Below, in pieces: positions 1 through 60,215 of a stretch of DNA of 60,215 nucleotides; position 1 is the stretch's first letter, and each line of letters starts with the position of its first letter. The notes beneath the pieces were generated by a model, which saw nothing but the letters and a program-made list of their open reading frames with translations, did not search any database and was not told where the DNA came from. The position numbers and the translations under genes are program-made. The stretch is from a candidate division WOR-3 bacterium. GTDB taxonomy: Bacteria > Hydrothermota > Hydrothermia > Hydrothermales > JAJRUZ01. The stretch covers positions 1 to 60,215 of the forward strand of contig JBDRZL010000012.1 in assembly GCA_039803925.1 (NCBI GenBank). The letters are read 5' to 3'.

Positions 1-296
1 AGGTATTTTAATCCTTCATAGTTCATTATCTCATCACGGACATTATCTCCATAAGATATTCTTTCAGGTCTTACCGTTATTTTTATCTTACTCTTTCCCA
101 TTCCCTCTCCTGTCCCGCCAAAAATTTTGCATTCTTCCTCTCTTAATTTTTTTATATCCTCTTCTGCCCTAATTGCCCGCCACCACCATCGCATCATGCC
201 CTTGAATTCTGAAGGTCTAAGTTCTGGAGTTCTCCCATCACCCCCTGCCATAAACATCGGAGTTATAACCCTACATTTTAAAATTAACTTATACAT
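1..296 (-). CDS. cmr1: Cmr1-like CRISPR RAMP protein, 5' part only (cut by window edge)
   Basis: The N-terminal 98 residues of a repeat-associated mysterious protein (RAMP, Cas7-like) are visible. They start MYKLILKCRVITPMF and carry the Cmr1 signature ELRPSEFKGMMRWWWRA at about residues 25-41. Cmr1 is a subunit of the type III-B (Cmr) RNA-guided effector complex, located near the 3' end of the crRNA. The ATG overlaps the last 8 bases of the upstream cas3'' gene, so the two are probably translated together. The rest of the gene lies beyond base 1. Family assignment is good from the motif; whether a full Cmr complex follows cannot be seen. Confidence 0.8.
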   Translation of the reverse strand, partial: MYKLILKCRVITPMFMAGGDGRTPELRPSEFKGMMRWWWRAIRAEEDIKKLREEECKIFGGTGEGMGKSKIKITVRPERISYGDNVRDEIMNYEGLKY

Positions 297-1014
297 TTAT
301 GCCTCCCAAAAACAGTTTCTTATTCTCCACATATTCTTCTATCTTCTCCACCATCAACCAGCCTCCGTAAAAATCATTTCCCTCCTTTTCCTGATACTCC
401 TTTCTTTCAGAGGCAGCTGAAATATCGCAAAGTTTAAGTAGATGATGAGCTAATGCTACCTGCATCCTTCTTTGATGCTGTTCCAATAAGCCACAACCCC
501 TTGACCATTTCCTTAAGCCCCTTGCCATCTCTTTTAAGTCATTAATGATAAGATTCTTTGCCTCATCTGGAAATAAATTATTATCTAACTTAGAGGTCTC
601 TTCATGCCAGATTATATTTCCTTCGTAATCAACTATATCCTCCAATATAGCCTGCACATCGGGTCTTTCAATATTGTCTCCAAGAAGCCCACTATCTGTA
701 TGATGAATGGCTACTGCAAAGCTAAGAGGTTCCCTTATATTTACAGGGAGAATTTTATAAAGGAGGGCTGCACCAATAGGTGCATGGGAAGGCAATTTTT
801 TATTAGTCCCTAAGTTTTCCTGCCATTTGTAGGTGAGTTTTCCGAGGTCATGAAAGAAAATCATTTTCATAAAGGCTTCTTCTAAATGGTTATGCGGAAT
901 AACTCTTGAAATTGTAGTTTTAAACAGAGGATAAACAAGGCGAAATCTTTCCTCACACCTTTGAATATGCTCTATATAGTTTTCCCCTGGAGCACTAAAT
1001 AAAATACCCGGCAT
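289..1014 (-). CDS. cas3'': CRISPR-associated HD nuclease Cas3''
   Basis: A stand-alone HD-family nuclease of about 241 residues. The sequence shows the ordered HD ligands: His in YIEHI, the His-Asp pair in FHDLGK, His in HAPIGA and the double His in AIHHTD. In type I CRISPR systems this domain degrades target DNA together with the Cas3' helicase; here the two are separate genes, as is usual in subtype I-A. I chose the ATG giving MPGILFSAPGE because homologous HD domains begin close to this point; it overlaps the end of cas3' by 20 bases. An upstream TTG at 1056 would add 14 residues unlike the family. The gene sits in one operon with cas3' and the cmr1-like gene. Confidence 0.85.
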   Translation of the reverse strand: MPGILFSAPGENYIEHIQRCEERFRLVYPLFKTTISRVIPHNHLEEAFMKMIFFHDLGKLTYKWQENLGTNKKLPSHAPIGAALLYKILPVNIREPLSFAVAIHHTDSGLLGDNIERPDVQAILEDIVDYEGNIIWHEETSKLDNNLFPDEAKNLIINDLKEMARGLRKWSRGCGLLEQHQRRMQVALAHHLLKLCDISAASERKEYQEKEGNDFYGGWLMVEKIEEYVENKKLFLGGINV

Positions 1015-2644
1015 CAGGCACCACCCCTTTAAGCTCATCATAATAATCACTTTCAAGGAGATAATAACTGAAAGGTGATATATCTTTTTTCTTATCTTTT
1101 TTCTTATCTTTTACCTCTTGAATCTCTAAACCCTTTTCTTGGTCAAAATTAATCTTATATTTTAAAACTCCATCCTTTAATAGTCTCCATCCAACTCTAA
1201 AGTCTACACTTATGGAATTATCCCTAATGTTTGTTTTATTAATTGCATCCTTAATCCTTTCTTCTTTTTTTCGCCCTTCACCTATTGAAAGGTTAACAAC
1301 TACAAGGGTAATGGGTTTTCCCTCTCTAACCTGTATATTTGAAGGTTTAGAATCAGCATATAGAACACACTCATACAAGTCAATCAGGGTATCCCTTGCC
1401 TCATAATCATTTGCCTTGTAATCAAGGGTAGCATCAACAAAGGAGCAAACCTCGTTAAAGTTTTTGATATTGAAATTGCTATTATTTTGTAACCACTCGC
1501 TGGTCTTTTCTAAATGCTCTTTTTTGTATGGTAAATGCCCATTATCATCTTCAACATGGAAGATAATCATCTCTCCCTTTTCTCCTTCATATCTTGCGCA
1601 TCTTCCAGCCCTCTGCACAAGTGAATCTGCTGGAGCTAATTCTGTAAGCAAAAGCTCTGCCGAAAAATCTATGCCTGCTTCAAGCACCTGAGTTGAGACT
1701 ACTATGCCAGTTCCTTCTGGTTTTATAATTTTTCCGTCTTCTCTATGGGGCATAAGAGAAAGTGCCCTTGTTTCGTGTTTTTCTCTATCTTTTCTTGTAA
1801 ACTGCGAATGAAGCAAGACTATCTCATTCTCCTCTAAATCAAGTCTCTTTTTAATTTCTTCATAAACCTTTTGAGCTCTACTTACCTGATTTAAAATTAT
1901 CAGTGTCTTTTTGGATTTTATTTTTTGTAAGAGTTCATCTGAAAAATTCACTTCATTGCCTCTGACAAGAGGCTCTTCGCATAGGGTTATCTTTAGAGTT
2001 GAGTTTAAATCTATCTTCCCGATAATCTTCCTGCCTTCATCTATGTCAATATTTTCAAAAAGGCTATCCTCTAAGCTTTTAGGCATAGTAGCAGTCATAA
2101 CTATGAAGGGAATATTACTTTTATGGAGTATCTCCATCAGGGCTCGCATTATGGCAAAGGTAAACTCATCTCTATACATATGAGCTTCATCAAATACCAC
2201 CAGAGATGAGGCAATGGCACCAGCAGGCACATCAATATGTCTGCCTACCTGATGGCTTGACCTTGCAAAACCATAAAGAAACTGGTCAAGGGTTGTTACA
2301 ACTATGTCTGCTATGAAAAAAGGTGAGTTGGGGAGGTCTCCATGCTGAACTTCAACTGTGATGTGGGGCGAAATTCTTTCTGCATACTTTTTGATCCTCT
2401 GAGCAATACTATTTACAAGCACCCTCATGGGTAAGACATAAATCAGCCTTGGAGCGATGAAAAAGTTTTTATCAATAAATTGAGATAAAAATGGAGCAAG
2501 AACTGCTTCTGTTTTACCTGAACCAGTGGAAGCCCTGATTAAGAGTGGAAATTCATTTTTATTGATTTTCTCCCATAATTCTTTTTGAAAATAACGGCAT
2601 TTAAAATTAAAAAAATTAATATAAAAATTATTTACTTCTTCCAT
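995..2644 (-). CDS. cas3': CRISPR-associated helicase Cas3'
   Basis: A 549-residue superfamily 2 DNA helicase without an HD domain. Motif I is STGSGKTEA near residue 40, the Walker B box is VVFDEAHMY, motif III is VMTATMP, and motif VI is QRAGRCAR near residue 345, preceded by STQVLEAGID, which is typical of Cas3. It unwinds target DNA recruited by a Cascade-like complex. It is the first gene of the operon, with a good promoter just upstream. Residues near the C-terminus contain a Lys-rich stretch (DKKKDKKKD). No Shine-Dalgarno site is obvious before the ATG. The nuclease partner follows immediately as a separate gene. Confidence 0.9.
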   Translation of the reverse strand: MEEVNNFYINFFNFKCRYFQKELWEKINKNEFPLLIRASTGSGKTEAVLAPFLSQFIDKNFFIAPRLIYVLPMRVLVNSIAQRIKKYAERISPHITVEVQHGDLPNSPFFIADIVVTTLDQFLYGFARSSHQVGRHIDVPAGAIASSLVVFDEAHMYRDEFTFAIMRALMEILHKSNIPFIVMTATMPKSLEDSLFENIDIDEGRKIIGKIDLNSTLKITLCEEPLVRGNEVNFSDELLQKIKSKKTLIILNQVSRAQKVYEEIKKRLDLEENEIVLLHSQFTRKDREKHETRALSLMPHREDGKIIKPEGTGIVVSTQVLEAGIDFSAELLLTELAPADSLVQRAGRCARYEGEKGEMIIFHVEDDNGHLPYKKEHLEKTSEWLQNNSNFNIKNFNEVCSFVDATLDYKANDYEARDTLIDLYECVLYADSKPSNIQVREGKPITLVVVNLSIGEGRKKEERIKDAINKTNIRDNSISVDFRVGWRLLKDGVLKYKINFDQEKGLEIQEVKDKKKDKKKDISPFSYYLLESDYYDELKGVVPDAGYFI

Positions 2645-2667
2645 TAGTATCTTTATTCTATATTTTT

Positions 2668-2697
2668 ATTATAAGTAATTAATAACTAATGAGTCAA
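2668..2697 (-). promoter_or_regulatory. Sigma70-like promoter of the cas3' operon
   Basis: On the minus strand TTGACT (2692-2697) is separated by 18 bases from TATAAT (2668-2673), which lies 23 bases before the cas3' ATG. Both boxes are near consensus. It is the only visible promoter for the CRISPR genes in this window. Confidence 0.65.
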
Positions 2698-2760
2698 TAT
2701 TTTATAAGTGATTTAAAAATTTATGTTTTCAAAACCTTTATAATACTTTATAATAAAATT

Positions 2761-3201
2761 ATGAAGTTTTTATATCAGAGACTTATGATAAAAACAAGTA
2801 TATTCTACTTTCTTGCAGGAACATTGATTGGTTTTTTTATGTTCCTTGGTTACAATTTTGAAAATTTTTCCTTCTTTTTTAAACTTAGAGAAGTCCACGC
2901 ACATCTACTTTTTCTTGGATTTGTTATTCAGATGATAATGGGAGTTGGCTTATGGATGTTTCCAAGAAAAACACCACAGGAACCAGAAGAGAGAGTCAAA
3001 TTATACAGAAAGGAAGAAAAACAGGGGCTTTCTCTCTACTTTCTTTTCAATTCTGGAACAGTATTGAGAAGTATTTTTGAAGGATTCATTCAATATAAAA
3101 ATTTTTATTACCTTGCTCTTTCAGGCGTAATACTCCTCGTTTTATCCATATTTTACTTTTTTCTTTTAATTTTACCAAGAATAAGAAAACCCGGTAAATA
3201 A
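2761..3201 (+). CDS. Small haem-copper oxidase subunit I-like membrane protein
   Basis: A 146-residue protein with about four hydrophobic segments. The second segment begins with REVHAHLLFLGFV and ends in MFPR, resembling the HxH haem-ligand helix of cbb3-type oxidase subunit I and NnrS-like haem proteins. It is far too short to be an oxidase; related short proteins are annotated only as uncharacterised subunit I-like. It may bind haem and sense or handle a redox ligand. I chose the ATG at 2761, 6 bases after a TATAAT box (2749-2754), over an upstream ATG at 2689 that would add 24 unlike residues. It is followed 40 bases later by a Cys-tailed MarR regulator, which suggests a shared redox role. 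Confidence 0.6.
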   Translation: MKFLYQRLMIKTSIFYFLAGTLIGFFMFLGYNFENFSFFFKLREVHAHLLFLGFVIQMIMGVGLWMFPRKTPQEPEERVKLYRKEEKQGLSLYFLFNSGTVLRSIFEGFIQYKNFYYLALSGVILLVLSIFYFFLLILPRIRKPGK

Positions 3202-3241
3202 TTTATCTTATAATTAGAAATCCTAAAAATGAGGTGAAAAT

Positions 3242-3841
3242 ATGACAAATTTAAATGAGCTTGATACAAAAATCATATATATATTTGAAAAGATAACGAA
3301 CCTATCAAAGGTTTTATTCTGGAATATATCAAAGGAAACAGGTATATCACCTCTTGGAATTCAGGTAATATTATTTCTTGCTGAAAATCCAGCAGAAAGA
3401 GCCTTACCATCTTTTATATCCGAGGAACTGGGAGTAACAAGAGCTACACTTTCTGAAGCTCTAAAAACATTAATTAAAAAGGAATTAATAAAAGAGGAGA
3501 AAAGTAAAAAGGATAAGAGATACAAATTTTTAAAACTTACAGAAAGGGGAGAAAAAGTTTTAAATAAAATTCTCTCAGGTTACAGAGGCGAAATATCAAA
3601 GGGATTAAAAGCATTAAAATTAAGGGATAAAAGAGAACTTTATACTCTTTTACTAAAAATAATTTCAGAATTTCAAGATAAAAACGTTATAAGAATTTCA
3701 AGGATGTGCATTAACTGCGCAAATTTTGTAAAAAATGCCTTTCCTGACCCTGTTAAAAAACATTTATGTAAACTTACAGGCAAAAAACTTTCTGATTATG
3801 ATATAAAAGTTAAGTGTGATTACAGTAAACCTATTTTTTAG
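3242..3841 (+). CDS. MarR-family regulator with a four-cysteine C-terminal tail
   Basis: A 199-residue winged-helix regulator. The wHTH core spans roughly residues 30-110, with a recognition helix near [13 protein letters not shown] and a wing ending in [12 protein letters not shown]. After the dimerisation helices, residues 150-199 hold cysteines at 156, 159, 176 and 192 (C-x2-C-x16-C-x15-C), a spacing that could bind Zn or an Fe-S cluster or form disulphides. A clear GAGGTGAAA ribosome site precedes the ATG. The 3' end overlaps the convergent msrAB gene by 11 bases. Location between a haem-like protein and a methionine sulphoxide reductase makes redox or oxygen sensing a reasonable inference, but the target genes are not shown. 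Confidence 0.75.
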
Positions 3842-4841
3842 TCTTTTCAAAAATTTTTTTATATTCACCGTAGCCTTCTTTTTCTAAATCTTCAAGGGGA
3901 ATAAACCTTAAAGATGCTGAATTTATGCAGTATCTTAATCCAGTTGGTGCAGGACCATCATCAAATAAGTGTCCAAGATGGGAATCCCCGTGTTTGGACC
4001 TTACTTCAACCCTGACCATATTATGGGATGTATCAATTTTATAAATTAAATTATCCTCCTCAAGAGGTTTTGTAAAGGAAGGCCATCCACATCCAGAATC
4101 AAATTGATCAAGACTTGAAAACAAAACTTCGCCTGAAACAATATCAACATAAATACCAGGTCTATCATTTTTATAATATTCATTTTCAAAGGGTTTTTCA
4201 GTATAGTTTTCCTGTGTTACCTTATACTGAAGTTCTGTTAATTTTTTCTTTAATTCTTCCTTTGAGGGTTTTTTGTATCTCGGGTCTTTTTTGTATTTCA
4301 AGTTTTTTAACTTTTCTCTCCAAACATTCCATATAAATTTCTCTCTACCTGAAAAGTATTTGTAAAAACAGTATCTAATCGGTTCTTTCTTATAAAAATC
4401 CTGATGATAATCCTCTGCCTTATAAAATTTTTCAAATTTTTTTATTTCAGTAACAATTGGATTTTCAAAAATACCGGATTTTTCAAGTAATTCCTTTGAT
4501 TTTTCAGCAAGGAATTTCTGTTCCTCATCATGATAAAAAATTGCTGTTTTATACTGCTCTCCTCTATCTGCAAACTGCCCTTCAGGATCAGTGGGGTCTA
4601 TATGAGACCAGAAAACTTCTAATAAATCCTGATATGAAATTTTCTCTGGATCATAGATAACCTGAACCGCTTCATAATGACCTGTTTTACCAGATGAAAC
4701 CTCTTCATAGGTGGGATTTTCCTTTTGACCACCTGTATAACCTGAAATAACATCAATAACACCTTCAATTTTATGGAAGGCTTCTTCCATACACCAGAAA
4801 CATCCACCTGCAAAGGTGGCTAATTTAAATTTTTTTTCCAC
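3831..4841 (-). CDS. msrAB: Bifunctional methionine sulphoxide reductase MsrA-MsrB
   Basis: A fusion repairing both epimers of methionine sulphoxide. The MsrA half starts with [11 protein letters not shown] and GYTGG; the MsrB half carries DSGCGWPSF and the catalytic [11 protein letters not shown]. The usual first zinc Cys pair of MsrB is replaced by DIVSGEVLF, as in zinc-free forms. I chose a GTG start because a strong AGGAGG lies 7 bases upstream and because the promoter below would start the message at about 4919. The longer reading frame from 4955 would add a hydrophobic leader ([12 protein letters not shown]) but begins inside the promoter. The protein is therefore probably cytoplasmic, about 336 residues. 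Confidence 0.88.
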
Positions 4842-4926
4842 AGAATCTCCTCCTTTTATACTTTCTTTATCTTTTAAAAAAATTAACAAAATCAGAAAAT
4901 AAAAAAATTCCATTTTTATATTTAAT

Positions 4927-4955
4927 ATAATATTCTTTCGAAGAATTTTTTTCAA
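4927..4955 (-). promoter_or_regulatory. Promoter of msrAB
   Basis: Minus strand TTGAAA (4950-4955), 17-base spacer, TATTAT (4927-4932). Predicted start of transcription is near 4919, leaving about 78 bases of leader before the GTG start. This excludes the ATG at 4955 as the start codon. Confidence 0.6.
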
Positions 4956-4974
4956 CTTTGAAACTTATAAAAAT

Positions 4975-5003
4975 TTGTATTTTAAAGGTTAAAAGTTTAT
5001 AAT
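4975..5003 (+). promoter_or_regulatory. Promoter of tRNA-Pro
   Basis: TTGTAT (4975-4980), 17-base spacer, TATAAT (4998-5003), predicted transcription start about 13 bases before the mature tRNA. It is back-to-back with the msrAB promoter. Confidence 0.6.
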
Positions 5004-5022
5004 TAATTTAATGGAAGTTCTG

Positions 5023-5097
5023 CGGGGCGTAGCGCAGTCCGGATAGCGCGCCTGGCTTGGGACCAGGAGGTCCGCGGTTCAAATCCGCGCGCCCCGA
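5023..5097 (+). tRNA. tRNA-Pro (anticodon UGG)
   Basis: A complete cloverleaf: acceptor stem CGGGGCG/CGCCCCG, with the C1 start typical of bacterial tRNA-Pro; anticodon stem CCTGG/CCAGG around loop CTTGGGA; T-arm with GGTTCAAATCC. The discriminator is A and CCA is not encoded. It is very GC-rich against an AT-rich background. Confidence 0.95.
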
Positions 5098-5162
5098 TTA
5101 TATGAATTCCCTAATTCCACCAAATAACCAAGAATCATTAAAATTTCCAAAATAAATTCTGC

Positions 5163-5191
5163 TTGAAATTTCATAAAATTAATTTTATAAT
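5163..5191 (+). promoter_or_regulatory. Promoter of the large FAD/Fe-S oxidoreductase
   Basis: TTGAAA (5163-5168), 17-base spacer, TATAAT (5186-5191). A palindrome (5195-5208) covers the expected transcription start. The gene's ATG is at 5239 behind an AGGAGGGG ribosome site. Confidence 0.65.
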
Positions 5192-5194
5192 ATA

Positions 5195-5208
5195 TTAAGT
5201 ATACTAAA
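5195..5208. promoter_or_regulatory. Candidate operator palindrome at the transcription start
   Basis: TTAAGTATACTAAA is an inverted repeat with a perfect AGTATACT core, placed just after the -10 box where a repressor would block initiation. A related half-site, TTTAGTAT, overlaps the -35 region of the downstream DtxR-like gene (about 8314-8321). Regulator and ligand are inferred, not shown. Confidence 0.35.
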
Positions 5209-5238
5209 CTTTTTTAAATAAACTTAAAAGGAGGGGAA

Positions 5239-8200
5239 ATGAAAACCTTACAAAAAAAATATTTACCAATAATAAAAAAATTTAAAAATAGGGTTTCCTT
5301 TGATAAAATTGAAAGGAAGCTTTATTCCCATGATATTGCTTCTCTACCCTCACTTATTAAAAAAATATTTAAAAATCCAATTGCTGACCTTGTGGTTCAA
5401 CCTGAAAATGAAGAAGAAATAGTCTTCCTTGTAAAATGGGCTAAGGAAAATAATATTCCAGTTGTTCCAAGAGGAAAAGCAACTTCAGGGTATGGAGGAG
5501 TAATTCCAATCAAAAGAGGAATTGTAATTGATTTTTACAGAATGAAAAAAATTATTAATATAGACCCAGAAAAGGAACTTGTAACCTGCCAGCCAGGAAT
5601 TACCTGGGAACAGCTTGATAAAGAACTTTTAAAACATGGATTAACTTTAAGACTTTATCCAACAAGTTACCCTTCTTCAACAGTTGGTGGATGGTTTGCT
5701 CAAGGAGGTGCTGGAATTGGTAGTTATGAATACGGATATTTTGGAGAAAATGTTAAAGCCATTAAAGCAATATTACCAGACGGAACCGTCAAAAAAATTG
5801 AGGATGATGAACTTGATTTATTCTATGAAGCAGAAGGAACGACCGGAATAATAACTGAGATTACTTTAAAAGTAAAACCTTATGAAGAAATTGAAGTAAA
5901 TGCCTTTGCGACACCTGATATAGAGAAACTTAAAAGCTTTATTGAAGAAATTATAAAAATGGATTTAAAAATCTGGTCATTAAGTTTTATAAATCCAAGG
6001 ATGGCTGAACTTAAAAATAAAGCACCTTTAAATGAACACAAAAAGGAAGAAAAAATTCTCTTACCTGCTGCATACATTCTTACAATAGCCTACAGAAAAA
6101 AGGACAAAGAAGAAGTTTTAAATAATCTTAAAAGTTTAGCAAACAAGTATGAAATTAAAATTTTAAGTGAAGAAATAGCAAGGCATGAATGGGAAAATAG
6201 ATTTAAAATAATGGTTATCAAGAGACTGGGACCATCCCTTGTTCCCTCTGAATTTATAATACCTCTTGAAAATTTGGATAAATGTCTAAAAGAAATAGAA
6301 AGTAAAATTAATAAAAAAGTTGTAAAAGAAGCTGTAATTATTAAAAATGGAAAATACGGAAAACCTGAAGTGGTTGTGCTTGGCTTTATTCCAAGTGATG
6401 AAAGAAAATTCAGTTATAACTTTGTTTTCGGACTTGTTTTAACAATTTTAAAAATTGCAGAAAAATATGGAGGAAGACCCTATTCAACAGGACTTTATTT
6501 CTCAAAAAAGGCTAAAAAAATTTTAGGTGAAGATAAAGTTAAGAAACTCAGAAAATTTAAAATTGAAAAAGATCCTAAAAATCTCTTCAATCCAGGAAAA
6601 GTAATAACTGATGGATTTATGAGCAAAATTTTAACACTTTCTGAAATATTTGAACCCTTTATAAGACCTTTTGGAAATTATGTAACTTTAAGAATTGGGG
6701 AAAAACCTGACAGAGACATAAGGGGAATACCAGCTGATATTGCTTTCTTCTCATATGTGTGTTCTCAATGCGGATACTGTGTTGAAGACTGCACACAATT
6801 TTATGGAAGAGGATGGGAAAGCCAGAGTCCAAGGGGAAAATGGTTCTTCTTAAGAGAATTTATTGAAGGCAGAGAAAATTTTAACCAAAAAATGGTTGAC
6901 TCCTTTCTTGCCTGCACTACCTGTGAGAGATGTAATTTAAGATGTTCAGCCAATCTTCCAATTGAAGAATCCTGGATGGAATTAAGGGGAAAACTTGTAG
7001 ATGAAGAAAAGAAAATGACTTTTCCTCCCTTTGAAATGATGGCTCAAGCTTTATCAAAAGAAGGAAATATATGGGCTGGTTATAGAAAAAATAGAGCAGA
7101 ATGGTTCCCTCAAGATCTCAAAGAAAAGTATTACAAAAAGGAAAAAGCACCTTATGTTTATTTTGCAGGTTGCACTGCAAGTTATGTGGAACAGGACATA
7201 GGTATAGGAACTGTAAGGCTTCTTGATTCAGCTGGAATTGACTTTACATATTTGGGAGACGAAGAGAATTGCTGTGCAACACCAATGCTTGTAGCTGGTA
7301 AATGGGATCTTTTTAAAGAAACAATGAAAAAAAATATTAAAGCTGTAAAAGATAGAGAGGCAAAATTTGTTATAACCTCTTGCCCCGCCTGTGATATGAT
7401 GTGGAGAAAAGTTTATCCAGAATGGGCTAAAAAACTCGGAATTGAATACGACATTAAAGTAAAACATTATAGTGAAGTAATAACTGAAAAAATTAAAAAA
7501 GGAGAGTTTAAATTTGAAAAATCTAAAGATGAAAAAATTAAAGTGACTTTCCATGATTCCTGTCACATAGGAAGGGCATCGGGAATTTATGAAGAACCAA
7601 GAGAGTTAATAAAGGCAAATCCAAATGTGGAATTTGTTGAGATGAAACATAATAGAGAAAACTCCCTTTGCTGCGGTTCAGTTCTCACTCTTATAAAAGA
7701 ACCAGATGTTGCAGCAGAAATTGGTGACACAAGATTAAAAGAAGCAATTGAAGCAGGTGCACAAAAAGTTCTTGCCCTCTGTCCCTGCTGTGAATTTCAG
7801 TTAAGAGTAACTAAAGAGAAAAAAAATTTACCTCTTGAAATTGTTGACCTTGCAAGATTTACAGCTGAAAGTCTTGGTTATGAATTACCTGATCCCAATC
7901 AAGAAGTTAAAAGAGGATGGGCAGTTTTTGAAAAGATGATAAAACTAATGACACCAGAGGGTTTTGCTAATCTAATGGAAGAAATGTTTCCTGATATCTT
8001 AAAAGCAATGCCACTTGGAATGGGGAAAATAATGAAATTTATGGGAAAAATTCCAATTACTCTTTATGCTATGAAACCTATGTTTCCTATTCTCTTTCCT
8101 ATTCTTATGCCAGTAATTATGCCTAAGGTTATGCCAAGAATGCTTGAACTTGTTAAAGAAAAAATAGATATGCCAGATTACATGGAAGAACAGATGCCCG

Positions 8201-8298
8201 AGCTTATGCCTAAAATTGTAGATAATTTAATGCCCCATATGCTAAAAGATGTTATACCAATTGTTTCTGATCCACTTATTGAATATTTAAAGAATTAA
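5239..8298 (+). CDS. Large FAD-linked oxidase / Fe-S oxidoreductase fusion (GlcD-GlcF/HdrD-like) with Met-Pro tail
   Basis: A 1019-residue protein joining a flavin oxidase and an Fe-S/CCG module, like D-lactate or glycolate dehydrogenases. Residues about 45-220 are an FAD_binding_4 (PCMH) domain with VPRGKATSGYGG and YPSSTVGGW; about 230-460 the FAD-linked oxidase C domain. Ferredoxin-type Cys groups follow (CSQCGYCVEDC near 507, CTTCERCNLRC near 560). Two cysteine-rich CCG domains use ENCCAT, CPACD, DSCHIG, CCGS and CPCC. The last 120 residues contain 20 Met and eight Met-Pro pairs, an unusual amphipathic tail. AGGAGGGG lies directly before the ATG. Substrate (2-hydroxy acid) is inferred from family. 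Confidence 0.82.
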   Translation: MKTLQKKYLPIIKKFKNRVSFDKIERKLYSHDIASLPSLIKKIFKNPIADLVVQPENEEEIVFLVKWAKENNIPVVPRGKATSGYGGVIPIKRGIVIDFYRMKKIINIDPEKELVTCQPGITWEQLDKELLKHGLTLRLYPTSYPSSTVGGWFAQGGAGIGSYEYGYFGENVKAIKAILPDGTVKKIEDDELDLFYEAEGTTGIITEITLKVKPYEEIEVNAFATPDIEKLKSFIEEIIKMDLKIWSLSFINPRMAELKNKAPLNEHKKEEKILLPAAYILTIAYRKKDKEEVLNNLKSLANKYEIKILSEEIARHEWENRFKIMVIKRLGPSLVPSEFIIPLENLDKCLKEIESKINKKVVKEAVIIKNGKYGKPEVVVLGFIPSDERKFSYNFVFGLVLTILKIAEKYGGRPYSTGLYFSKKAKKILGEDKVKKLRKFKIEKDPKNLFNPGKVITDGFMSKILTLSEIFEPFIRPFGNYVTLRIGEKPDRDIRGIPADIAFFSYVCSQCGYCVEDCTQFYGRGWESQSPRGKWFFLREFIEGRENFNQKMVDSFLACTTCERCNLRCSANLPIEESWMELRGKLVDEEKKMTFPPFEMMAQALSKEGNIWAGYRKNRAEWFPQDLKEKYYKKEKAPYVYFAGCTASYVEQDIGIGTVRLLDSAGIDFTYLGDEENCCATPMLVAGKWDLFKETMKKNIKAVKDREAKFVITSCPACDMMWRKVYPEWAKKLGIEYDIKVKHYSEVITEKIKKGEFKFEKSKDEKIKVTFHDSCHIGRASGIYEEPRELIKANPNVEFVEMKHNRENSLCCGSVLTLIKEPDVAAEIGDTRLKEAIEAGAQKVLALCPCCEFQLRVTKEKKNLPLEIVDLARFTAESLGYELPDPNQEVKRGWAVFEKMIKLMTPEGFANLMEEMFPDILKAMPLGMGKIMKFMGKIPITLYAMKPMFPILFPILMPVIMPKVMPRMLELVKEKIDMPDYMEEQMPELMPKIVDNLMPHMLKDVIPIVSDPLIEYLKN

Positions 8299-8320
8299 AA
8301 ATTATTTGATTTTTTTAGTA

Positions 8321-8348
8321 TTGATATTTTAAAATTTTGAATTATAAT
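8321..8348 (+). promoter_or_regulatory. Promoter of the DtxR-like gene
   Basis: TTGATA (8321-8326), 16-base spacer, TATAAT (8343-8348), 20 bases before the ATG, which has an AAGGAGGGG ribosome site in between. TTTAGTAT overlaps the -35 box. Confidence 0.5.
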
Positions 8349-8367
8349 AATTAAGGAGGGGAATATA

Positions 8368-8769
8368 ATGAAAAAAAATGATTTACCTAAATCCCTAATA
8401 AGATATCTGAGGTGTATATATGTACTGAGTCAGAAAAGAAAGGTTGTGAGGGTTAAGGAAATAGCTTTAAGAATTAATGTTACCACCTCTGCTGCTACCC
8501 AGGCTATAAAGGAATTAGCTAAAAGAGGACTTATTTTACACGAACACTATGGATTTGTAGAATTAACAGAAAAGGGAGAGAAAATCGCTCGGGAGTTTTA
8601 TGAAAAGGCTCAATTCTTTATAAATTTCTTTACTCAATTTCTAAATATACCCGAAGAAATTGCAGAAGAAGATGCATGTAAAATGATAAATATCTTTAAC
8701 ATTATAACTCTCGAAAAATTTAAAAACTTTATTGAAAAAATAAAAAAACAGAAGGTTCTTTCAAAATAG
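8368..8769 (+). CDS. DtxR/MntR-type metal-dependent repressor
   Basis: A 133-residue regulator. The N-terminal winged helix has VVRVKEIALRINVTTSAAT followed by QAIKELAKRGLI and wing HYGFVELTEKGEKIA. The second part contains EEDACKMINIF, matching the metal-site and dimerisation helix of DtxR family proteins (E-D-A-C). The SH3-like third domain is absent, as in MntR. Such proteins repress metal transport or storage genes when Fe or Mn is bound. It lies 69 bases behind the Fe-S oxidoreductase with its own promoter. The local candidate operators suggest it controls itself and perhaps that gene. Confidence 0.78.
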   Translation: MKKNDLPKSLIRYLRCIYVLSQKRKVVRVKEIALRINVTTSAATQAIKELAKRGLILHEHYGFVELTEKGEKIAREFYEKAQFFINFFTQFLNIPEEIAEEDACKMINIFNIITLEKFKNFIEKIKKQKVLSK

Positions 8770-8803
8770 TAGAAATTTAAATTTTTATTTTATACTTAAA
8801 CAA

Positions 8804-9373
8804 ATGAAGCAAAAGAGGACAATTAAACTTATTGGAATAGCAGGAAGTTTAAGAGAGAAATCTTTCAACAGAAGAATATTAAGGGAAATTAAAAAAAAAT
8901 GTCCCAGTGATATAAAATTTGAAATTATTGAAATAGGAAATATACCTCTTTTTAATCAAGATATTGAAGAAAGTGGAACACCTGAAAGTGTTATCAAATT
9001 AAAGAAAAAAATAAAAAATTGTGATGGGGTAATATTCATAACACCAGAATATAATCATTCAGTTCCTGGTGTTTTGAAAAATGTTATAGACTGGATTTCA
9101 AGAGGAGAAAATCCACTTAAAGGTAAACTATGTGCAATAGGCGGAGTAACAACCGGAAATTTTGGAACAGCAAGAGCACAGAAACATCTTATTGATATCC
9201 TTTTTTCTCTTAAAGCTTTTATATACCCTGAAACCCTGATGATATCTAATGCTGATGAAAAATTTGACAAAAATCTTAAATTAAAAGATAAAAAAACAGA
9301 AGAAAAAATAAAAAAATTTTTTAATAATTTTTTAGATTTTATCAGAAAATTTTCTTATCATTATGAACTATGA
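8804..9373 (+). CDS. NADPH-dependent FMN reductase family flavoprotein
   Basis: A 189-residue flavodoxin-like protein. The FMN phosphate loop is GSLREKSFNRRIL near residues 13-25, and TPEYNHSVPGVLKNVIDW near residues 80-97 is the family signature. These enzymes reduce FMN, quinones or azo compounds with NAD(P)H. No ribosome site is visible; TATACT lies 7 bases before the ATG, so the message may be leaderless. Its stop overlaps the ATG of the next gene (ATGA), so translation of the aminotransferase is probably coupled. The physiological substrate is unknown. Confidence 0.82.
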   Translation: MKQKRTIKLIGIAGSLREKSFNRRILREIKKKCPSDIKFEIIEIGNIPLFNQDIEESGTPESVIKLKKKIKNCDGVIFITPEYNHSVPGVLKNVIDWISRGENPLKGKLCAIGGVTTGNFGTARAQKHLIDILFSLKAFIYPETLMISNADEKFDKNLKLKDKKTEEKIKKFFNNFLDFIRKFSYHYEL

Positions 9374-10479
9374 AAAAAATAAAATTACAAGACCTTTATA
9401 CACCTTATACTGAGATAAAGGAAGAACTTTTTCCACTCCTCGAAAAGATTTTTTCTGAAATGAATTTATACCTGGGACCATACCAAGAGGAGTTTGAAAA
9501 GAAATTTGCTGAGTATTGTGGAACAAAATATTTTGTTTCTTTATCTTCTGGAACAGATGCATTACATCTTGCCTTAAGGGGAATAGGTGTAGAAAAGGAT
9601 GATGAGGTAATTTTACCTTCCTTTACCTTTTTTGCAACTCTTGAAGCTGTTTGGATGGTTGGAGCAAAACCTATCTTTGCTGAAATAAAAGAAGATGATT
9701 TTACAATTGATCCTGAAGATGTAAGGAAAAAAATAACTAAAAAAACAAAAGCAATAATTTTAGTACATATCTTTGGAACTCCCTGTGATATGGATGAATT
9801 CTGGAAAATCAAAGAAAATTACCCAGATATTATTTTAATTGAAGATGCAGCACAAGCCCATGGAGCTATCTATAGAGATAAAAAAGTCGGTAATTTAGGT
9901 GATGTTTCTGCATTCAGTTTTTACTATACAAAAAATCTTGGTGCCCTTGGAGAAGCTGGGGGAGTTTCTACAAATAACAAAAAAATTTATGAAAAAATAA
10001 AACTTTTAAGAAATCACGGGCAGAATAAAAGTTACTTCAGTGAAATTATGGGTTTCAATTTTAGAATGGATGAAATTCAAGCTGCTATATTACTTTTAAA
10101 ACTCAAACATCTTGATAAATGGAATTCAAGGAGAAGAGAAATAGCAAAAATTTATCACGAAAACCTTAAAAGTTTAAAGGAAATAAAACTTATAAAAGAA
10201 AATAAAGAAAAAAATTCAGTTTATCATCTATTCGTCATAAGAACAAAAGAAAGAGATAAATTAAAAGAGTATCTAAAAAGTGAAGGTATTGAAACAGGTA
10301 TTCATTATCCAGTCCCCTGTCACTTACAGCCTGCTGCTAAATTTTATGGTTTTAAAGAAGGTGATTTAAAAATAACTGAAAAAATATCTAAAGAAGTCCT
10401 CTCACTCCCCTGTCACCCACATTTAAAAGATGAGGAAGTGAATTTTATTTGTGAAAAAATTAAAGAATTTTATTTATAA
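9370..10479 (+). CDS. DegT/DnrJ/EryC1/StrS-family PLP aminotransferase
   Basis: A 369-residue fold-type I PLP enzyme of the sugar aminotransferase family. It shows the substrate loop SSGTDALHLALRG, the PLP-binding IEDAAQAHGA and the Schiff-base lysine in YYTKNLGALGEAGG, plus the family C-terminal IHYPVPCHLQP. Members transfer an amino group to keto-sugar nucleotides for envelope glycan or natural-product synthesis. Full family length. It overlaps the flavin reductase by 4 bases. No other sugar-nucleotide genes are adjacent, so the precise sugar cannot be stated. Confidence 0.88.
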   Translation: MKKIKLQDLYTPYTEIKEELFPLLEKIFSEMNLYLGPYQEEFEKKFAEYCGTKYFVSLSSGTDALHLALRGIGVEKDDEVILPSFTFFATLEAVWMVGAKPIFAEIKEDDFTIDPEDVRKKITKKTKAIILVHIFGTPCDMDEFWKIKENYPDIILIEDAAQAHGAIYRDKKVGNLGDVSAFSFYYTKNLGALGEAGGVSTNNKKIYEKIKLLRNHGQNKSYFSEIMGFNFRMDEIQAAILLLKLKHLDKWNSRRREIAKIYHENLKSLKEIKLIKENKEKNSVYHLFVIRTKERDKLKEYLKSEGIETGIHYPVPCHLQPAAKFYGFKEGDLKITEKISKEVLSLPCHPHLKDEEVNFICEKIKEFYL

Positions 10480-10525
10480 TTAATTTTTCTATAAGGTTCA
10501 AAGCCTTACAAAAAAACAAAACAAA

Positions 10526-11518
10526 ATGAAAAAATTATTTATAACAATCTCATTATTATTTTTTTCCTGTGTATCAAATCCCCATTCCACATCTGTAAAA
10601 ATATACATGCAACAAGAGAATTTTACAAAAATGATTGAAGAAGCTGAAAAATGGGCAAAAGAAGAGCCTAATAACCCTGAACCTTACTTATGGATTTCAA
10701 GAGGCTACACTTATATGAATAAGTACAAAGAAGGAGCAAATTACCTTTTTAAATCCCTTGATATGGGATTAAAAAAACCACTTGAAGAAGTTGATAAAAC
10801 AACCCTTTTTAACGCAGGAATTATATCGGGTCAAGAAAAAGATTATGACTTTGCAATAAAGTGCTTCAATAAACTAAAGGAAATTGAACCTCAAAACCCA
10901 AAAGTCTATATGAATCTTGCTGCTTTTTATCAAGGGAAAGGGGAAACTCAAAAAGCAAAGGAAATTCTTGAGGAGGGATACAATAAAAACCAAGGAGATC
11001 CGCAAATGTCCTATTATCTTGCGAGATTTTATTTAGAGGAGAATATAGCAAAAGCAGAGGAAATAGTAAGAAATAACATAAATAAAGAACTTACTCCTGA
11101 GCTAAAAGCAAAATACTACGAATTGCTCGGTGAAATTTATACAAATAAAGAAAATTATGAAGAAGCAGAGAAATATTTTAAAGAAGCTTACAAATCCGAT
11201 TCCTCAAACATCAATTATCTCTTTAATATTGCCCTTTCCAATTTCTTTTTAAAAAAATATGATGAATCAATTAAATATTTTGAAAGATATGCAAAGAAAA
11301 ATCCTGAAGATGCTTATGCTTATGAGTATATTGGAAGGTCATATCATCTATCAAAAAATTATATAAAGGCTATCGAATTCTATAAAAAATCTCTTTCACT
11401 AAGAGAAAGTTCAAATGTATATAGATTAATGGCTGATTGTCTTTCAAGAATTGATAAGAAAAATGAAGCCCTTGATGCCTTCAAAAAGGCAGAAGCACTG
11501 GAAAAGGAGGGAAAATGA
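10526..11518 (+). CDS. TPR-repeat lipoprotein
   Basis: A 330-residue exported protein. The leader ISLLFFSC places a lipobox cysteine at about residue 15, so it is probably lipid-anchored. The rest is helical with several tetratricopeptide repeats, for example FAIKCFNKLKEIEPQNP, YEEAEKYFKEAYKSDS, YDESIKYFERYAKKNPEDA and YIKAIEFYKKSLSL. Such proteins are scaffolds for envelope assembly or secretion complexes. The stop codon overlaps the argF start by 4 bases, though a functional link to arginine synthesis is unlikely. No precise function can be assigned. Confidence 0.8.
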   Translation: MKKLFITISLLFFSCVSNPHSTSVKIYMQQENFTKMIEEAEKWAKEEPNNPEPYLWISRGYTYMNKYKEGANYLFKSLDMGLKKPLEEVDKTTLFNAGIISGQEKDYDFAIKCFNKLKEIEPQNPKVYMNLAAFYQGKGETQKAKEILEEGYNKNQGDPQMSYYLARFYLEENIAKAEEIVRNNINKELTPELKAKYYELLGEIYTNKENYEEAEKYFKEAYKSDSSNINYLFNIALSNFFLKKYDESIKYFERYAKKNPEDAYAYEYIGRSYHLSKNYIKAIEFYKKSLSLRESSNVYRLMADCLSRIDKKNEALDAFKKAEALEKEGK

Positions 11519-12420
11519 AAAGAGATTTTTTATCAATGCTTGATATTAATTCTGAAGAACTTTTAAAGATTCTTGAATTTGCAGAGAAGTTTAAAAAGGG
11601 AAAAACAGAAAAAATTCTTAAAAATAAAATTTTTGCTTTAATTTTTGAAAAACCCTCGTTAAGAACAAGAGTAAGCTTTGAAACAGGGATAAAAAAACTC
11701 GGTGGAGATTCAATTTATCTTTCCCAGCAGGATATAGGAATGGGTAAAAGGGAAAGTGTAAAAGATATTGCAAAAAATCTTGAAAGATGGACTGATGGAA
11801 TTATTTCAAGAGTTTTCTCCCATGAAACACTTCTCATTCTTGCAAAAGAAAGTAAAATCCCTGTTATAAATGCTTTATCTGATCTTGAACATCCATGTCA
11901 GATTTTAGCTGATCTTTTGACTATAAAAGAAATTTCAGGTGATTTAAAAGGACCCCTTGCTTTTGTTGGTGACGGAAACAATGTTTGTCACTCCCTGATC
12001 CTTGGATTTTCTTTAGCAGGAGGTGAAATAAGGGTTGCAACACCAAAAGGTTATGAACCAAAAAAAGAAATAATGGATAAAGCAATTGAAATAGCAAAAA
12101 AAACTGGTGCAAAAATACTTTATACCTATGAACCCTATGAAGCTGTTAAAGGAGCAAAATTTGTGTATACAGATGTGTGGGCCTCAATGGGACAGGAATC
12201 TGAAGCTGAAATAAGAAAGAAAATTTTCATAAATTACCAGGTAAATTCAAAACTAATTGAAAAGGCTGATAAAGATGTAAAATTTATGCACTGTTTACCA
12301 GCTCACAGGGGAGAAGAAGTCACTGAGGATGTTCTTGATTCTGAGTATTCTGTTGTATATGAACAGGCAGAAAACAGAATGTGGGCTCAGATGGGACTTT
12401 TTAAATTTTTATTTAAGTAG
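11515..12420 (+). CDS. argF: Ornithine carbamoyltransferase
   Basis: Catalyses ornithine + carbamoyl phosphate to citrulline in arginine synthesis. The 301 residues match the usual length. The carbamoyl phosphate site EKPSLRTRVSFE is near residue 44; DLEHPCQILADLL and FMHCLPAHRGEEVT are the OTC signatures, the latter separating it from aspartate carbamoyltransferase. An AAGGAGGG site lies inside the end of the preceding gene. No other arginine genes are in the window. Its 3' end overlaps the convergent mltG by 12 bases. Confidence 0.93.
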   Translation: MKRDFLSMLDINSEELLKILEFAEKFKKGKTEKILKNKIFALIFEKPSLRTRVSFETGIKKLGGDSIYLSQQDIGMGKRESVKDIAKNLERWTDGIISRVFSHETLLILAKESKIPVINALSDLEHPCQILADLLTIKEISGDLKGPLAFVGDGNNVCHSLILGFSLAGGEIRVATPKGYEPKKEIMDKAIEIAKKTGAKILYTYEPYEAVKGAKFVYTDVWASMGQESEAEIRKKIFINYQVNSKLIEKADKDVKFMHCLPAHRGEEVTEDVLDSEYSVVYEQAENRMWAQMGLFKFLFK

Positions 12421-13413
12421 CCCTCTTCTAATCCACTCTTTTTTTGCACTTCTTTTATTTTTTAAATGTTCTTCATAAGTTTTTGAAAATATATGAGTTC
12501 CGTCTCCTCTTGCTACAAAAAAAAGATACTCAGTTTTTTCAGGATATAAAGCTGCCTCAATACTTTTTTTGCCTGGAGAACATATAGGTGTTGGAGGCAG
12601 TCCCTTATTTTTATATGTATTGTAGGGGGAATCCATTTTTAAAAATCTTAAGGGTAAAGGGAAAAGGGGCTTTGGAAGAAGATACTGGATTGTAGGGTCA
12701 GCCTGTAAGGGTATCCCCTTTTTAAGTCTATTGTAATAAACAGAAGAAATTATTTTTTTCTCATAATCAAAAATTGCCTCTTTCTCAATTATAGAAGCAA
12801 GTGTCAGAATTTCCTCAAGACTTAACTCTAACCTGTCCTTAATTGTATCATAACCAAGTTCTTTAATAACTTCAAAAAAACGTTTTATAAAAATTTCAAG
12901 CACTTCTTTTTCTGAAAGAGAATAGGATAAAATATAAGTATCAGGGAAAAGGTAACCTTCAAGATTTTGAGGAACACCATACTCAAATAATTCCTTAAAA
13001 TTCTCTGGATTCTGGGCTAATCTATTTAACTCATCATAATCATAGCCACCTTTTTCTGAAAGCAATTTCAGTATTTTTCTAAGTTCATATCCCTCTGGAA
13101 TTGTAATTATAAGTTCAAAATTTTTTTCTGCATTATCAATATTTTTAAAGTTTAAAAAAGAATTTCCCGAATTTATAATTTTCCACTCTCCTGCATAAAG
13201 CTTAAATTCTGGATTATAAATTTTCATAAAATAAATAAATTTTTCATGGCTTATTATCCCTTTTTCTTTAAGTTTCTTTGAAAATTCACTGATACTTTCC
13301 CTGTACCTGACAAATACTTTCTCCTCTTTACCTTTAAGATTGAAAAGAGGTGAATAGAGAATTATTTGTAAAAAAAAGACAAAAAAAGAAGATGCTAAAA
13401 ATAAAAATCTCAA
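12409..13413 (-). CDS. mltG: Endolytic murein transglycosylase MltG (YceG-like)
   Basis: A 334-residue membrane-anchored lytic transglycosylase that cuts nascent peptidoglycan. There is one N-terminal membrane helix (FLFLASSFFVFFL), a LysM-like region, then the catalytic YceG core with the key glutamate in SIIEKEA, the ADPTIQYLL block and the C-terminal GLPPTPICSPG...AALYP block. The start is TTG, only 4 bases after the stop of the upstream DUF4870-like gene, so the two are co-transcribed. The gene ends inside argF on the other strand. Confidence 0.9.
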   Translation of the reverse strand: MRFLFLASSFFVFFLQIILYSPLFNLKGKEEKVFVRYRESISEFSKKLKEKGIISHEKFIYFMKIYNPEFKLYAGEWKIINSGNSFLNFKNIDNAEKNFELIITIPEGYELRKILKLLSEKGGYDYDELNRLAQNPENFKELFEYGVPQNLEGYLFPDTYILSYSLSEKEVLEIFIKRFFEVIKELGYDTIKDRLELSLEEILTLASIIEKEAIFDYEKKIISSVYYNRLKKGIPLQADPTIQYLLPKPLFPLPLRFLKMDSPYNTYKNKGLPPTPICSPGKKSIEAALYPEKTEYLFFVARGDGTHIFSKTYEEHLKNKRSAKKEWIRRGLLK

Positions 13414-13417
13414 GGCT

Positions 13418-13741
13418 TTATATATTTATTCTATCTGCGTATTTTCCAATAAAGGGCAATTTCTCCTTTTTACCAGAAAGAGTATTGAAAATACCTAAAA
13501 CAAATAAAAAAAACCAATAAATAAGACCAAGAGGTAAAATAACAAACCATCCTATAAACGGGATAACTCCTCCAACTATAAAAATTATCAAAAAAAACAA
13601 AAATAAAACTATCCCCTGCTTAACATGAAATTTCACAAATTCATCTTTTGGTTCAATAAGAAGAGGAATTAAAAAAAGAATCCAGAAATAGGAGAGTAGT
13701 GCAATATACCTTTTATCTATTTCACTATGTCTTTCATTCAT
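13418..13741 (-). CDS. DUF4870-like small membrane protein
   Basis: A 107-residue protein with three predicted membrane segments. It opens with the family-like pattern DKRYIALLSYFWILFLIP, then DEFVKFHVKQGIVLF and a glycine-rich hairpin IVGGVIPFIGWFV. DUF4870/Tic20-like proteins have no settled role. ATG start; mltG follows 4 bases later. It may help membrane or cell-wall assembly only by association with neighbours. Confidence 0.7.
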   Translation of the reverse strand: MNERHSEIDKRYIALLSYFWILFLIPLLIEPKDEFVKFHVKQGIVLFLFFLIIFIVGGVIPFIGWFVILPLGLIYWFFLFVLGIFNTLSGKKEKLPFIGKYADRINI

Positions 13742-13768
13742 TTATAAATTTTATATTCATAAATTAAA

Positions 13769-14527
13769 TTATTTCAATCTTATCAAAAGAGAAATCAAAA
13801 GGGTTAAAATCAAAGCATAAAAGGCACTTATAAAATCATCAAGAAAAACTCCATTAAAATTTTTTATTCTTTCAACTTTTCTTATAAATAAAATCTTTTT
13901 GATATCAAAAAATCTAAATATTAAAAAATAAATTAAATACAAAAAAATATCCCTCTTTAAATAAAAAACAAGTAAAACTCCAGTAACCTCGTCAATCGTA
14001 AAAAAATCAGGATCCTTATCTCTTAAATAATCTCTCAAAATAAAATGCAAAAGATAAAAAAAGATTATTAAAAAAGATACAAAAATATAAGAAGGTTTCA
14101 AAAAATAGAGAAAAATCAGGGCAATTAAACTTGAAACAGTTCCCTTCATCGTAGGTAAAATTTTTCCAAGATAAAAAAAAGAACCTAAAAATACAAATCT
14201 ATTAAAAGAATTCTTTAAAAAAAATTTAAAAGTTAAAAAACCTGATATTATGCCAAGGTAATCAGATATAATATCATCTAAACTTACATCTCTGTAAGGT
14301 AAAAGAGATTGTAAAATTTCAATTAAAAAAGGAACTAAAAGAATAAATATTTTTTCTTCCCGTTTATCACAAAAAAGTGAAAAAAGAAAAAAAAATAAAA
14401 AATGATAAAATATATCAATTCTTATAAAGGTTGAGCCAGTATTTAAGGGTACTAAACTTACAAATATTAAAAAAGTTAAAAGAGTTAAAAAATTTAAACT
14501 AAATTTATTATATATCTTCAAAAACAT
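13769..14527 (-). CDS. VanZ-like domain fused to phosphatidylglycerophosphatase A (PgpA)
   Basis: A 252-residue integral membrane protein with two families joined. Residues 1-105 look like VanZ: hydrophobic helices, then EILQSLLPYRDVSLDDIISD ending in LG. Residues about 115-252 match PgpA: LGKILPTMKGTVSSLIAL (compare GxxPxAPGTxGSL), DPDFFTIDEVTGVLL (DPxxIVxDExxG), RFFDIKKILFIRKVE and GVFLDDFISAFYA. PgpA removes phosphate from phosphatidylglycerophosphate to give phosphatidylglycerol. The motifs are somewhat diverged, such as I for the first catalytic-loop Gly. The 5' end overlaps the DUF21 gene by 20 bases. Activity is inferred; the fusion is plain in the continuous frame. Confidence 0.7.
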   Translation of the reverse strand: MFLKIYNKFSLNFLTLLTFLIFVSLVPLNTGSTFIRIDIFYHFLFFFLFSLFCDKREEKIFILLVPFLIEILQSLLPYRDVSLDDIISDYLGIISGFLTFKFFLKNSFNRFVFLGSFFYLGKILPTMKGTVSSLIALIFLYFLKPSYIFVSFLIIFFYLLHFILRDYLRDKDPDFFTIDEVTGVLLVFYLKRDIFLYLIYFLIFRFFDIKKILFIRKVERIKNFNGVFLDDFISAFYALILTLLISLLIRLK

Positions 14528-15278
14528 AAGAAACTAAATCCTTTTTCGATATAAACTCCTTTTTTCCTTCTGAATCAATAAGTGCATATTCTTTTTTTTC
14601 CTTCAGTAATTTTTTTAAAACATAAAAAAGTGTATCATTTCCGTCTATTTTTAAATAATCTTCTTTAACATTTTTAACTTTTTTAAAATCCTTTGCTTTC
14701 AATTCTATCATCTCTATAATCTTTATAAAAAGACTTTTTTCCGATTCACTTAAAATTTCCTTTACATCACCTGTAAAAAGAATAAGTTCAAGTTCATGTA
14801 AAAAATGAAAATTTTTTACCTTAATTTTCTTATCTCTTACTTTTATTTTCTCTGCAACAAAAGTAAAAGGATAAATCACTATTCTGTAAAAAGGATATCC
14901 GTATATTAAAAATTTAAAAGGATATTTTAAAGCAATATTCTTTGGAAGAGTTTCAAAAAAGATAAAAATAATAAAACCAAAGAGTATCGTATCTATTATT
15001 GTGAGCATATCTTTATTTAATTTTAAAACTTCAAATGTTATACTCGAAAAAATTGATGAGGAAAGGGTATTGCTCAATGTGTTAATTCCAACAATAGTAA
15101 TTATAATAACTCCCGGATAAAGAAGAATTTTCTCAATTATCTTCTTCTTTTCCTTTTTAAAAGGATATCTTAAAGCTTTTTCCTCTGACAAAGTGAAAAA
15201 AGCCGTTTCTGTTCCTGAGGCAAGGAAGGAAATAAAAAGGAAGAAGATCAAAAGAATTAAATTAATAAGTATTATCAT
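14508..15278 (-). CDS. DUF21/CNNM-domain membrane protein (HlyC/CorC-like), short form
   Basis: A 256-residue protein. The N-terminal half is a DUF21 membrane domain (ASGTETAFFTLSEEKA is its start; NTLSNTLSSS and FFETLPKNIALKYP follow). After residue 170 come ELILFTGDVKEILSESEK and a short remnant of the CBS region; the usual pair of CBS domains and CorC_HlyC domain are reduced or missing, since family members are usually 400 residues or more. The family is linked to Mg or Co efflux. Gene order ybeY then a CorC-like gene is common in bacteria, which supports the call. Overlaps ybeY by 4 bases. Confidence 0.78.
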   Translation of the reverse strand: MIILINLILLIFFLFISFLASGTETAFFTLSEEKALRYPFKKEKKKIIEKILLYPGVIIITIVGINTLSNTLSSSIFSSITFEVLKLNKDMLTIIDTILFGFIIFIFFETLPKNIALKYPFKFLIYGYPFYRIVIYPFTFVAEKIKVRDKKIKVKNFHFLHELELILFTGDVKEILSESEKSLFIKIIEMIELKAKDFKKVKNVKEDYLKIDGNDTLFYVLKKLLKEKKEYALIDSEGKKEFISKKDLVSYVFEDI

Positions 15279-15664
15279 ATTAATTTATTTAAAAGTTTTC
15301 TTTCTTTTTTTTCCATTTTTATTCTTTCATGGTTATTTTTATGATCATATCCCATTATATGATAAAAACTATGAATTATTAATTTAAGAAAATCCCTTTT
15401 ATTTTTTACAAAATCTGAGCATATATAGATCTCACCAATTTCTCCAAGGTTAAAGGAAATGCAATCTGTTTTTTTATTTTTTCCTAAAAAATTTTTATTA
15501 ATTCTTTTTATTCTTTCTCTTCCAACCATCACTATGTTAATTTCTTTAACCTCGGAATTTTCTTTTTTTATTTCCCTTTTTAAAATTTTTTCTAAATTTA
15601 ATTTATCCTTTTTCTTAAGAGGTATCTTCTTTTTTGTTGTTTTAAAAAAATTAAGATTAAACAA
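15275..15664 (-). CDS. ybeY: Endoribonuclease YbeY (rRNA maturation factor)
   Basis: A 129-residue single-domain metalloprotein for 16S rRNA 3' end processing and ribosome quality control. The zinc triad H-x3-H-x5-H is intact in IHSFYHIMGYDH near the C-terminus. DCISF before it matches the family's TDVLSF strand. It overlaps pgpH upstream and the DUF21 gene downstream, giving the classical phoH-pgpH-ybeY-CorC order. Confidence 0.9.
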   Translation of the reverse strand: MFNLNFFKTTKKKIPLKKKDKLNLEKILKREIKKENSEVKEINIVMVGRERIKRINKNFLGKNKKTDCISFNLGEIGEIYICSDFVKNKRDFLKLIIHSFYHIMGYDHKNNHERIKMEKKERKLLNKLI

Positions 15665-17690
15665 TTTTTTCTTTTGCTTTGAGAGGTGGATAAGTCACCC
15701 TAACATGAAATCTGTGAATAAGTTTCGGTAAAATAGCTTCCTTTATTTTTTCCATATCCTTCCGTGTAATTTCACATTCATCAAACTGACCATCAGAAAA
15801 CCTATGATTTATAACATCATCAATAGCATCCCTAATACTTTGAAATTCATATTTTTCAAGACTTCTTACCTTTGCCTCAATTCCATCTAAAAGCATTATT
15901 ATTGCTTCCTCTTTCTTTTCTGGTTTTGGACACTTGTACCTGTATTCTTCTTCCCTTACATCACTATTTATTTTTTTTGCCTTTTCATAGAAGGAAAACA
16001 TGAGAAGAGTTCCATGATGTCTTTCTATTATTCTTATTATACTTTCCGGCAACCTATATTTCTTAGCTAACTCTACCCCCTTTTTAACATGATTTTGCAG
16101 TATAGTCACACTTACAGTTGGTGATATTTTGTTATGTGGATTTTCTTGAGGATCTTTAAGATTTTCAACAAAAAATTTAGGATTTTCAATTTTACCGATA
16201 TCGTGGTATAAAGCACCGACTTTCGCAAGGAGAGGATTTGCCCCTATTTTTTCTGCTGCAATTCTTGCCAGTTCTGACATCTGTATTGAATGTTCAAAAG
16301 TTCCAGGTGTTTTACTTTCCAGTTCTTTTAAAAGGGGGTGTTCAGGATTTGAAAGTTCAAGAAGGACAAAATCGGTAGCAATTCCTAAAAATTTTTCATG
16401 AAGGGGAAGTAATGTAATTGTTCCGATAATTGATAAACTTGATGAAAAAAGAGAACTTATAAAGATCTCACCATTTGTTATCTGGAAACTGGCATAGATT
16501 TTGAAAAAGAATGAAAGAATTATTGATAGAAAAAGGAGTATAAAGAATCCAAAGATCAAATCTAATCTATTTCTTAAAAATTTTGAAATGAGAATACCTG
16601 AAATTCCTATGGTAAGAAAATATATTAAAAAAAATAAACTAAAACCCGAATAAACTGCACATAGAATTGAGAGTATGATCGTTAAAAATAAAGCAAATTT
16701 TCTTCCTGTTACAAAATAGAAAAAAAATGGTATAAAAGCAAAAGGTATATAAAGGGAACTTTTTGTTATTTTTATTATTAAACTTGATAAAAACATGAAC
16801 AAAAGTGAATTGAAAATTATAAGTAAAAGCATTTTTGTATCACCGTAAATTTCAGGGAAAAGAAATCTTACAGAATAATAGGAAAAAAGCAGAATTATGA
16901 GAAAGAATATGTACCTTAAGGAAAGTATAAAAATCTTTGATATAAAGGATTTTCTTTTTGCAATTTCCATTGCCTCAAGTTTTTCTATTTCTATTTTTGA
17001 AAGTGGTTCACCCTTTTTGGCAATAACTTCGCCCTTATATACAACTCCCTTGAATTCTTCAATTCTTTCAAGTAATTTCTGCTTTCTAATTTTAGTTTCC
17101 TCAAAATCAATTTTGTAATTCGGAACTATAAAAGGAGAAATTAATTCCTCAAATAAAAAGGAAAGTTGCTCTTTAAAGGGAAAAACTTTTATTGCTCTTT
17201 CTTTTATGATTTCTTTTATTTCTGATAAAGAATATATCTTGTTTACTGGAAAAAATTTATCTCCTTCTGGGGTAAGAAGAATTACAAACTCACTATTTAA
17301 TTTCCTTATTGTATCAATATCTTCAAGAATAACATAATCTTTTATTTCTTCATAGGTTTTATTTATTTCCTCTATAAATTTTTTTCTTGTTTTTATATCC
17401 AGATTCTCAAGCTGACTTTCTATAAGATTCTGGTCAAGACTTGGTCTTAAAACAGGAGAAAGTACAAGGGTAAGTCTTTTTAAAATTTCTTCCCTTTCCT
17501 TTCTTATTTCTTCTTTTGATTTAGGAATTTTAAAAGTAAAGGTAGCTATTATATCCCTCTGTGGGACTTCACCTATTCTTAAGGTATAAATCTTTTCCTC
17601 TGAAAAAGGTAAAAAGTATGTTATCAAAACTGAAAATATAAATATGGAAAAAATTTTAAGAAGTCTTTCCTTCCTTCTTATTTCCCTCAT
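15657..17690 (-). CDS. pgpH: PgpH-like membrane HD phosphohydrolase (c-di-AMP phosphodiesterase family)
   Basis: A 677-residue 7TM-HDED/7TM-HD protein. An N-terminal membrane helix (FSIFIFSVLITYFLPF) is followed by an extracytoplasmic region to about residue 255, then about seven helices to residue 445, then a cytosolic HD domain: FEHSIQMSELA, ALYHDIGKIENP, NPHNKISP and IIERHHGT. PgpH homologues hydrolyse c-di-AMP to pApA; c-di-AMP itself is not proven here. I use the ATG at 17690 rather than the TTG at 17705; both overlap phoH. Operon with phoH and ybeY. Confidence 0.87.
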   Translation of the reverse strand: MREIRRKERLLKIFSIFIFSVLITYFLPFSEEKIYTLRIGEVPQRDIIATFTFKIPKSKEEIRKEREEILKRLTLVLSPVLRPSLDQNLIESQLENLDIKTRKKFIEEINKTYEEIKDYVILEDIDTIRKLNSEFVILLTPEGDKFFPVNKIYSLSEIKEIIKERAIKVFPFKEQLSFLFEELISPFIVPNYKIDFEETKIRKQKLLERIEEFKGVVYKGEVIAKKGEPLSKIEIEKLEAMEIAKRKSFISKIFILSLRYIFFLIILLFSYYSVRFLFPEIYGDTKMLLLIIFNSLLFMFLSSLIIKITKSSLYIPFAFIPFFFYFVTGRKFALFLTIILSILCAVYSGFSLFFLIYFLTIGISGILISKFLRNRLDLIFGFFILLFLSIILSFFFKIYASFQITNGEIFISSLFSSSLSIIGTITLLPLHEKFLGIATDFVLLELSNPEHPLLKELESKTPGTFEHSIQMSELARIAAEKIGANPLLAKVGALYHDIGKIENPKFFVENLKDPQENPHNKISPTVSVTILQNHVKKGVELAKKYRLPESIIRIIERHHGTLLMFSFYEKAKKINSDVREEEYRYKCPKPEKKEEAIIMLLDGIEAKVRSLEKYEFQSIRDAIDDVINHRFSDGQFDECEITRKDMEKIKEAILPKLIHRFHVRVTYPPLKAKEKIV

Positions 17691-18612
17691 ACTTTTCAAA
17701 GGCAATTATAATGGATTTAACAATAGGATGCCTTATGATATCCTCTGAGCCAAAATAAATAAATTTTATGCCTTCTACTCCTTTTAAAATTTTTTCTGCG
17801 ATTACAAGTCCCGATTCCTCCTTATCTTTCAAATCTATCTGTGTTATGTCACCTGTTACAGCAACTTTTGTTTTTAAACCCATTCTCGTTAAAAACATTT
17901 TCATCTGAAGGTAATTTGTATTCTGAGCTTCATCTAAAATAACAAAAGCATTTGAAAGAGTTCTTCCCCTCATGTAAGCAAGAGGAGCAATTTCTATTAC
18001 TCCTGTATTCATTAGTTTTTTTATTCTGTCATAAGGCATCATATCAAATAAAGCATCGTAAAGGGGTCTTAAATAAGGATCAACCTTTTCCTGGAAACTA
18101 CCAGGTAAGAAACCAAGTGATTCTCCAGCTTCTACTGCGGGTCTTGTAAGAATAATTCTCTCTACTTTTTCTTCCCTCAAATGCTCAAGAGCACAGGCAA
18201 CTGCAAGGTATGTCTTACCTGTTCCGGCTGGTCCTATTGAAAAAACAAGAGGATATTTTCTTAAAGCATCAACATAATGTTTCTGATTCTCTGTTTTGGG
18301 AGTAACTATTTTTTTAGGCGTTATAATAGAATCCTTGTATTTTTCAACATTTTTTAAATAATTATCCTTATTCAAAATATCAATAATCTGATCAGGTTCA
18401 AAAAAATTTCCTTCTTCAGCCCTTTCATCAAGTTTGGATAAAATCTCCTTCAATTTTTTGAATTCTTTTTTATCACCTTCAAATTTAATTTCTTCACCTC
18501 TCACTGTTATTTTACCTGAAAAATATTCCTGTAATACCTTGAGGTTTTGATTTAAAACCCCAAGTATTTCTCTTAATTTTTTAGGTCTTACACTAAAGGT
18601 TTTTATTTCCAC
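17656..18612 (-). CDS. phoH: PhoH-like ATPase
   Basis: A 318-residue RNA-linked P-loop ATPase. An N-terminal KH-like region precedes the PhoH core, with Walker A GPAGTGKTYLAVA near residue 131, Walker B FVILDEAQN and sensor VTGDITQIDL. Role in RNA metabolism and ribosome maturation is inferred from its constant link with YbeY. The start is GTG with AAGG close upstream. The gene follows a GC-rich terminator that isolates it from the LysM gene, so a promoter must lie around 18612-18633, but I see no clear one. Confidence 0.9.
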   Translation of the reverse strand: MEIKTFSVRPKKLREILGVLNQNLKVLQEYFSGKITVRGEEIKFEGDKKEFKKLKEILSKLDERAEEGNFFEPDQIIDILNKDNYLKNVEKYKDSIITPKKIVTPKTENQKHYVDALRKYPLVFSIGPAGTGKTYLAVACALEHLREEKVERIILTRPAVEAGESLGFLPGSFQEKVDPYLRPLYDALFDMMPYDRIKKLMNTGVIEIAPLAYMRGRTLSNAFVILDEAQNTNYLQMKMFLTRMGLKTKVAVTGDITQIDLKDKEESGLVIAEKILKGVEGIKFIYFGSEDIIRHPIVKSIIIAFEKYEGNKKEGKTS

Positions 18613-18633
18613 ACCTTAAATTAAAAGTAAAAA

Positions 18634-18652
18634 CCCCCTCACAGGGAGGGGG
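18634..18652 (-). terminator. Intrinsic terminator after the LysM gene
   Basis: A perfect 7-bp stem CCCCCTC/GAGGGGG with a 5-base loop. Read on the minus strand it is followed by TTTTTACTTTT. It lies 31 bases after the LysM gene stop and before phoH. A T run also follows on the plus strand, but no plus-strand gene needs it. It is the only GC-rich terminator I found in the window. Confidence 0.8.
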
Positions 18653-18682
18653 CTCACTTTTTTCCTTATCCTTTTTAATCTA

Positions 18683-19264
18683 TTATCTCGGTATAATAAG
18701 TTCCTGTCCAGGGTATATAAGGTCAGGATTTTTAATCTTTTCTTTATTTGCTTCATAAATAACTTTCCACTTCTTTCCATCTCTATAAATCCACCAGAAC
18801 TTCGCTATTTTCCACAAATAATCTCCCTTAATTACTGTGTAAGTTTTATCAAGCCCATGGGGAATCTTTAATTTCCATCCGGGATAAATAAGATCTGGAT
18901 CCTTAATAAGATCTCTGTTTGCTCTCCATATTCTTGGCCATGCTTTATAAGTTCCATAAATAAAAGGATATTCAGCTATTTTTGCGAGAAAATCACCTTT
19001 TTTAACTTCATATTCTGATGGATACTTACTAAGCTCTCTCTTTAATGCATCTATTTCATTTTGTAAAGAAGAAATCTCATTATCAAAAGGGGTAAGTTCA
19101 CTTTTTCTTGCTTCAAGTTCACTTTGACAGGAACTTAAATTTTTAGTAAGCTCTTCAATTTTACTCTGGAGTTCCTTAATACGAGCCTGTGCATCCTTTT
19201 CAGTTAATTTTTCCTGAGCAAAAAGAGAAAAAACAAAAAAAGAAAATATAATTAATTTTTTCAT
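18683..19264 (-). CDS. Secreted coiled-coil protein with two LysM domains
   Basis: A 193-residue exported protein. The signal peptide is KKLIIFSFFVFSLFA; residues about 20-80 form a coiled coil (ARIKELQSKIEEL, ISSLQNEIDALKREL). Two LysM-type modules follow, each with VKKGDFLAKIA or VIKGDYLWKIA and ending PDLIYPG, with an unusual insertion (IYGTYKAWPRIWRANRDLI) between. LysM binds peptidoglycan, so it probably ties the envelope to murein. A strong AGGAGG lies 8 bases before ATG. It is followed by the terminator and preceded by a coiled-coil lipoprotein gene 15 bases away. Confidence 0.83.
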   Translation of the reverse strand: MKKLIIFSFFVFSLFAQEKLTEKDAQARIKELQSKIEELTKNLSSCQSELEARKSELTPFDNEISSLQNEIDALKRELSKYPSEYEVKKGDFLAKIAEYPFIYGTYKAWPRIWRANRDLIKDPDLIYPGWKLKIPHGLDKTYTVIKGDYLWKIAKFWWIYRDGKKWKVIYEANKEKIKNPDLIYPGQELIIPR

Positions 19265-19279
19265 TTCCTTAGCCTCCTT

Positions 19280-19549
19280 TTAATAACCCTGTTTTATAAG
19301 TTCAAGTAATGTTTTTAAAGAATCCCTTTCTGCCCTTAATTTTTCTATCAATTGAGATTTCTCAGTTTTCTGAGCATCAATATTCCTCATTTCTTCCTCA
19401 CATTTAGCAATTTCTGATTGAAGTTTTTCTATCTGAGCCTGAAGTTCCTGGATTCTCTGCATGGTTTCTTTTGAAGCCATTTTCGGTCCACATGCAACAC
19501 TCAGGGCAAATATCATTGCCCCAATAAGAACTTTAAATCTTCTGTCCAT
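19280..19549 (-). CDS. Small coiled-coil lipoprotein
   Basis: An 89-residue protein with a leader VLIGAMIFALSVAC ending in a lipobox cysteine at about residue 20. The mature part is one long heptad coiled coil, e.g. IQELQAQIEKLQSEIAKCEE. It looks functionally like the Lpp-type lipoproteins, although homology is not claimed. Together with the next LysM gene, which shares a coiled coil, it may form a murein-outer membrane tether. The start region is shared with the divergent sat promoter. Confidence 0.75.
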   Translation of the reverse strand: MDRRFKVLIGAMIFALSVACGPKMASKETMQRIQELQAQIEKLQSEIAKCEEEMRNIDAQKTEKSQLIEKLRAERDSLKTLLELIKQGY

Positions 19550-19574
19550 ATTTTAAAAATATTATTAAAGGGGT

Positions 19575-19604
19575 TTGAACCCAAATACTTTTATTTTATA
19601 TAAT
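19575..19604 (+). promoter_or_regulatory. Promoter of the sat cluster with overlapping inverted repeat
   Basis: TTGAAC (19575-19580), 18-base spacer, TATAAT (19599-19604); predicted start near 19611, ATG at 19635. The -35 box lies in GGGTTTGAACCC (19571-19582 approx.), arms GGGTT/AACCC, a possible operator shared with the divergent lipoprotein gene. Confidence 0.6.
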
Positions 19605-19634
19605 AAATCTTTTAAAACTTTCTTTTCAAATAAA

Positions 19635-20741
19635 ATGAAACTTGTTGAAAGAATTTTCCCGAAAGAAAAACCCTTACCCTTTGAGGGAAGTTTAAAAAAA
19701 ATTGAAATAGATGAAGATACTCTTTTTGACCTTGAAAAAATAGCAATTGGAAGTTTTTCTCCCCTTGAAGGCTTTATGACAAAGGAAGAACTAGAAAGTG
19801 TTTGTGAAAAAGGTAGATTGCCAAATAATTACCCCTTTACAATTCCTATACTCTTACAGATAAAAAAAGAAAAAGTAAAGGAAATTCCTCATAAGGGAGA
19901 GCTTCTTTTATCATACAGAGGGGAAACATTTGGAATGATAGAAATTGAGGAAGTTTATGGTTTTGATACCGAATATGTATCAAAAAAGGTCTTTGGAACT
20001 CTTTCACTGGATCATCCAGGTGTTTTTCTTTTAAAATCAAAAGGTGATTTTGCCATAGGTGGAAAAATCTGGCTTTTTAAAAGACCACCTCATCCCTTTT
20101 CTGAATATGAACTTACTCCAAAGGAGACAAGGGAATTTTTTATGAAAAAGGGCTATAAAACAATATGTGCCTTTCAAACAAGAAATGCTCCACACAGGGC
20201 GCATGAATATTTACAGAGAATAGCTCTTGAGATAACTGACTGTCTCTTTATTCACCCAATTCTCGGAAGAAAAAAAGAAGGAGATTTTTCAAATGATTTA
20301 ATTTTAAAAAGTTACCATGCCTTAATTGATAATTATCTTCCTAAGGAAAGAGTTTTATTATCAGGGCTTACAACACCTATGAGATATGCAGGACCAAAGG
20401 AAGCAGTTTTCCATGCAATAGTAAGGAAAAACTACGGAGCAACTCACTTTATTGTTGGGAGAGACCATGCTGGGGTAGGTAATTTTTATGACCCTTACGC
20501 AGCCCATAGAATCTTTGATCTATACCCCGACATAGGTATTGAAATAATAAAGGTAAAATCAGTTTTTATATGTATTAAGTGTGACGGAATAGCCTCTGAA
20601 AATACATGTCCTCATGAAGAAAGATTCAGGGAATATATAAGTATGACAAGTATAAGGAAAGCACTTAAAAATAAAGAAAATTTAAGTGAAAAAATTTTAA
20701 GAAAAGAAGTATTTGAAATTTTAAAGGAAGAATATAAGTAA
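19635..20741 (+). CDS. sat: Sulfate adenylyltransferase (ATP sulfurylase)
   Basis: Makes adenosine 5'-phosphosulfate (APS) from ATP and sulfate, or the reverse. The 368-residue protein has the PUA-like N domain (SFSPLEGFMTKEEL) and catalytic motifs FQTRNAPHRAHEYLQR near residue 180 and GRDHAGVGNFYDPY near residue 275, and the C-terminal Cys/His zinc site CIKCDGIASENTCPHEE. I took the ATG at 19635, downstream of the promoter, instead of a TTG at 19575 that lies within the -35 box. No APS kinase or APS reductase is adjacent. The next gene begins at the last base of the stop codon. Confidence 0.93.
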   Translation: MKLVERIFPKEKPLPFEGSLKKIEIDEDTLFDLEKIAIGSFSPLEGFMTKEELESVCEKGRLPNNYPFTIPILLQIKKEKVKEIPHKGELLLSYRGETFGMIEIEEVYGFDTEYVSKKVFGTLSLDHPGVFLLKSKGDFAIGGKIWLFKRPPHPFSEYELTPKETREFFMKKGYKTICAFQTRNAPHRAHEYLQRIALEITDCLFIHPILGRKKEGDFSNDLILKSYHALIDNYLPKERVLLSGLTTPMRYAGPKEAVFHAIVRKNYGATHFIVGRDHAGVGNFYDPYAAHRIFDLYPDIGIEIIKVKSVFICIKCDGIASENTCPHEERFREYISMTSIRKALKNKENLSEKILRKEVFEILKEEYK

Positions 20742-22033
20742 TGTTTTTTAAAAGAAAAAAGCGAATGTTCATACTGGGACTTGATGGTGTCCCTTTCTCT
20801 TTTTTAAAAAACTACACTGAGAAAAGGAATTTACCTTTTTTAAAATCTCTATTTAATGAGGGTGATTTTAAAAGAATGGAATCTGTATATCCTACCCTAT
20901 CCTCTGTTGCATGGACAAGTTTTTTAACAGGTAAAAAACCAGGTTCCCATGGAATTTTTGGATTTATTGATATCCATGATGACCTATCACTTTATATTCC
21001 AAATTATAAAGATATAAAAACAAAAACTCTGTTAGAGATTTTTTCTGAAAACAAAAGAAGTGTTTTACATATAAATTTGCCCATAACCTACCCACCTCCT
21101 GATATTAAAAACACTTATTGTATTTCTGGATTTATTGCTCCAAAAATTGAAAAAGCTACCTATCCTCAAGAATTAAATAAACTTTTAATAAAAGAAAACT
21201 ACATAATTGATCTTGACCCTTGGATGGCAAGAGAAGAGAAAAAAAGAGAAGACTTTTATAATAAATTGTTTTTAGCAACAGAAAAAAGATTTAAAGTTTG
21301 TGAAGAAATTATGAAAAAAAATTATTTTGATATTATCATTCTCCATATAATGGAACCTGACAGATTATTTCACTTTTTCATTAAAGAAGATAATAAATTA
21401 GAAAAATACTTTCATTTTCTTGATGAAAAAATAAAAGAATTTGTTGAAAGAAATGTAAAAGATGAGGATGAACTTATATTGCTTTCCGACCATGGTTTCA
21501 CTGAACTTAAAAGTGAAATTAATATTTTTCCCCTTTTAAAGAATAGAGGAATTTTTAAATTTAAAATAGAAAATTCACAAGAACTGAAGGATATTTCAGA
21601 AGATTCAAAAGCATTTACAATGACTCCAGGAAGAATTTATTTATATAAAAAAGAAAGATTTTTAAAGGCAAAATACAAAGAGGAAGAAATAATAAAAGAA
21701 GTTGAAAATATTTTGAAGGATCTATTGAATTTAGAAGGAATAAAAGATTTCAAAAGCAAATATGAAATTTTTGGAAAAGAATTTTCAAATATTGCTCCTG
21801 ATTTTCTTTTAATTTCTGAAAAAGGTTTTGATTTTAGAGCAGAGCTTAAAAATGAAGAAATCTACACAAGTTCCTCTTTAAAAGGGACACATACCTTTGA
21901 TGATGCTTTTCTTTTTATAAGGGGGAAAAGGATATTAAAGGATAATGTGAAAATTATAGATGTTGCTCCAACAATTCTAAATATACTTGAAATAAGTAAT
22001 AAATATAATTTTGATGGAGAGGTAATTGTATGA
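20741..22033 (+). CDS. Alkaline-phosphatase-superfamily phosphodiesterase/nucleotide pyrophosphatase-like protein
   Basis: A 430-residue enzyme. The metal-binding start FILGLDGVPF, the nucleophile region YPTLSSVAWTSFLTGKKPG with Thr or Ser, the EPDRLFHFF block and SDHGF identify the type I phosphodiesterase branch. Substrate is unknown; members hydrolyse nucleotide, lipid or glycan phosphodiesters or act as phosphotransferases. The gene starts one base into the sat stop codon region and ends with an ATGA overlap to the next gene, so the three are translated together. Confidence 0.83.
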   Translation: MFFKRKKRMFILGLDGVPFSFLKNYTEKRNLPFLKSLFNEGDFKRMESVYPTLSSVAWTSFLTGKKPGSHGIFGFIDIHDDLSLYIPNYKDIKTKTLLEIFSENKRSVLHINLPITYPPPDIKNTYCISGFIAPKIEKATYPQELNKLLIKENYIIDLDPWMAREEKKREDFYNKLFLATEKRFKVCEEIMKKNYFDIIILHIMEPDRLFHFFIKEDNKLEKYFHFLDEKIKEFVERNVKDEDELILLSDHGFTELKSEINIFPLLKNRGIFKFKIENSQELKDISEDSKAFTMTPGRIYLYKKERFLKAKYKEEEIIKEVENILKDLLNLEGIKDFKSKYEIFGKEFSNIAPDFLLISEKGFDFRAELKNEEIYTSSSLKGTHTFDDAFLFIRGKRILKDNVKIIDVAPTILNILEISNKYNFDGEVIV

Positions 22034-22959
22034 AGGAAGAAGAATTAAAAAATTTAAAATTCATATCTATAAGGGAAAGAAAAAATAAACTAAAAACAGA
22101 AGATTTCATAAAAGAAGATATACCTGAAAAAATTTCCCTTTTCCTTGACTTTCTTCCAAAAGTTTTTAAGGCCAAGGATTTGAGAGAACTTGTTATTAAC
22201 ATAAAAAAAGCAAGAGATGAAAAAAAACCAATTATATGGATGATTGGTGATGCTGTTATTAAGTGTGGGCTTGCTCCTTTATTTTCAAAACTTGCAGAAA
22301 AAGGCTTTATTACATGGCTTGCAGGTCAGGGTGCTGTTTCCATACATGATTTTGAAATAGCCATGTTCGGAGAAACATCTGAATTTGTTGAAGATACAAT
22401 AAAAGATGGTAAATTCGGGATGACTAAAGAAACCCACGAATTTTTTTATGAAGCACTTAAAAGGGGTTATAAGGAAAAAAAGGGAATGGGGGAGATAATT
22501 CCTCTCCTTCTTCTTGAAAAAAATCCTCCATACAAAAATAAAAGTCTTATGTGTCTTTTAAAGGAAAAAAATATTCCAATGAGTTTCCATGTTGCTGTTG
22601 GAACAGATATAATCCATATGTTTCCTTTTCTAAATGGTGATGAAGTTGGTTTTACAACTTTAAAGGATTTTAAAAGATTTGCAATTTATCTTTCCGAGCT
22701 TGAAAAAGGAGGAGTTGTTATAAATGTAGCCTCTGCTGTTATAATGCCTGAGGTTTTTTTAAAGAGTTTATCAATTGTTAGAAACTTAGGATATAAGGTT
22801 TATAACTTTTTTGCCTGTAATATCGACCAGATTCAGCATTATAGACCTCTTCAAAATGTAGTTGAAAGACCTACAAAAGATGGTGGAAAGGGAATTTCTT
22901 TAACAGCAAACATAGAAATATTACTTCCTCTTCTTGGTTCAATACTTCTAAATTCCTAA
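22030..22959 (+). CDS. Conserved protein with deoxyhypusine-synthase-like features
   Basis: A 309-residue soluble protein. It has glycine-rich strands (WMIGDAVIKCGLAPL, WLAGQGAVSIHD), GTDIIHMFP and a conserved tail HYRPLQNVVERPT with GGKGISLT. I recognise this as a conserved bacterial family often without a name, with possible resemblance to deoxyhypusine synthase (NAD-binding Rossmann-like), but I cannot prove the fold. Catalysis on a protein lysine is unlikely in bacteria. It overlaps its two neighbours, so it belongs to the sat cluster. Confidence 0.55.
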   Translation: MKEEELKNLKFISIRERKNKLKTEDFIKEDIPEKISLFLDFLPKVFKAKDLRELVINIKKARDEKKPIIWMIGDAVIKCGLAPLFSKLAEKGFITWLAGQGAVSIHDFEIAMFGETSEFVEDTIKDGKFGMTKETHEFFYEALKRGYKEKKGMGEIIPLLLLEKNPPYKNKSLMCLLKEKNIPMSFHVAVGTDIIHMFPFLNGDEVGFTTLKDFKRFAIYLSELEKGGVVINVASAVIMPEVFLKSLSIVRNLGYKVYNFFACNIDQIQHYRPLQNVVERPTKDGGKGISLTANIEILLPLLGSILLNS

Positions 22960-23815
22960 GATAAAAAAATCTGTAATTTTATTCGGTTTATCTAAACTCC
23001 TTGGAAGAAGTTTATACAAAAAGATAAAAGAAAAAGACTATTTAATAAAAGGATTCTCTTTAAGAAAAAAAGAATGGTTCAAAGAAGAATTTTATTTTTT
23101 TGAAGATTTCTTTAATAAAAACTTTGAAGCTGATTTTTACATTTATCTTTCAGCAGTATCAGGTGAATTTCAGGTAGAAAGGGATTACATAAATGCTCTT
23201 GAAGTTAATGTAATAACCCCTTTGAAAATTTTAAACAGAATAAAGAATGGTCATTTTATTTACATTTCCTCCGCCAGTGTTTATGAAAATAAGTTATTTC
23301 CAGAAGAGGAAGAAGCAAATTTTCATAATTCTCTTTATGGCTCAATGAAATTCGCCGCTGAGGGACTTTTAAAAACATTAAGTACTAAAAAGAATATAAA
23401 ATTCACATCTTTAAGGTTCCCAAGAATTTATGGACCCTTTATGGAGAGAAATCCTGTTTCAGATTTTTTAAAGGCTTTGAGAGAAAAAAAGAAAGAAGTT
23501 GTATTATACGATGATTACTCTTCAAGATATGAATACATCTTTTCCTATGATGCAGCAGAATATATTTTAAAAGTCATGGAGCTTGGTTTAGAGGGAATTT
23601 ATAACTGTGGAAGTGGAATAGTAAAATCTGTTCTTGAAATAAAAAATATATTTGAAAAAATAACTGGGGAAAATTTTAATATAAATTTTAAGGATAAAAG
23701 AAAGGGAGTTGATACTCTTAATTCCGAAAAAATCAAAAAATTTTTAAAAATTGAATTTACAGATTTTGAAGAGGGTATAAAAATAATTCTTAAGGAAGAA
23801 AATATTATTTTTTAA
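22952..23815 (+). CDS. NAD-dependent epimerase/dehydratase, apparent non-AUG start
   Basis: The reading frame is open from 22952 and encodes an almost full SDR epimerase of about 287 residues. It has a Rossmann start SVILFGLSKLLGRSLY (a diverged GxxGxxG), LSAVSG, ALEVNVITPLKIL, then SSASVYE, the catalytic YGSMK and SLRFPRIYGPF. No ATG, GTG or TTG occurs until TTG at 23222, which would delete the whole nucleotide-binding fold. The best candidates are ATT at 22952, which overlaps the previous stop by 8 bases, or ATA at 22961. A sequencing error or inactivation is possible. Confidence 0.65.
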   Translation: MPKIKKSVILFGLSKLLGRSLYKKIKEKDYLIKGFSLRKKEWFKEEFYFFEDFFNKNFEADFYIYLSAVSGEFQVERDYINALEVNVITPLKILNRIKNGHFIYISSASVYENKLFPEEEEANFHNSLYGSMKFAAEGLLKTLSTKKNIKFTSLRFPRIYGPFMERNPVSDFLKALREKKKEVVLYDDYSSRYEYIFSYDAAEYILKVMELGLEGIYNCGSGIVKSVLEIKNIFEKITGENFNINFKDKRKGVDTLNSEKIKKFLKIEFTDFEEGIKIILKEENIIF

Positions 23816-23822
23816 AAGAAAA

Positions 23823-24119
23823 TTAAAGTTCTATTTCCTCTCTTCCTATTCCAAAACTCTCCCTTGATTTCAATTCCCTTATTTTTTCAATAGCCTTATC
23901 GTATTGACCTGTTTTAATCAAATTTACTATATCTTCAATTTCTTCTCTTTTTTCTCCAGTCCCTTCTATATCAAAGGTAAAGGAAGATTTTCCTTCCTCA
24001 AATATCAGAAATTCTTCTTTTTCTTTTTTTTCCTCTATTTCAGGTAAATTTATCACATCTTTTAAAAGGGATTTTGAACTTTTTATGAGTTCTTTTTTTA
24101 TTTCCTCAATAATTTTCAT
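23823..24119 (-). CDS. Hypothetical charged protein
   Basis: A 98-residue protein that I do not recognise. It is rich in Glu, Lys and Ile: two helical stretches (IIEEIKKELIKSSKSLL and VNLIKTGQYDKAIEKIREL) flank a short segment FTFDIEGTGEKRE. No signal peptide or Cys motif. It begins 2 bases after mtaB and ends 8 bases from the convergent epimerase gene. Co-transcription with mtaB is likely; a role in tRNA modification is not shown. Coding is supported by sensible composition and tight operon spacing. Confidence 0.55.
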   Translation of the reverse strand: MKIIEEIKKELIKSSKSLLKDVINLPEIEEKKEKEEFLIFEEGKSSFTFDIEGTGEKREEIEDIVNLIKTGQYDKAIEKIRELKSRESFGIGREEIEL

Positions 24120-24121
24120 AA

Positions 24122-25336
24122 TTATATCTTAAATCCTGAAAGAAGTAAATTTTCAATTTTCTCTATATAGACCTTAACTAATTCACCTTTTCTTATTCCG
24201 TTCCCCCTGAATTTCACCTTAAAACCGTATTCTGAAAGACCCTTTAAAAAATCTCCCTCTTTCTTTTCATAAACAGGCTCTAAAATATTTCCTAAAAGAG
24301 AATTTAAAAATTTTTCCCTCTTTTTCTTATCAATTTCTTTCATTATTTCCATCCTTTCCTTCAATTCTTTTTTATCAATCTCCTTTAATTTAGCTGCTTC
24401 TGTTCCTTCCCTTTTTGAATAAGAAAAAATGTGAATATAGGAAAATGGAGATTTTTCAATATATCTTTTAGTTTCAAGAAATTCTTTCTTTGTTTCTGTT
24501 GGAAAACCAATAATAAGGTCTGTTCCGATACTGAATCTTCTCTTTAATTTCATAATTGAATTTAAAATATTATCATAAAATTTAATGGTATAGGGCCTTT
24601 TCATATCTCTTAACACTTTTTCTGAGCCACTTTGAAGGGGAATATGTAAGTGTGGAACAATTTTTTCCTCTGTAAGCAAATCATAAATTTTATAAATATG
24701 AGAAGGGTGTAAAGAGGATAGTCTCACTCTAAAATCAAAATTTAAGGAAAGTAGTTTTTCAAGTAAGGTCCTTAAGGAAATATTTTTGTCAATATCTTTT
24801 CCATAATCACCTATCTGTGTTCCTGTTAAAACAATCTCTTTATAACCTTTTGAAACTGCAATTTGAACTTCTTTTACCAGTGTAGAAATATCGTATGATC
24901 TTGATTTTCCTCTTCTCATGGGAACTATGCAGAAAGTGCATCTATAGTCACAACCCTCCTGTATTTTAAGAAAGTATCTTGCATGGTTCGATTCTTCAGG
25001 TGGTAAAACATTTATGTTCCCGTCTTTTTCGTCAAATTCTTTTAAAAGGTCATTAAAATTTAATATTCTAATTCTTTCATCTTCCTTAAAAAGATAAATG
25101 GCACACCCTGTTATAAAAATTTTTGCCCTTTCATTTATTTTTTTAATTCTGTTAAAAATTTTTTTTGAGTCTCTGTCAGCCTTATGAGTTACTGTGCAGG
25201 TATTTAAGAAAATATAATCAGATTCGTAAATATTTGGTGTGTATTCAAATTTCTTTGAAATAAGAAGGGCTTTTAATTTTTCACTTTCAGCAATATTTGT
25301 CCTGCAACCGAGGGTAAAAATTGTAAACTTTCCCAA
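24122..25336 (-). CDS. mtaB: tRNA t6A37 methylthiotransferase MtaB
   Basis: A 404-residue radical SAM methylthiotransferase that makes ms2t6A at position 37 of tRNAs reading ANN codons. The N-terminal UPF0004 domain has three Cys in LGCRTN, NTCTVTH and TGCAIY; the radical SAM cluster is CDYRCTFC with GKSRSY after it; a TRAM-like tail closes the protein. The sequence CTVTHKADRDSKK marks MtaB rather than MiaB or RimO. It sits 5 bases behind the zinc-ribbon gene and is probably driven by the promoter at 25531-25560. Confidence 0.9.
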   Translation of the reverse strand: MGKFTIFTLGCRTNIAESEKLKALLISKKFEYTPNIYESDYIFLNTCTVTHKADRDSKKIFNRIKKINERAKIFITGCAIYLFKEDERIRILNFNDLLKEFDEKDGNINVLPPEESNHARYFLKIQEGCDYRCTFCIVPMRRGKSRSYDISTLVKEVQIAVSKGYKEIVLTGTQIGDYGKDIDKNISLRTLLEKLLSLNFDFRVRLSSLHPSHIYKIYDLLTEEKIVPHLHIPLQSGSEKVLRDMKRPYTIKFYDNILNSIMKLKRRFSIGTDLIIGFPTETKKEFLETKRYIEKSPFSYIHIFSYSKREGTEAAKLKEIDKKELKERMEIMKEIDKKKREKFLNSLLGNILEPVYEKKEGDFLKGLSEYGFKVKFRGNGIRKGELVKVYIEKIENLLLSGFKI

Positions 25337-25341
25337 ATTTT

Positions 25342-25524
25342 TTACATTTTTTCAAATCTGATATCCTCTTCTTCATCATCTTCAAGGGCAAGGTCAAGAA
25401 CAAGGGGGCTTATTTGTTTTACAACAATTCTTTCTTTACATTCAGGACAGGAGAATTCATATCCTATTTTTTTTAGGGGCACCTCAATTGTTGCCTCACA
25501 CAAAGGGCACTTTGCTTTTTCCAT
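25342..25524 (-). CDS. Small zinc-ribbon acidic protein (LysW-like)
   Basis: A 60-residue protein with CPLC and CPEC pairs (MEKAKCPLCEATIEV, FSCPECKERIVV), then an acidic segment LALEDDEEED. The pattern resembles the LysW/ArgW amino-group carrier and other zinc ribbons. LysW needs a terminal Glu; here it ends RFEKM, and no LysX/ArgX is near, so carrier function is doubtful. The ATG at 25524 is fixed by a full promoter whose -10 lies 6 bases upstream, so this mRNA is probably leaderless. It heads the mtaB operon. Confidence 0.6.
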   Translation of the reverse strand: MEKAKCPLCEATIEVPLKKIGYEFSCPECKERIVVKQISPLVLDLALEDDEEEDIRFEKM

Positions 25525-25530
25525 ATTTAT

Positions 25531-25560
25531 ATAATAGTTTATCAAATTTTCCAAAATCAA
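25531..25560 (-). promoter_or_regulatory. Promoter of the zinc-ribbon/mtaB operon, leaderless geometry
   Basis: Minus strand TTGATT (25555-25560), 18-base spacer, TATTAT (25531-25536), then 6 bases and ATG. Transcription would begin at or next to the A of the start codon. Confidence 0.6.
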
Positions 25561-25564
25561 GACG

Positions 25565-25768
25565 CTATTTTAAAATAGAAAATTTTTTAACCCTTTTCTC
25601 CCTCCCCTTTAAAACCGCAAAATATATCCCCTTATTAAATTTATTTTTAAAATCTATTTTGTAAATTCCTGGCTCAAGCTCTTTATTTATAATATTTAAA
25701 ACTTTTCTTCCTGACACATCTTTATATCCCATACACAAAGATGTTTTTATTACTTTATGAGCATAGGT
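25565..25768 (-). pseudogene. Out-of-frame C-terminal sorting-domain-like tail
   Basis: This frame reads HKVIKTSLCMGYKDVSGRK, then VLNIINKELEPGIYKIDF and ends KGIYFAVLKGREKRVKKFSI plus LK before TAG. DVSGRKVL, a GIY strand and KKFSILK are typical of the type A sorting domain of the type IX (Por) secretion system or a related WOR-3-type tail. It lies just after the FnIII gene but in another frame, with no good start of its own. The simplest reading is a one-base frameshift or sequencing error near 25755-25768 that cut it from that gene. Confidence 0.6.
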
Positions 25769-26417
25769 TTATCCAATTTATATCTCCTAATGCAATAATT
25801 GGAGATGTTGTAACCCATCTTTCATTAGAAAATTCTGAATAAATTCCATCCCTATATGCTCTTACTTTATAAAAGTAGTCCTTAAATTTTGAGACATAGT
25901 TATCGGTCCATGTAATTTCTCCTGTTCCCTGTCCCTGAGTTGGATATGGATAAATTGAATGCCAGTTTTCATTTATTCCTTTCCTCCATATTTCATAACC
26001 TGATTCATAGTTTGAATTGTCATTCCAGGTTAAAGTAAAAGAGTTGTAAGGGGATAAAGAATTTGTGGAAAGGTTTGTTGGGGGGTTTAAGCCTATAAAG
26101 AAGGAAAGATTTAAATAAGAAGGATGAATCTCATAATTTTTACATTGAATCCCGAAGCTTACTATGGTTGTTTGACCTATAGATGCCGAATTTGAGGCAG
26201 ATACTGGAAATGTGAGTATCCCTTCAGAACCCGGGGAGATATTTCCGGGAAATATAACATGCTGAGGAGTGGAAATATACCAGGGTGGTTGTATCACACT
26301 TCTTTTAGGTTGGATAAGAGTTATTGAGGTGTTATTGTGAATATGCAGATTTATTTGTGCTTGAGCTCCTGGTGGGAGCTCCAAATTTAAAGAGATTAAT
26401 ACAAATAATAATTTCAT
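25755..26417 (-). CDS. Secreted FnIII-domain protein, probably frameshifted at its 3' end
   Basis: About 220 residues. The signal peptide KLLFVLISLNLELPPGAQA precedes an all-beta region (residues 25-110) and an FnIII domain (NPPTNLSTNS, FTLTWNDNS, YEIWRK, YFYKVRAYRDG). The protein stops at DINWINLCS, and a sorting-domain tail follows in another frame, so the original product probably carried that tail for outer-membrane secretion. I chose ATG 26417 with the signal peptide; the frame also extends to a TTG at 26441 overlapping the upstream gene. It belongs to a three-gene surface-protein run. Confidence 0.65.
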   Translation of the reverse strand: MKLLFVLISLNLELPPGAQAQINLHIHNNTSITLIQPKRSVIQPPWYISTPQHVIFPGNISPGSEGILTFPVSASNSASIGQTTIVSFGIQCKNYEIHPSYLNLSFFIGLNPPTNLSTNSLSPYNSFTLTWNDNSNYESGYEIWRKGINENWHSIYPYPTQGQGTGEITWTDNYVSKFKDYFYKVRAYRDGIYSEFSNERWVTTSPIIALGDINWINLCS

Positions 26418-26437
26418 TTTAAAACCTACTTTTAACT

Positions 26438-27301
26438 TCAATATTCATAACTTAAAACAAATGTTACACATTTCCCCGGTAAAAAAACAACTGAATTTTT
26501 TCCATATATAGAGAGACCGAAAGGAGAATATTCATCTGAAATAGATGTATTTATCTCAAAAAAAAGTTTGAAAAAATTTAGCTTTAAAAATGGAAAAATA
26601 GAAAAATGATAACTATCCCCAAACTCATCTTTTTCCCCTGTATTCATATTTACTCTGAAACTTCTTGTTTTATATCTATAAATAAAATCAAGTCCAAAAG
26701 ATATTAAACCAGTTTTATATTCCATTTTTGAATTAAAAATTAAATGGTCTCCACTATCATATTTATATTCTATTTTTCTATAAGGGGAAAAGGGCTCATA
26801 AAATGCTATTTTCCCAGGAAATGTGAAAATATATTTAATTTCACCCATATAAATAGAAGAACTAAATTTTTTTTCTACTCCTATCCCAAAAATTAAAGCA
26901 TCTTGCCTATCAGAATTATTAAGAGTCAAAATAACCATAAGCCCTGGGGGCGGACCCGCATCATATTGAAAGCCTATATTACCCTTCAATATATCTTTTT
27001 TTATACCCATTAAAAAGGTTACATCCTGTGGAGAAAAGCCACTTGTGAGATGATCTCCATATGGATTATTAATAAAATAAGTCCATTTTGAAAACTTATA
27101 TTCTAAATCACAGTCAAATTCTATTTTTTTTATTCTTTTTAAAAAATGATTTTGTTTTATTGAAAAATTGAAAACAGAAAATAAAGGCATGTTATCAATC
27201 CTTCCGCTATCATTATAAATTAATTCTGTTTCCCCATATCCTATATAAAAAGACCATCTTCCACTCAAGATAATTAAAAATATAATTAGAAAACCTTTCA
27301 T
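26438..27301 (-). CDS. Putative outer-membrane beta-barrel protein
   Basis: A 287-residue exported protein: signal KGFLIIFLIILSGRWSF, then alternating polar and hydrophobic strands rich in Tyr and Phe (YKFSKWTYFINNP, FGLDFIYRYKTRSF), ending in an aromatic residue (VLSYEY), as barrels do. No named family recognised. GGAGG lies 5 bases before ATG. It starts 3 bases after the propeller lipoprotein gene and overlaps the FnIII frame, so the three were one operon. Confidence 0.55.
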   Translation of the reverse strand: MKGFLIIFLIILSGRWSFYIGYGETELIYNDSGRIDNMPLFSVFNFSIKQNHFLKRIKKIEFDCDLEYKFSKWTYFINNPYGDHLTSGFSPQDVTFLMGIKKDILKGNIGFQYDAGPPPGLMVILTLNNSDRQDALIFGIGVEKKFSSSIYMGEIKYIFTFPGKIAFYEPFSPYRKIEYKYDSGDHLIFNSKMEYKTGLISFGLDFIYRYKTRSFRVNMNTGEKDEFGDSYHFSIFPFLKLNFFKLFFEINTSISDEYSPFGLSIYGKNSVVFLPGKCVTFVLSYEY

Positions 27302-27304
27302 ATT

Positions 27305-28348
27305 TTACCTCCTTTTTCCAAAATATTTTTCAACTAATTCATCAAATTTTTCATAAATCCATAATTCAAGATATTCTGCTAAATAAAAACGGCTGTGTGG
27401 ATTCTGCTCCCACCTTGCATCATATGCAGAAAATATAAGCTTCTTTCCATCAGGTGAAAAAATTGGACGATAAAATGTTGACTTCTCATAAGGCTTAATT
27501 TCATTTAAACGAATAACATTCTGAGGATCTTTTAATAAACCCATTAATACATATTGATTCTCCTCTCCTTCAGGTGTAAGATCTATCAGATCAGGAGTAT
27601 TAAAGTAGGTAGCTACAAAAAAAGAATCCGAAAATACTGACGGCCAACCACCATCACCTGTAAATCCCAATGAACGAAAAATTCTATTATAAGGACAAAT
27701 AAGATCAAAAGGAGAAGACTCTGCCTGAATGAATTCTTCTGTTGAATCTATTAAATTCATTCTGAAAATACTCCCAAGTCCTCCAGTATAATATACATAG
27801 GAATCAGAACAACTATATCTTACACATATAATACAAACACTATCATAATGAAAAAAAGTCTTATATTCACTAATAACACTCCCTGATGTATCAACTAATA
27901 TTAATTTTCCATCATCTGTTCCTATAATAAGTCTATCATAACGCGGACTTATATCAAGACACTGAAAATTACCCTGAAGTAAAATTCTATCACCTGTTCC
28001 ATCTATATTTATTACTTTCAGCGCTTGTTTTACCCACATACCCTCATTTATTTTATATGCAGCAAGATAATAAATTTTTCCAGAAGGAGAATACACAGGG
28101 TCAGAATAGGCTTTAAAAGGAGGAACAGGTTTGGCAATAAGTTTTAAATTTGGTGACCTCTGCCATATTGTCTCCTGACCATTTTCAATTTTTTTCCTGC
28201 ACGAAAACAAAAAGGGTAATAGCAAAATAATTAAAATAATATTTTCCTTTATCCATGATTGAATAACTTTAGCTGGTATTTTTAATTCAAGGTTTTCAAT
28301 GGGGCAGATCCTCAAAATTTTTTCTATCATCACACATATTAAAAACAT
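27305..28348 (-). CDS. Beta-propeller (WD40/TolB-like) lipoprotein
   Basis: A 347-residue protein with repeated propeller strands: VYSPSGKIYYLAAY, LDISPRYDRLIIGT, IFSPDGKKLIFSAYD are TolB/PD40-type. A lipobox LLPFLFSC puts the lipidated Cys near residue 50, an unusually long leader with an odd n-region (EKILRICPIENLELKIP). The ATG at 28348 is 7 bases after a TATAAT box (28356-28361), suggesting a leaderless start; an internal start closer to the signal helix, e.g. a non-AUG codon, cannot be excluded. An A18/T18 tract lies in the promoter spacer. Confidence 0.65.
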   Translation of the reverse strand: MFLICVMIEKILRICPIENLELKIPAKVIQSWIKENIILIILLLPFLFSCRKKIENGQETIWQRSPNLKLIAKPVPPFKAYSDPVYSPSGKIYYLAAYKINEGMWVKQALKVINIDGTGDRILLQGNFQCLDISPRYDRLIIGTDDGKLILVDTSGSVISEYKTFFHYDSVCIICVRYSCSDSYVYYTGGLGSIFRMNLIDSTEEFIQAESSPFDLICPYNRIFRSLGFTGDGGWPSVFSDSFFVATYFNTPDLIDLTPEGEENQYVLMGLLKDPQNVIRLNEIKPYEKSTFYRPIFSPDGKKLIFSAYDARWEQNPHSRFYLAEYLELWIYEKFDELVEKYFGKRR

Positions 28349-28365
28349 AATTTTGATTATAAGAT

Positions 28366-28383
28366 AAAAAAAAAAAAAAAAAA
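28366..28383. repeat. A18 (T18 on the minus strand) homopolymer tract
   Basis: Eighteen consecutive A on the plus strand. On the minus strand the tract lies 4 bases upstream of the TATAAT box of the propeller lipoprotein gene, i.e. where a -10/-35 spacer falls. Its exact length may be a sequencing or assembly artefact. Confidence 0.8.
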
Positions 28384-28893
28384 TTTATCAAGGGTATATA
28401 GAATACCATAACAATATTGAATTTTTCTGACTCAATAAGATTAAAAGAAGTGCCTTCTATAAAATGTTCTTGTATATTCCTCTTTAAATCTTCCAACTTT
28501 AAAAAGCATCCTTTTTGCCTTTCCGCCTATTTCTCAAAAAATTTGATAATTTCCCTCAATTTTTCCTCTCTATCATTTTTTAATCTACTTTTCTCATTAT
28601 CTAATATCTCTTTAAAATTTTTAAGGAGGTTAACATTATTCGCCTCCTAAAACATGTCTTAAAATTACATCACCGTAATATCTTCCCGTTTTATCTATAA
28701 CCCCAGTAAAAAACTCTATTCTCTCATACATAAACTGTAAATCAGCATCATCAACATCGGTTCTTGTTCCCTTCAATCCTCGCAGTTTCACTTTTCTTAC
28801 ATAATCAGATCCACTCATAAGCGATTTCTTACCAACTCAATATAACATCGGCCTACCTTTTGTAAGGGTTATTCTAATTTTATTTTCAGCCAT
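28384..28893 (-). pseudogene. Decayed adenine-specific DNA methyltransferase-like gene
   Basis: The frame starts MAENKIRITLTKGRPMLY, is broken by TGA where a Trp is expected (YWVGKK), continues MSGSDYVRKVKLRGLKG and LQFMYERIEFF, then ends at TAA (28636). A shifted frame carries on NVNLLKNFKEILDNEKSRL to TAG at 28527, and further open frame to about 28384. The pieces resemble site-specific DNA methyltransferases of Type III-like systems, in which these blocks are separated by longer segments including the catalytic site, here missing. Family match rests on memory, not a search. Its ATG overlaps the MNT stop by 8 bases. Bases 28384-28635 hold no intact gene. Confidence 0.45.
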
Positions 28894-29227
28894 ATATTAT
28901 TTCTCCTTCTCTCTTTGCAGTATTTATAATCAGGGAATTGCTTTTTTCCCATTCTTCATCAGAATAATACATAATATCAAAAGGCTTCATTGTTCTCTTT
29001 ACTAATTCCCTGTTTATACCTGCTGTAAGTTCTATTCTTTCAAAAATGTTTTTATTCCTGAATTCTTTAGAAACAATTATTATATCTATATCACTATCTT
29101 CTTTTGATAATCCTTTAACATAAGAACCAAAAATAACGATTCTGTAAATACTAATTCCTCTCTGTTTTAGTAACTCTATTAAAATTTTAGTTAATTCTTT
29201 TTTTGTTATTTTTTTTGTTTTAGCCAT
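28886..29227 (-). CDS. MNT-family minimal nucleotidyltransferase (HEPN-MNT antitoxin type)
   Basis: A 113-residue protein with the polymerase-beta-like motif FGSYVKGLSKEDSDIDIIIV (GSxxxG...DxD) near residues 33-52, the minimal nucleotidyltransferase signature. In HEPN-MNT toxin-antitoxin pairs, MNT adenylylates the HEPN ribonuclease to silence it. The matching HEPN gene just upstream is broken, so this gene looks like the surviving half of the pair. It is intact in length and motif. Confidence 0.78.
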   Translation of the reverse strand: MAKTKKITKKELTKILIELLKQRGISIYRIVIFGSYVKGLSKEDSDIDIIIVSKEFRNKNIFERIELTAGINRELVKRTMKPFDIMYYSDEEWEKSNSLIINTAKREGEIIYG

Positions 29228-29476
29228 AAAAATAGCTCCTCTTTATAAGTTTAAGTTTGATCTTTTCACAAAAGTAGTTCAGATTATGAATTTTAGGTGG
29301 ATCTTTTTTAAACTTTTTTGCATATAACCCTTTTAATGCGATAAGTGACACATAAACACAGTATAGATATACCTACCTGTTTTAAACATTGCATACGCTG
29401 TTTCTAAATCATATTCAGCCTGTTTGAACCATTCTTCAGTCGGCTTAAATTTATTTTTTTGCATTTTTGTCTCCAT
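29220..29476 (-). pseudogene. Frameshifted HEPN-domain gene (toxin of HEPN-MNT pair)
   Basis: One frame reads KFKPTEEWFKQAEYDLETAY to YTVFMCHLSH then stops (TAA); the next frame continues ALKGLYAKKFKKDPPKIHNL and ends at TAA inside the MNT start. Together they resemble the N-terminal half of a HEPN protein, with the usual LEKALKALY junction deleted by about ten bases and the C-terminal RNase motif (Rx4-6H) missing. Thus the toxin is inactive. Start at ATG 29476 or 29464. Confidence 0.7.
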
Positions 29477-29637
29477 AAATCCATTTTATAACTTTTTCTT
29501 ATTCCTTAAAGCCAAAAGTATCTATAGTAGTTTCTAAACTTTTATATTTTAACCTATTTGAATTTAAGTTTTTTATTTGTCGTATTTATTTTTCTTTTTG
29601 TTCCTCTTTAAATCGCTCAACCTTTATTTCTACTATG

Positions 29638-29727
29638 CGGAGGGGGCGGGATTTGAACCCGCGCATCCCTTTTAAAGGACAATGCGATTTCGAGTCGCAC
29701 CCCTTAACCAGGCTCGGGCACCCCTCC
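29638..29727 (-). tRNA. tRNA-Ser (anticodon CGA)
   Basis: A 90-base class II tRNA with long variable arm. Acceptor GGAGGGG/CCCCTCC, anticodon stem TGCGA/TCGCA around CTCGAAA, T-arm GGGTTCAAATCCC, discriminator G; no encoded CCA. A TATAAT lies 8 bases upstream of the 5' end on the minus strand. Confidence 0.93.
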
Positions 29728-29774
29728 AAAGTATTATTATAAAGAAATAAATTTGCATTTTTACTTAATTTTTC

Positions 29775-30374
29775 ATGAAAATTATTAAAATGAAAGAAAT
29801 TTTTTTTTCCTTTCTCTTAGGATACTTATTCGGCTCTTTCCCATCAGCATATATAATATCAAAAAAAATTAAAAATATTGATATAAGAAAAGTGGGAGAC
29901 AGAAATCCTGGTGCAAGAAATGTCTATAAAAATGTCGGAAAATTAGCAGGAACACTCACCTTTTTAATTGATTTTTCAAAAGGATTTTTACCAATATTTG
30001 TCTTTTATAGAATATTTAAAAAAGAAAATCTCGCTCTTATATCAGGAATTGGCTCTATCCTGGGGCATGATTTCCCTATCTTTTTAAAATTTTACGGGGG
30101 AAAATCTATAAGCACAATCCTTGGAATACTATTTTCCCTTTTTCCCTTTGAATTTATATTCTCAATTTTTATTTTTCTCATATTTTTCCTTTTAAAAAAA
30201 CACTTTGACCAAGCAATCGCACTATTTTTTGTTTCCTTTGTTCTAATCTTAATATTTGAAAAAGTAGATAAAATTTTAATTTTTTACGTTTTATTTATTG
30301 TTGCCTCAATCGGAATAAAAAAAATAATTGATTTTCCAAGGGAAAGATTGAGAGGAAAATTGATAAACTCTTAA
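29775..30374 (+). CDS. plsY: Glycerol-3-phosphate acyltransferase PlsY
   Basis: A 199-residue membrane enzyme that acylates glycerol-3-phosphate with acyl phosphate to start phospholipid synthesis. It has the family motifs GYLFGSFPSAYI, RKVGDRNPGARNVYKNVGK and GIGSILGHDFPIF followed by YGGKSIST, with 5 or so helices. The next gene begins 1 base after the stop with GTG. PlsX is not in the window. A shorter start at ATG 29790 is possible. Confidence 0.92.
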   Translation: MKIIKMKEIFFSFLLGYLFGSFPSAYIISKKIKNIDIRKVGDRNPGARNVYKNVGKLAGTLTFLIDFSKGFLPIFVFYRIFKKENLALISGIGSILGHDFPIFLKFYGGKSISTILGILFSLFPFEFIFSIFIFLIFFLLKKHFDQAIALFFVSFVLILIFEKVDKILIFYVLFIVASIGIKKIIDFPRERLRGKLINS

Positions 30375-30375
30375 A

Positions 30376-31338
30376 GTGAATCCAATTTTTTTTATAATTT
30401 TTTCAAGAAATTTTATTTTAAAAAAATTCAGAAAAAAATTCCCTTTTCCCTCAATTGGTGTAGGTGGAATCTCTCTCGGCGGAAGCGGAAAAACTCCACT
30501 TGTTATTGAAATAATTAAATTTTTAAAAGAAAAAAACTTAAAAATATCTCTACTTTCAAGAGGTTATAAAAGAAAGGAAAAGGGAATGAAAATTTTTTTT
30601 GAAGATTCCAATCCTCAAGTTTACGAAATAGGTGATGAACCTTTTCTTATTTTCAAAAAATTAAAAATACCAATTGGAGTCTATGAAGATAGAAAAAAGG
30701 CTGCTGAGGAAATAATAAAGAAAAAAAATATTAACCTTTTTGTTCTTGATGATGCACTTCAGATAAAAAAATACTTTTTTGACCTTAACATTTTTATCCT
30801 TGATGAAAAAGAAATTCTAAAAAAGGATATGTTTTTTCCAGAGGGAACTTCAAGAGATTTAAAAAGAGAAATTTTTGATGGTGATATAATTATCATAAAC
30901 AGAAAATTAAAAGATTTAGAAAGATACAAAATTTATTTTCTTGATAAAAGAAAAAAAACTTATTTTTTTGCAAACTATAAATTTAAAGGATTTAAAAATT
31001 ATCTTGGAGAAAAGGTCTTTCCTTCAAAAAGGGATTTAGTTTTACTTGTAACAGGTATTGCGAATCCCTTTTCTTTAAAAAAATTTGTTGAAAAAAATTT
31101 TATTCTAAGAGAACACCTTAAATTTTTTGACCATCACTTTTATGATGAAAAAGACATGGAAAAAATCCTAAAACTTAAAGATAAATTAAAATGTGATTAT
31201 GTTATAACAACTGAAAAGGACTTAATAAGAATGGATATAAAAGAAGATTTTTTTATATACCCTGAAATAGAAATGAATATAGAAAAATCCTTTTATGATT
31301 ATTTATCTTGTTTTATAAAGAAGATAAATACCAGTTAA
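30376..31338 (+). CDS. lpxK: Tetraacyldisaccharide 4'-kinase LpxK
   Basis: Phosphorylates the lipid A precursor at the 4' position, so this organism likely makes lipid A. The P-loop is VGGISLGGSGKTP near residue 32, followed by LSRGYKRK. The DDGFQ motif is altered to DDALQIKK, a notable variation. The C-terminal GIANPF and DHHFY and TTEKDLIRM blocks match. GTG start, one base after plsY. Length 320 is usual. The 3' end overlaps the convergent lptF/G-like gene by 36 bases. Confidence 0.88.
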   Translation: MNPIFFIIFSRNFILKKFRKKFPFPSIGVGGISLGGSGKTPLVIEIIKFLKEKNLKISLLSRGYKRKEKGMKIFFEDSNPQVYEIGDEPFLIFKKLKIPIGVYEDRKKAAEEIIKKKNINLFVLDDALQIKKYFFDLNIFILDEKEILKKDMFFPEGTSRDLKREIFDGDIIIINRKLKDLERYKIYFLDKRKKTYFFANYKFKGFKNYLGEKVFPSKRDLVLLVTGIANPFSLKKFVEKNFILREHLKFFDHHFYDEKDMEKILKLKDKLKCDYVITTEKDLIRMDIKEDFFIYPEIEMNIEKSFYDYLSCFIKKINTS

Positions 31339-32430
31339 AAGGGTTAAGATATCACCTGTCCACATTGCAATAAAGGAAGATATTATTCCCCTATCTGCCA
31401 GTTCTTCACCCCCAACAAGTAAAATGTAATGAATTGTAAAGATAACTATTGATATTCCAAAAGCTGAGCCCCATCCTGATTTTCCAAAAATTTTAGCAAG
31501 AGGAATTCCAATAATTACAAAGGCAAGTGCTGCAAAAGGTATGGAAAATTTTTTATGAACTTCAACCCAGTATCTCTGAATCTGTAAAAAAATAAATTTA
31601 TTTTCCTCTTTGTTTTTACTAAATTTTTTTTTATTATCTCTTATTAAATTTAAAAGTTCCTTTAAAGTTAATTCCCTATCACTTTTAGAAAAAATTTCTG
31701 ATTCCCTTTCCTTTTTTTCAGGAATATAAATTTTATGCTCTTTAAATTCAAGCTTTCTTATATTTACTTCATTTCTCTTTTTTTCATGAATTGTTCCATC
31801 CTTTAAAACTAAAAGGTAACCACCCTCCTTACCTTTTTTAATTATACCTTCTTTTGCATCAATTATTTGTGAGTAATCCTTATCCTTCTGAAATATTTTT
31901 AAATTTTTGAGAACATTTCTTTTTTCATCCTTTTCTTCAACATAAATGCTCATTCCACCTATATCATTAAAAACTTTCTCTTTAATAGCAAGGGAGGGTT
32001 TATATTTATACATATAATAAACTTTCTTTTTTAAAATATGGTTAACTTCAGGAACAAAAAAACTATTAAAGTATATTAAAAAGAAAAAAATAAATATTGA
32101 AAAAATTAAAGGAAACCTTATAATCCTTAAAAGAGAGATTCCACTTGTAGAAAGGCACATAAGCTCCCTTTCCTGGTTCATATTTCCAAATACATATAAA
32201 ACAGAAACAAGAACACTCATTGGAATAATAAGTGCAAGCATATAGGGAAGAGAAAGAAAGAGTATATTTAAAACCATAGAAGGAGGAATTTTCTTTTTAA
32301 AAATTAAATCAGAAAGATCAAAAATTTTATCAAGGAGCATAATCATAAGAAGAAGAGCTATTGAATAAATAAAGGGCGGAATAAGTGAAAGGAGAATTTC
32401 TCTATCAACTTTTGAGAAAGTTATATTCAA
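31303..32430 (-). CDS. LptF/LptG-family lipopolysaccharide export permease
   Basis: A 375-residue YjgP/YjgQ protein. N-terminal helices (FIYSIALLLMIMLLDKIFD), FLSLPYMLALIIPMSVLV, MNQERELMCLSTSGISLLRI, then a periplasmic beta-jellyroll region (residues 130-270) and three C-terminal helices with FAALAFVIIGIPLAKIFG. This permease passes lipopolysaccharide to the Lpt bridge. Whether it is LptF or LptG cannot be decided. ATG starts near the MIP18 stop (2 bases). Confidence 0.87.
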   Translation of the reverse strand: MNITFSKVDREILLSLIPPFIYSIALLLMIMLLDKIFDLSDLIFKKKIPPSMVLNILFLSLPYMLALIIPMSVLVSVLYVFGNMNQERELMCLSTSGISLLRIIRFPLIFSIFIFFFLIYFNSFFVPEVNHILKKKVYYMYKYKPSLAIKEKVFNDIGGMSIYVEEKDEKRNVLKNLKIFQKDKDYSQIIDAKEGIIKKGKEGGYLLVLKDGTIHEKKRNEVNIRKLEFKEHKIYIPEKKERESEIFSKSDRELTLKELLNLIRDNKKKFSKNKEENKFIFLQIQRYWVEVHKKFSIPFAALAFVIIGIPLAKIFGKSGWGSAFGISIVIFTIHYILLVGGEELADRGIISSFIAMWTGDILTLLTGIYLLYKTR

Positions 32431-32431
32431 T

Positions 32432-32746
32432 CTAAATATTGAATCCCATTGATCTTAAAGCTTCTTTTCCTTCCTCTGTCATTTTTTCAGGTGACCAAGG
32501 AGGGTCAAAGGTAAATTCTACATTTACTTCTTTAACACCTTCAATCTGACTTACTTCCCTTCTAACCTGTTCTGCTATATAGGGGTAAATCGGGCAACCC
32601 GGGGCTGTTAAAGTCATTAAAATATTAATCTCACCAGTTTCTTTAATATCTATGTTATAAACAAGTCCAAGATCAACAACATTAACAGGAATCTCCGGAT
32701 CATAAACATTTTTCATTCTCTCTAAAATTTCTTCTTTTGTTGGCAT
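32432..32746 (-). CDS. MIP18-family metal-sulfur cluster assembly protein
   Basis: A 104-residue DUF59/SufT-PaaD-like protein. It shows ERMKNVYDPEIPVNVVDLGL (residues 9-28), MTLTAPGCPIYPYI with the conserved Cys, and VEFTFDPPWSPEKMTEEGKE. The family helps deliver Fe-S clusters. SD-like GGAGG precedes the ATG. It is followed closely by the LptF/G gene; the link is probably only positional. Confidence 0.87.
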   Translation of the reverse strand: MPTKEEILERMKNVYDPEIPVNVVDLGLVYNIDIKETGEINILMTLTAPGCPIYPYIAEQVRREVSQIEGVKEVNVEFTFDPPWSPEKMTEEGKEALRSMGFNI

Positions 32747-32772
32747 AACTCCTCCCTCTTAATTATAAAAAA

Positions 32773-32862
32773 CGGAGGGGGCGGGATTCGAACCCGCGTC
32801 CCCGATATTCTCGGAGAAACGGCTTAGCAAGCCGCCGCCTTAAGCCACTCGGCCACCCCTCC
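32773..32862 (-). tRNA. tRNA-Ser (anticodon GCU)
   Basis: A 90-base class II tRNA. Acceptor GGAGGGG/CCCCTCC, anticodon loop TTGCTAA on stem GCGGC/GCCGT (with one wobble), long variable arm TCTCCGAGAATATCGGGGA, T-arm GGGTTCGAATCCC, discriminator G. TATAAT overlaps the stop of the upstream universal stress gene. Confidence 0.94.
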
Positions 32863-32874
32863 GTCTTATTCAGA

Positions 32875-33732
32875 TTATACAGGATTAAAAGCTAAAATTG
32901 GAATATCTGTAAGTTTTAAAACCTTATCAAGAGTTGAACCAAGGAAAAAATGGGAAATACCTTTTCTTCCCCTTGTTGCCATACATATGAGATCTATCCC
33001 CTTTTCCTCTGCAAATTCTATTATACCTATTTCTGCAGAATCCCTCTTTATTGCATTCACAAAAATTCTGTACTTACCCTTAAACTTTTCACTTTCTCTA
33101 TGTAACATTTCTTTTGTTTCCTCTATTAATTTTTCCTCAACTTCTTTTAATCCAATTGATTCAAGAATTTCAATAACATGAAGGAGATGAATTTCAGACC
33201 CAAAAATTTCTGCAAGAAAAATTGCATAATCAAGAGCCTTAAAGGAAAGTTTTGAAAAATCAATGGGAACAAGTATCTTATTAACTTTAACACCTATCTT
33301 TTCCTTTACCACTAAAACAGGAATCCTTGCATTGGTCAAAATCCTGTAAGCAGTTGTTCCTATCATAAGTTTTTCCCTTTTATTGGAAGCTCCCATTATT
33401 AAAAGGTCAATATCCTTTTCATTTATAAACTTTATTATCTCCTCCACTATTTCACCTTTCAAAAGATGAGTTTCAAATTCAATTTTTTTATCTATTTCCT
33501 TTTTCTTACTTTCAAAATCCTTTTCAGCCTTTTTCCTTTCTTCCCTTTCCATTAAATTAAACATATTCAAAATCTCTTCTTTTTCCTCAAGAATGGAAAT
33601 TTTCTTTTCAGGAATTACATGAACTGCATAAAGTTTAGTCTTAAAACTAATAGAAAAAAATTTTGCCCATTCAAAGGCATAGTTTGAAAGAGGGTTAAAG
33701 TCAGTTAGCCATAGAATGTTTCTTATTTCCAT
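32875..33732 (-). CDS. Tandem universal stress protein
   Basis: A 285-residue protein with two UspA domains. Domain 1 (residues 1-145) contains LLIMGASNKREKLMIGTTAY; domain 2 (150-285) begins NKILVPIDFSKLSFKALDYA and ends with MATRGRKGISHFFLGST, a full ATP-binding G-x2-G-x(8-9)-GS motif. Domain 1's loop is slightly altered. Family members bind ATP and act in stress survival. It lies between tRNA-Ser and holB. Confidence 0.9.
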   Translation of the reverse strand: MEIRNILWLTDFNPLSNYAFEWAKFFSISFKTKLYAVHVIPEKKISILEEKEEILNMFNLMEREERKKAEKDFESKKKEIDKKIEFETHLLKGEIVEEIIKFINEKDIDLLIMGASNKREKLMIGTTAYRILTNARIPVLVVKEKIGVKVNKILVPIDFSKLSFKALDYAIFLAEIFGSEIHLLHVIEILESIGLKEVEEKLIEETKEMLHRESEKFKGKYRIFVNAIKRDSAEIGIIEFAEEKGIDLICMATRGRKGISHFFLGSTLDKVLKLTDIPILAFNPV

Positions 33733-33738
33733 AATATA

Positions 33739-34749
33739 TTATGGGAGTCCAAATCTAATAGAATCAAGAAGATAGATTAAAAGATAATTGGGTATATTTC
33801 TCTTGTATCCTTCAAGAATTTTATAATATTTATCATATAATAAATCAAGGGTATAAGGATCTATTCTCTTATTCAAAAATTCAATTTCCGAAACATATGG
33901 ATGATCTTTAAAAATTTCCCTTTTACCAAGTTTTAACTCTGTTATCTCTCTTATAAAGAAGCCAAAGAGAAAAATTTTATCCTTTAAATATTCCTTATTT
34001 TCTTTTTTATAAACAAAAAAAGGTTCCTCCTCATTTCTCATTATCTCCTTTAGAAAATTCCCGTATTCTTCTTGTATTTTTTCTTTAATTACTCTTTTTG
34101 CCAAGCCAATTGAACCTGAGGAAATTCTGTAAAGAAAATATATATATTTCGTTCCTTTAAAATACTCTTTAAAATCCTTAAATTCAAGATTAAAAAAGGG
34201 TATATTGATACACCTTGACCTTATTGTTGTTTGAAGAGAGTCGGGGTATGGTGTTATTAGAAAAAAGGTAGCAAATTCAGGTGGTTCTTCTAAAATTTTT
34301 AAAAGGGCATTCTGTGCCTCCTTTCTCATTAAATCAGCATCAAGAAAAATATAAAATTTTCTTTTTAATTCAATTGGTCTTGATTTTATTTCCTCTCCTA
34401 TTTCCCTTATTGTATCTATACCTATGGTAAGATCCCTTGAAAAATAATCAGTTCTTAAATTTTCAAAACTCCATTCACCTTTTTCATAGAGTTCAAGAAG
34501 CTCTTCTCTAATCTTATCAGGTAAAATAAAATTTATATCAGGTATAGAAAGACTTTTAAATCTTTTACACATAATACAATTTAGACAGCCTGTTTTATTT
34601 TCACACACATACTTCATAAGGATAAATTTTAAAGTTTCTAACTTACCAACACCTTCAGGTCCTGAAAGAATATATGCACCCTGGAATTTATCTTCTTTCA
34701 ATATTTTTTCAAAATAATTAATTTGATTTCTGTGTCCTAAAATCTGCAT
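33739..34749 (-). CDS. holB: DNA polymerase III delta' subunit (clamp loader)
   Basis: A 336-residue AAA+ clamp-loader subunit. The P-loop GPEGVGKLETL lacks the usual Thr/Ser after Lys, as in non-hydrolysing delta' proteins. A zinc module CENKTGCLNCIMCKRF follows, then DADLMRKEAQNALLKILEEPP and the SRC motif TTIRSRCINI. The start is 12 bases from the divergent queG ATG. The catalytic DnaX is encoded at 43 kb. Confidence 0.85.
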   Translation of the reverse strand: MQILGHRNQINYFEKILKEDKFQGAYILSGPEGVGKLETLKFILMKYVCENKTGCLNCIMCKRFKSLSIPDINFILPDKIREELLELYEKGEWSFENLRTDYFSRDLTIGIDTIREIGEEIKSRPIELKRKFYIFLDADLMRKEAQNALLKILEEPPEFATFFLITPYPDSLQTTIRSRCINIPFFNLEFKDFKEYFKGTKYIYFLYRISSGSIGLAKRVIKEKIQEEYGNFLKEIMRNEEEPFFVYKKENKEYLKDKIFLFGFFIREITELKLGKREIFKDHPYVSEIEFLNKRIDPYTLDLLYDKYYKILEGYKRNIPNYLLIYLLDSIRFGLP

Positions 34750-34761
34750 TCTATATTTTAT

Positions 34762-35661
34762 ATGAAAGATTTAAAAGAATTCATAAAGGAAAAATTAAAG
34801 GAAGAGAAACTATTTATTTTTGGATTTACTGATCCAAAAGTAGAAGAAAGAGATATTTTTTCTTTTAAAGAATGGATTAAAAATAAATATCATGCAGATA
34901 TGAAATGGATGGAAAATACTTTTGAAAAAAGAATTTCACCTTTAAAGGTTTTTGAAACCGTTAAAACTATCCTTGTAGTTGCACTTCCATACAAAAAAAT
35001 TTTTTTTGAAAAATATAAAATTGCGGGTTATGCCCTTCATGTTGATTATCATAAATTTCTGTATAAAAAATTAAAAAGAGTTATGGAAAAAGTTAAGGAG
35101 AAGTTTTTAGGTGTGGAATATAAGATATATGTGGATACAGGACCCATCCTTGAAAGAATGTTCGCAAGAAAAGCAGGAATTGGATTTATAGGCAAAAATA
35201 CTATGCTTATCTCCTTTAAAAAAGGATCTTATTTACTTTTAGGTACAGTCCTATTAAATAAGGAAATAGAACCGGATAAAAGTATTGATAAAAATTTCTG
35301 TGGAAAATGCACCCGTTGTATTGAAGCATGCCCTACAGGTGCTATCGTTAAACCCTTTGTTATTGACTCAAATAGATGCATTTCCTATCATACTATTGAA
35401 AATAAAGGTGATATTCCTGAGGAAATAAAACTTAGGATGAACTCTTATATTTTTGGATGTGATATATGTCAGGAAGTTTGCCCTTGGAACAAAAATCCAG
35501 TAGAACCAGTGGATTTTCCCTTACATCCATATGTTAAAAATTTTAACCCAGAAGATTTTCAAAAAAATCCAGAAAAATATCTTAAAAACAGCCCTTTAAA
35601 AAGGGCTAAAATAAAGGGGTTAATAAGAAACATTAATTTAGTTAAATACCAAGAAGTTTAA
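34762..35661 (+). CDS. queG: Epoxyqueuosine reductase QueG, short form
   Basis: The last step of queuosine synthesis, reducing epoxyqueuosine in tRNA with cobalamin and Fe-S clusters. The two ferredoxin-type groups are CGKCTRCIEACPTGAI and CDICQEVCPW; the N-terminal DUF1730 part has the reductase region (YHADMKWM, AGIGFIGKN). At 299 residues it lacks the HEAT-like tail of the 350-380 residue forms. ATG is 12 bases from holB on the other strand. It ends overlapping the tauE-like gene by 20 bases. Confidence 0.9.
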   Translation: MKDLKEFIKEKLKEEKLFIFGFTDPKVEERDIFSFKEWIKNKYHADMKWMENTFEKRISPLKVFETVKTILVVALPYKKIFFEKYKIAGYALHVDYHKFLYKKLKRVMEKVKEKFLGVEYKIYVDTGPILERMFARKAGIGFIGKNTMLISFKKGSYLLLGTVLLNKEIEPDKSIDKNFCGKCTRCIEACPTGAIVKPFVIDSNRCISYHTIENKGDIPEEIKLRMNSYIFGCDICQEVCPWNKNPVEPVDFPLHPYVKNFNPEDFQKNPEKYLKNSPLKRAKIKGLIRNINLVKYQEV

Positions 35662-36448
35662 AAATATTTAAAACACCTAAGATTATAATTAAAATACCAA
35701 TAAAAATTTTCATTTTCTTTTCTTCAATTTTTTTTACCACAAGAGCAGAAAAAGGTGTTGAAAGGGATGCACCTAAAAGAAGTGGTAATGCAAGTTTAAA
35801 GTCTATTTTTTTCTCAAGGAAAATATAAATTAAAAATGAAACAAAACATATTACACCTTCTGCTAAAGAAGTGCTTCCTATTGAACTTTTTGCTGACCTA
35901 CCAGAAATAATCTGACCTCCTGTTACAAGGGGACCGTAGCCTCCTGCAGATATACCTTTATTGAAACCACTTAAAAAAGCAACAAATAGAAAAATATTTT
36001 TCTTGAAAGCAATTTTCTTTTTGATATTTATTAAAATATATATACCTATTCCTGTTACCATAATTGAAATATATAAATTAACAAATTTTTTAGGTATATT
36101 GAGAGCTAAAATTACTGAAAAAATTGCTCCAATTACTCCAAATATAATAAGTAAGAAACTTACTTTTGCATCTTCAGAACGAGGAACATAACCGAGCCCT
36201 GCAAGTCTTCTTAAAACAATTTTTTCATCTCTTCTAAAATCAAAATTTACATTCCCAAATTTATGATGAAAGAATCCAGATAAAATTCCTGTTATAAATT
36301 CTGACAAAAGAATACAGGGAACAATCTGCGAGGGGGGAAAACCAATTAATATTAAAATTGGAGTTAAACTTGTCCCATAACCCATCCCTATTGAAGAATC
36401 TGCAAATTCAAAAATAAATGAAAGAAAAAATAATAAAAAAAATTTCAT
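35642..36448 (-). CDS. TauE/SafE-family sulfite exporter-like membrane protein
   Basis: A 268-residue protein with about eight helices and the duplicated TauE pattern: MGYGTSLTPILILIGFPP near residue 22 and GGYGPLVTGGQIISGRSA near residue 165, the second beginning the repeat. Family members export sulfite or sulfoacetate, or import anions. The start codon lies 6 bases after a TATAAT box in an imperfect inverted repeat. It is located away from the sat cluster. Confidence 0.83.
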   Translation of the reverse strand: MKFFLLFFLSFIFEFADSSIGMGYGTSLTPILILIGFPPSQIVPCILLSEFITGILSGFFHHKFGNVNFDFRRDEKIVLRRLAGLGYVPRSEDAKVSFLLIIFGVIGAIFSVILALNIPKKFVNLYISIMVTGIGIYILINIKKKIAFKKNIFLFVAFLSGFNKGISAGGYGPLVTGGQIISGRSAKSSIGSTSLAEGVICFVSFLIYIFLEKKIDFKLALPLLLGASLSTPFSALVVKKIEEKKMKIFIGILIIILGVLNIFKLLGI

Positions 36449-36454
36449 ACTCTA

Positions 36455-36484
36455 ATTATATTCCAATTGGAGTATAAAAATCAA
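36455..36484 (-). promoter_or_regulatory. Promoter and hairpin at the tauE-like start, leaderless geometry
   Basis: Minus strand TTGATT (36479-36484), 18-base spacer, TATAAT (36455-36460), then 6 bases to ATG. An inverted repeat ATACTCCAATT/AATTAGAGTAT with one G-U pair and a 7-base loop spans the -10 and the AT of the start codon, a possible operator or RNA hairpin. Confidence 0.55.
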
Positions 36485-36490
36485 AAAAAA

Positions 36491-36706
36491 TTAAAAGTAT
36501 CCTAAATTTTTCAGTCTTTCTTTTATTTTCTTGATTTCTTCTTTTGTTAGTTCAATTTCCTCTTTATCTTTTTCTTTTATGGAGAGTAAATCTCTGAGAA
36601 CATAGATTACAAATTCATTAACACTTCTAAAACCCGTTCCTTCTATAATTTTCTTTAATTTCTCATAAAGAGGGCGTGGAATTTTTATTGTAACCTTATC
36701 TTTCAA
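36491..36706 (-). CDS. Ribbon-helix-helix (CopG-like) regulator
   Basis: A 71-residue DNA-binding protein. [19 protein letters not shown] forms the ribbon and first helix, [16 protein letters not shown] the second helix, and a charged tail ([16 protein letters not shown]) follows. It overlaps the ftsH stop by 4 bases (ATGA). It could autoregulate or act on the ftsH operon; the target is unknown. Similar short RHH proteins with a coiled tail are common in thermophiles. Confidence 0.78.
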
Positions 36707-38535
36707 TTTTCATTTACAATTTTTTTAACTTCTTCAGAATCAAGAACTTCTTTTTCAAGTAGAACCTGTGCCAGTTTATTAAGGGCATTTACTTTACTCC
36801 TTAAAATCTCTTCCGCCCTTTTTTCAGCCTCCTCTACAATTCTTTTTACTTCCTCATCAATCATTTCACTTATCTTTTCACTAATTCCTCTTTTGAGCGA
36901 GAGTTCTCTCCCTAAGAATATTTCCTCATCCTCTTTTGCAAAAGAAACAGGTCCAATTTTCTCACTCATTCCCCACTCTCCTACCATTTTCCTTGCTATC
37001 TGGGTTGCCATTTCTATATCATTTGCTGCTCCTGTTGAAAGGGTATTAAAAACAATTTTTTCAGCCACTCTACCTCCCATTAAAACTGTTAACTGGTCAA
37101 GGAGATATTCCTTTGGATAAATGTGCCTATCATCCTTTGGAAGCTGCTGTGTAACTCCAAGAGCTTGACCCCTCGGAATTATTGTAACTTTATGAATTGG
37201 GTCCGCATTTGGCAAAAGAACTGATAAAATTGCATGTCCTGATTCATGATAAGCAACCTGCTCCCTTTCTCTTTGTGAAAGGACCATACTTTTCCTTGCA
37301 ACACCCATCAAAATTTTATCCTTTGCCTCTTCAAAGTCTTCCATTGTAATTTTTTCCTTTCCCTTCCTTGCTGCTAAGAGTGCTGCTTCATTAACAAGAT
37401 TTGCAAGATCAGCACCGGAAAAACCAGGTGTTCCCTTCGCAATAACTCCAAAATCAACATCCTCTCCAAGAGGTTTATTTTTCGAATGTATTTTTATTAT
37501 CTCTTCCCTTCCCTTTACATCAGGAATAGGAAGGACTATTCTTCTATCAAATCTTCCAGGTCTCAAAAGGGCGGGGTCTAAAATATCAGGTCTATTGGTA
37601 GCAGCCATAACAATTATTCCTTCCCTTGGATCAAATCCGTCCATTTCAACAAGAATCTGATTTAAAGTTTGTTCCCTTTCATCATGACCACCACCCAAAC
37701 CTGCTCCTCTTAACCTTCCAACTGCATCAATCTCATCAATAAATATAATACAGGGAGCATTTTTCCTCGCCTGTTCAAATAAATCCCTTACCCTTGCTGC
37801 ACCAACACCAACAAATAATTCAACAAAGTCAGAACCTGATATTGAAAGAAAAGGAACTCCTGCTTCTCCAGCAACAGCTCTTGCAAGAAGTGTCTTACCT
37901 GTTCCAGGTGGTCCAACAAGTAATACTCCCTTTGGAATCTTGGCTCCCAATTTCTGAAATTTCTGGGGACTCTTTAAAAATTCAACAACTTCTTTTAACT
38001 CCTCCTTTGCCTCATCACAACCTGCTACATCATTAAAGGTTACATCTGGTTTTTTATCTGTTATCAACTTTGCCCTTACCTTTATAAAGGAAAAGGCTTT
38101 TGAATTCCCAGCCTGAATCTGTCTAAAAAATAAAAACCATATTCCAAGAAAAACTAAAAGCCAGGGAAGATAACCTAAAAGAATATCAATAAAGGGACTT
38201 TTAACCTTTGTTTCAACCTCAACCTTCTTTTTGACAAGAAAATCAAGAATATCAGGCTTTTCCATCGGAAGAGAAAGCTTAAATTCTGTAAAATTTAAAC
38301 CCTTAACCTCTTTTGGATTTTTAAAATAACCCTGAAGTTCTTTTTCTGATACAATTACTTTTTTTATGTTGCCTTTCTCAACTTCCTGAATGAATTCAGA
38401 ATAGGTTATATTTAAAACTTTTAAATTTTTCTCTGTATAATAAGCTAAAAATAATGCTACAAGAACAAAAATACCTATCCATACAATAATTTGAGTTAAA
38501 TTTAAAACCTTTTCCCTTTTATCTTTATCATTCAT
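36703..38535 (-). CDS. ftsH: ATP-dependent zinc metalloprotease FtsH
   Basis: A 610-residue membrane AAA+ protease. Two N-terminal helices flank a periplasmic part (residues about 15-125). Walker A is [17 protein letters not shown], Walker [33 protein letters not shown], and the zinc site [10 protein letters not shown]. It degrades misfolded membrane and regulatory proteins. The ATG overlaps hpt by 4 bases, the usual tilS-hpt-ftsH order. Confidence 0.96.
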
Positions 38536-39068
38536 TTTCCATACCTTTCAATTTCTTCTTCTGTGAGTCCATATACATCTTTAAAATACCTGAATTTTTC
38601 GTTATAATCAAGACCATAACCCACAAGAAATTTATTTGGAACTTTAAAACCTATTATATCAACATCCAAATTAACTTCCCTCCTTTCATACTTATCAAGA
38701 AATACAACTATTTTTAATGACCTTGGTTTTCTTTTCAAAATATCATTTTTTAGAAATTTAAGAGTATGACCTGTATCCACAATATCCTCAATAAGTATAA
38801 CATCCCTACCTTCAATATCAATGGGGAGATCCCACATTATTCTTACATCCTCTGCTTTTATTTTTGACTTTTTTCCGTAACTTGAAAGCCTTATAAATTC
38901 AAGTGTGCAATCTATACCCATTTCCCTTACAAGGTCAGCAAGAAACACAAAACCACCTTTTAAAACTCCTATAAGCACAGGATTTTTATCCTTATATTCC
39001 TTTTTTAAAATCCTTGCAATTTCCTTAACCCTTTTTTTAATTTCTTTTTCCTTTAAAATTATTTCCAT
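38532..39068 (-). CDS. hpt: Hypoxanthine phosphoribosyltransferase
   Basis: A 178-residue purine salvage enzyme. The PRPP-binding loop is [17 protein letters not shown]; the N-terminal [17 protein letters not shown] and the C-terminal [13 protein letters not shown] are family signatures. Converts hypoxanthine or guanine with PRPP to IMP or GMP. It overlaps tilS by 10 bases and ftsH by 4. Confidence 0.94.
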
Positions 39069-40369
39069 TTTAGAACCTCAATTTTTAAGTCCTTTCCCTT
39101 GATAAAAGGTTTAAAACCTTCAATCCATACAATTTTTCCCTTATATTCAAGAACTAAAATATAATCCCTTAAATAGAAAGGGACCTTTTTATTTTCAAAA
39201 AATTTTTTTAATTTTAAATCCTTTTTACCTTCAATATCAATAAGGTCACAAGGCTTTCTAAATCTTAACTTTGCCTCATTTAAAAGATACAAAGGTAAAA
39301 AACCTTCCTTATCATTTATTTCAACTTTTACCCTTAAACCTTTTATTATCTCATATTCCCCTTCTCTCAAGGGAATTTCAAAATTAGGTATTTTTTTCAT
39401 AAAAAGAACATAATCTCCCTTTGAAACAAAAAATAAATCCTTTTTAATTTCAATTTTACCTCCTTTATCAAGAATTTCTTCTATATTTAAAAGCATTTCC
39501 CTTTTTAATTCCTCTTCAAAACCAAATTCAAATAAAATATTCTTCAACAATTCTCTTTTTTTAAAAGAAGAACTCGCTATAATTTTTTCCCTATTTATTC
39601 TCATAAAAAAAGGAGTTTTTTCCTCAACATATTCTTTAATTTCCTTCTTTATATTTTCTTCATAAAAATTACTTTCTTCAATTATTCTTATATAAAACTT
39701 CTTAAACTTTGATAGAGAAAAATTAAATTCTCTAAAAATTTCAGGAATTAAAATATGCCTTATTTTATTTCTTGTTCTTTGAAGAGTGTAATTTTCAATG
39801 TCTATGTGGTAGGAAATATCATTATTTTTTAAAATCTTTATAATTTTATCCCTTGGTATTAAAATTAGGGGTCTTATTAATTTCTTATATTTTGGTTTTA
39901 TAGGTGGATTTAAAAGAGAAAAACCTTCCCTCAAAAATCTTAAAAGAAAAGTTTCAAGGGCATCGTTTAAGGTGTGGGCTGTTGCAATTTTATTAAAACC
40001 CTCTTTTTCTGAGACTTCGCTAAGTAAAGTATATCTTTTAACTCTTCCTGCTTCCTCTATATTCAACTTATTATCTTTTGCAAATTTTTTTATATCTTCC
40101 TCAAATATAAAAATTTTTAAACCTAAATTAGAGGCAAAATCTCTTGCTTTTTCAGGGGGTAAACTGCCTTCAAGTTTGTGAAATAAATAAAAAAGTGAAA
40201 TTTCAAGAAAAAATTTTTTTTTTAAATTTAAAAGAACATAGGTTAAAAAAGTGGAATCAGGTCCACCTGAATAGGAAATTAAAATCCTATCTTTTTTTTC
40301 AATTAAATCAAAACTTTCAATTGCTTCAAAAACTTCCTCCGGAATCTCAAAATTCTTTAAATTCTTCAT
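39059..40369 (-). CDS. tilS: tRNA(Ile)-lysidine synthetase TilS
   Basis: Modifies the CAU anticodon wobble of tRNA-Ile2 to lysidine. The PP-loop SYSGGPDSTFL is near residue 34 from the chosen start, followed by ATAHTLNDALETFLLRFLREG and a C-terminal TilS domain (LRFRKPCDLI and KKFFENKKVP). About 436 residues. I use ATG 40369 because family N-termini align there; an ATG at 40387 would add MYPHQR. It overlaps purA by 23 bases. Confidence 0.9.
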   Translation of the reverse strand: MKNLKNFEIPEEVFEAIESFDLIEKKDRILISYSGGPDSTFLTYVLLNLKKKFFLEISLFYLFHKLEGSLPPEKARDFASNLGLKIFIFEEDIKKFAKDNKLNIEEAGRVKRYTLLSEVSEKEGFNKIATAHTLNDALETFLLRFLREGFSLLNPPIKPKYKKLIRPLILIPRDKIIKILKNNDISYHIDIENYTLQRTRNKIRHILIPEIFREFNFSLSKFKKFYIRIIEESNFYEENIKKEIKEYVEEKTPFFMRINREKIIASSSFKKRELLKNILFEFGFEEELKREMLLNIEEILDKGGKIEIKKDLFFVSKGDYVLFMKKIPNFEIPLREGEYEIIKGLRVKVEINDKEGFLPLYLLNEAKLRFRKPCDLIDIEGKKDLKLKKFFENKKVPFYLRDYILVLEYKGKIVWIEGFKPFIKGKDLKIEVLKWK

Positions 40370-41600
40370 CCTTTGATGCGGATACATACTTAATTTTTAA
40401 ACCTGTCTCCCTTTCAATAAAGAATAGGAATTCTCGCAAATTTTTATCATTTAAATCAGGTTCGAAACTACTAAATTCCTTGTATACAGGTTTTACTTCA
40501 TATAGTTCAAAAGGCAAAGCAGGAGGAAATTTAAGTCTTTTACCATTAAGCTCATACTCAACGCAAACTTTTATCTTTTCTAAACCTCTTAAAACATCTA
40601 TTTTTGTAATTACAAGCTCTGTCGCCCCAACTATTCTTATCGCATATCTTAAAAGAGGAAGGTCAAGCCATCCACATCTTCTCGGCCTACCTGTTGTTGC
40701 TCCGTATTCCTCTCCTTTCTCCCTTAAATACTCTCCCACTTCACCCTTTTCCTCTGTTGGAAACGGTCCTTCCCCCACCCTTGTATTATAACATTTAAAA
40801 ACTCCTATTATTCTTTTTATTTTCCATGGTGCAACACCTGTCGATAGAGAAATTGACCCAGAGACTGTATGAGAAGATGTTACATAGGGATAAGTTCCAA
40901 GACAAGTATCAAGAAGAGCCCCTTGAGCACCTTCAAAAAGCATTACTTCCCCTTTTTCTTCCTTTTCCTTTATAAAAAGAATACCATCTGTTAAAAATTC
41001 CTTAATTTTAAAAAAATACTCATTATATTTTTCAAAGAGCTCCTCACAGGGAATCATCGGTCTTCCAAATCTTGCACCCCTTATCTCACTTGCAAATTCC
41101 CACAATTCCTTAAATTTTTTAAAGGCTAAATCCTTGTTTTTAAACTCTCCTATTTTTAATGCCTTCCTTGCAATTAGATCCCTATAAGCAGGTCCTATGC
41201 CCCTTCCAGTTGTTCCTATTTTGTGTTCTTTTTTTTTATCCTCCTCTAAAATATCCTCTTCTTTATGAAAACTAAAAACAATTGGAGTTCTTTCGTCTAT
41301 AAAAAGTCTTCCTTTTACAGAAATATTTTTTTTATTTAAATTTTCAATCTCATTTATAAGTGCTTCAGGATCAAGAACACACCCACAGGAGATTAAAGCT
41401 TTTTTATCTGGACAGAGTATACTGGAGGGAATCTGATGAAGAACTATTTTATCTCCATTTCTATATACAGTATGTCCTGCATTTGCTCCTCCCTGGAATC
41501 TAATTCCTATTTTATACTCATTTCTAAGGGCATCTATAATTTTTCCCTTTCCTTCATCTCCCCATTGAAGACCTATAATTGCAAGGAATTTTGAGTTCAT
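40347..41600 (-). CDS. purA: Adenylosuccinate synthetase
   Basis: Makes adenylosuccinate from IMP, aspartate and GTP, the first step to AMP. The N-terminal GLQWGDEGKGKIID, the switch region GIGPAYRD, SHTVSGSISLSTGVAP and GRPRRCGWLDL are all present in 417 residues. A TATAAT lies 8 bases before the ATG, so the message is close to leaderless. It starts the purA-tilS-hpt-ftsH-RHH operon. Confidence 0.95.
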   Translation of the reverse strand: MNSKFLAIIGLQWGDEGKGKIIDALRNEYKIGIRFQGGANAGHTVYRNGDKIVLHQIPSSILCPDKKALISCGCVLDPEALINEIENLNKKNISVKGRLFIDERTPIVFSFHKEEDILEEDKKKEHKIGTTGRGIGPAYRDLIARKALKIGEFKNKDLAFKKFKELWEFASEIRGARFGRPMIPCEELFEKYNEYFFKIKEFLTDGILFIKEKEEKGEVMLFEGAQGALLDTCLGTYPYVTSSHTVSGSISLSTGVAPWKIKRIIGVFKCYNTRVGEGPFPTEEKGEVGEYLREKGEEYGATTGRPRRCGWLDLPLLRYAIRIVGATELVITKIDVLRGLEKIKVCVEYELNGKRLKFPPALPFELYEVKPVYKEFSSFEPDLNDKNLREFLFFIERETGLKIKYVSASKDEEFKEF

Positions 41601-41649
41601 GTATTTTAATTATAACTTTTTATAACTTAAAATTTAAAATATGAACAGC

Positions 41650-41722
41650 GCCAGGGTAGCTCAACCGGTAGAGCATCGCATTCGTAATGCGAAGGTTGCG
41701 GGTTCAATTCCCGTCCCTGGCT
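41650..41722 (+). tRNA. tRNA-Thr (anticodon CGU)
   Basis: A 73-base tRNA: acceptor GCCAGGG/CCCTGGC, D-arm AGCTCAACCGGTAGAGC, anticodon stem CGCAT/ATGCG with loop TCGTA-type (TTCGTAA), T-arm GGGTTCAATTCCC, discriminator T. The next coding frame seems to begin only 16 bases later. Confidence 0.93.
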
Positions 41723-41738
41723 CTAATAACTTCCTCTC

Positions 41739-43064
41739 CTGAGCCTATTTTTCACTGTTAGCGGTCTAAGAGGAATTTCACTTTTATCTCTCACCCCAGA
41801 ATATGTTTTAAGAGTTGCAGCCAGTTTCTGTAATCTCTATGAAACCCCTTTTTTAATTGTAGGAAGGGATTCAAGACCCTCTGGAAGATATTTCATTCAT
41901 GCTGTGATTTCAGCGGCACTTTCAAAGGGCAAAAAGGTTCTTGACTCTAAAATTGTCCCCACTCCAACACTTGTTTATTCTGTCAAAAATAGAGAAAAAG
42001 AATCCTCTGGTATTATTGTTACAGCCTCTCACAATCCACCTGAATGGAATGCTTTAAAATTTGTTCATCCAGAAGGGAGATTTTTATTTGAAGAGGAAAT
42101 TGAAAGACTTAAAAAAGAAATCAGATTTTTTAACTGGGAAAAAACTTTTAATGTTGGAACATTTAAACCCTTTGATCCCATGGAAGAGCATATAAAGGGA
42201 ATTATTGAAAATAAATTTGTCTTAACTGAAATAATTAAAGAAAAGAAATTCAAAGTTGGAGTTGATACAGCTGGTGGTGCAGGATTTGAAGCTTTTCCCC
42301 TTCTTCTTAAAAAATTGGGCTGTGAAGTTTTTACAATGGATACTCAATACGGAAAATACGAAAGACCCTTTGAACTCAGTGTGGAAAATATAAAAAAATT
42401 TGGAGATTTTGTAAGGGAAAAGGACTTGGATATAGGATTTGCAATGGATGCTGATGGTGATAGACTGCAGGTTGTAGCAAAAGGCGGTGAAATTTTATCA
42501 GAAGAAGAAACTCTTCCAATATGTTTATACTACTTACTCTCAAAGGAAAAAAGTGATATAGTTACAAATTTTTCAACAACAGAACATGTAGAGGATGTTG
42601 CTGAAAGATTTAATGTAAGGGTTTTGAGAACAAAAGTTGGTGAAGCAAATGTATTAAAAAAGATGATTGAAGAGGATGCAATCTATGGTGGAGAGGGAAA
42701 CGGCGGAGTTATAGTTAAAAATTTCAATATGACAAGGGATGCCTTCTTTGCTTCAGCTCTTATTCTTTCCTTTTTAACAGAAATGGGAGATTCAAGGGAG
42801 TTCAAAAAATTGTTTAGAAAAAGAATAATGAAAAAACTTAAGTTTCCAATATCAGAAAGAAAGTTACCTGAGAAAATAGAGGAATTTCTATGTAATTTAA
42901 ATTCCTCTGAGGTAAATAAAGAGGATGGTATAAGAGCAAAATTTCAGGAGGGTTTTATTCATGTTAGAGTATCAAACACAGAACCTGTTTTAAGAGTAAT
43001 TATGGAAGCAAAAGAAACGGAGGTAATTAAAGAATGGGAGAAAAAGATAAAGGAATTAATTTAA
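41739..43064 (+). CDS. Phosphoglucosamine/phosphomannomutase (GlmM/PMM family), apparent CTG start
   Basis: The frame is open from 41730 to 43064, about 441 residues, the usual family length. N-terminal TVSGLRGISLLSLTPEY matches TSGIRG of the family; VGRDSRPSGRYF follows. The phospho-serine loop is TASHNPPEWNAL, the Mg loop DADGDRL, the sugar loop GGEGNGG (as in GlmM-like archaeal/bacterial enzymes) and the phosphate loop RVSNTEPVLR. No ATG, GTG or TTG precedes the GTG at 41904, which would remove the first domain; CTG 41739 is the best start. Whether it makes glucosamine- or mannose-phosphate isomers is undecided. Confidence 0.75.
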   Translation: MSLFFTVSGLRGISLLSLTPEYVLRVAASFCNLYETPFLIVGRDSRPSGRYFIHAVISAALSKGKKVLDSKIVPTPTLVYSVKNREKESSGIIVTASHNPPEWNALKFVHPEGRFLFEEEIERLKKEIRFFNWEKTFNVGTFKPFDPMEEHIKGIIENKFVLTEIIKEKKFKVGVDTAGGAGFEAFPLLLKKLGCEVFTMDTQYGKYERPFELSVENIKKFGDFVREKDLDIGFAMDADGDRLQVVAKGGEILSEEETLPICLYYLLSKEKSDIVTNFSTTEHVEDVAERFNVRVLRTKVGEANVLKKMIEEDAIYGGEGNGGVIVKNFNMTRDAFFASALILSFLTEMGDSREFKKLFRKRIMKKLKFPISERKLPEKIEEFLCNLNSSEVNKEDGIRAKFQEGFIHVRVSNTEPVLRVIMEAKETEVIKEWEKKIKELI

Positions 43065-44521
43065 ATTTTGCAAGGAAATACAGACCCCAAAAATTCAGTG
43101 AAGTTATAGGTCAAGAAGTTATTAAAATAACTTTAAAAAATGCAATTATGATGAATAAACTGGGAAATGAGGTTCAGGCTCTTTTGTTTTCTGGACCAAG
43201 GGGAAGCGGAAAAACATCTGTTGCAAGAATTGTTGCAAAGGCTTTGAATTGTGAAAATATAAAGGATGGTGAGCCCTGTGATGAATGTTCTTCTTGTCTT
43301 GAAATAAAAAGAGGAGCATCACTTGATGTTCTTGAAATAGATGGAGCTTCTTACAGGGGTATTCAGGAAGCAAAAAACATAATTGAGATAACTAAACTTG
43401 TACCCACAAAAGCAAAATATAAAGTTTTTATAATTGATGAAGTTCATATGTTTTCAAAGGATGCCTTTAATGCCCTTTTAAAAACCCTTGAAGAACCACC
43501 CAAGAGAGTTTTTTTTATTTTTGCAACTACTGAACTTTATAGGGTCCCTGAAACAATTCAATCAAGGTGTTTAATTTTTGAATTCACTCCCATTCCTGAG
43601 GAAAAAATTTTTGAAAGATTAAAAGAGGTATGTGAAAAAGAAAATATAAAATATGATGAAAAGTCATTAAGATTAATTACAAAAATCTCAGGGGGTAGTC
43701 TGAGGGATTCTTTACAGAATCTTGAAAAAGCACTTTATTTTTCAGGAGGTGTTTTAACAGAGGAGAAAACAAGAATAGTTATAGGATTCTTGCCTCAAGA
43801 AAAAATGGAAAATCTTCTTCTTTTTATTTCAGAAAGAAAAGGAGATGAACTTCTCAAATTCTTAGACGAACTTCTATTCCTTTACACTGAAAAGGACCTT
43901 TTAAGGTCTTTCCTCTTCTTTTTGGAAGATGTCTTGAAGGATATGGAAAAAAATATTTATAAAAGATATTCAAGAAATCTATCAAAAACAGACATTATAA
44001 GATTTATGCAACATATATTTGATGTTGAAAAGATAATTTATTTTATACAGGATCCGAGAATTTTAATTCTACATGCCTTTTACAAGATGCTTTATCTTCC
44101 AAGAAGTTATGAAATTGAGGAAATCCTCGAAAAGGGAGGAGCTTTTGTCTTTTTTGAAAGAAAAGAAGAAAAGGTAAAGGAAGAAACAGAAAATAAAGAA
44201 ACAAAACTTGAAGAAACTCCTTATGAAATCTTTTTACTTGAAATAGAAAATTTTAATAAACTTATTTATACTATTTTCAAAGAAAAAAGTAAAATTGAGG
44301 ATAAAAATATTTACTTAAAAATAAAAGAGGGTATAGAAAGAGAAATAATAGAAAAGGAAAAGGAAAAACTTGAAGAAATGATAAAAAGAATTTTTGGTGA
44401 GAATTTTGAATTAAAAATTGAAGTTGAAAAGAAAGAAAAAGAGAAAACACAAGATCTTGATATAATTAAAAAATTAGAAAATGAGTTTTCCCTTTCTCTT
44501 TTAAAGGAGGAAGAAAAATGA
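43034..44521 (+). CDS. dnaX: DNA polymerase III gamma/tau subunit
   Basis: The ATPase motor of the clamp loader, 495 residues. Walker A is GPRGSGKTSVARI near residue 55; a zinc module CENIKDGEPCDECSSC; Walker B FIIDEVHMFS; NALLKTLEEPP; SRC motif TIQSRCLIF. The C-terminal region is charged and helical (ETEN, KEKEKLEEMIKRIF). It overlaps the end of the upstream mutase by 31 bases and the OsmC gene by 4. Confidence 0.93.
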   Translation: MGEKDKGINLNFARKYRPQKFSEVIGQEVIKITLKNAIMMNKLGNEVQALLFSGPRGSGKTSVARIVAKALNCENIKDGEPCDECSSCLEIKRGASLDVLEIDGASYRGIQEAKNIIEITKLVPTKAKYKVFIIDEVHMFSKDAFNALLKTLEEPPKRVFFIFATTELYRVPETIQSRCLIFEFTPIPEEKIFERLKEVCEKENIKYDEKSLRLITKISGGSLRDSLQNLEKALYFSGGVLTEEKTRIVIGFLPQEKMENLLLFISERKGDELLKFLDELLFLYTEKDLLRSFLFFLEDVLKDMEKNIYKRYSRNLSKTDIIRFMQHIFDVEKIIYFIQDPRILILHAFYKMLYLPRSYEIEEILEKGGAFVFFERKEEKVKEETENKETKLEETPYEIFLLEIENFNKLIYTIFKEKSKIEDKNIYLKIKEGIEREIIEKEKEKLEEMIKRIFGENFELKIEVEKKEKEKTQDLDIIKKLENEFSLSLLKEEEK

Positions 44522-44910
44522 AAGTAACTGTTTTAAATATAGAAGGTCTAAAGTTTAAGGGGATAAATGAAAAAGGAGAGGTAATAATCCTTGACTCAAA
44601 GGAATCAGGTCCTTCACCCATGGAAACCCTTCTAATTGCTCTTGGGGGTTGCACTGGAATGGATGTGGTTTCAATACTTAAAAAGATGAAAGTTAATTAC
44701 ACTTACTTTGGAATGGAAATTGAAGGAATAAGGAGAAATGAACATCCACGCGTTTTTGAAAAAATAAACTTAAAGTATTTTTTTAAAGGTGAAAACCTGG
44801 ATTTAAAAAAAATAAAAAAGGCAATAGAACTTTCTCTTTCCAAATACTGTTCTGTAGCGAATATGCTGAATAAAGTTTCAGAAATAAATTATAAAATAGA
44901 AATAATATGA
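44518..44910 (+). CDS. OsmC-family protein
   Basis: A 130-residue protein with the OsmC/Ohr pattern: SGPSPMETLLIALGGCTGMD near residue 31 holds the first redox Cys, and KYCSVANML near residue 108 holds the second. Such proteins reduce organic hydroperoxides using paired cysteines or have related roles. Stop of dnaX overlaps the ATG by 4 bases. An AAAGGAGGAAG site is upstream. Confidence 0.87.
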   Translation: MKVTVLNIEGLKFKGINEKGEVIILDSKESGPSPMETLLIALGGCTGMDVVSILKKMKVNYTYFGMEIEGIRRNEHPRVFEKINLKYFFKGENLDLKKIKKAIELSLSKYCSVANMLNKVSEINYKIEII

Positions 44911-45122
44911 ATAACCCCACTTTAACTCTTCTTTGGATTTTTTTCGGTTTCCTTTTTCTGCTTTTAACATTTATATCCTGTTCAAAAAAATGGGGCGTTT
45001 TTTCTTTCTATTCATTAATTTGTGCCTATTTTCAGTTTTATGATTTCAACATACTTTTAAATGTTATAATCTTTTTTTCACTTTCACTTATCACTATTTT
45101 TTTACTTAGGAAAGAACTATAA
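44907..45122 (+). CDS. Small two-helix membrane protein
   Basis: A 71-residue protein of unknown family, with hydrophobic segments LLWIFFGFLFLLLTFIS and ILLNVIIFFSLSLITIFLL, the second ending in RKEL. It overlaps the OsmC stop by 4 bases, which supports real translation. The pattern is weakly like the membrane part of NfeD, without certainty. It ends 4 bases from the convergent glycosyltransferase. Confidence 0.5.
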   Translation: MNNPTLTLLWIFFGFLFLLLTFISCSKKWGVFSFYSLICAYFQFYDFNILLNVIIFFSLSLITIFLLRKEL

Positions 45123-45126
45123 AATT

Positions 45127-46002
45127 TTATTTACTGTTTTTGTGAATAAGAGAAATCGCTGAGGATAAGGCTGTTGATGTAACAAACCCAAGATTTAAAA
45201 TAATTCTTGAAAAAAGGTTTATAGAATTATGTTTTTTAAAAAATTTAAAAATTGATTTTCTTAAATAATGTTCAGATTTTAAGCCTAAATATCTCCTTGA
45301 ACCACCATGAAAGTGCACAATTCTTATATCAGGAGCAAAAAATATTTTATATCCCTTTTCCTTCACTCTTAAACATAGGTCAATATCTTCTGCAAAAAGA
45401 AAAAAGCTTTTATCAAATCCTCCTACTAAATTAAAAATTTCTCTTCTTATGCTCATAAAAGCACCAACAACTCCCTCTACCTCACAGGCTTTATTTTCTT
45501 TTTCTAAATCAAGATAAAGAAACTCTCTTGTTACAGGATTATTTTTAAAGATAAAAGAACCAATTGACTTTCTTCCAAACAAAAGATACTTAAACCTGGG
45601 ATACCTCCTACAACTGGGTTGAAAACTTCCATCAGGATATTCAAATCTTGGACCTAAAATTCCTAATTTTTCTTCTTTTTTAAAATATTCTTCAATTTTT
45701 TCAAAGGTTCCTTTTGGAATAACTACATCTGCATTTGAAAAAACAAGTATCTCTCCTTTTGCATATTTAGATCCAAGATTACATCCCCCTCCATAGCCAA
45801 GATTTTTTTTGCTTTCAATATATTTAAACTCAGGGAAAAAATTTTTTGCCTTTTCCAGAGAATTATCTGTTGAATTATTATCAACCACAATAACTTCACT
45901 TTCAAAATTCTTAACATTTTGAAAATTTAATTTTATGGAACGTAAAGTGTAAGGAAGATATTCCCCGCTATTAAAATTAACTACAATTACTGAAAATTTC
46001 AC
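45127..46002 (-). CDS. Family 2 glycosyltransferase
   Basis: A 291-residue GT-A enzyme. The N-terminal SVIVVNFNSGEYLPYTLRS and VVDNNSTDNS bind the nucleotide sugar; NLGYGGGCNLG, FSNADVVIP contains the DxD-like motif, and FFLFAEDIDLCLRVKEKG is the acceptor or catalytic region. It resembles rhamnosyl transferases of surface polysaccharide synthesis. It follows bactofilin with a 4-base overlap. Substrate unknown. Confidence 0.88.
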   Translation of the reverse strand: MKFSVIVVNFNSGEYLPYTLRSIKLNFQNVKNFESEVIVVDNNSTDNSLEKAKNFFPEFKYIESKKNLGYGGGCNLGSKYAKGEILVFSNADVVIPKGTFEKIEEYFKKEEKLGILGPRFEYPDGSFQPSCRRYPRFKYLLFGRKSIGSFIFKNNPVTREFLYLDLEKENKACEVEGVVGAFMSIRREIFNLVGGFDKSFFLFAEDIDLCLRVKEKGYKIFFAPDIRIVHFHGGSRRYLGLKSEHYLRKSIFKFFKKHNSINLFSRIILNLGFVTSTALSSAISLIHKNSK

Positions 46003-46379
46003 TTCTCTTCCTTATGTTTTACCTCTTTAATTTTTTCCATCTTTTCATCCATGAGACACTTACCGTTGAATATAACACCATCCTCTACAATAAGTCCCTT
46101 ACAGTAAAGTTCACCATCAAATCTTGCACTCTTTTCCAGGTGAGCTTTTCCCTCGACAGTTAATTTACCTGAAAAAATCCCCCCAATTTTTACATTTTTT
46201 GCCTTAGCTTCTTGCACTCTAACTTTTCCACTCAATCCTATAATCAATATATCCTTTGTCTCAATGTTTCCTTCAAATTCTCCGTCAATCCTTATTCCTC
46301 CTCTTGCTTTTATTTCACCTTTTAGATATGTAGTTTCACCTATATGGGTATCTACCTGTGGTGTTGGTTCTTTATTCAT
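45999..46379 (-). CDS. Bactofilin (DUF583)
   Basis: A 126-residue protein whose middle is a parallel beta-helix, recognised by repeats such as THIGETTYLKGEIKARGG, IRIDGEFEGNIETKDILIIG and ISGKL-type turns (KIGGIFSGKLTVEGKAHL). Bactofilins polymerise into cytoskeletal filaments and often scaffold cell-wall or polysaccharide enzymes. The adjacent glycosyltransferase and mutase fit that role. Confidence 0.9.
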   Translation of the reverse strand: MNKEPTPQVDTHIGETTYLKGEIKARGGIRIDGEFEGNIETKDILIIGLSGKVRVQEAKAKNVKIGGIFSGKLTVEGKAHLEKSARFDGELYCKGLIVEDGVIFNGKCLMDEKMEKIKEVKHKEEK

Positions 46380-46395
46380 CTTTTATTCTAATTTT

Positions 46396-47781
46396 TTAAG
46401 GAATTGAACCTATTTTGACTTCTTCAAATTTCGAAAGTTCTTCAAGAATCAAATTTTTTATTTCTTCCATCCTTTCAGGAGTTTTACCTTCAAATCTTAA
46501 AACAAGAACAGGTTGAGTATTAGAAGCTCTCACAAGACCAAAACCATCAGAAAAATTTATTCTAACTCCATCAATATCCATTATTTTATACTTTTTAGAA
46601 AATTTCTTTTTAAGTTTTTCAACAACTTTAAACTTGAACTCATCAGGACAATCAACTCTTATTTCCGGTGTTGAATAATAGTAAGGTATTTCATCAACAA
46701 GTTCTGAAACCTTTTTTCCAAAAGTGTCAAGCACCTCTATAAATCTTAAGGAAGCATAAATTGCATCATCAAATCCAAAAAATCTATCATTGAAGAAAAG
46801 GTGTCCTGACATCTCACCGGCAAGGGGAGCATTTTCCTCCCTTAATTTTGCCTTTATCAGAGAATGTCCTGTTTTCCAGATAAGAGGTTCTCCACCTAAA
46901 TTTTTTATATACTCATAAACTCCCTGAGAACATTTAACATCAAATATAATTTTACTGCCTCTTCTTTCCTCAAGAACCTTCTTTGAAAGAATAGCAAGTA
47001 TTTTATCTCCATAAATTATTCTTAATTTCTCATCAATAACTCCGAATCTATCACCGTCACCATCAAAACCAAAACCTGCTGTAAAATTCTTTTCCTCTCT
47101 CATAAAGTTTTTAAGATCTTCCATATACTTTTCCACAGTAGGGTCAGGAAGATGATTTGGAAAATTACCATCCGGTTCCATATAAATTCCCTTAAAACTT
47201 ATTTTAAATTCCTTATAGAGCTTTTCAATCACAGGTCCACAAGTTCCGTTACCAGGGTCAACGAGAATTCTATATTTCTCAGGATCCCATATTCTCACTC
47301 TTTCCTTTATTTCCTTAATGTATTCATAAACTATATCCTCTCTTATCCATCTTTTACCATGGCCCTCTGAATATTCTCCCTTTTCAATTATTTCTCTTAT
47401 TTTTTGAATTTCCTTACCATAAATTGTTTCTTTTCCACACATTATTTTTATACCATTGAATTCCTTTGGATTATGACTTCCAGTAATTTCAATTCCACCA
47501 TCAAGACCGAATTTAAAAACTGAAAAATATAAGAGGGGAGTTGGAACCATACCTATGTCTATGACATTTAAACCAGACTTCAAAAAAGCATCAAGAAGAA
47601 CTTCACTTATCCTTGGAGAGGAAAGTCTTGCATCCCTTCCAAGAGATATGGTTTTACCACCTTTAGAGATTAAATAACTTGCAATAGCCTTACCTATGTG
47701 CCAGACATTTTCATCTATCAAATCTTCATCAGCAATACCTCTTATATCATATTCCCGGAAAATGAAGGGATTTATCTTCAT
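46396..47781 (-). CDS. manB: Phosphomannomutase/phosphoglucomutase (ManB/AlgC type)
   Basis: A 461-residue alpha-D-phosphohexomutase. FREYDIRGIADEDL opens it; the catalytic serine loop is TGSHNPKEFNGIK, the Mg loop FDGDGDRFGV, the sugar loop GEMSGHLFF and the phosphate loop RASNTQPVLVLRF. It interconverts mannose- or glucose-1- and 6-phosphates. It is one of two such mutases here; this one resembles AlgC. It heads a small operon with bactofilin and GT2. Confidence 0.92.
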   Translation of the reverse strand: MKINPFIFREYDIRGIADEDLIDENVWHIGKAIASYLISKGGKTISLGRDARLSSPRISEVLLDAFLKSGLNVIDIGMVPTPLLYFSVFKFGLDGGIEITGSHNPKEFNGIKIMCGKETIYGKEIQKIREIIEKGEYSEGHGKRWIREDIVYEYIKEIKERVRIWDPEKYRILVDPGNGTCGPVIEKLYKEFKISFKGIYMEPDGNFPNHLPDPTVEKYMEDLKNFMREEKNFTAGFGFDGDGDRFGVIDEKLRIIYGDKILAILSKKVLEERRGSKIIFDVKCSQGVYEYIKNLGGEPLIWKTGHSLIKAKLREENAPLAGEMSGHLFFNDRFFGFDDAIYASLRFIEVLDTFGKKVSELVDEIPYYYSTPEIRVDCPDEFKFKVVEKLKKKFSKKYKIMDIDGVRINFSDGFGLVRASNTQPVLVLRFEGKTPERMEEIKNLILEELSKFEEVKIGSIP

Positions 47782-47848
47782 AGATTTATTTTAAAATAAA
47801 AAACCATAAAAAGAAAAATTAAAAAGAGTTTATGTTAAAATATTAATA

Positions 47849-49117
47849 ATGGAAAAAATACTTGTAATTGGAAGCGGTGCAAGGGAACATGCTCTTTCTT
47901 ATTCACTTATTAAAAAGGGACACGATGTATATGTGATTCCTGGAAATGATGGAATGAAAGAAGGTATTAAAATTTTTCCTGAAATTAAAATTGACTTTGA
48001 AAAAATTAAAGATTTTTTGAAAAGAGAAAAAATAAAATATGTTTTAGTTGGACCTGAAGAGCCTCTTGTAAAGGGTATCAAGGATTATCTCAAAGATACT
48101 GCCTTTGTATATGGACCATCCAAAAAAGAAGCACTCTTAGAAGGGGAAAAAACTTTTGCCAAAGAATTTATGGCTGAATACGGAATACCTACTGCTAATT
48201 TTGAAATTTTTGATGAATCCTCCAAAGCACATAAGTATATTGAAAAAAGGAAAGCACCACTTGTAGTAAAAGCAAGTGGTCTTGCACTTGGAAAAGGAAG
48301 CATTGTATGTAAAAATGAAAAAGAGGCCCATGAAGCAGTTAAAAAAATTATGGAGGAAAAAGTTTTCGGAGAAGCAGGAAATTTATGTGTAATAGAGGAT
48401 TTTCTTGAAGGAATTGAAATTTCTCTTATTATTTCAGTTAGCGGTGATGAATATTTAAGTTTTATTCCTTCCCAGGATCACAAGAGAATATTTGATAATG
48501 ACGAGGGTCCAAATACAGGTGGTATGGGAGCATATGCACCTTGCCCCTTTGTGAAAGAGTCTCTATTAGAAGAAATTGAAGAAAAGATTATTAAAAGAAC
48601 TATTAAGGGAATGGTAAATAGGGGATTTGAATATCAGGGCTTTCTTTATTTTGGACTTATGCTTACAGAAAAAGGTCCTTATGTTCTTGAATATAATGTG
48701 AGAATGGGAGATCCAGAGGGAGAGGTCCTTCTATATCTCCTTGACACAGATCTATTTGAAATTATGGAGCTTACAAGAAAATTTAAAATTGGTAAATTAA
48801 AAAAACTTAAATTCAGGGAAGGTTACGCTACCTATGTGGTTCTTGCCTCAAAAGGTTATCCAGGGGAATATGAAAAAGGTAAATTAATAGAAGGATGGGA
48901 AAAAGTTGACTCCGAAGATAGAAAGGTTTTTTTTGCTGGTGTAAAAGAAATTGATGGGAAACTTTACACTAATGGAGGAAGGGTTATGGGAGTTTTAGGT
49001 TATGGAAAAAATCTTTTAGAATCAATTGAAAAAGCTTATGAAGGAGTAAATTTTGTAAATTTTGAAGGTATGCATTATAGGAAGGATATAGGCAAAAAGG
49101 GTTTAATCCCCTTTTAA
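47849..49117 (+). CDS. purD: Phosphoribosylamine-glycine ligase
   Basis: Second step of purine synthesis, an ATP-grasp enzyme of 422 residues. The N-terminal IGSGAREHALSY, GPEEPLVKG, the ATP-grasp VKASGLALGKGS, GPNTGGMGAYAPC and EYNVRMGDPEGE are all found. TAAAAT lies 7 bases before the ATG, so it may be leaderless. It is followed 22 bases on by ferritin. Confidence 0.95.
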   Translation: MEKILVIGSGAREHALSYSLIKKGHDVYVIPGNDGMKEGIKIFPEIKIDFEKIKDFLKREKIKYVLVGPEEPLVKGIKDYLKDTAFVYGPSKKEALLEGEKTFAKEFMAEYGIPTANFEIFDESSKAHKYIEKRKAPLVVKASGLALGKGSIVCKNEKEAHEAVKKIMEEKVFGEAGNLCVIEDFLEGIEISLIISVSGDEYLSFIPSQDHKRIFDNDEGPNTGGMGAYAPCPFVKESLLEEIEEKIIKRTIKGMVNRGFEYQGFLYFGLMLTEKGPYVLEYNVRMGDPEGEVLLYLLDTDLFEIMELTRKFKIGKLKKLKFREGYATYVVLASKGYPGEYEKGKLIEGWEKVDSEDRKVFFAGVKEIDGKLYTNGGRVMGVLGYGKNLLESIEKAYEGVNFVNFEGMHYRKDIGKKGLIPF

Positions 49118-49139
49118 ATTTAACCTGGGAGGGTATAAA

Positions 49140-49652
49140 ATGGATAAAAACATTTTAAAGGCTTTAAATGATCAGATGATAAGAGAATTTTTCTCATCCT
49201 ATCTTTATCTTTCAATGGCTGCCTGGTTTGAAAAGGAAAACTTAAAGGGCTTTTCTAAATGGATGAAGGTTCAGGCATGGGAAGAACTTGGGCATGCAAT
49301 GAAATTTTTTGAATTTATAACAGAAAGGGGAGAAAAACCTGAGCTTGAAAAATTAGAAAAACCAAAAGTAAATTGGAATTCACCCCTTGAAGTTTTTGAG
49401 GATGCTTATGAGCATGAGAAATTTATAACAAAAAATATACATGAACTTTATAAATCGGCTGAAGAACTAAATGACTACCCCACAAAAATTTTCTTACATT
49501 GGTTTATAGAAGAACAGGTAGAAGAGGAAAATCAAACTCTAACAATTCTTGATACTCTTAAAAAAATAGAAAAATCAACATCAGCTTTATACCATCTTGA
49601 CTATAAACTTTCAAAAAGGGAATTTAAAAAACTAAATTTGAAACAAGAATAA
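49140..49652 (+). CDS. ftnA: Ferritin
   Basis: A 170-residue iron store protein with four helices. Ferroxidase ligands lie in EFFSSYLYLSMAAWFE, QAWEELGHAMKFF and WFIEEQVEEE. It oxidises Fe(II) and stores it as mineral. A GGGAGGG site lies 7 bases before ATG. It could be controlled by the DtxR-like protein encoded at 8.4 kb, but no site similar to the candidate operators is evident upstream. Confidence 0.94.
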   Translation: MDKNILKALNDQMIREFFSSYLYLSMAAWFEKENLKGFSKWMKVQAWEELGHAMKFFEFITERGEKPELEKLEKPKVNWNSPLEVFEDAYEHEKFITKNIHELYKSAEELNDYPTKIFLHWFIEEQVEEENQTLTILDTLKKIEKSTSALYHLDYKLSKREFKKLNLKQE

Positions 49653-49658
49653 AAATTA

Positions 49659-51326
49659 ATGAAAAAAAGGAGATGGTTTTTAAAAACAGATAGAATTCCT
49701 TCAAGGGAAAATTTGCTTAATTTTTTACTTGAAATAAGAGAAATAGAGGATAAGGAAAGTTTTTTAAATCCTGAACTTTCCTATATATATTCACATTTTA
49801 AATTAAAGGGGGTTCATGAATCAGCAATAAAATTAAAAGAAGCAATAGAAAAAAATGAAAGGATAGGGCTCTATTTAGATTATGATGTAGACGGAATAAC
49901 AGGTGGAGCGCTTTTGTACAGAAATCTAAAAAAATTCGGAGTAGAACCAGAAGTAAAGCTCCCGAACCGTTTAAAAGAGGGCTACGGTGTTCAAATTGAA
50001 GGTTTAAAGGAATTAAAAGATAAAGGCGTAAAACTCGTTATTACCGTTGATTCAGGAATAAGAGCCTTTGAAGCAGCCGAATGGGCATTTAAAAACAATA
50101 TTGATCTTATCATTACTGACCACCATGTTCCTTCAAAAGAACTTCCTCCTGCCTTTTCAATAATAAATCCACATATCAATTATCCTTTTAAGTATCTTTC
50201 AGGTGTTGGAGTAGTATTTAAATTTTTACTTTATTTTAATGAAATTATGGGAAGAAATATAAAAGAACTTTTATGGGACCTTGATCTTGTTGCTCTTGGA
50301 ACAGTTGCTGATATTGTTCCACTTGTATCTGAAAACAGAGTTTTTACCTATCTTGGAATGAAAGTTTTAGAAAAATCAAAAAAGGTGGGTATTAGAGCAC
50401 TAAAAAAAATTTCAGGAAGAGAAGAAAATTTAAGAACAAAAGATATCGCCTTTATACTTGCACCGAGACTCAATTCAGCTGGAAGAATAAGTGATGCAAT
50501 ATTATCCTTTAAACTTCTTGTATCCAAAGAAAGAGAAGAAGTTATAGAAATAGCAAAAAAACTTGAAAAACTTAATAAAGAAAGACAGAAGGAACAGGAA
50601 AAAATCTTAAAAGAAGTGATTTCAATTATTGAAAAAGAAGAAAAAAATAAAGATTACTTTATTGTAGTAAAAGGGAAAGATTTTCATCCAGGTGTAATAG
50701 GAATTGTATCATCAAAAATTACCGAAAAATATTCAAGACCTTCAATTGTTTTCACAGAGGAGGGTGATATTTTAAGGGGTTCTGCAAGGGGAGTAAAAAA
50801 TTTAAATCTTATGGAAATACTTGATAAACTGAGTGACATAATTATTGAATACGGCGGGCACAAAAGTGCTGCAGGTCTTAAGATTTATAAAAGGGACTAT
50901 GAAAAATTTGAAGAAAGGATAAATACAATAACTTCCCTTTTAGTTAAAGAGGAAGATTTAGAGCCTGAAATTGAAATTGATGCAAAATTTCCTATAGATG
51001 AATGGGATATAAATCTTTATAAAGAAGTTATAGAAAAACTTGAACCCTTTGGTGAAGGTAACCCCAAACCAGTTTTTCTTGAGGAAGAAGTTTTCTGTAT
51101 GGGTAACATAAAGCTAAGAAAAAATAAACACCTTGATTTTTACATAGGCAAAAATGGGAAATTCTTCAGAGCCTTTGTTCCTGAAAGACCTGATGTTTAT
51201 AATAGAATAATATCAGGAAAAACAAAAATTTCTGTTATTTATACACCTGAAATTGATTATTATTCAAAAAATAAAAATTTATTTTTTAAAATTTTAGATC
51301 TTGATATTAAAGATGAAAGATTTTAA
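49659..51326 (+). CDS. recJ: Single-stranded DNA exonuclease RecJ
   Basis: A 555-residue DHH-family 5'-3' exonuclease for recombination and mismatch repair. Motifs: DYDVDGITGGALLYR near residue 74, TVDSGIRAFEAA, LIITDHHVPSKELP, the DHHA1 region YGGHKSAAG and a C-terminal OB-fold. It starts 6 bases after ferritin. The end overlaps the following SDR gene by 14 bases. Confidence 0.94.
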   Translation: MKKRRWFLKTDRIPSRENLLNFLLEIREIEDKESFLNPELSYIYSHFKLKGVHESAIKLKEAIEKNERIGLYLDYDVDGITGGALLYRNLKKFGVEPEVKLPNRLKEGYGVQIEGLKELKDKGVKLVITVDSGIRAFEAAEWAFKNNIDLIITDHHVPSKELPPAFSIINPHINYPFKYLSGVGVVFKFLLYFNEIMGRNIKELLWDLDLVALGTVADIVPLVSENRVFTYLGMKVLEKSKKVGIRALKKISGREENLRTKDIAFILAPRLNSAGRISDAILSFKLLVSKEREEVIEIAKKLEKLNKERQKEQEKILKEVISIIEKEEKNKDYFIVVKGKDFHPGVIGIVSSKITEKYSRPSIVFTEEGDILRGSARGVKNLNLMEILDKLSDIIIEYGGHKSAAGLKIYKRDYEKFEERINTITSLLVKEEDLEPEIEIDAKFPIDEWDINLYKEVIEKLEPFGEGNPKPVFLEEEVFCMGNIKLRKNKHLDFYIGKNGKFFRAFVPERPDVYNRIISGKTKISVIYTPEIDYYSKNKNLFFKILDLDIKDERF

Positions 51327-52122
51327 AAACAAAAATTTTTTAATAACAGGTGCTTCCTCAGGTCTTGGAAAAGCACTTGCTTATAAAATTGCAAAAGAAG
51401 GCGGTAACATTTTAATTGGTTCAAGAAAAAGAGAAATTCTTGAAAATATTAAAGAAGAAATTCTTTCAAAATATAATGTTAAGGTTGAAACCTTCTTTTT
51501 AGATGTTACTGATGAAAATAGTGTTAAAAATTTTATTTTTGTAGCACTGGAAAGTTTTGACAGTATAGATTGTCTTATAAATAATGCTGGAATGGGTTTA
51601 TATTCAAAAATTGAAGATGTAACAAAGGAAGATTTTCAAAAATTATTTGACCTTAATGTTAAAGGAATTTTCTTTCTAACAAGAGAAGTTATTCCCTACA
51701 TGAAAAAACAAGGGAAAGGAATTATTGTAAATGTTTCCTCCCTTGCCGGTTATGTAGGAACTCCCTATATGAGCATATATGCAGCAACAAAATTTGCAGT
51801 TCGCGGTTTTACTGATTCTTTAAGAAGGGAATTAAAACCTTTTAGGATTAAAGTTATTGGTGTTTATCCTGGTCCCTTTGAATCAAACTTTTTTAAAAAT
51901 GCAATAAATAAAATTGGAGCCCAGAATGTTTCAAAAAATAAATTGATGTGGTCTAACTCAGAAAAGGTTGCAGAGAAAATTATAGAAGGTATTAAAAAAG
52001 GCAAAAAGAATATATACATAAAACCCCTATGGAAAGTAATTGCTAAAATGCATGATAATATTCCCTTTTTATTTGACCTTTTCCTTTCCTCAAATAAATA
52101 TTATAAAAATTTTGAAAATTAA
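51313..52122 (+). CDS. Short-chain dehydrogenase/reductase
   Basis: A 269-residue Rossmann enzyme. The cofactor motif is TGASSGLGKALA, NNAGMGLY the structural motif, NVSSLAGYVG contains the catalytic Ser, and YAATKFAVRGF the Tyr-Lys pair. The C-terminal half contains VYPGPFESNFF, as in classical SDRs of fatty-acid-like reductases. I used the ATG at 51313 rather than the TTG at 51301. It ends 3 bases into a convergent glycosyltransferase gene. Substrate unknown. Confidence 0.85.
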   Translation: MKDFKNKNFLITGASSGLGKALAYKIAKEGGNILIGSRKREILENIKEEILSKYNVKVETFFLDVTDENSVKNFIFVALESFDSIDCLINNAGMGLYSKIEDVTKEDFQKLFDLNVKGIFFLTREVIPYMKKQGKGIIVNVSSLAGYVGTPYMSIYAATKFAVRGFTDSLRRELKPFRIKVIGVYPGPFESNFFKNAINKIGAQNVSKNKLMWSNSEKVAEKIIEGIKKGKKNIYIKPLWKVIAKMHDNIPFLFDLFLSSNKYYKNFEN

Positions 52123-53591
52123 TATCTTCTTAAGTAAATAACTGTTCCATCAGGAAACTTTTTTGTAAAAGGAAACTCTTTTTTTAAATAATCTTCATAA
52201 TCCCTGAAACTGTATTTCATATAAAAGAGTTTATAAATACCCTGAAAGATAATTATTCCATCGACAGGAATAAGTTTAAATAAATAATCATAATCTTCAA
52301 AATATGTTAGGGGAAATATACATGTTCTTCCAGTATAAAAACCAATAAGAGCATCAGCATTACTTATTAAAAATTTATCCTCAGATGTTAGAGATTCAAT
52401 TTCTTTTAAAACTTTTTCACTTAAAAGGAAACTTTCATTTCTTTTTATACCATCCTTAATGATATTTTTATTTTCATGAATTATAAGAATTAAAGTAAAA
52501 ATTACAAAAAATTTAAAAAAGCTTTTAAAATTATTCAAAAAAGATATAGAAAAAAGAATTATAAGAGGTGAAAGATAAAGTAGAAAGCGATGTTCAGGAT
52601 TTATAAATCCAAGAATAGGTGCAAATATTAAAAGAGATAATATTAGAAAAGATTTTAGTTTTTTTAAATTTTCATCAGAACTTTTAAACAAAAAGGCAAA
52701 AGGAAAAAGATAAAAGGGGGTTAATTTATCAAGGGTTTTAAAATAAAAAAATAAAGAATCAATTTTATTTTCAATAAAAGAAGAAAATCTTATATTCAAA
52801 GAAGTTTTATAGGGAATATTTGCAAATTCAAATCCATAAAGAGAATAAAAACCGAGATTAAAAAAGGGATTATCTGTTATTTTATAAATTCTTATAAGCC
52901 AGGGTAAAAGGGGTAAAAAAACTGAAATAAGAAAAATAATTATGTTTTTAATACTTACCTTATTTCTATAAAAAATAAAGAAAGCAGGGAAAAGAAATAA
53001 AAGGGAAATATAATACCTTGTCAGAATAAAAAGAGAAAGAAAAAAACCTGATAATAAAAAATTTCTTAAATTTTCACCTTTAAATAAAAAAATTAAAAAT
53101 AAAAAAAATAAAGAAACAGCAAAAGGTTCTGATAATCCTTTAAAAGTTAAATCAAGATAAATTGGGTTTAACATAAAAAAAATAAGTGTTAAAATTTTAT
53201 TGCTATCTTCTAATTTAAAAATATCAAGAAAAATTAAAAGAAATATTCCTGAAATTATGTAAAATAAAAAACTTGTTAAAAGAATAGTTTTATCACTTAT
53301 CCCAAAAATTTTGAAAGAAATTGAAATTGAAAGGGGATAAAGTGGCATTCTTAAAATTGATGGAACTGGTATTTTCCTTGAAAAATCAAAGGCAAGTTGA
53401 AGGGCATAAAGGTTATTTACAAAAAAATTCTTTTTTAAAACTAAATTTTTTGCAATGTTAGCATACTCATAGGTATCACTTGTTAAATGAAAGGTTGAGT
53501 GAGGATATTTTTCTATAAAGATTATTCCTGATAAAAATAAAATAAAAAGAAAAATTATGGATAATTTATTTTTCTTTAAGAATTGAATCAT
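52119..53591 (-). CDS. PMT/GT39-like membrane glycosyltransferase
   Basis: A 490-residue protein with about ten or more membrane helices. The N-terminal loop has SDTYEYANIAKNLVLKK, an acidic (D/E) region like GT39/ArnT; RMPLYPLSISISFKIFG, PIYLDLTFKGLSEPFAVSLF and FILTRYYISLLFLFP follow. A soluble C-terminal domain after residue 390 includes YFEDYDYLFKLIP. Family members transfer sugars from lipid carriers to proteins or lipids. ATG 53591 chosen, inside the end of the ROK gene. Confidence 0.75.
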   Translation of the reverse strand: MIQFLKKNKLSIIFLFILFLSGIIFIEKYPHSTFHLTSDTYEYANIAKNLVLKKNFFVNNLYALQLAFDFSRKIPVPSILRMPLYPLSISISFKIFGISDKTILLTSFLFYIISGIFLLIFLDIFKLEDSNKILTLIFFMLNPIYLDLTFKGLSEPFAVSLFFLFLIFLFKGENLRNFLLSGFFLSLFILTRYYISLLFLFPAFFIFYRNKVSIKNIIIFLISVFLPLLPWLIRIYKITDNPFFNLGFYSLYGFEFANIPYKTSLNIRFSSFIENKIDSLFFYFKTLDKLTPFYLFPFAFLFKSSDENLKKLKSFLILSLLIFAPILGFINPEHRFLLYLSPLIILFSISFLNNFKSFFKFFVIFTLILIIHENKNIIKDGIKRNESFLLSEKVLKEIESLTSEDKFLISNADALIGFYTGRTCIFPLTYFEDYDYLFKLIPVDGIIIFQGIYKLFYMKYSFRDYEDYLKKEFPFTKKFPDGTVIYLRRY

Positions 53592-54489
53592 AGGCGTAGA
53601 GAGAGGCACCATACATACCTGCTTTATCCTTTAAATCTGCCATTTCAATTTTTATATTTAAAAGGTAATGGGGAACCCTTAAAGAATACTCTTCAAGAAT
53701 AAAGGGATAAAAAATTTCAAAAGCATTTGAAATTCCTCCACCTATTATAAATTTTTGTGGTGAAAATACCTTTGCAAAATCAGATAGTGCTATTCCAAGT
53801 GCCCATCCTAAATTTTTAAAACATTCAACTGCTAAGGTATCTCCCTTTTTTGCCATTTCATAAACTGCTTCTGGTTCTACTTTTAATGGATTTCTTGTTA
53901 AAATATGTTCAACTCCTTCTTTCTTTTTCTTATAAAGGAAATTCCTTATTCCTGTCTTTGAAGCAAAGGCTTCTAAGCAACCCTTATTTCCACAGTTACA
54001 TATAGGTCCATCAGGGTCAATAGTTACATGTCCAAATTCTGCTCCAAGATTTTTATAACCCCTGAACAACTTCCCTTCAATGAAAACTGCCCCTCCAACA
54101 CCTGTCCCAAGGGTTAGAAATATAAAACATTCAAGTCCTTTTGCCTTCCCAAGTTTCCATTCTCCATAAGCATTCATATGACAGTCATTATCAAAAAAAA
54201 CTTTTTTCACTTTCAATCTATCTGTTATAACTTCATCAAGATTTTTTCCAAATAAAAAAGGGAGATTTGGAGCAAACCTTAAAATGTTACCTTCTTCAAT
54301 AACACCTGGAATTCCGAAACCGATAGCTTTTAATCCTTCAATTTTATTTAAAAATTCTATTATTTCTTCTAAGAAATCTTCTTCAGGATTTATTTCAAAT
54401 AATCTTTCATCAAAAAATTTTTCACCATCATATAGACACAATTTTACTCTTGTTCCACCTATATCGCAACCAGCCACTTTTATTTTCAT
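53566..54489 (-). CDS. ROK-family sugar kinase (glucokinase-like)
   Basis: A 307-residue kinase. The ATP-binding start is AGCDIGGTRVKLCLYDG, then GFGIPGVIE, DNDCHMNAYGEW (catalytic Asp), TLGTGVGGAVF, EFGHVTIDPDGPICNCGNKGCLEAF with the ROK zinc motif (CxCGxxGC). Acts on glucose or related sugar. The ATG at 54489 is 7 bases after TATAAT, a leaderless layout. It is divergent from the M19 dipeptidase with 31 bases between starts. Confidence 0.9.
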   Translation of the reverse strand: MKIKVAGCDIGGTRVKLCLYDGEKFFDERLFEINPEEDFLEEIIEFLNKIEGLKAIGFGIPGVIEEGNILRFAPNLPFLFGKNLDEVITDRLKVKKVFFDNDCHMNAYGEWKLGKAKGLECFIFLTLGTGVGGAVFIEGKLFRGYKNLGAEFGHVTIDPDGPICNCGNKGCLEAFASKTGIRNFLYKKKKEGVEHILTRNPLKVEPEAVYEMAKKGDTLAVECFKNLGWALGIALSDFAKVFSPQKFIIGGGISNAFEIFYPFILEEYSLRVPHYLLNIKIEMADLKDKAGMYGASLYAYDSILKEK

Positions 54490-54520
54490 TTCAATTATTA
54501 TAAAGCATATCATTATTTTT

Positions 54521-55396
54521 ATGGAAAAAATAATATTTGACCTTCACCAGGATTTACTTGAACCATTGCTTAGGGGAGTTAATTTTGAAAAAAACTTTTT
54601 CAAGTTTAATGTTATATCTGTATTTACTCCTTTTATATGGAAAGATAAAAAATTTATTGAAACTCTCGATATTTATAAAGCTTTAAGAACAATTGAAACA
54701 TATAGGGAATTTGCTGAAAAAAGTGGTTTAATTATTATTGAAAAAAAAGAGGATTTAAAAAGGGTTCTAAATTCTGATAAAAAGGGGTTTATCCTTGAAA
54801 TTGAAGGATGTTCCTTTATACTTGATAAATATATTTTAAAGGCATTTATTAATCTCGGTGTTAGAATTTTTACACTAACATGGAACTTTTCAAATCACAT
54901 AGCATCCTCCTGTGCTGAAAAAAATGATTTTGGTTTAACGGATTCTGGAAGAAAAATTGTTGAAGAGATAGTTTCAAATAAATGTATAATTGATCTTGCC
55001 CATGCTGGAAGAAAAACCTTTTATGATGTTTATAAATTAAAAATTCCTTTTATTGTTTCCCATACCGGAATTCTTAATAAGCCAAAAAGTAAGAGAAATA
55101 TTTCTTTTGAAGAAATGAAAAGAATTAAAAAGAGAAAGGGAATTGTTGGAATTGGTCTTGGTAACATTTTTTTTGAAAGGAAAATTAATAAAAATGAGGT
55201 TTTAAAGGAAATAAGAAAGTTAATAAAAAAATATCCTGAAAATATAGCACTCGGTTCAGATCTTTTCGGTTTATCAGAAAAACACATAATTGAGGGTTTA
55301 TACTCTTATAAGGAAATAAAGGAAGCCTTTAAAGAATTTCCGGAAAATTTTTTATATTTGAATGCTTATAAATTTTTTGAAGAAAATTTAACTTAA
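54521..55396 (+). CDS. M19 (renal-type) dipeptidase
   Basis: A 291-residue TIM-barrel metallopeptidase. Metal ligands fit FDLHQDLL (HxD), LEIEGC (bridging Glu), LAHAGRK and SHTGI (His), and GSDLFG (Asp). Cleaves dipeptides, possibly from peptidoglycan or D-amino-acid dipeptides. I begin at ATG 54521; the open frame runs back through the ROK gene and is only a shadow there. The CapA gene follows by 2 bases. Slightly shorter than the 330-residue norm. Confidence 0.8.
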   Translation: MEKIIFDLHQDLLEPLLRGVNFEKNFFKFNVISVFTPFIWKDKKFIETLDIYKALRTIETYREFAEKSGLIIIEKKEDLKRVLNSDKKGFILEIEGCSFILDKYILKAFINLGVRIFTLTWNFSNHIASSCAEKNDFGLTDSGRKIVEEIVSNKCIIDLAHAGRKTFYDVYKLKIPFIVSHTGILNKPKSKRNISFEEMKRIKKRKGIVGIGLGNIFFERKINKNEVLKEIRKLIKKYPENIALGSDLFGLSEKHIIEGLYSYKEIKEAFKEFPENFLYLNAYKFFEENLT

Positions 55397-55398
55397 AA

Positions 55399-56346
55399 AT
55401 GGTTGATACACTATTTTTAACAATTGCCTTAATGGGAGACCTTGTGCTCGGCAATGTTTTGAAAGATAGAATTCCCCCTGATTCTGGATTTATTTTATTT
55501 AAAAAAGTTAAAAATTTTATAGAAGAATCTGATTTATCCTTTGCAAATTTTGAAGGAGTATTTAATATTGATGTAACAGATAGAAATAAAGAATATAGAT
55601 TCCTTTTTCCTTTAAGTTCATTAAGGGGTCTTAAAAAAAGTGGAATAAAAGGATTTTCAATTGCAAATAATCATATCTATGATGGAGGGGAAAAGGCAGC
55701 AAGAAAAACTTATGAAATTTTAAAAAAGGAAGGTTTCATAGTTTCAGGTTTAAAAGGAACCTTTGATACTTTTAGAATTAAAAATTTAAAAGTTGGTTTT
55801 ATTGCCTATTCAGTTTATGATTACACAAACAATTTATTGAGGGAAGAGGATTTAAAGTTATTAGAAGTTTTAGCAAAAAAAACTGATATTTTAATTGTAT
55901 CAATTCATGCAGGAACAGAAGGTGATTCTGCAATGCATGTAAAAGATAAGTTTGAATACTTTTATGGTGAAAAAAGGGGGAATGTAAAAAAATTAGCAAG
56001 GTATTTAGTTGATATAGGTTCTGATATAGTATTTGGTCATGGTCCACATGTTATAAGGGGTATTGAGATTTATAAGGAAAGAATAATTGCTTATTCACTT
56101 TCTAATTTTGCCTGTTTCTGGGGATTAAATCTTTTCTATCCGAGAAATATATCATTTATATTAAAGGTGAAAGTAAATTCAGTTGGGGAATTTATTGAGG
56201 GGGAAATAGTTCCATTAATATTAAATCCACCTGGTATTCCTGAATATGATGAAAAGGAAAGGGCTTTAAAAATTTTAGAAAAACTTATAAAAGAGGATAA
56301 ATTAGAAAATGTAAAAATAGAAGGGACAAAAATTTTAAAGTTTTAA
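55399..56346 (+). CDS. CapA-family protein (poly-gamma-glutamate type metallophosphatase)
   Basis: A 315-residue protein with the metallophosphatase-like fold of CapA/PgsA. Metal-binding blocks are ALMGDLVLG, ANFEGVFN, IANNHIYDGG, SIHAGTEGD and GHGPHVIRGIE. The N-terminus has a weak hydrophobic start but no clear signal peptide. CapA proteins act in capsule export or attachment; a cytosolic role would differ. Located 2 bases after M19. Confidence 0.85.
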   Translation: MVDTLFLTIALMGDLVLGNVLKDRIPPDSGFILFKKVKNFIEESDLSFANFEGVFNIDVTDRNKEYRFLFPLSSLRGLKKSGIKGFSIANNHIYDGGEKAARKTYEILKKEGFIVSGLKGTFDTFRIKNLKVGFIAYSVYDYTNNLLREEDLKLLEVLAKKTDILIVSIHAGTEGDSAMHVKDKFEYFYGEKRGNVKKLARYLVDIGSDIVFGHGPHVIRGIEIYKERIIAYSLSNFACFWGLNLFYPRNISFILKVKVNSVGEFIEGEIVPLILNPPGIPEYDEKERALKILEKLIKEDKLENVKIEGTKILKF

Positions 56347-56358
56347 TTTGGAATAATT

Positions 56359-58101
56359 TTATAATATTACTCTATAACATTTTACATTTTCTTTTATCCC
56401 TTTAATTTTCATATATCCTATTTCTTCTATTTTTATTATTGATGGGAGTTTATTTTTTGTACTTTCATCAATTATAATTTCATTGTCAAGAGCTAATTCT
56501 TCAAATCTGGAGGCGAGATTTACGGCTTTACCTATTGCAGTGTAGTCTAATCTTGTCTTTGAGCCTATATTACCTACAACTACATCTCCAGTTGAAATTC
56601 CTATTTTTACTCTAATACCAAAACCAAACTCTTTTTCAAATTCCTCATTTTTCATTAATATATTTTTTATCAAATCAATTGCTGACTTAACCGCTTCTTC
56701 AGCAGCATTAATTGAAACATAAGGAACTCCAAATAAAGCCATTACACAATCTCCTATAAACTTATCAATTACACCATTATATTTAAATATTGACTCTGTT
56801 GCAATATTAAAATATTTATTTAAGTAAGAAACAAGTTTTTCTGGTGAAAATTTTTCACTTAAAGAAGTGAAATTACTTATATCTGCAAACATTATACTAA
56901 TTTCTCTTTTTATTGTTTCAGCTGAAAGAGTGCTTTTACCCTGAGCTATTAATTGATTTGCTAAATGAGTTGGTAAATATCTCATAGCAAATAATTTAAT
57001 CTCTGTTTCTTTAATAATTTCTTCTTTATAATGCTTGAGAGTTTTAATCATTTCGTTAAAAGAATTAGCAAGCTCTCCAATCTCATTTTTTGCCCTTACA
57101 TTAACTTGATATCCAAAATCTCTGGAAATTATTCTTTTGATGCCTAAATTTAGCTCTTCTATAGGTTTTGTTAAATATCTTGAAGATAAAATTCCAAATA
57201 TTATACTAAGAAAAAGAAATATAAAACCTGTTAAAGATGAAAATGTATATAATCTTCTTAAGCTTGCATAAACTATTTCATGGGGCTGAGAAACTACTAT
57301 TCCCCACTCAAGAGAAGGTAAGGTTGTAAAAGTTCCAAGTAGTTTTCTATTTTTATAATCAATATAATTTTGAGAAAAAGCTATATCAAATTTTAAAATT
57401 TCTTTGGAATTCTCAAAATTTTTAAAAAAACCAATTTCCTTTAATTTTTTTTTCTCTTTTACAAATTTAATTTCTGGATGCGCAATAACATTTCCATTTT
57501 TATCCAAAATAAAAATAAGGTCATAAATATTAAATCTCCGAAAAGAAAGTTCTTTCAAATAAGAAGAAAGATAGGAAAGAGAAAATCCAGCAGATAAATA
57601 TCCAATTAACCTATTATCAGACGTTTTCCACTTTTTAATTGCTTCAAGAACTGGGAAGGAATCTTTTTCTGAATAATATAGACTATAAAAAGTTGAATCT
57701 GAACGAATTATTTTTATTTTATCGGTTATGTCTTTTAAAATACCGTATTTAGGAGAAGAAAATTGATCAATAAGTCTACCGTTTACATCATAAATACCAA
57801 TATAATTAATGTTGGGTTCAAAAGAAAGATAAATCTTAACATATTCAATTTTTTTTTCAATATTTAAAGCATTATCATTAAATATATCAATCACATAATT
57901 TAAAGCTTCTTCAATTATTTCAGTTTTTTGAAATAAATCTTTTTTTATCTCATCTGAAATAGCAACTGCATACTCTTTTGCTGAAAGAGTCAGGGAATCT
58001 GTATTTATCTTTGCAAGAATCAAAGTCAAAAAGAAAGTGGTAAAAAAAACTATAAGAGAAAAAGTAAAGGCAATTTCATTTCTAATTTTTCTCTTTATCA
58101 T
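56359..58101 (-). CDS. Membrane adenylate/guanylate cyclase with Cache and HAMP domains
   Basis: A 580-residue receptor cyclase. TM1 (FTFSLIVFFTTFFLTLIL) is followed by an extracytoplasmic Cache-like sensor (residues 35-280), TM2 (LTGFIFLFLSIIFGIL), HAMP (YLTKPIEELNLGIKRI) and a class III cyclase. Metal-binding Asp are in IMFADISNFTSL and FIGDCVMALFG; the transition-state residues in AIGKAVNLASR are conserved. It makes cAMP or cGMP; the substrate is not certain. It directly follows the OmpA-FecR protein (7 bases), implying a sensing pair. Confidence 0.9.
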   Translation of the reverse strand: MIKRKIRNEIAFTFSLIVFFTTFFLTLILAKINTDSLTLSAKEYAVAISDEIKKDLFQKTEIIEEALNYVIDIFNDNALNIEKKIEYVKIYLSFEPNINYIGIYDVNGRLIDQFSSPKYGILKDITDKIKIIRSDSTFYSLYYSEKDSFPVLEAIKKWKTSDNRLIGYLSAGFSLSYLSSYLKELSFRRFNIYDLIFILDKNGNVIAHPEIKFVKEKKKLKEIGFFKNFENSKEILKFDIAFSQNYIDYKNRKLLGTFTTLPSLEWGIVVSQPHEIVYASLRRLYTFSSLTGFIFLFLSIIFGILSSRYLTKPIEELNLGIKRIISRDFGYQVNVRAKNEIGELANSFNEMIKTLKHYKEEIIKETEIKLFAMRYLPTHLANQLIAQGKSTLSAETIKREISIMFADISNFTSLSEKFSPEKLVSYLNKYFNIATESIFKYNGVIDKFIGDCVMALFGVPYVSINAAEEAVKSAIDLIKNILMKNEEFEKEFGFGIRVKIGISTGDVVVGNIGSKTRLDYTAIGKAVNLASRFEELALDNEIIIDESTKNKLPSIIKIEEIGYMKIKGIKENVKCYRVIL

Positions 58102-58108
58102 TTAAAAA

Positions 58109-60028
58109 TTACATTCTAATTTCAAGGGCAATACCCAGAATACTATACAGATGCTTTTTATTTCTCATAAAAAAATATTTATCTGAAGAATTGCTGAAAT
58201 ATATACTTTTTGTATATAAAGTCAAAAAAGAATTTTTAGATATCTGTAAATTAAAACCAAACTCAAATTCCGCGGAAGGATCAAAAAACTTCGTCCATCT
58301 TTCACCAGCTTGTGCAATAGTATTTTCATTCAAGATATTTTTCCACCATGTTCCACCAATCCCAATCTTAAAAAAAGGAACAAAATTAGAGGAACCAAAA
58401 TCTAATCTTAAACCGCAACTCCCTGTAATAACTTTGGTTACAAAAATTGAATCATAATCTGCACTGCCAGCAATATATTTTTTCTTTTCAATTGAACCAA
58501 GACCAATATCAAAATAAAAACCTCTAAAGTAGGAATATTTTTTTTCAAATCCTATTTTGGCATATATGGAGTTTGCTTTTAACAATGGCAAAAGGAAAAA
58601 TCCCATTCCAAAATTGATTATTTTAAATTGCCTTATGTAAGGATTTATAAATCTGTATTCTTTACTTTCATTACCTACTTGGTCAATTATCTTTACATTA
58701 ATTAATCTTGTCTCTGGAGAAATAGAAAAAACAAAAAAACTGTCTTCTTTTGCTAATATTTTATTTCCATTTATAATAACTAAACTTAAGGGCTTAGTTT
58801 TTCCAATTAGAAAAATATTTCCATAATTATCCTGCTCAATTTTATAGTTCAATTTTGGTTTTACTGTATCCTTTACTACACTAAATTTAAAAACCTTTGA
58901 AAATTTTCCTTCAAAATTATCCTCATCAATTCCACTTAATCTCCAATAATATTCACCTTCAGCAAGTTTGAGCTTTATTGAATCTAAACTCAAAATAGTA
59001 TCTAAAACCAAATCTCTAAACAGGGTATCTTTGGCACATTGAAAATGAGCTAAAGTAGAAGTTTTTTTCCATCTAAATAAAACTCTCAAATCATAAAGTA
59101 TTTCATTATCTTGCGGACCTAAAAGTTCTGGTATTTGAGGTAAAGGTCTGGGCGGCTCAGGCGGCTTACCCATTTCAACTTTCGTTCCCTCTCCTTCATT
59201 CACTCTTACCTTTTGACCCATTGCTGATACATCTGCATTCCCTTCATAAATAGCAATTAAACTTCTTAAACTCTTATCAACAAGAATTTTGCTATTTTTA
59301 GATCTCAGTTCAACAAGAGCCGCCGGTGTATTTACAACAAAATTTTCATCTTTGCTTAGCTTACTTAAAAGCGGTCTCAATGCTCCGCTCTGTAATTCAA
59401 CTCTGTTAAAAGGACTTTTTTCCCTTTCCTCTTTTAAAAGACCATATATTATTAAGAGTGCATCTTCATCTAAATTTATTCTTCCTTTCCCAGGAAACAA
59501 TATTTCAGCATTAGAATTCCTTTTTGTATTTACTTTATAAAGTTTATATAAAAAAGCTTCAGGGAAAGCCTTTATCCATTCTGGTCTTAAAAATACAGGT
59601 TGAATCAATACCTCATTTTTAAAATAACTCAAAATTGCATCAGGTGAATGAATTGAAATTTCAACCCGACGGTTCTTTCTTCTTCCTTCTTCCGTATCGT
59701 TTGGAGCAATTGGATTTTGGGACCCTAAACCGTAAGTATAAATACGATCAGGATGAATACCAAAATTTTTTACTAAATATTTTTTTACACTTGAAGCACG
59801 TTTTTGAGAAAGAGCAATATTTATTTTCTCTGAACCAAGATTATCGGTATAACCAGTTATGTCAATTATTATATTAGGATCACTTATTAACTTCTGTGCC
59901 ACATTTTTTATAACCTCTTCACCCTCTTTTGTTAGATTAGTATCACCTTTTTCAAAATATATTCTTCCAAGTATTTCACCACTAACTAATGAATTGATAG
60001 AAATTATTAAAGAGAAAATCATCCTCAT
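58109..60028 (-). CDS. OmpA-FecR fusion with FnIII-like and beta-barrel-like C-terminal regions
   Basis: A 639-residue secreted protein. A signal peptide (MIFSLIISINSLVSG) is followed by an OmpA domain, residues 20-130 (TGYTDNLGSEKINIALSQKR, GLGSQNPIAPND, EGRRKNRRVEI) binding peptidoglycan. Residues 165-290 are FecR-like (VNTPAALVELRSKNSKILVD, VRVNEGEGTKVEMGKPPEPP), then an FnIII-like part (residues 300-385), a beta sandwich (390-455) and C-terminal beta-strands ending ALEIRM, probably an outer-membrane barrel. OmpA normally sits at the C-terminus, so the order is odd. It is followed by the receptor cyclase in one operon. Confidence 0.75.
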   Translation of the reverse strand: MRMIFSLIISINSLVSGEILGRIYFEKGDTNLTKEGEEVIKNVAQKLISDPNIIIDITGYTDNLGSEKINIALSQKRASSVKKYLVKNFGIHPDRIYTYGLGSQNPIAPNDTEEGRRKNRRVEISIHSPDAILSYFKNEVLIQPVFLRPEWIKAFPEAFLYKLYKVNTKRNSNAEILFPGKGRINLDEDALLIIYGLLKEEREKSPFNRVELQSGALRPLLSKLSKDENFVVNTPAALVELRSKNSKILVDKSLRSLIAIYEGNADVSAMGQKVRVNEGEGTKVEMGKPPEPPRPLPQIPELLGPQDNEILYDLRVLFRWKKTSTLAHFQCAKDTLFRDLVLDTILSLDSIKLKLAEGEYYWRLSGIDEDNFEGKFSKVFKFSVVKDTVKPKLNYKIEQDNYGNIFLIGKTKPLSLVIINGNKILAKEDSFFVFSISPETRLINVKIIDQVGNESKEYRFINPYIRQFKIINFGMGFFLLPLLKANSIYAKIGFEKKYSYFRGFYFDIGLGSIEKKKYIAGSADYDSIFVTKVITGSCGLRLDFGSSNFVPFFKIGIGGTWWKNILNENTIAQAGERWTKFFDPSAEFEFGFNLQISKNSFLTLYTKSIYFSNSSDKYFFMRNKKHLYSILGIALEIRM

Positions 60029-60053
60029 TTTTATAACTTCATTTTAAAAATAA

Positions 60054-60082
60054 ATTTTAAATCTTTCATTAAAAAAAATCAA
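60054..60082 (-). promoter_or_regulatory. Promoter of the OmpA-FecR/cyclase operon
   Basis: Minus strand TTGATT (60077-60082), 17-base spacer, TAAAAT (60054-60059), 25 bases before the ATG at 60028. Confidence 0.6.
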
Positions 60083-60215
60083 TTAAATGTAAAATATCAT
60101 AACATTTTAAACTGGTTATTAAAATTTTCGGTTTTACTCTATTTTTTTCTCCTAAAACTTTCCGCTCCCCCTTAAACTTGAAAATATTATCATCCGATAC
60201 ATAAATTTTTATCTC
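60069..60215 (-). other. Possible 3' end of a gene running in from the right edge
   Basis: An open frame of 48 residues (starting EIKIYVSDDN) runs from the window edge to TAA at 60069-60071. It overlaps the operon promoter above. No family is recognised, and an open frame of this length is expected by chance in some AT-rich sequence. Otherwise the 187 bases after 60028 show no feature. Confidence 0.2.

Follow-up and report, generated by a model that had tools for sequence, protein, structure and literature searches.

A gene pair in a candidate division WOR-3 bacterium, encoding an OmpA-FecR envelope protein and a dCache-HAMP receptor cyclase, belongs to a family of pairs in which the enzyme half of the receptor has been exchanged at least once while the partner protein and the Cache-HAMP part have stayed together. 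We propose, with a probability of about 0.6, that the pair is a two-protein trans-envelope signaling module in which the OmpA-FecR protein modulates the receptor through its Cache domain. This proposal builds on the domains, the intact active site, the gene pairing, the co-inheritance of the partner with Cache-HAMP, and the exchange of output, all of which were obtained by computation. The pair lies in a stretch of 60,215 nucleotides that was analyzed as a whole (the window), with the following features:

58109..60028, minus strand: envelope protein of 639 aa with the order OmpA-FecR-Ig-Ig-(barrel), encoded by the upstream gene (ORF call, Pfam, structure model)
59648..59974, minus strand: OmpA domain of the peptidoglycan-binding type, residues 19-127, with the putative peptidoglycan-binding pair D62/R77
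59540..59647, minus strand: linker block of 36 residues, 128-163 (alignment)
59237..59536, minus strand: FecR domain (PF04773), residues 165-264 (Pfam)
58664..59137, minus strand: two Ig/FnIII-like beta sandwiches, residues 298-455 (AlphaFold strands)
58112..58663, minus strand: strand-rich C-terminal region, probable small outer-membrane beta-barrel, residues 456-639 (model, relatives)
56359..58101, minus strand: dCache-HAMP class III cyclase of 580 aa, predicted adenylate cyclase, encoded by the downstream gene (ORF call, Pfam)
57247..57996, minus strand: periplasmic dCache sensor domain between two transmembrane helices, residues 36-285 (dCache_1, E 3.5e-14)
57031..57183, minus strand: HAMP domain, residues 307-357 (Pfam, E 1.3e-9)
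56362..56931, minus strand: catalytic domain of the class III type, residues 391-580 (Guanylate_cyc, E 7e-30); GGDEF instead in f22 relatives

The open reading frames matched exactly the arrangement given in the initial annotation for positions 56359-60028, namely a 639-residue protein followed 7 bases later by the cyclase. Only 187 bases separate the start of the OmpA-FecR gene from the contig end, and the neighbors are visible on one side only; besides the cyclase, that side holds genes for an M19 peptidase and for a protein of the PGA_cap family. Scans for promoters and terminators returned nothing better than chance. The FecIRA-type layout, in which the gene for an inner-membrane FecR anti-sigma protein lies beside those for an ECF sigma factor and a TonB-dependent transducer, was not found in the window, which could be scanned on one side of the pair; among the relatives, the constant neighbor of the OmpA-FecR gene is instead the Cache-HAMP gene.

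Elsewhere in the window, we observed Cas3-like helicase C-terminal and DEAD domains close to the contig start (995-2644), with no CRISPR-type repeat array in bases 1-5000; a COX1-like protein of 170 aa (2689-3201) with a partial family match under the cut-off; and a 7TM-HD protein (15657-17705; 7TMR-HDED, 7TM, and HD) with the architecture of c-di-AMP phosphodiesterases.

The N-terminal OmpA and FecR-like domains first read from the sequence were both recovered by Pfam. OmpA (PF00691) matched residues 24-120 over profile positions 1-98 (E 7.1e-24). The FecR match passed narrowly (27.2 bits against a curated cut-off of 24, E 5.3e-6; 31 bits in the genome search) and is the sole FecR domain detected in the window's genome, while the f22 relatives score under the cut-off. 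The N terminus is signal-peptide-like and lacks a lipobox Cys. In classical OmpA proteins the barrel comes first, and the window protein has the reverse order. Its OmpA domain model resembles the OmpA-like domains of Acinetobacter baumannii, OprF, and YfiB (Foldseek, E 4e-9 to 1e-6). An Asp/Arg pair in A. baumannii OmpA binds diaminopimelate; both residues are present in the window domain as D62 and R77, at a spacing of 15 residues that we take to be the same as in A. baumannii OmpA. The equivalents are kept in all f9 copies and in three f22 copies (L032, L033, and L042), Arg77 alone is replaced by Met in L034, L041, and L043, and both residues are lost in L035, L036, and L039. These last three, which belong to genus g47 of f22, nevertheless retain the linker/FecR block and a GGDEF partner. 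With these putative binding residues missing from several f22 copies, peptidoglycan binding cannot be a requirement in every lineage.

The FnIII-like part of the initial annotation was borne out in the predicted structure, where two beta-sandwich stretches span residues 298-460 with a pLDDT of mostly ~80 to 90, but not by Pfam, which returned no match for this part of the window protein. One relative (L033) showed weak Glucodextran_B/Big_6 matches across the Ig region, and two short f22 copies (L041 and L042) lack the Ig domains. Structure prediction of the full protein, which had been suggested as a check, was informative in part: the AlphaFold2 model, built from 13 sequences, gave a confident OmpA fold and confident sandwiches, but the FecR stretch 197-291 was not modeled reliably (block pLDDT ~27 to 40) and the C-terminal strands were of low confidence. 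When the f9 and f22 copies were compared, linker residues 128-163 were the most conserved of the mature domains, at 41% identity against 16 to 29% for the rest (29% for OmpA and FecR, 16 to 18% for Ig and barrel).

The identity of the second gene product as a Cache-HAMP class III cyclase was confirmed by its dCache_1, HAMP, and Guanylate_cyc matches and by a complete catalytic set. Transmembrane segments 9-34 and 284-311 flank the Cache domain, whose double-Cache layout is visible in the structure model; a double Cache between transmembrane helices, followed by HAMP, is the arrangement of a dCache-HAMP receptor. All six canonical class III residues are present (D407 and D451 for metal binding, K447 and T521 for the choice of adenine, and N528 and R532 for the transition state), and the nearest solved structure for the cyclase domain is Pseudomonas aeruginosa CyaB (E 4.1e-34). 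The K447/T521 Lys/Thr pair is of the type found in class IIIb adenylate cyclases, so the expected product is cAMP rather than cGMP. Thus, where the initial annotation had left both messengers in play, the catalytic residues favor cAMP and speak against cGMP. CRP-type receptors exist for cAMP, and the window's genome encodes six cNMP-binding proteins and three class III cyclases. CHASE2 was found neither in the window cyclase nor anywhere else in this genome.

We sought relatives of the pair in 147 genomes of the phylum (WOR-3/Stahlbacteria) and found 12 further OmpA-FecR copies in 11 other genomes. The conserved pairing on which the initial annotation had staked its case was observed: in 10 of the 12, a dCache-HAMP gene follows directly downstream on the same strand, with an overlap of 4 bases in three f9 genomes and spacings of 30 to 69 bases in the seven others. 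No gene intervenes in the window or in any of these ten pairs. Of the two copies without a neighboring receptor, L032 is truncated by its contig end and L043 is an orphan duplicate. The latter (8385-10022) is the second OmpA-FecR copy in genome G087; its frame begins within the OmpA domain, and its end is masked.

The match between partner and receptor also holds when each is searched on its own. A search with Cache-HAMP only returned the same ten neighbors as its ten best non-self matches (E ≤ 2.2e-39; next, 3.1e-15), and a linker-FecR profile set the 13 known copies (E ≤ 5.4e-61) clearly apart from the next match (7.6e-8). This one-to-one correspondence far exceeds chance adjacency. The genomes bearing the pair, including the window's, represent two classes, with three families and five genera among them, and therefore cannot be counted as independent observations. 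Trees of both halves recovered the same three groups (window, f9, and f22) and gave no hint of differing histories; built without an outgroup, they leave the direction of the output change unrooted. Both genes are absent from two genomes of the window's own genus (G029 and G030) and one of the same family (G028), which implies that the function is dispensable and that losses or transfers of the pair have occurred. When the OmpA-FecR protein by itself served as the query, a genome-wide scan gave no matches. A single peptide pattern derived from the alignment hit WOR-3 loci only (8 of the 11 known other genomes) and none outside the phylum, although distant relatives could escape such a pattern.

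The pairing persists across a change of enzyme. In the three f9 genomes G045-G047, which share the window's class, the receptor carries a class III cyclase 48 to 51% identical to that of the window, whereas in seven f22 genomes it carries a GGDEF domain with an intact motif (E ~1e-46 to 1e-48) and the OmpA-FecR partner is retained. Contrary to what the initial annotation had implied, the partner is therefore not tied to class III cyclases, since 7 of the 10 paired relatives carry GGDEF. Between cyclase-type and GGDEF-type receptors, identity is ~25% in Cache and ~33 to 47% in HAMP. Because the partner was kept despite the change in output, it most likely acts on the common Cache-HAMP side. We put at about even odds the broader interpretation that one sensor subunit anchored in the outer membrane and peptidoglycan serves one Cache-HAMP chassis whose enzyme half has switched in evolution between making cAMP and making c-di-GMP, which would let a single envelope signal be reported by different messengers in different lineages.

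We also considered whether output type tracks the receptor repertoire of the cell. This was unsupported: the f9 genomes (G045-G048) have 0 to 1 cNMP-binding proteins and 13 to 26 GGDEF matches. PilZ was not matched in any of 16 WOR-3 genomes, though each has 5 to 26 GGDEF matches, which implies that the c-di-GMP effectors of the phylum are of other kinds or that PilZ is too diverged there to detect.

In the module that we favor, the OmpA-FecR protein would be exported, and its C-terminal barrel would probably anchor it in the outer membrane, while the OmpA domain grips peptidoglycan and the linker/FecR block is displayed in the periplasm. The linker/FecR block is the constant element of the partner and thus the candidate for Cache contact; it would most likely touch the inner-membrane receptor encoded by the next gene, at its dCache domain. 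Ligand binding or an altered state of the envelope may then shift this contact and, through HAMP, change cyclase activity. The output would be cAMP in the window's genome, while elsewhere the partner and Cache-HAMP receptor would drive a diguanylate cyclase. Outer-membrane insertion, peptidoglycan binding, physical contact, the sign of control, and the signal are the parts of this scheme that we infer. Modules that occur elsewhere as separate genes are joined in the window protein, which supports the idea that they work together. Counting against the proposal are the weakness of the barrel in the window copy, the lack of an adjoining receptor at L043, the loss of the putative peptidoglycan-binding residues in some f22 copies, the absence of the pair from G028-G030, and the 0 to 1 cNMP-binding proteins of the f9 genomes, which make the cAMP effectors there uncertain.

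The C-terminal region bears on whether the partner spans the outer membrane at all. AlphaFold2 placed long barrel-like strands at residues 503-516, 528-543, 548-562, 585-595, 600-612, and 625-638 (block pLDDT 32 to 76), and PF13505 (OMP_b-brl) matched four of six homologous C-termini (best E 2.2e-5), but neither the window's own C-terminus nor those of the f9 copies matched a barrel family. Strand alternation exceeded that of shuffled sequences in several copies, most in the short forms L041 and L042 (P = 0.002), compared with P = 0.08 in the window; a PDB search with a profile of the region found no relative. The barrel-like C-terminus first described is therefore likely an outer-membrane barrel, a prediction for which the relatives speak more clearly than the window copy. 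If these poorly modeled strands formed no barrel, the protein could be a soluble or loosely attached peptidoglycan-binding subunit in the periplasm that delivers a ligand to the Cache domain or represses it. The missing family matches and the window's alternation value would fit this option, but the PF13505 matches, the barrel-like short forms, and the Omp85 proteins encoded in the window's genome argue against it, and we regard it as quite unlikely.

It is also unlikely, if a little less so, that the OmpA-FecR protein is a structural or adhesin-like envelope protein that is co-expressed within the same envelope program and does not touch the receptor. The fast evolution of its Ig and barrel parts between groups and the orphan copy L043 would suit such a role, as would the indirect nature of the case for contact. 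Loose co-expression is, however, hard to square with one-to-one co-occurrence with a single Cache-HAMP subfamily or with a pairing that outlasts the change in the enzyme half, and the most conserved element is the periplasmic linker rather than a surface part. Finally, dCache domains usually bind small ligands, and the window's genome has further cyclases and cNMP receptors, so Cache might sense a small molecule alone, with the OmpA-FecR protein acting further down the same pathway, as its target or reporter. We consider this highly improbable, since a messenger target would not be expected to remain paired across a change from cAMP to c-di-GMP and since an exported protein is unable to bind cytoplasmic messengers.

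The window pair sits within a wider FecR-receptor theme in the phylum, in which both the sensor and the output vary. Judged by coordinates, CHASE2 receptors adjoin ten further FecR genes (L096, L098, L099, and L103-L109). Six of these receptors carry a class III cyclase, and four were taken as kinases, two by Pfam (G018 and G033), one by similarity to G033 (G034), and one only through a missing cyclase match (G017). The CHASE2-cyclase loci agree with the general statement that FecR proteins adjoin cyclases, as does a report on Campylobacterota (PMC9239204). The FecR protein of L096 additionally carries LysM and Ig domains, and in L098 and L103 a separate OmpA gene adjoins the FecR gene or lies close to it. 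Seventeen other FecR loci (DUF6600-FecR and similar) were set aside because their surroundings gave no match to a cyclase, GGDEF, or Cache domain.

FecR-domain proteins that accompany receptor cyclases or kinases are widespread, and their role is largely unexplained; here, a partner family stays with one sensor domain. The change of enzyme with the partner kept makes the periplasmic Cache domain and the conserved 36-residue linker the places to look for an interface, and the cyclase and GGDEF versions are natural chimeras for studying how the state of the outer membrane or cell wall is transferred to an inner-membrane enzyme.

Several characterized systems share elements of this design. In the Burkholderia "BiofilmReg" operon, a LysM-FecR protein is encoded 10 bp upstream of a CHASE2 histidine kinase (PMC5192318). 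As predicted for the window pair, and as in the layout of L096, a peptidoglycan-binding FecR protein is encoded directly before a receptor of the inner membrane whose sensor domain is periplasmic; the operon differs in having LysM rather than OmpA, no barrel, CHASE2 rather than dCache, and histidine kinase output. The Campylobacterota cluster, in which a FecR outer-membrane protein accompanies a CHASE2 adenylate cyclase, resembles both the window pair and the WOR-3 loci L103-L108 in that a FecR protein adjoins a receptor adenylate cyclase, but its sensor is CHASE2 rather than dCache-HAMP and it is reported to include additional phosphodiesterase and TPR genes (PMC9239204). The outer-membrane beta-barrel NsrA of Sinorhizobium meliloti is needed for signal perception by the receptor adenylate cyclases CyaK and CyaD (PMC7529298, PMC13001267); compared by description, it offers a functional precedent for an outer-membrane protein working with an inner-membrane receptor cyclase, although these cyclases carry CHASE2. 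In YfiBNR of P. aeruginosa, a diguanylate cyclase is activated in correlation with peptidoglycan binding by the OmpA protein (PMC4887326, PMC2837407). There, as proposed for the window pair, a peptidoglycan-binding outer-membrane protein with an OmpA domain, whose fold the window domain matches, controls an inner-membrane cyclic-messenger enzyme. YfiB, however, is described as a small lipoprotein acting via soluble YfiR, a periplasmic repressor whose gene accompanies those of the OmpA protein and the GGDEF enzyme, whereas the window pair has no intervening third gene, adds FecR, Ig, and barrel parts, and includes a receptor with a dCache domain. Within the partial coverage of the literature on these parallels, we found no description of OmpA fused to FecR, of a partner with dCache, or of a switch between cAMP and c-di-GMP. 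While the placement of FecR beside a receptor and the control of a GGDEF enzyme by an OmpA-type protein are already known, the fusion of OmpA to FecR, dCache in place of CHASE2, and the interchangeable cAMP/c-di-GMP output appear to be new.
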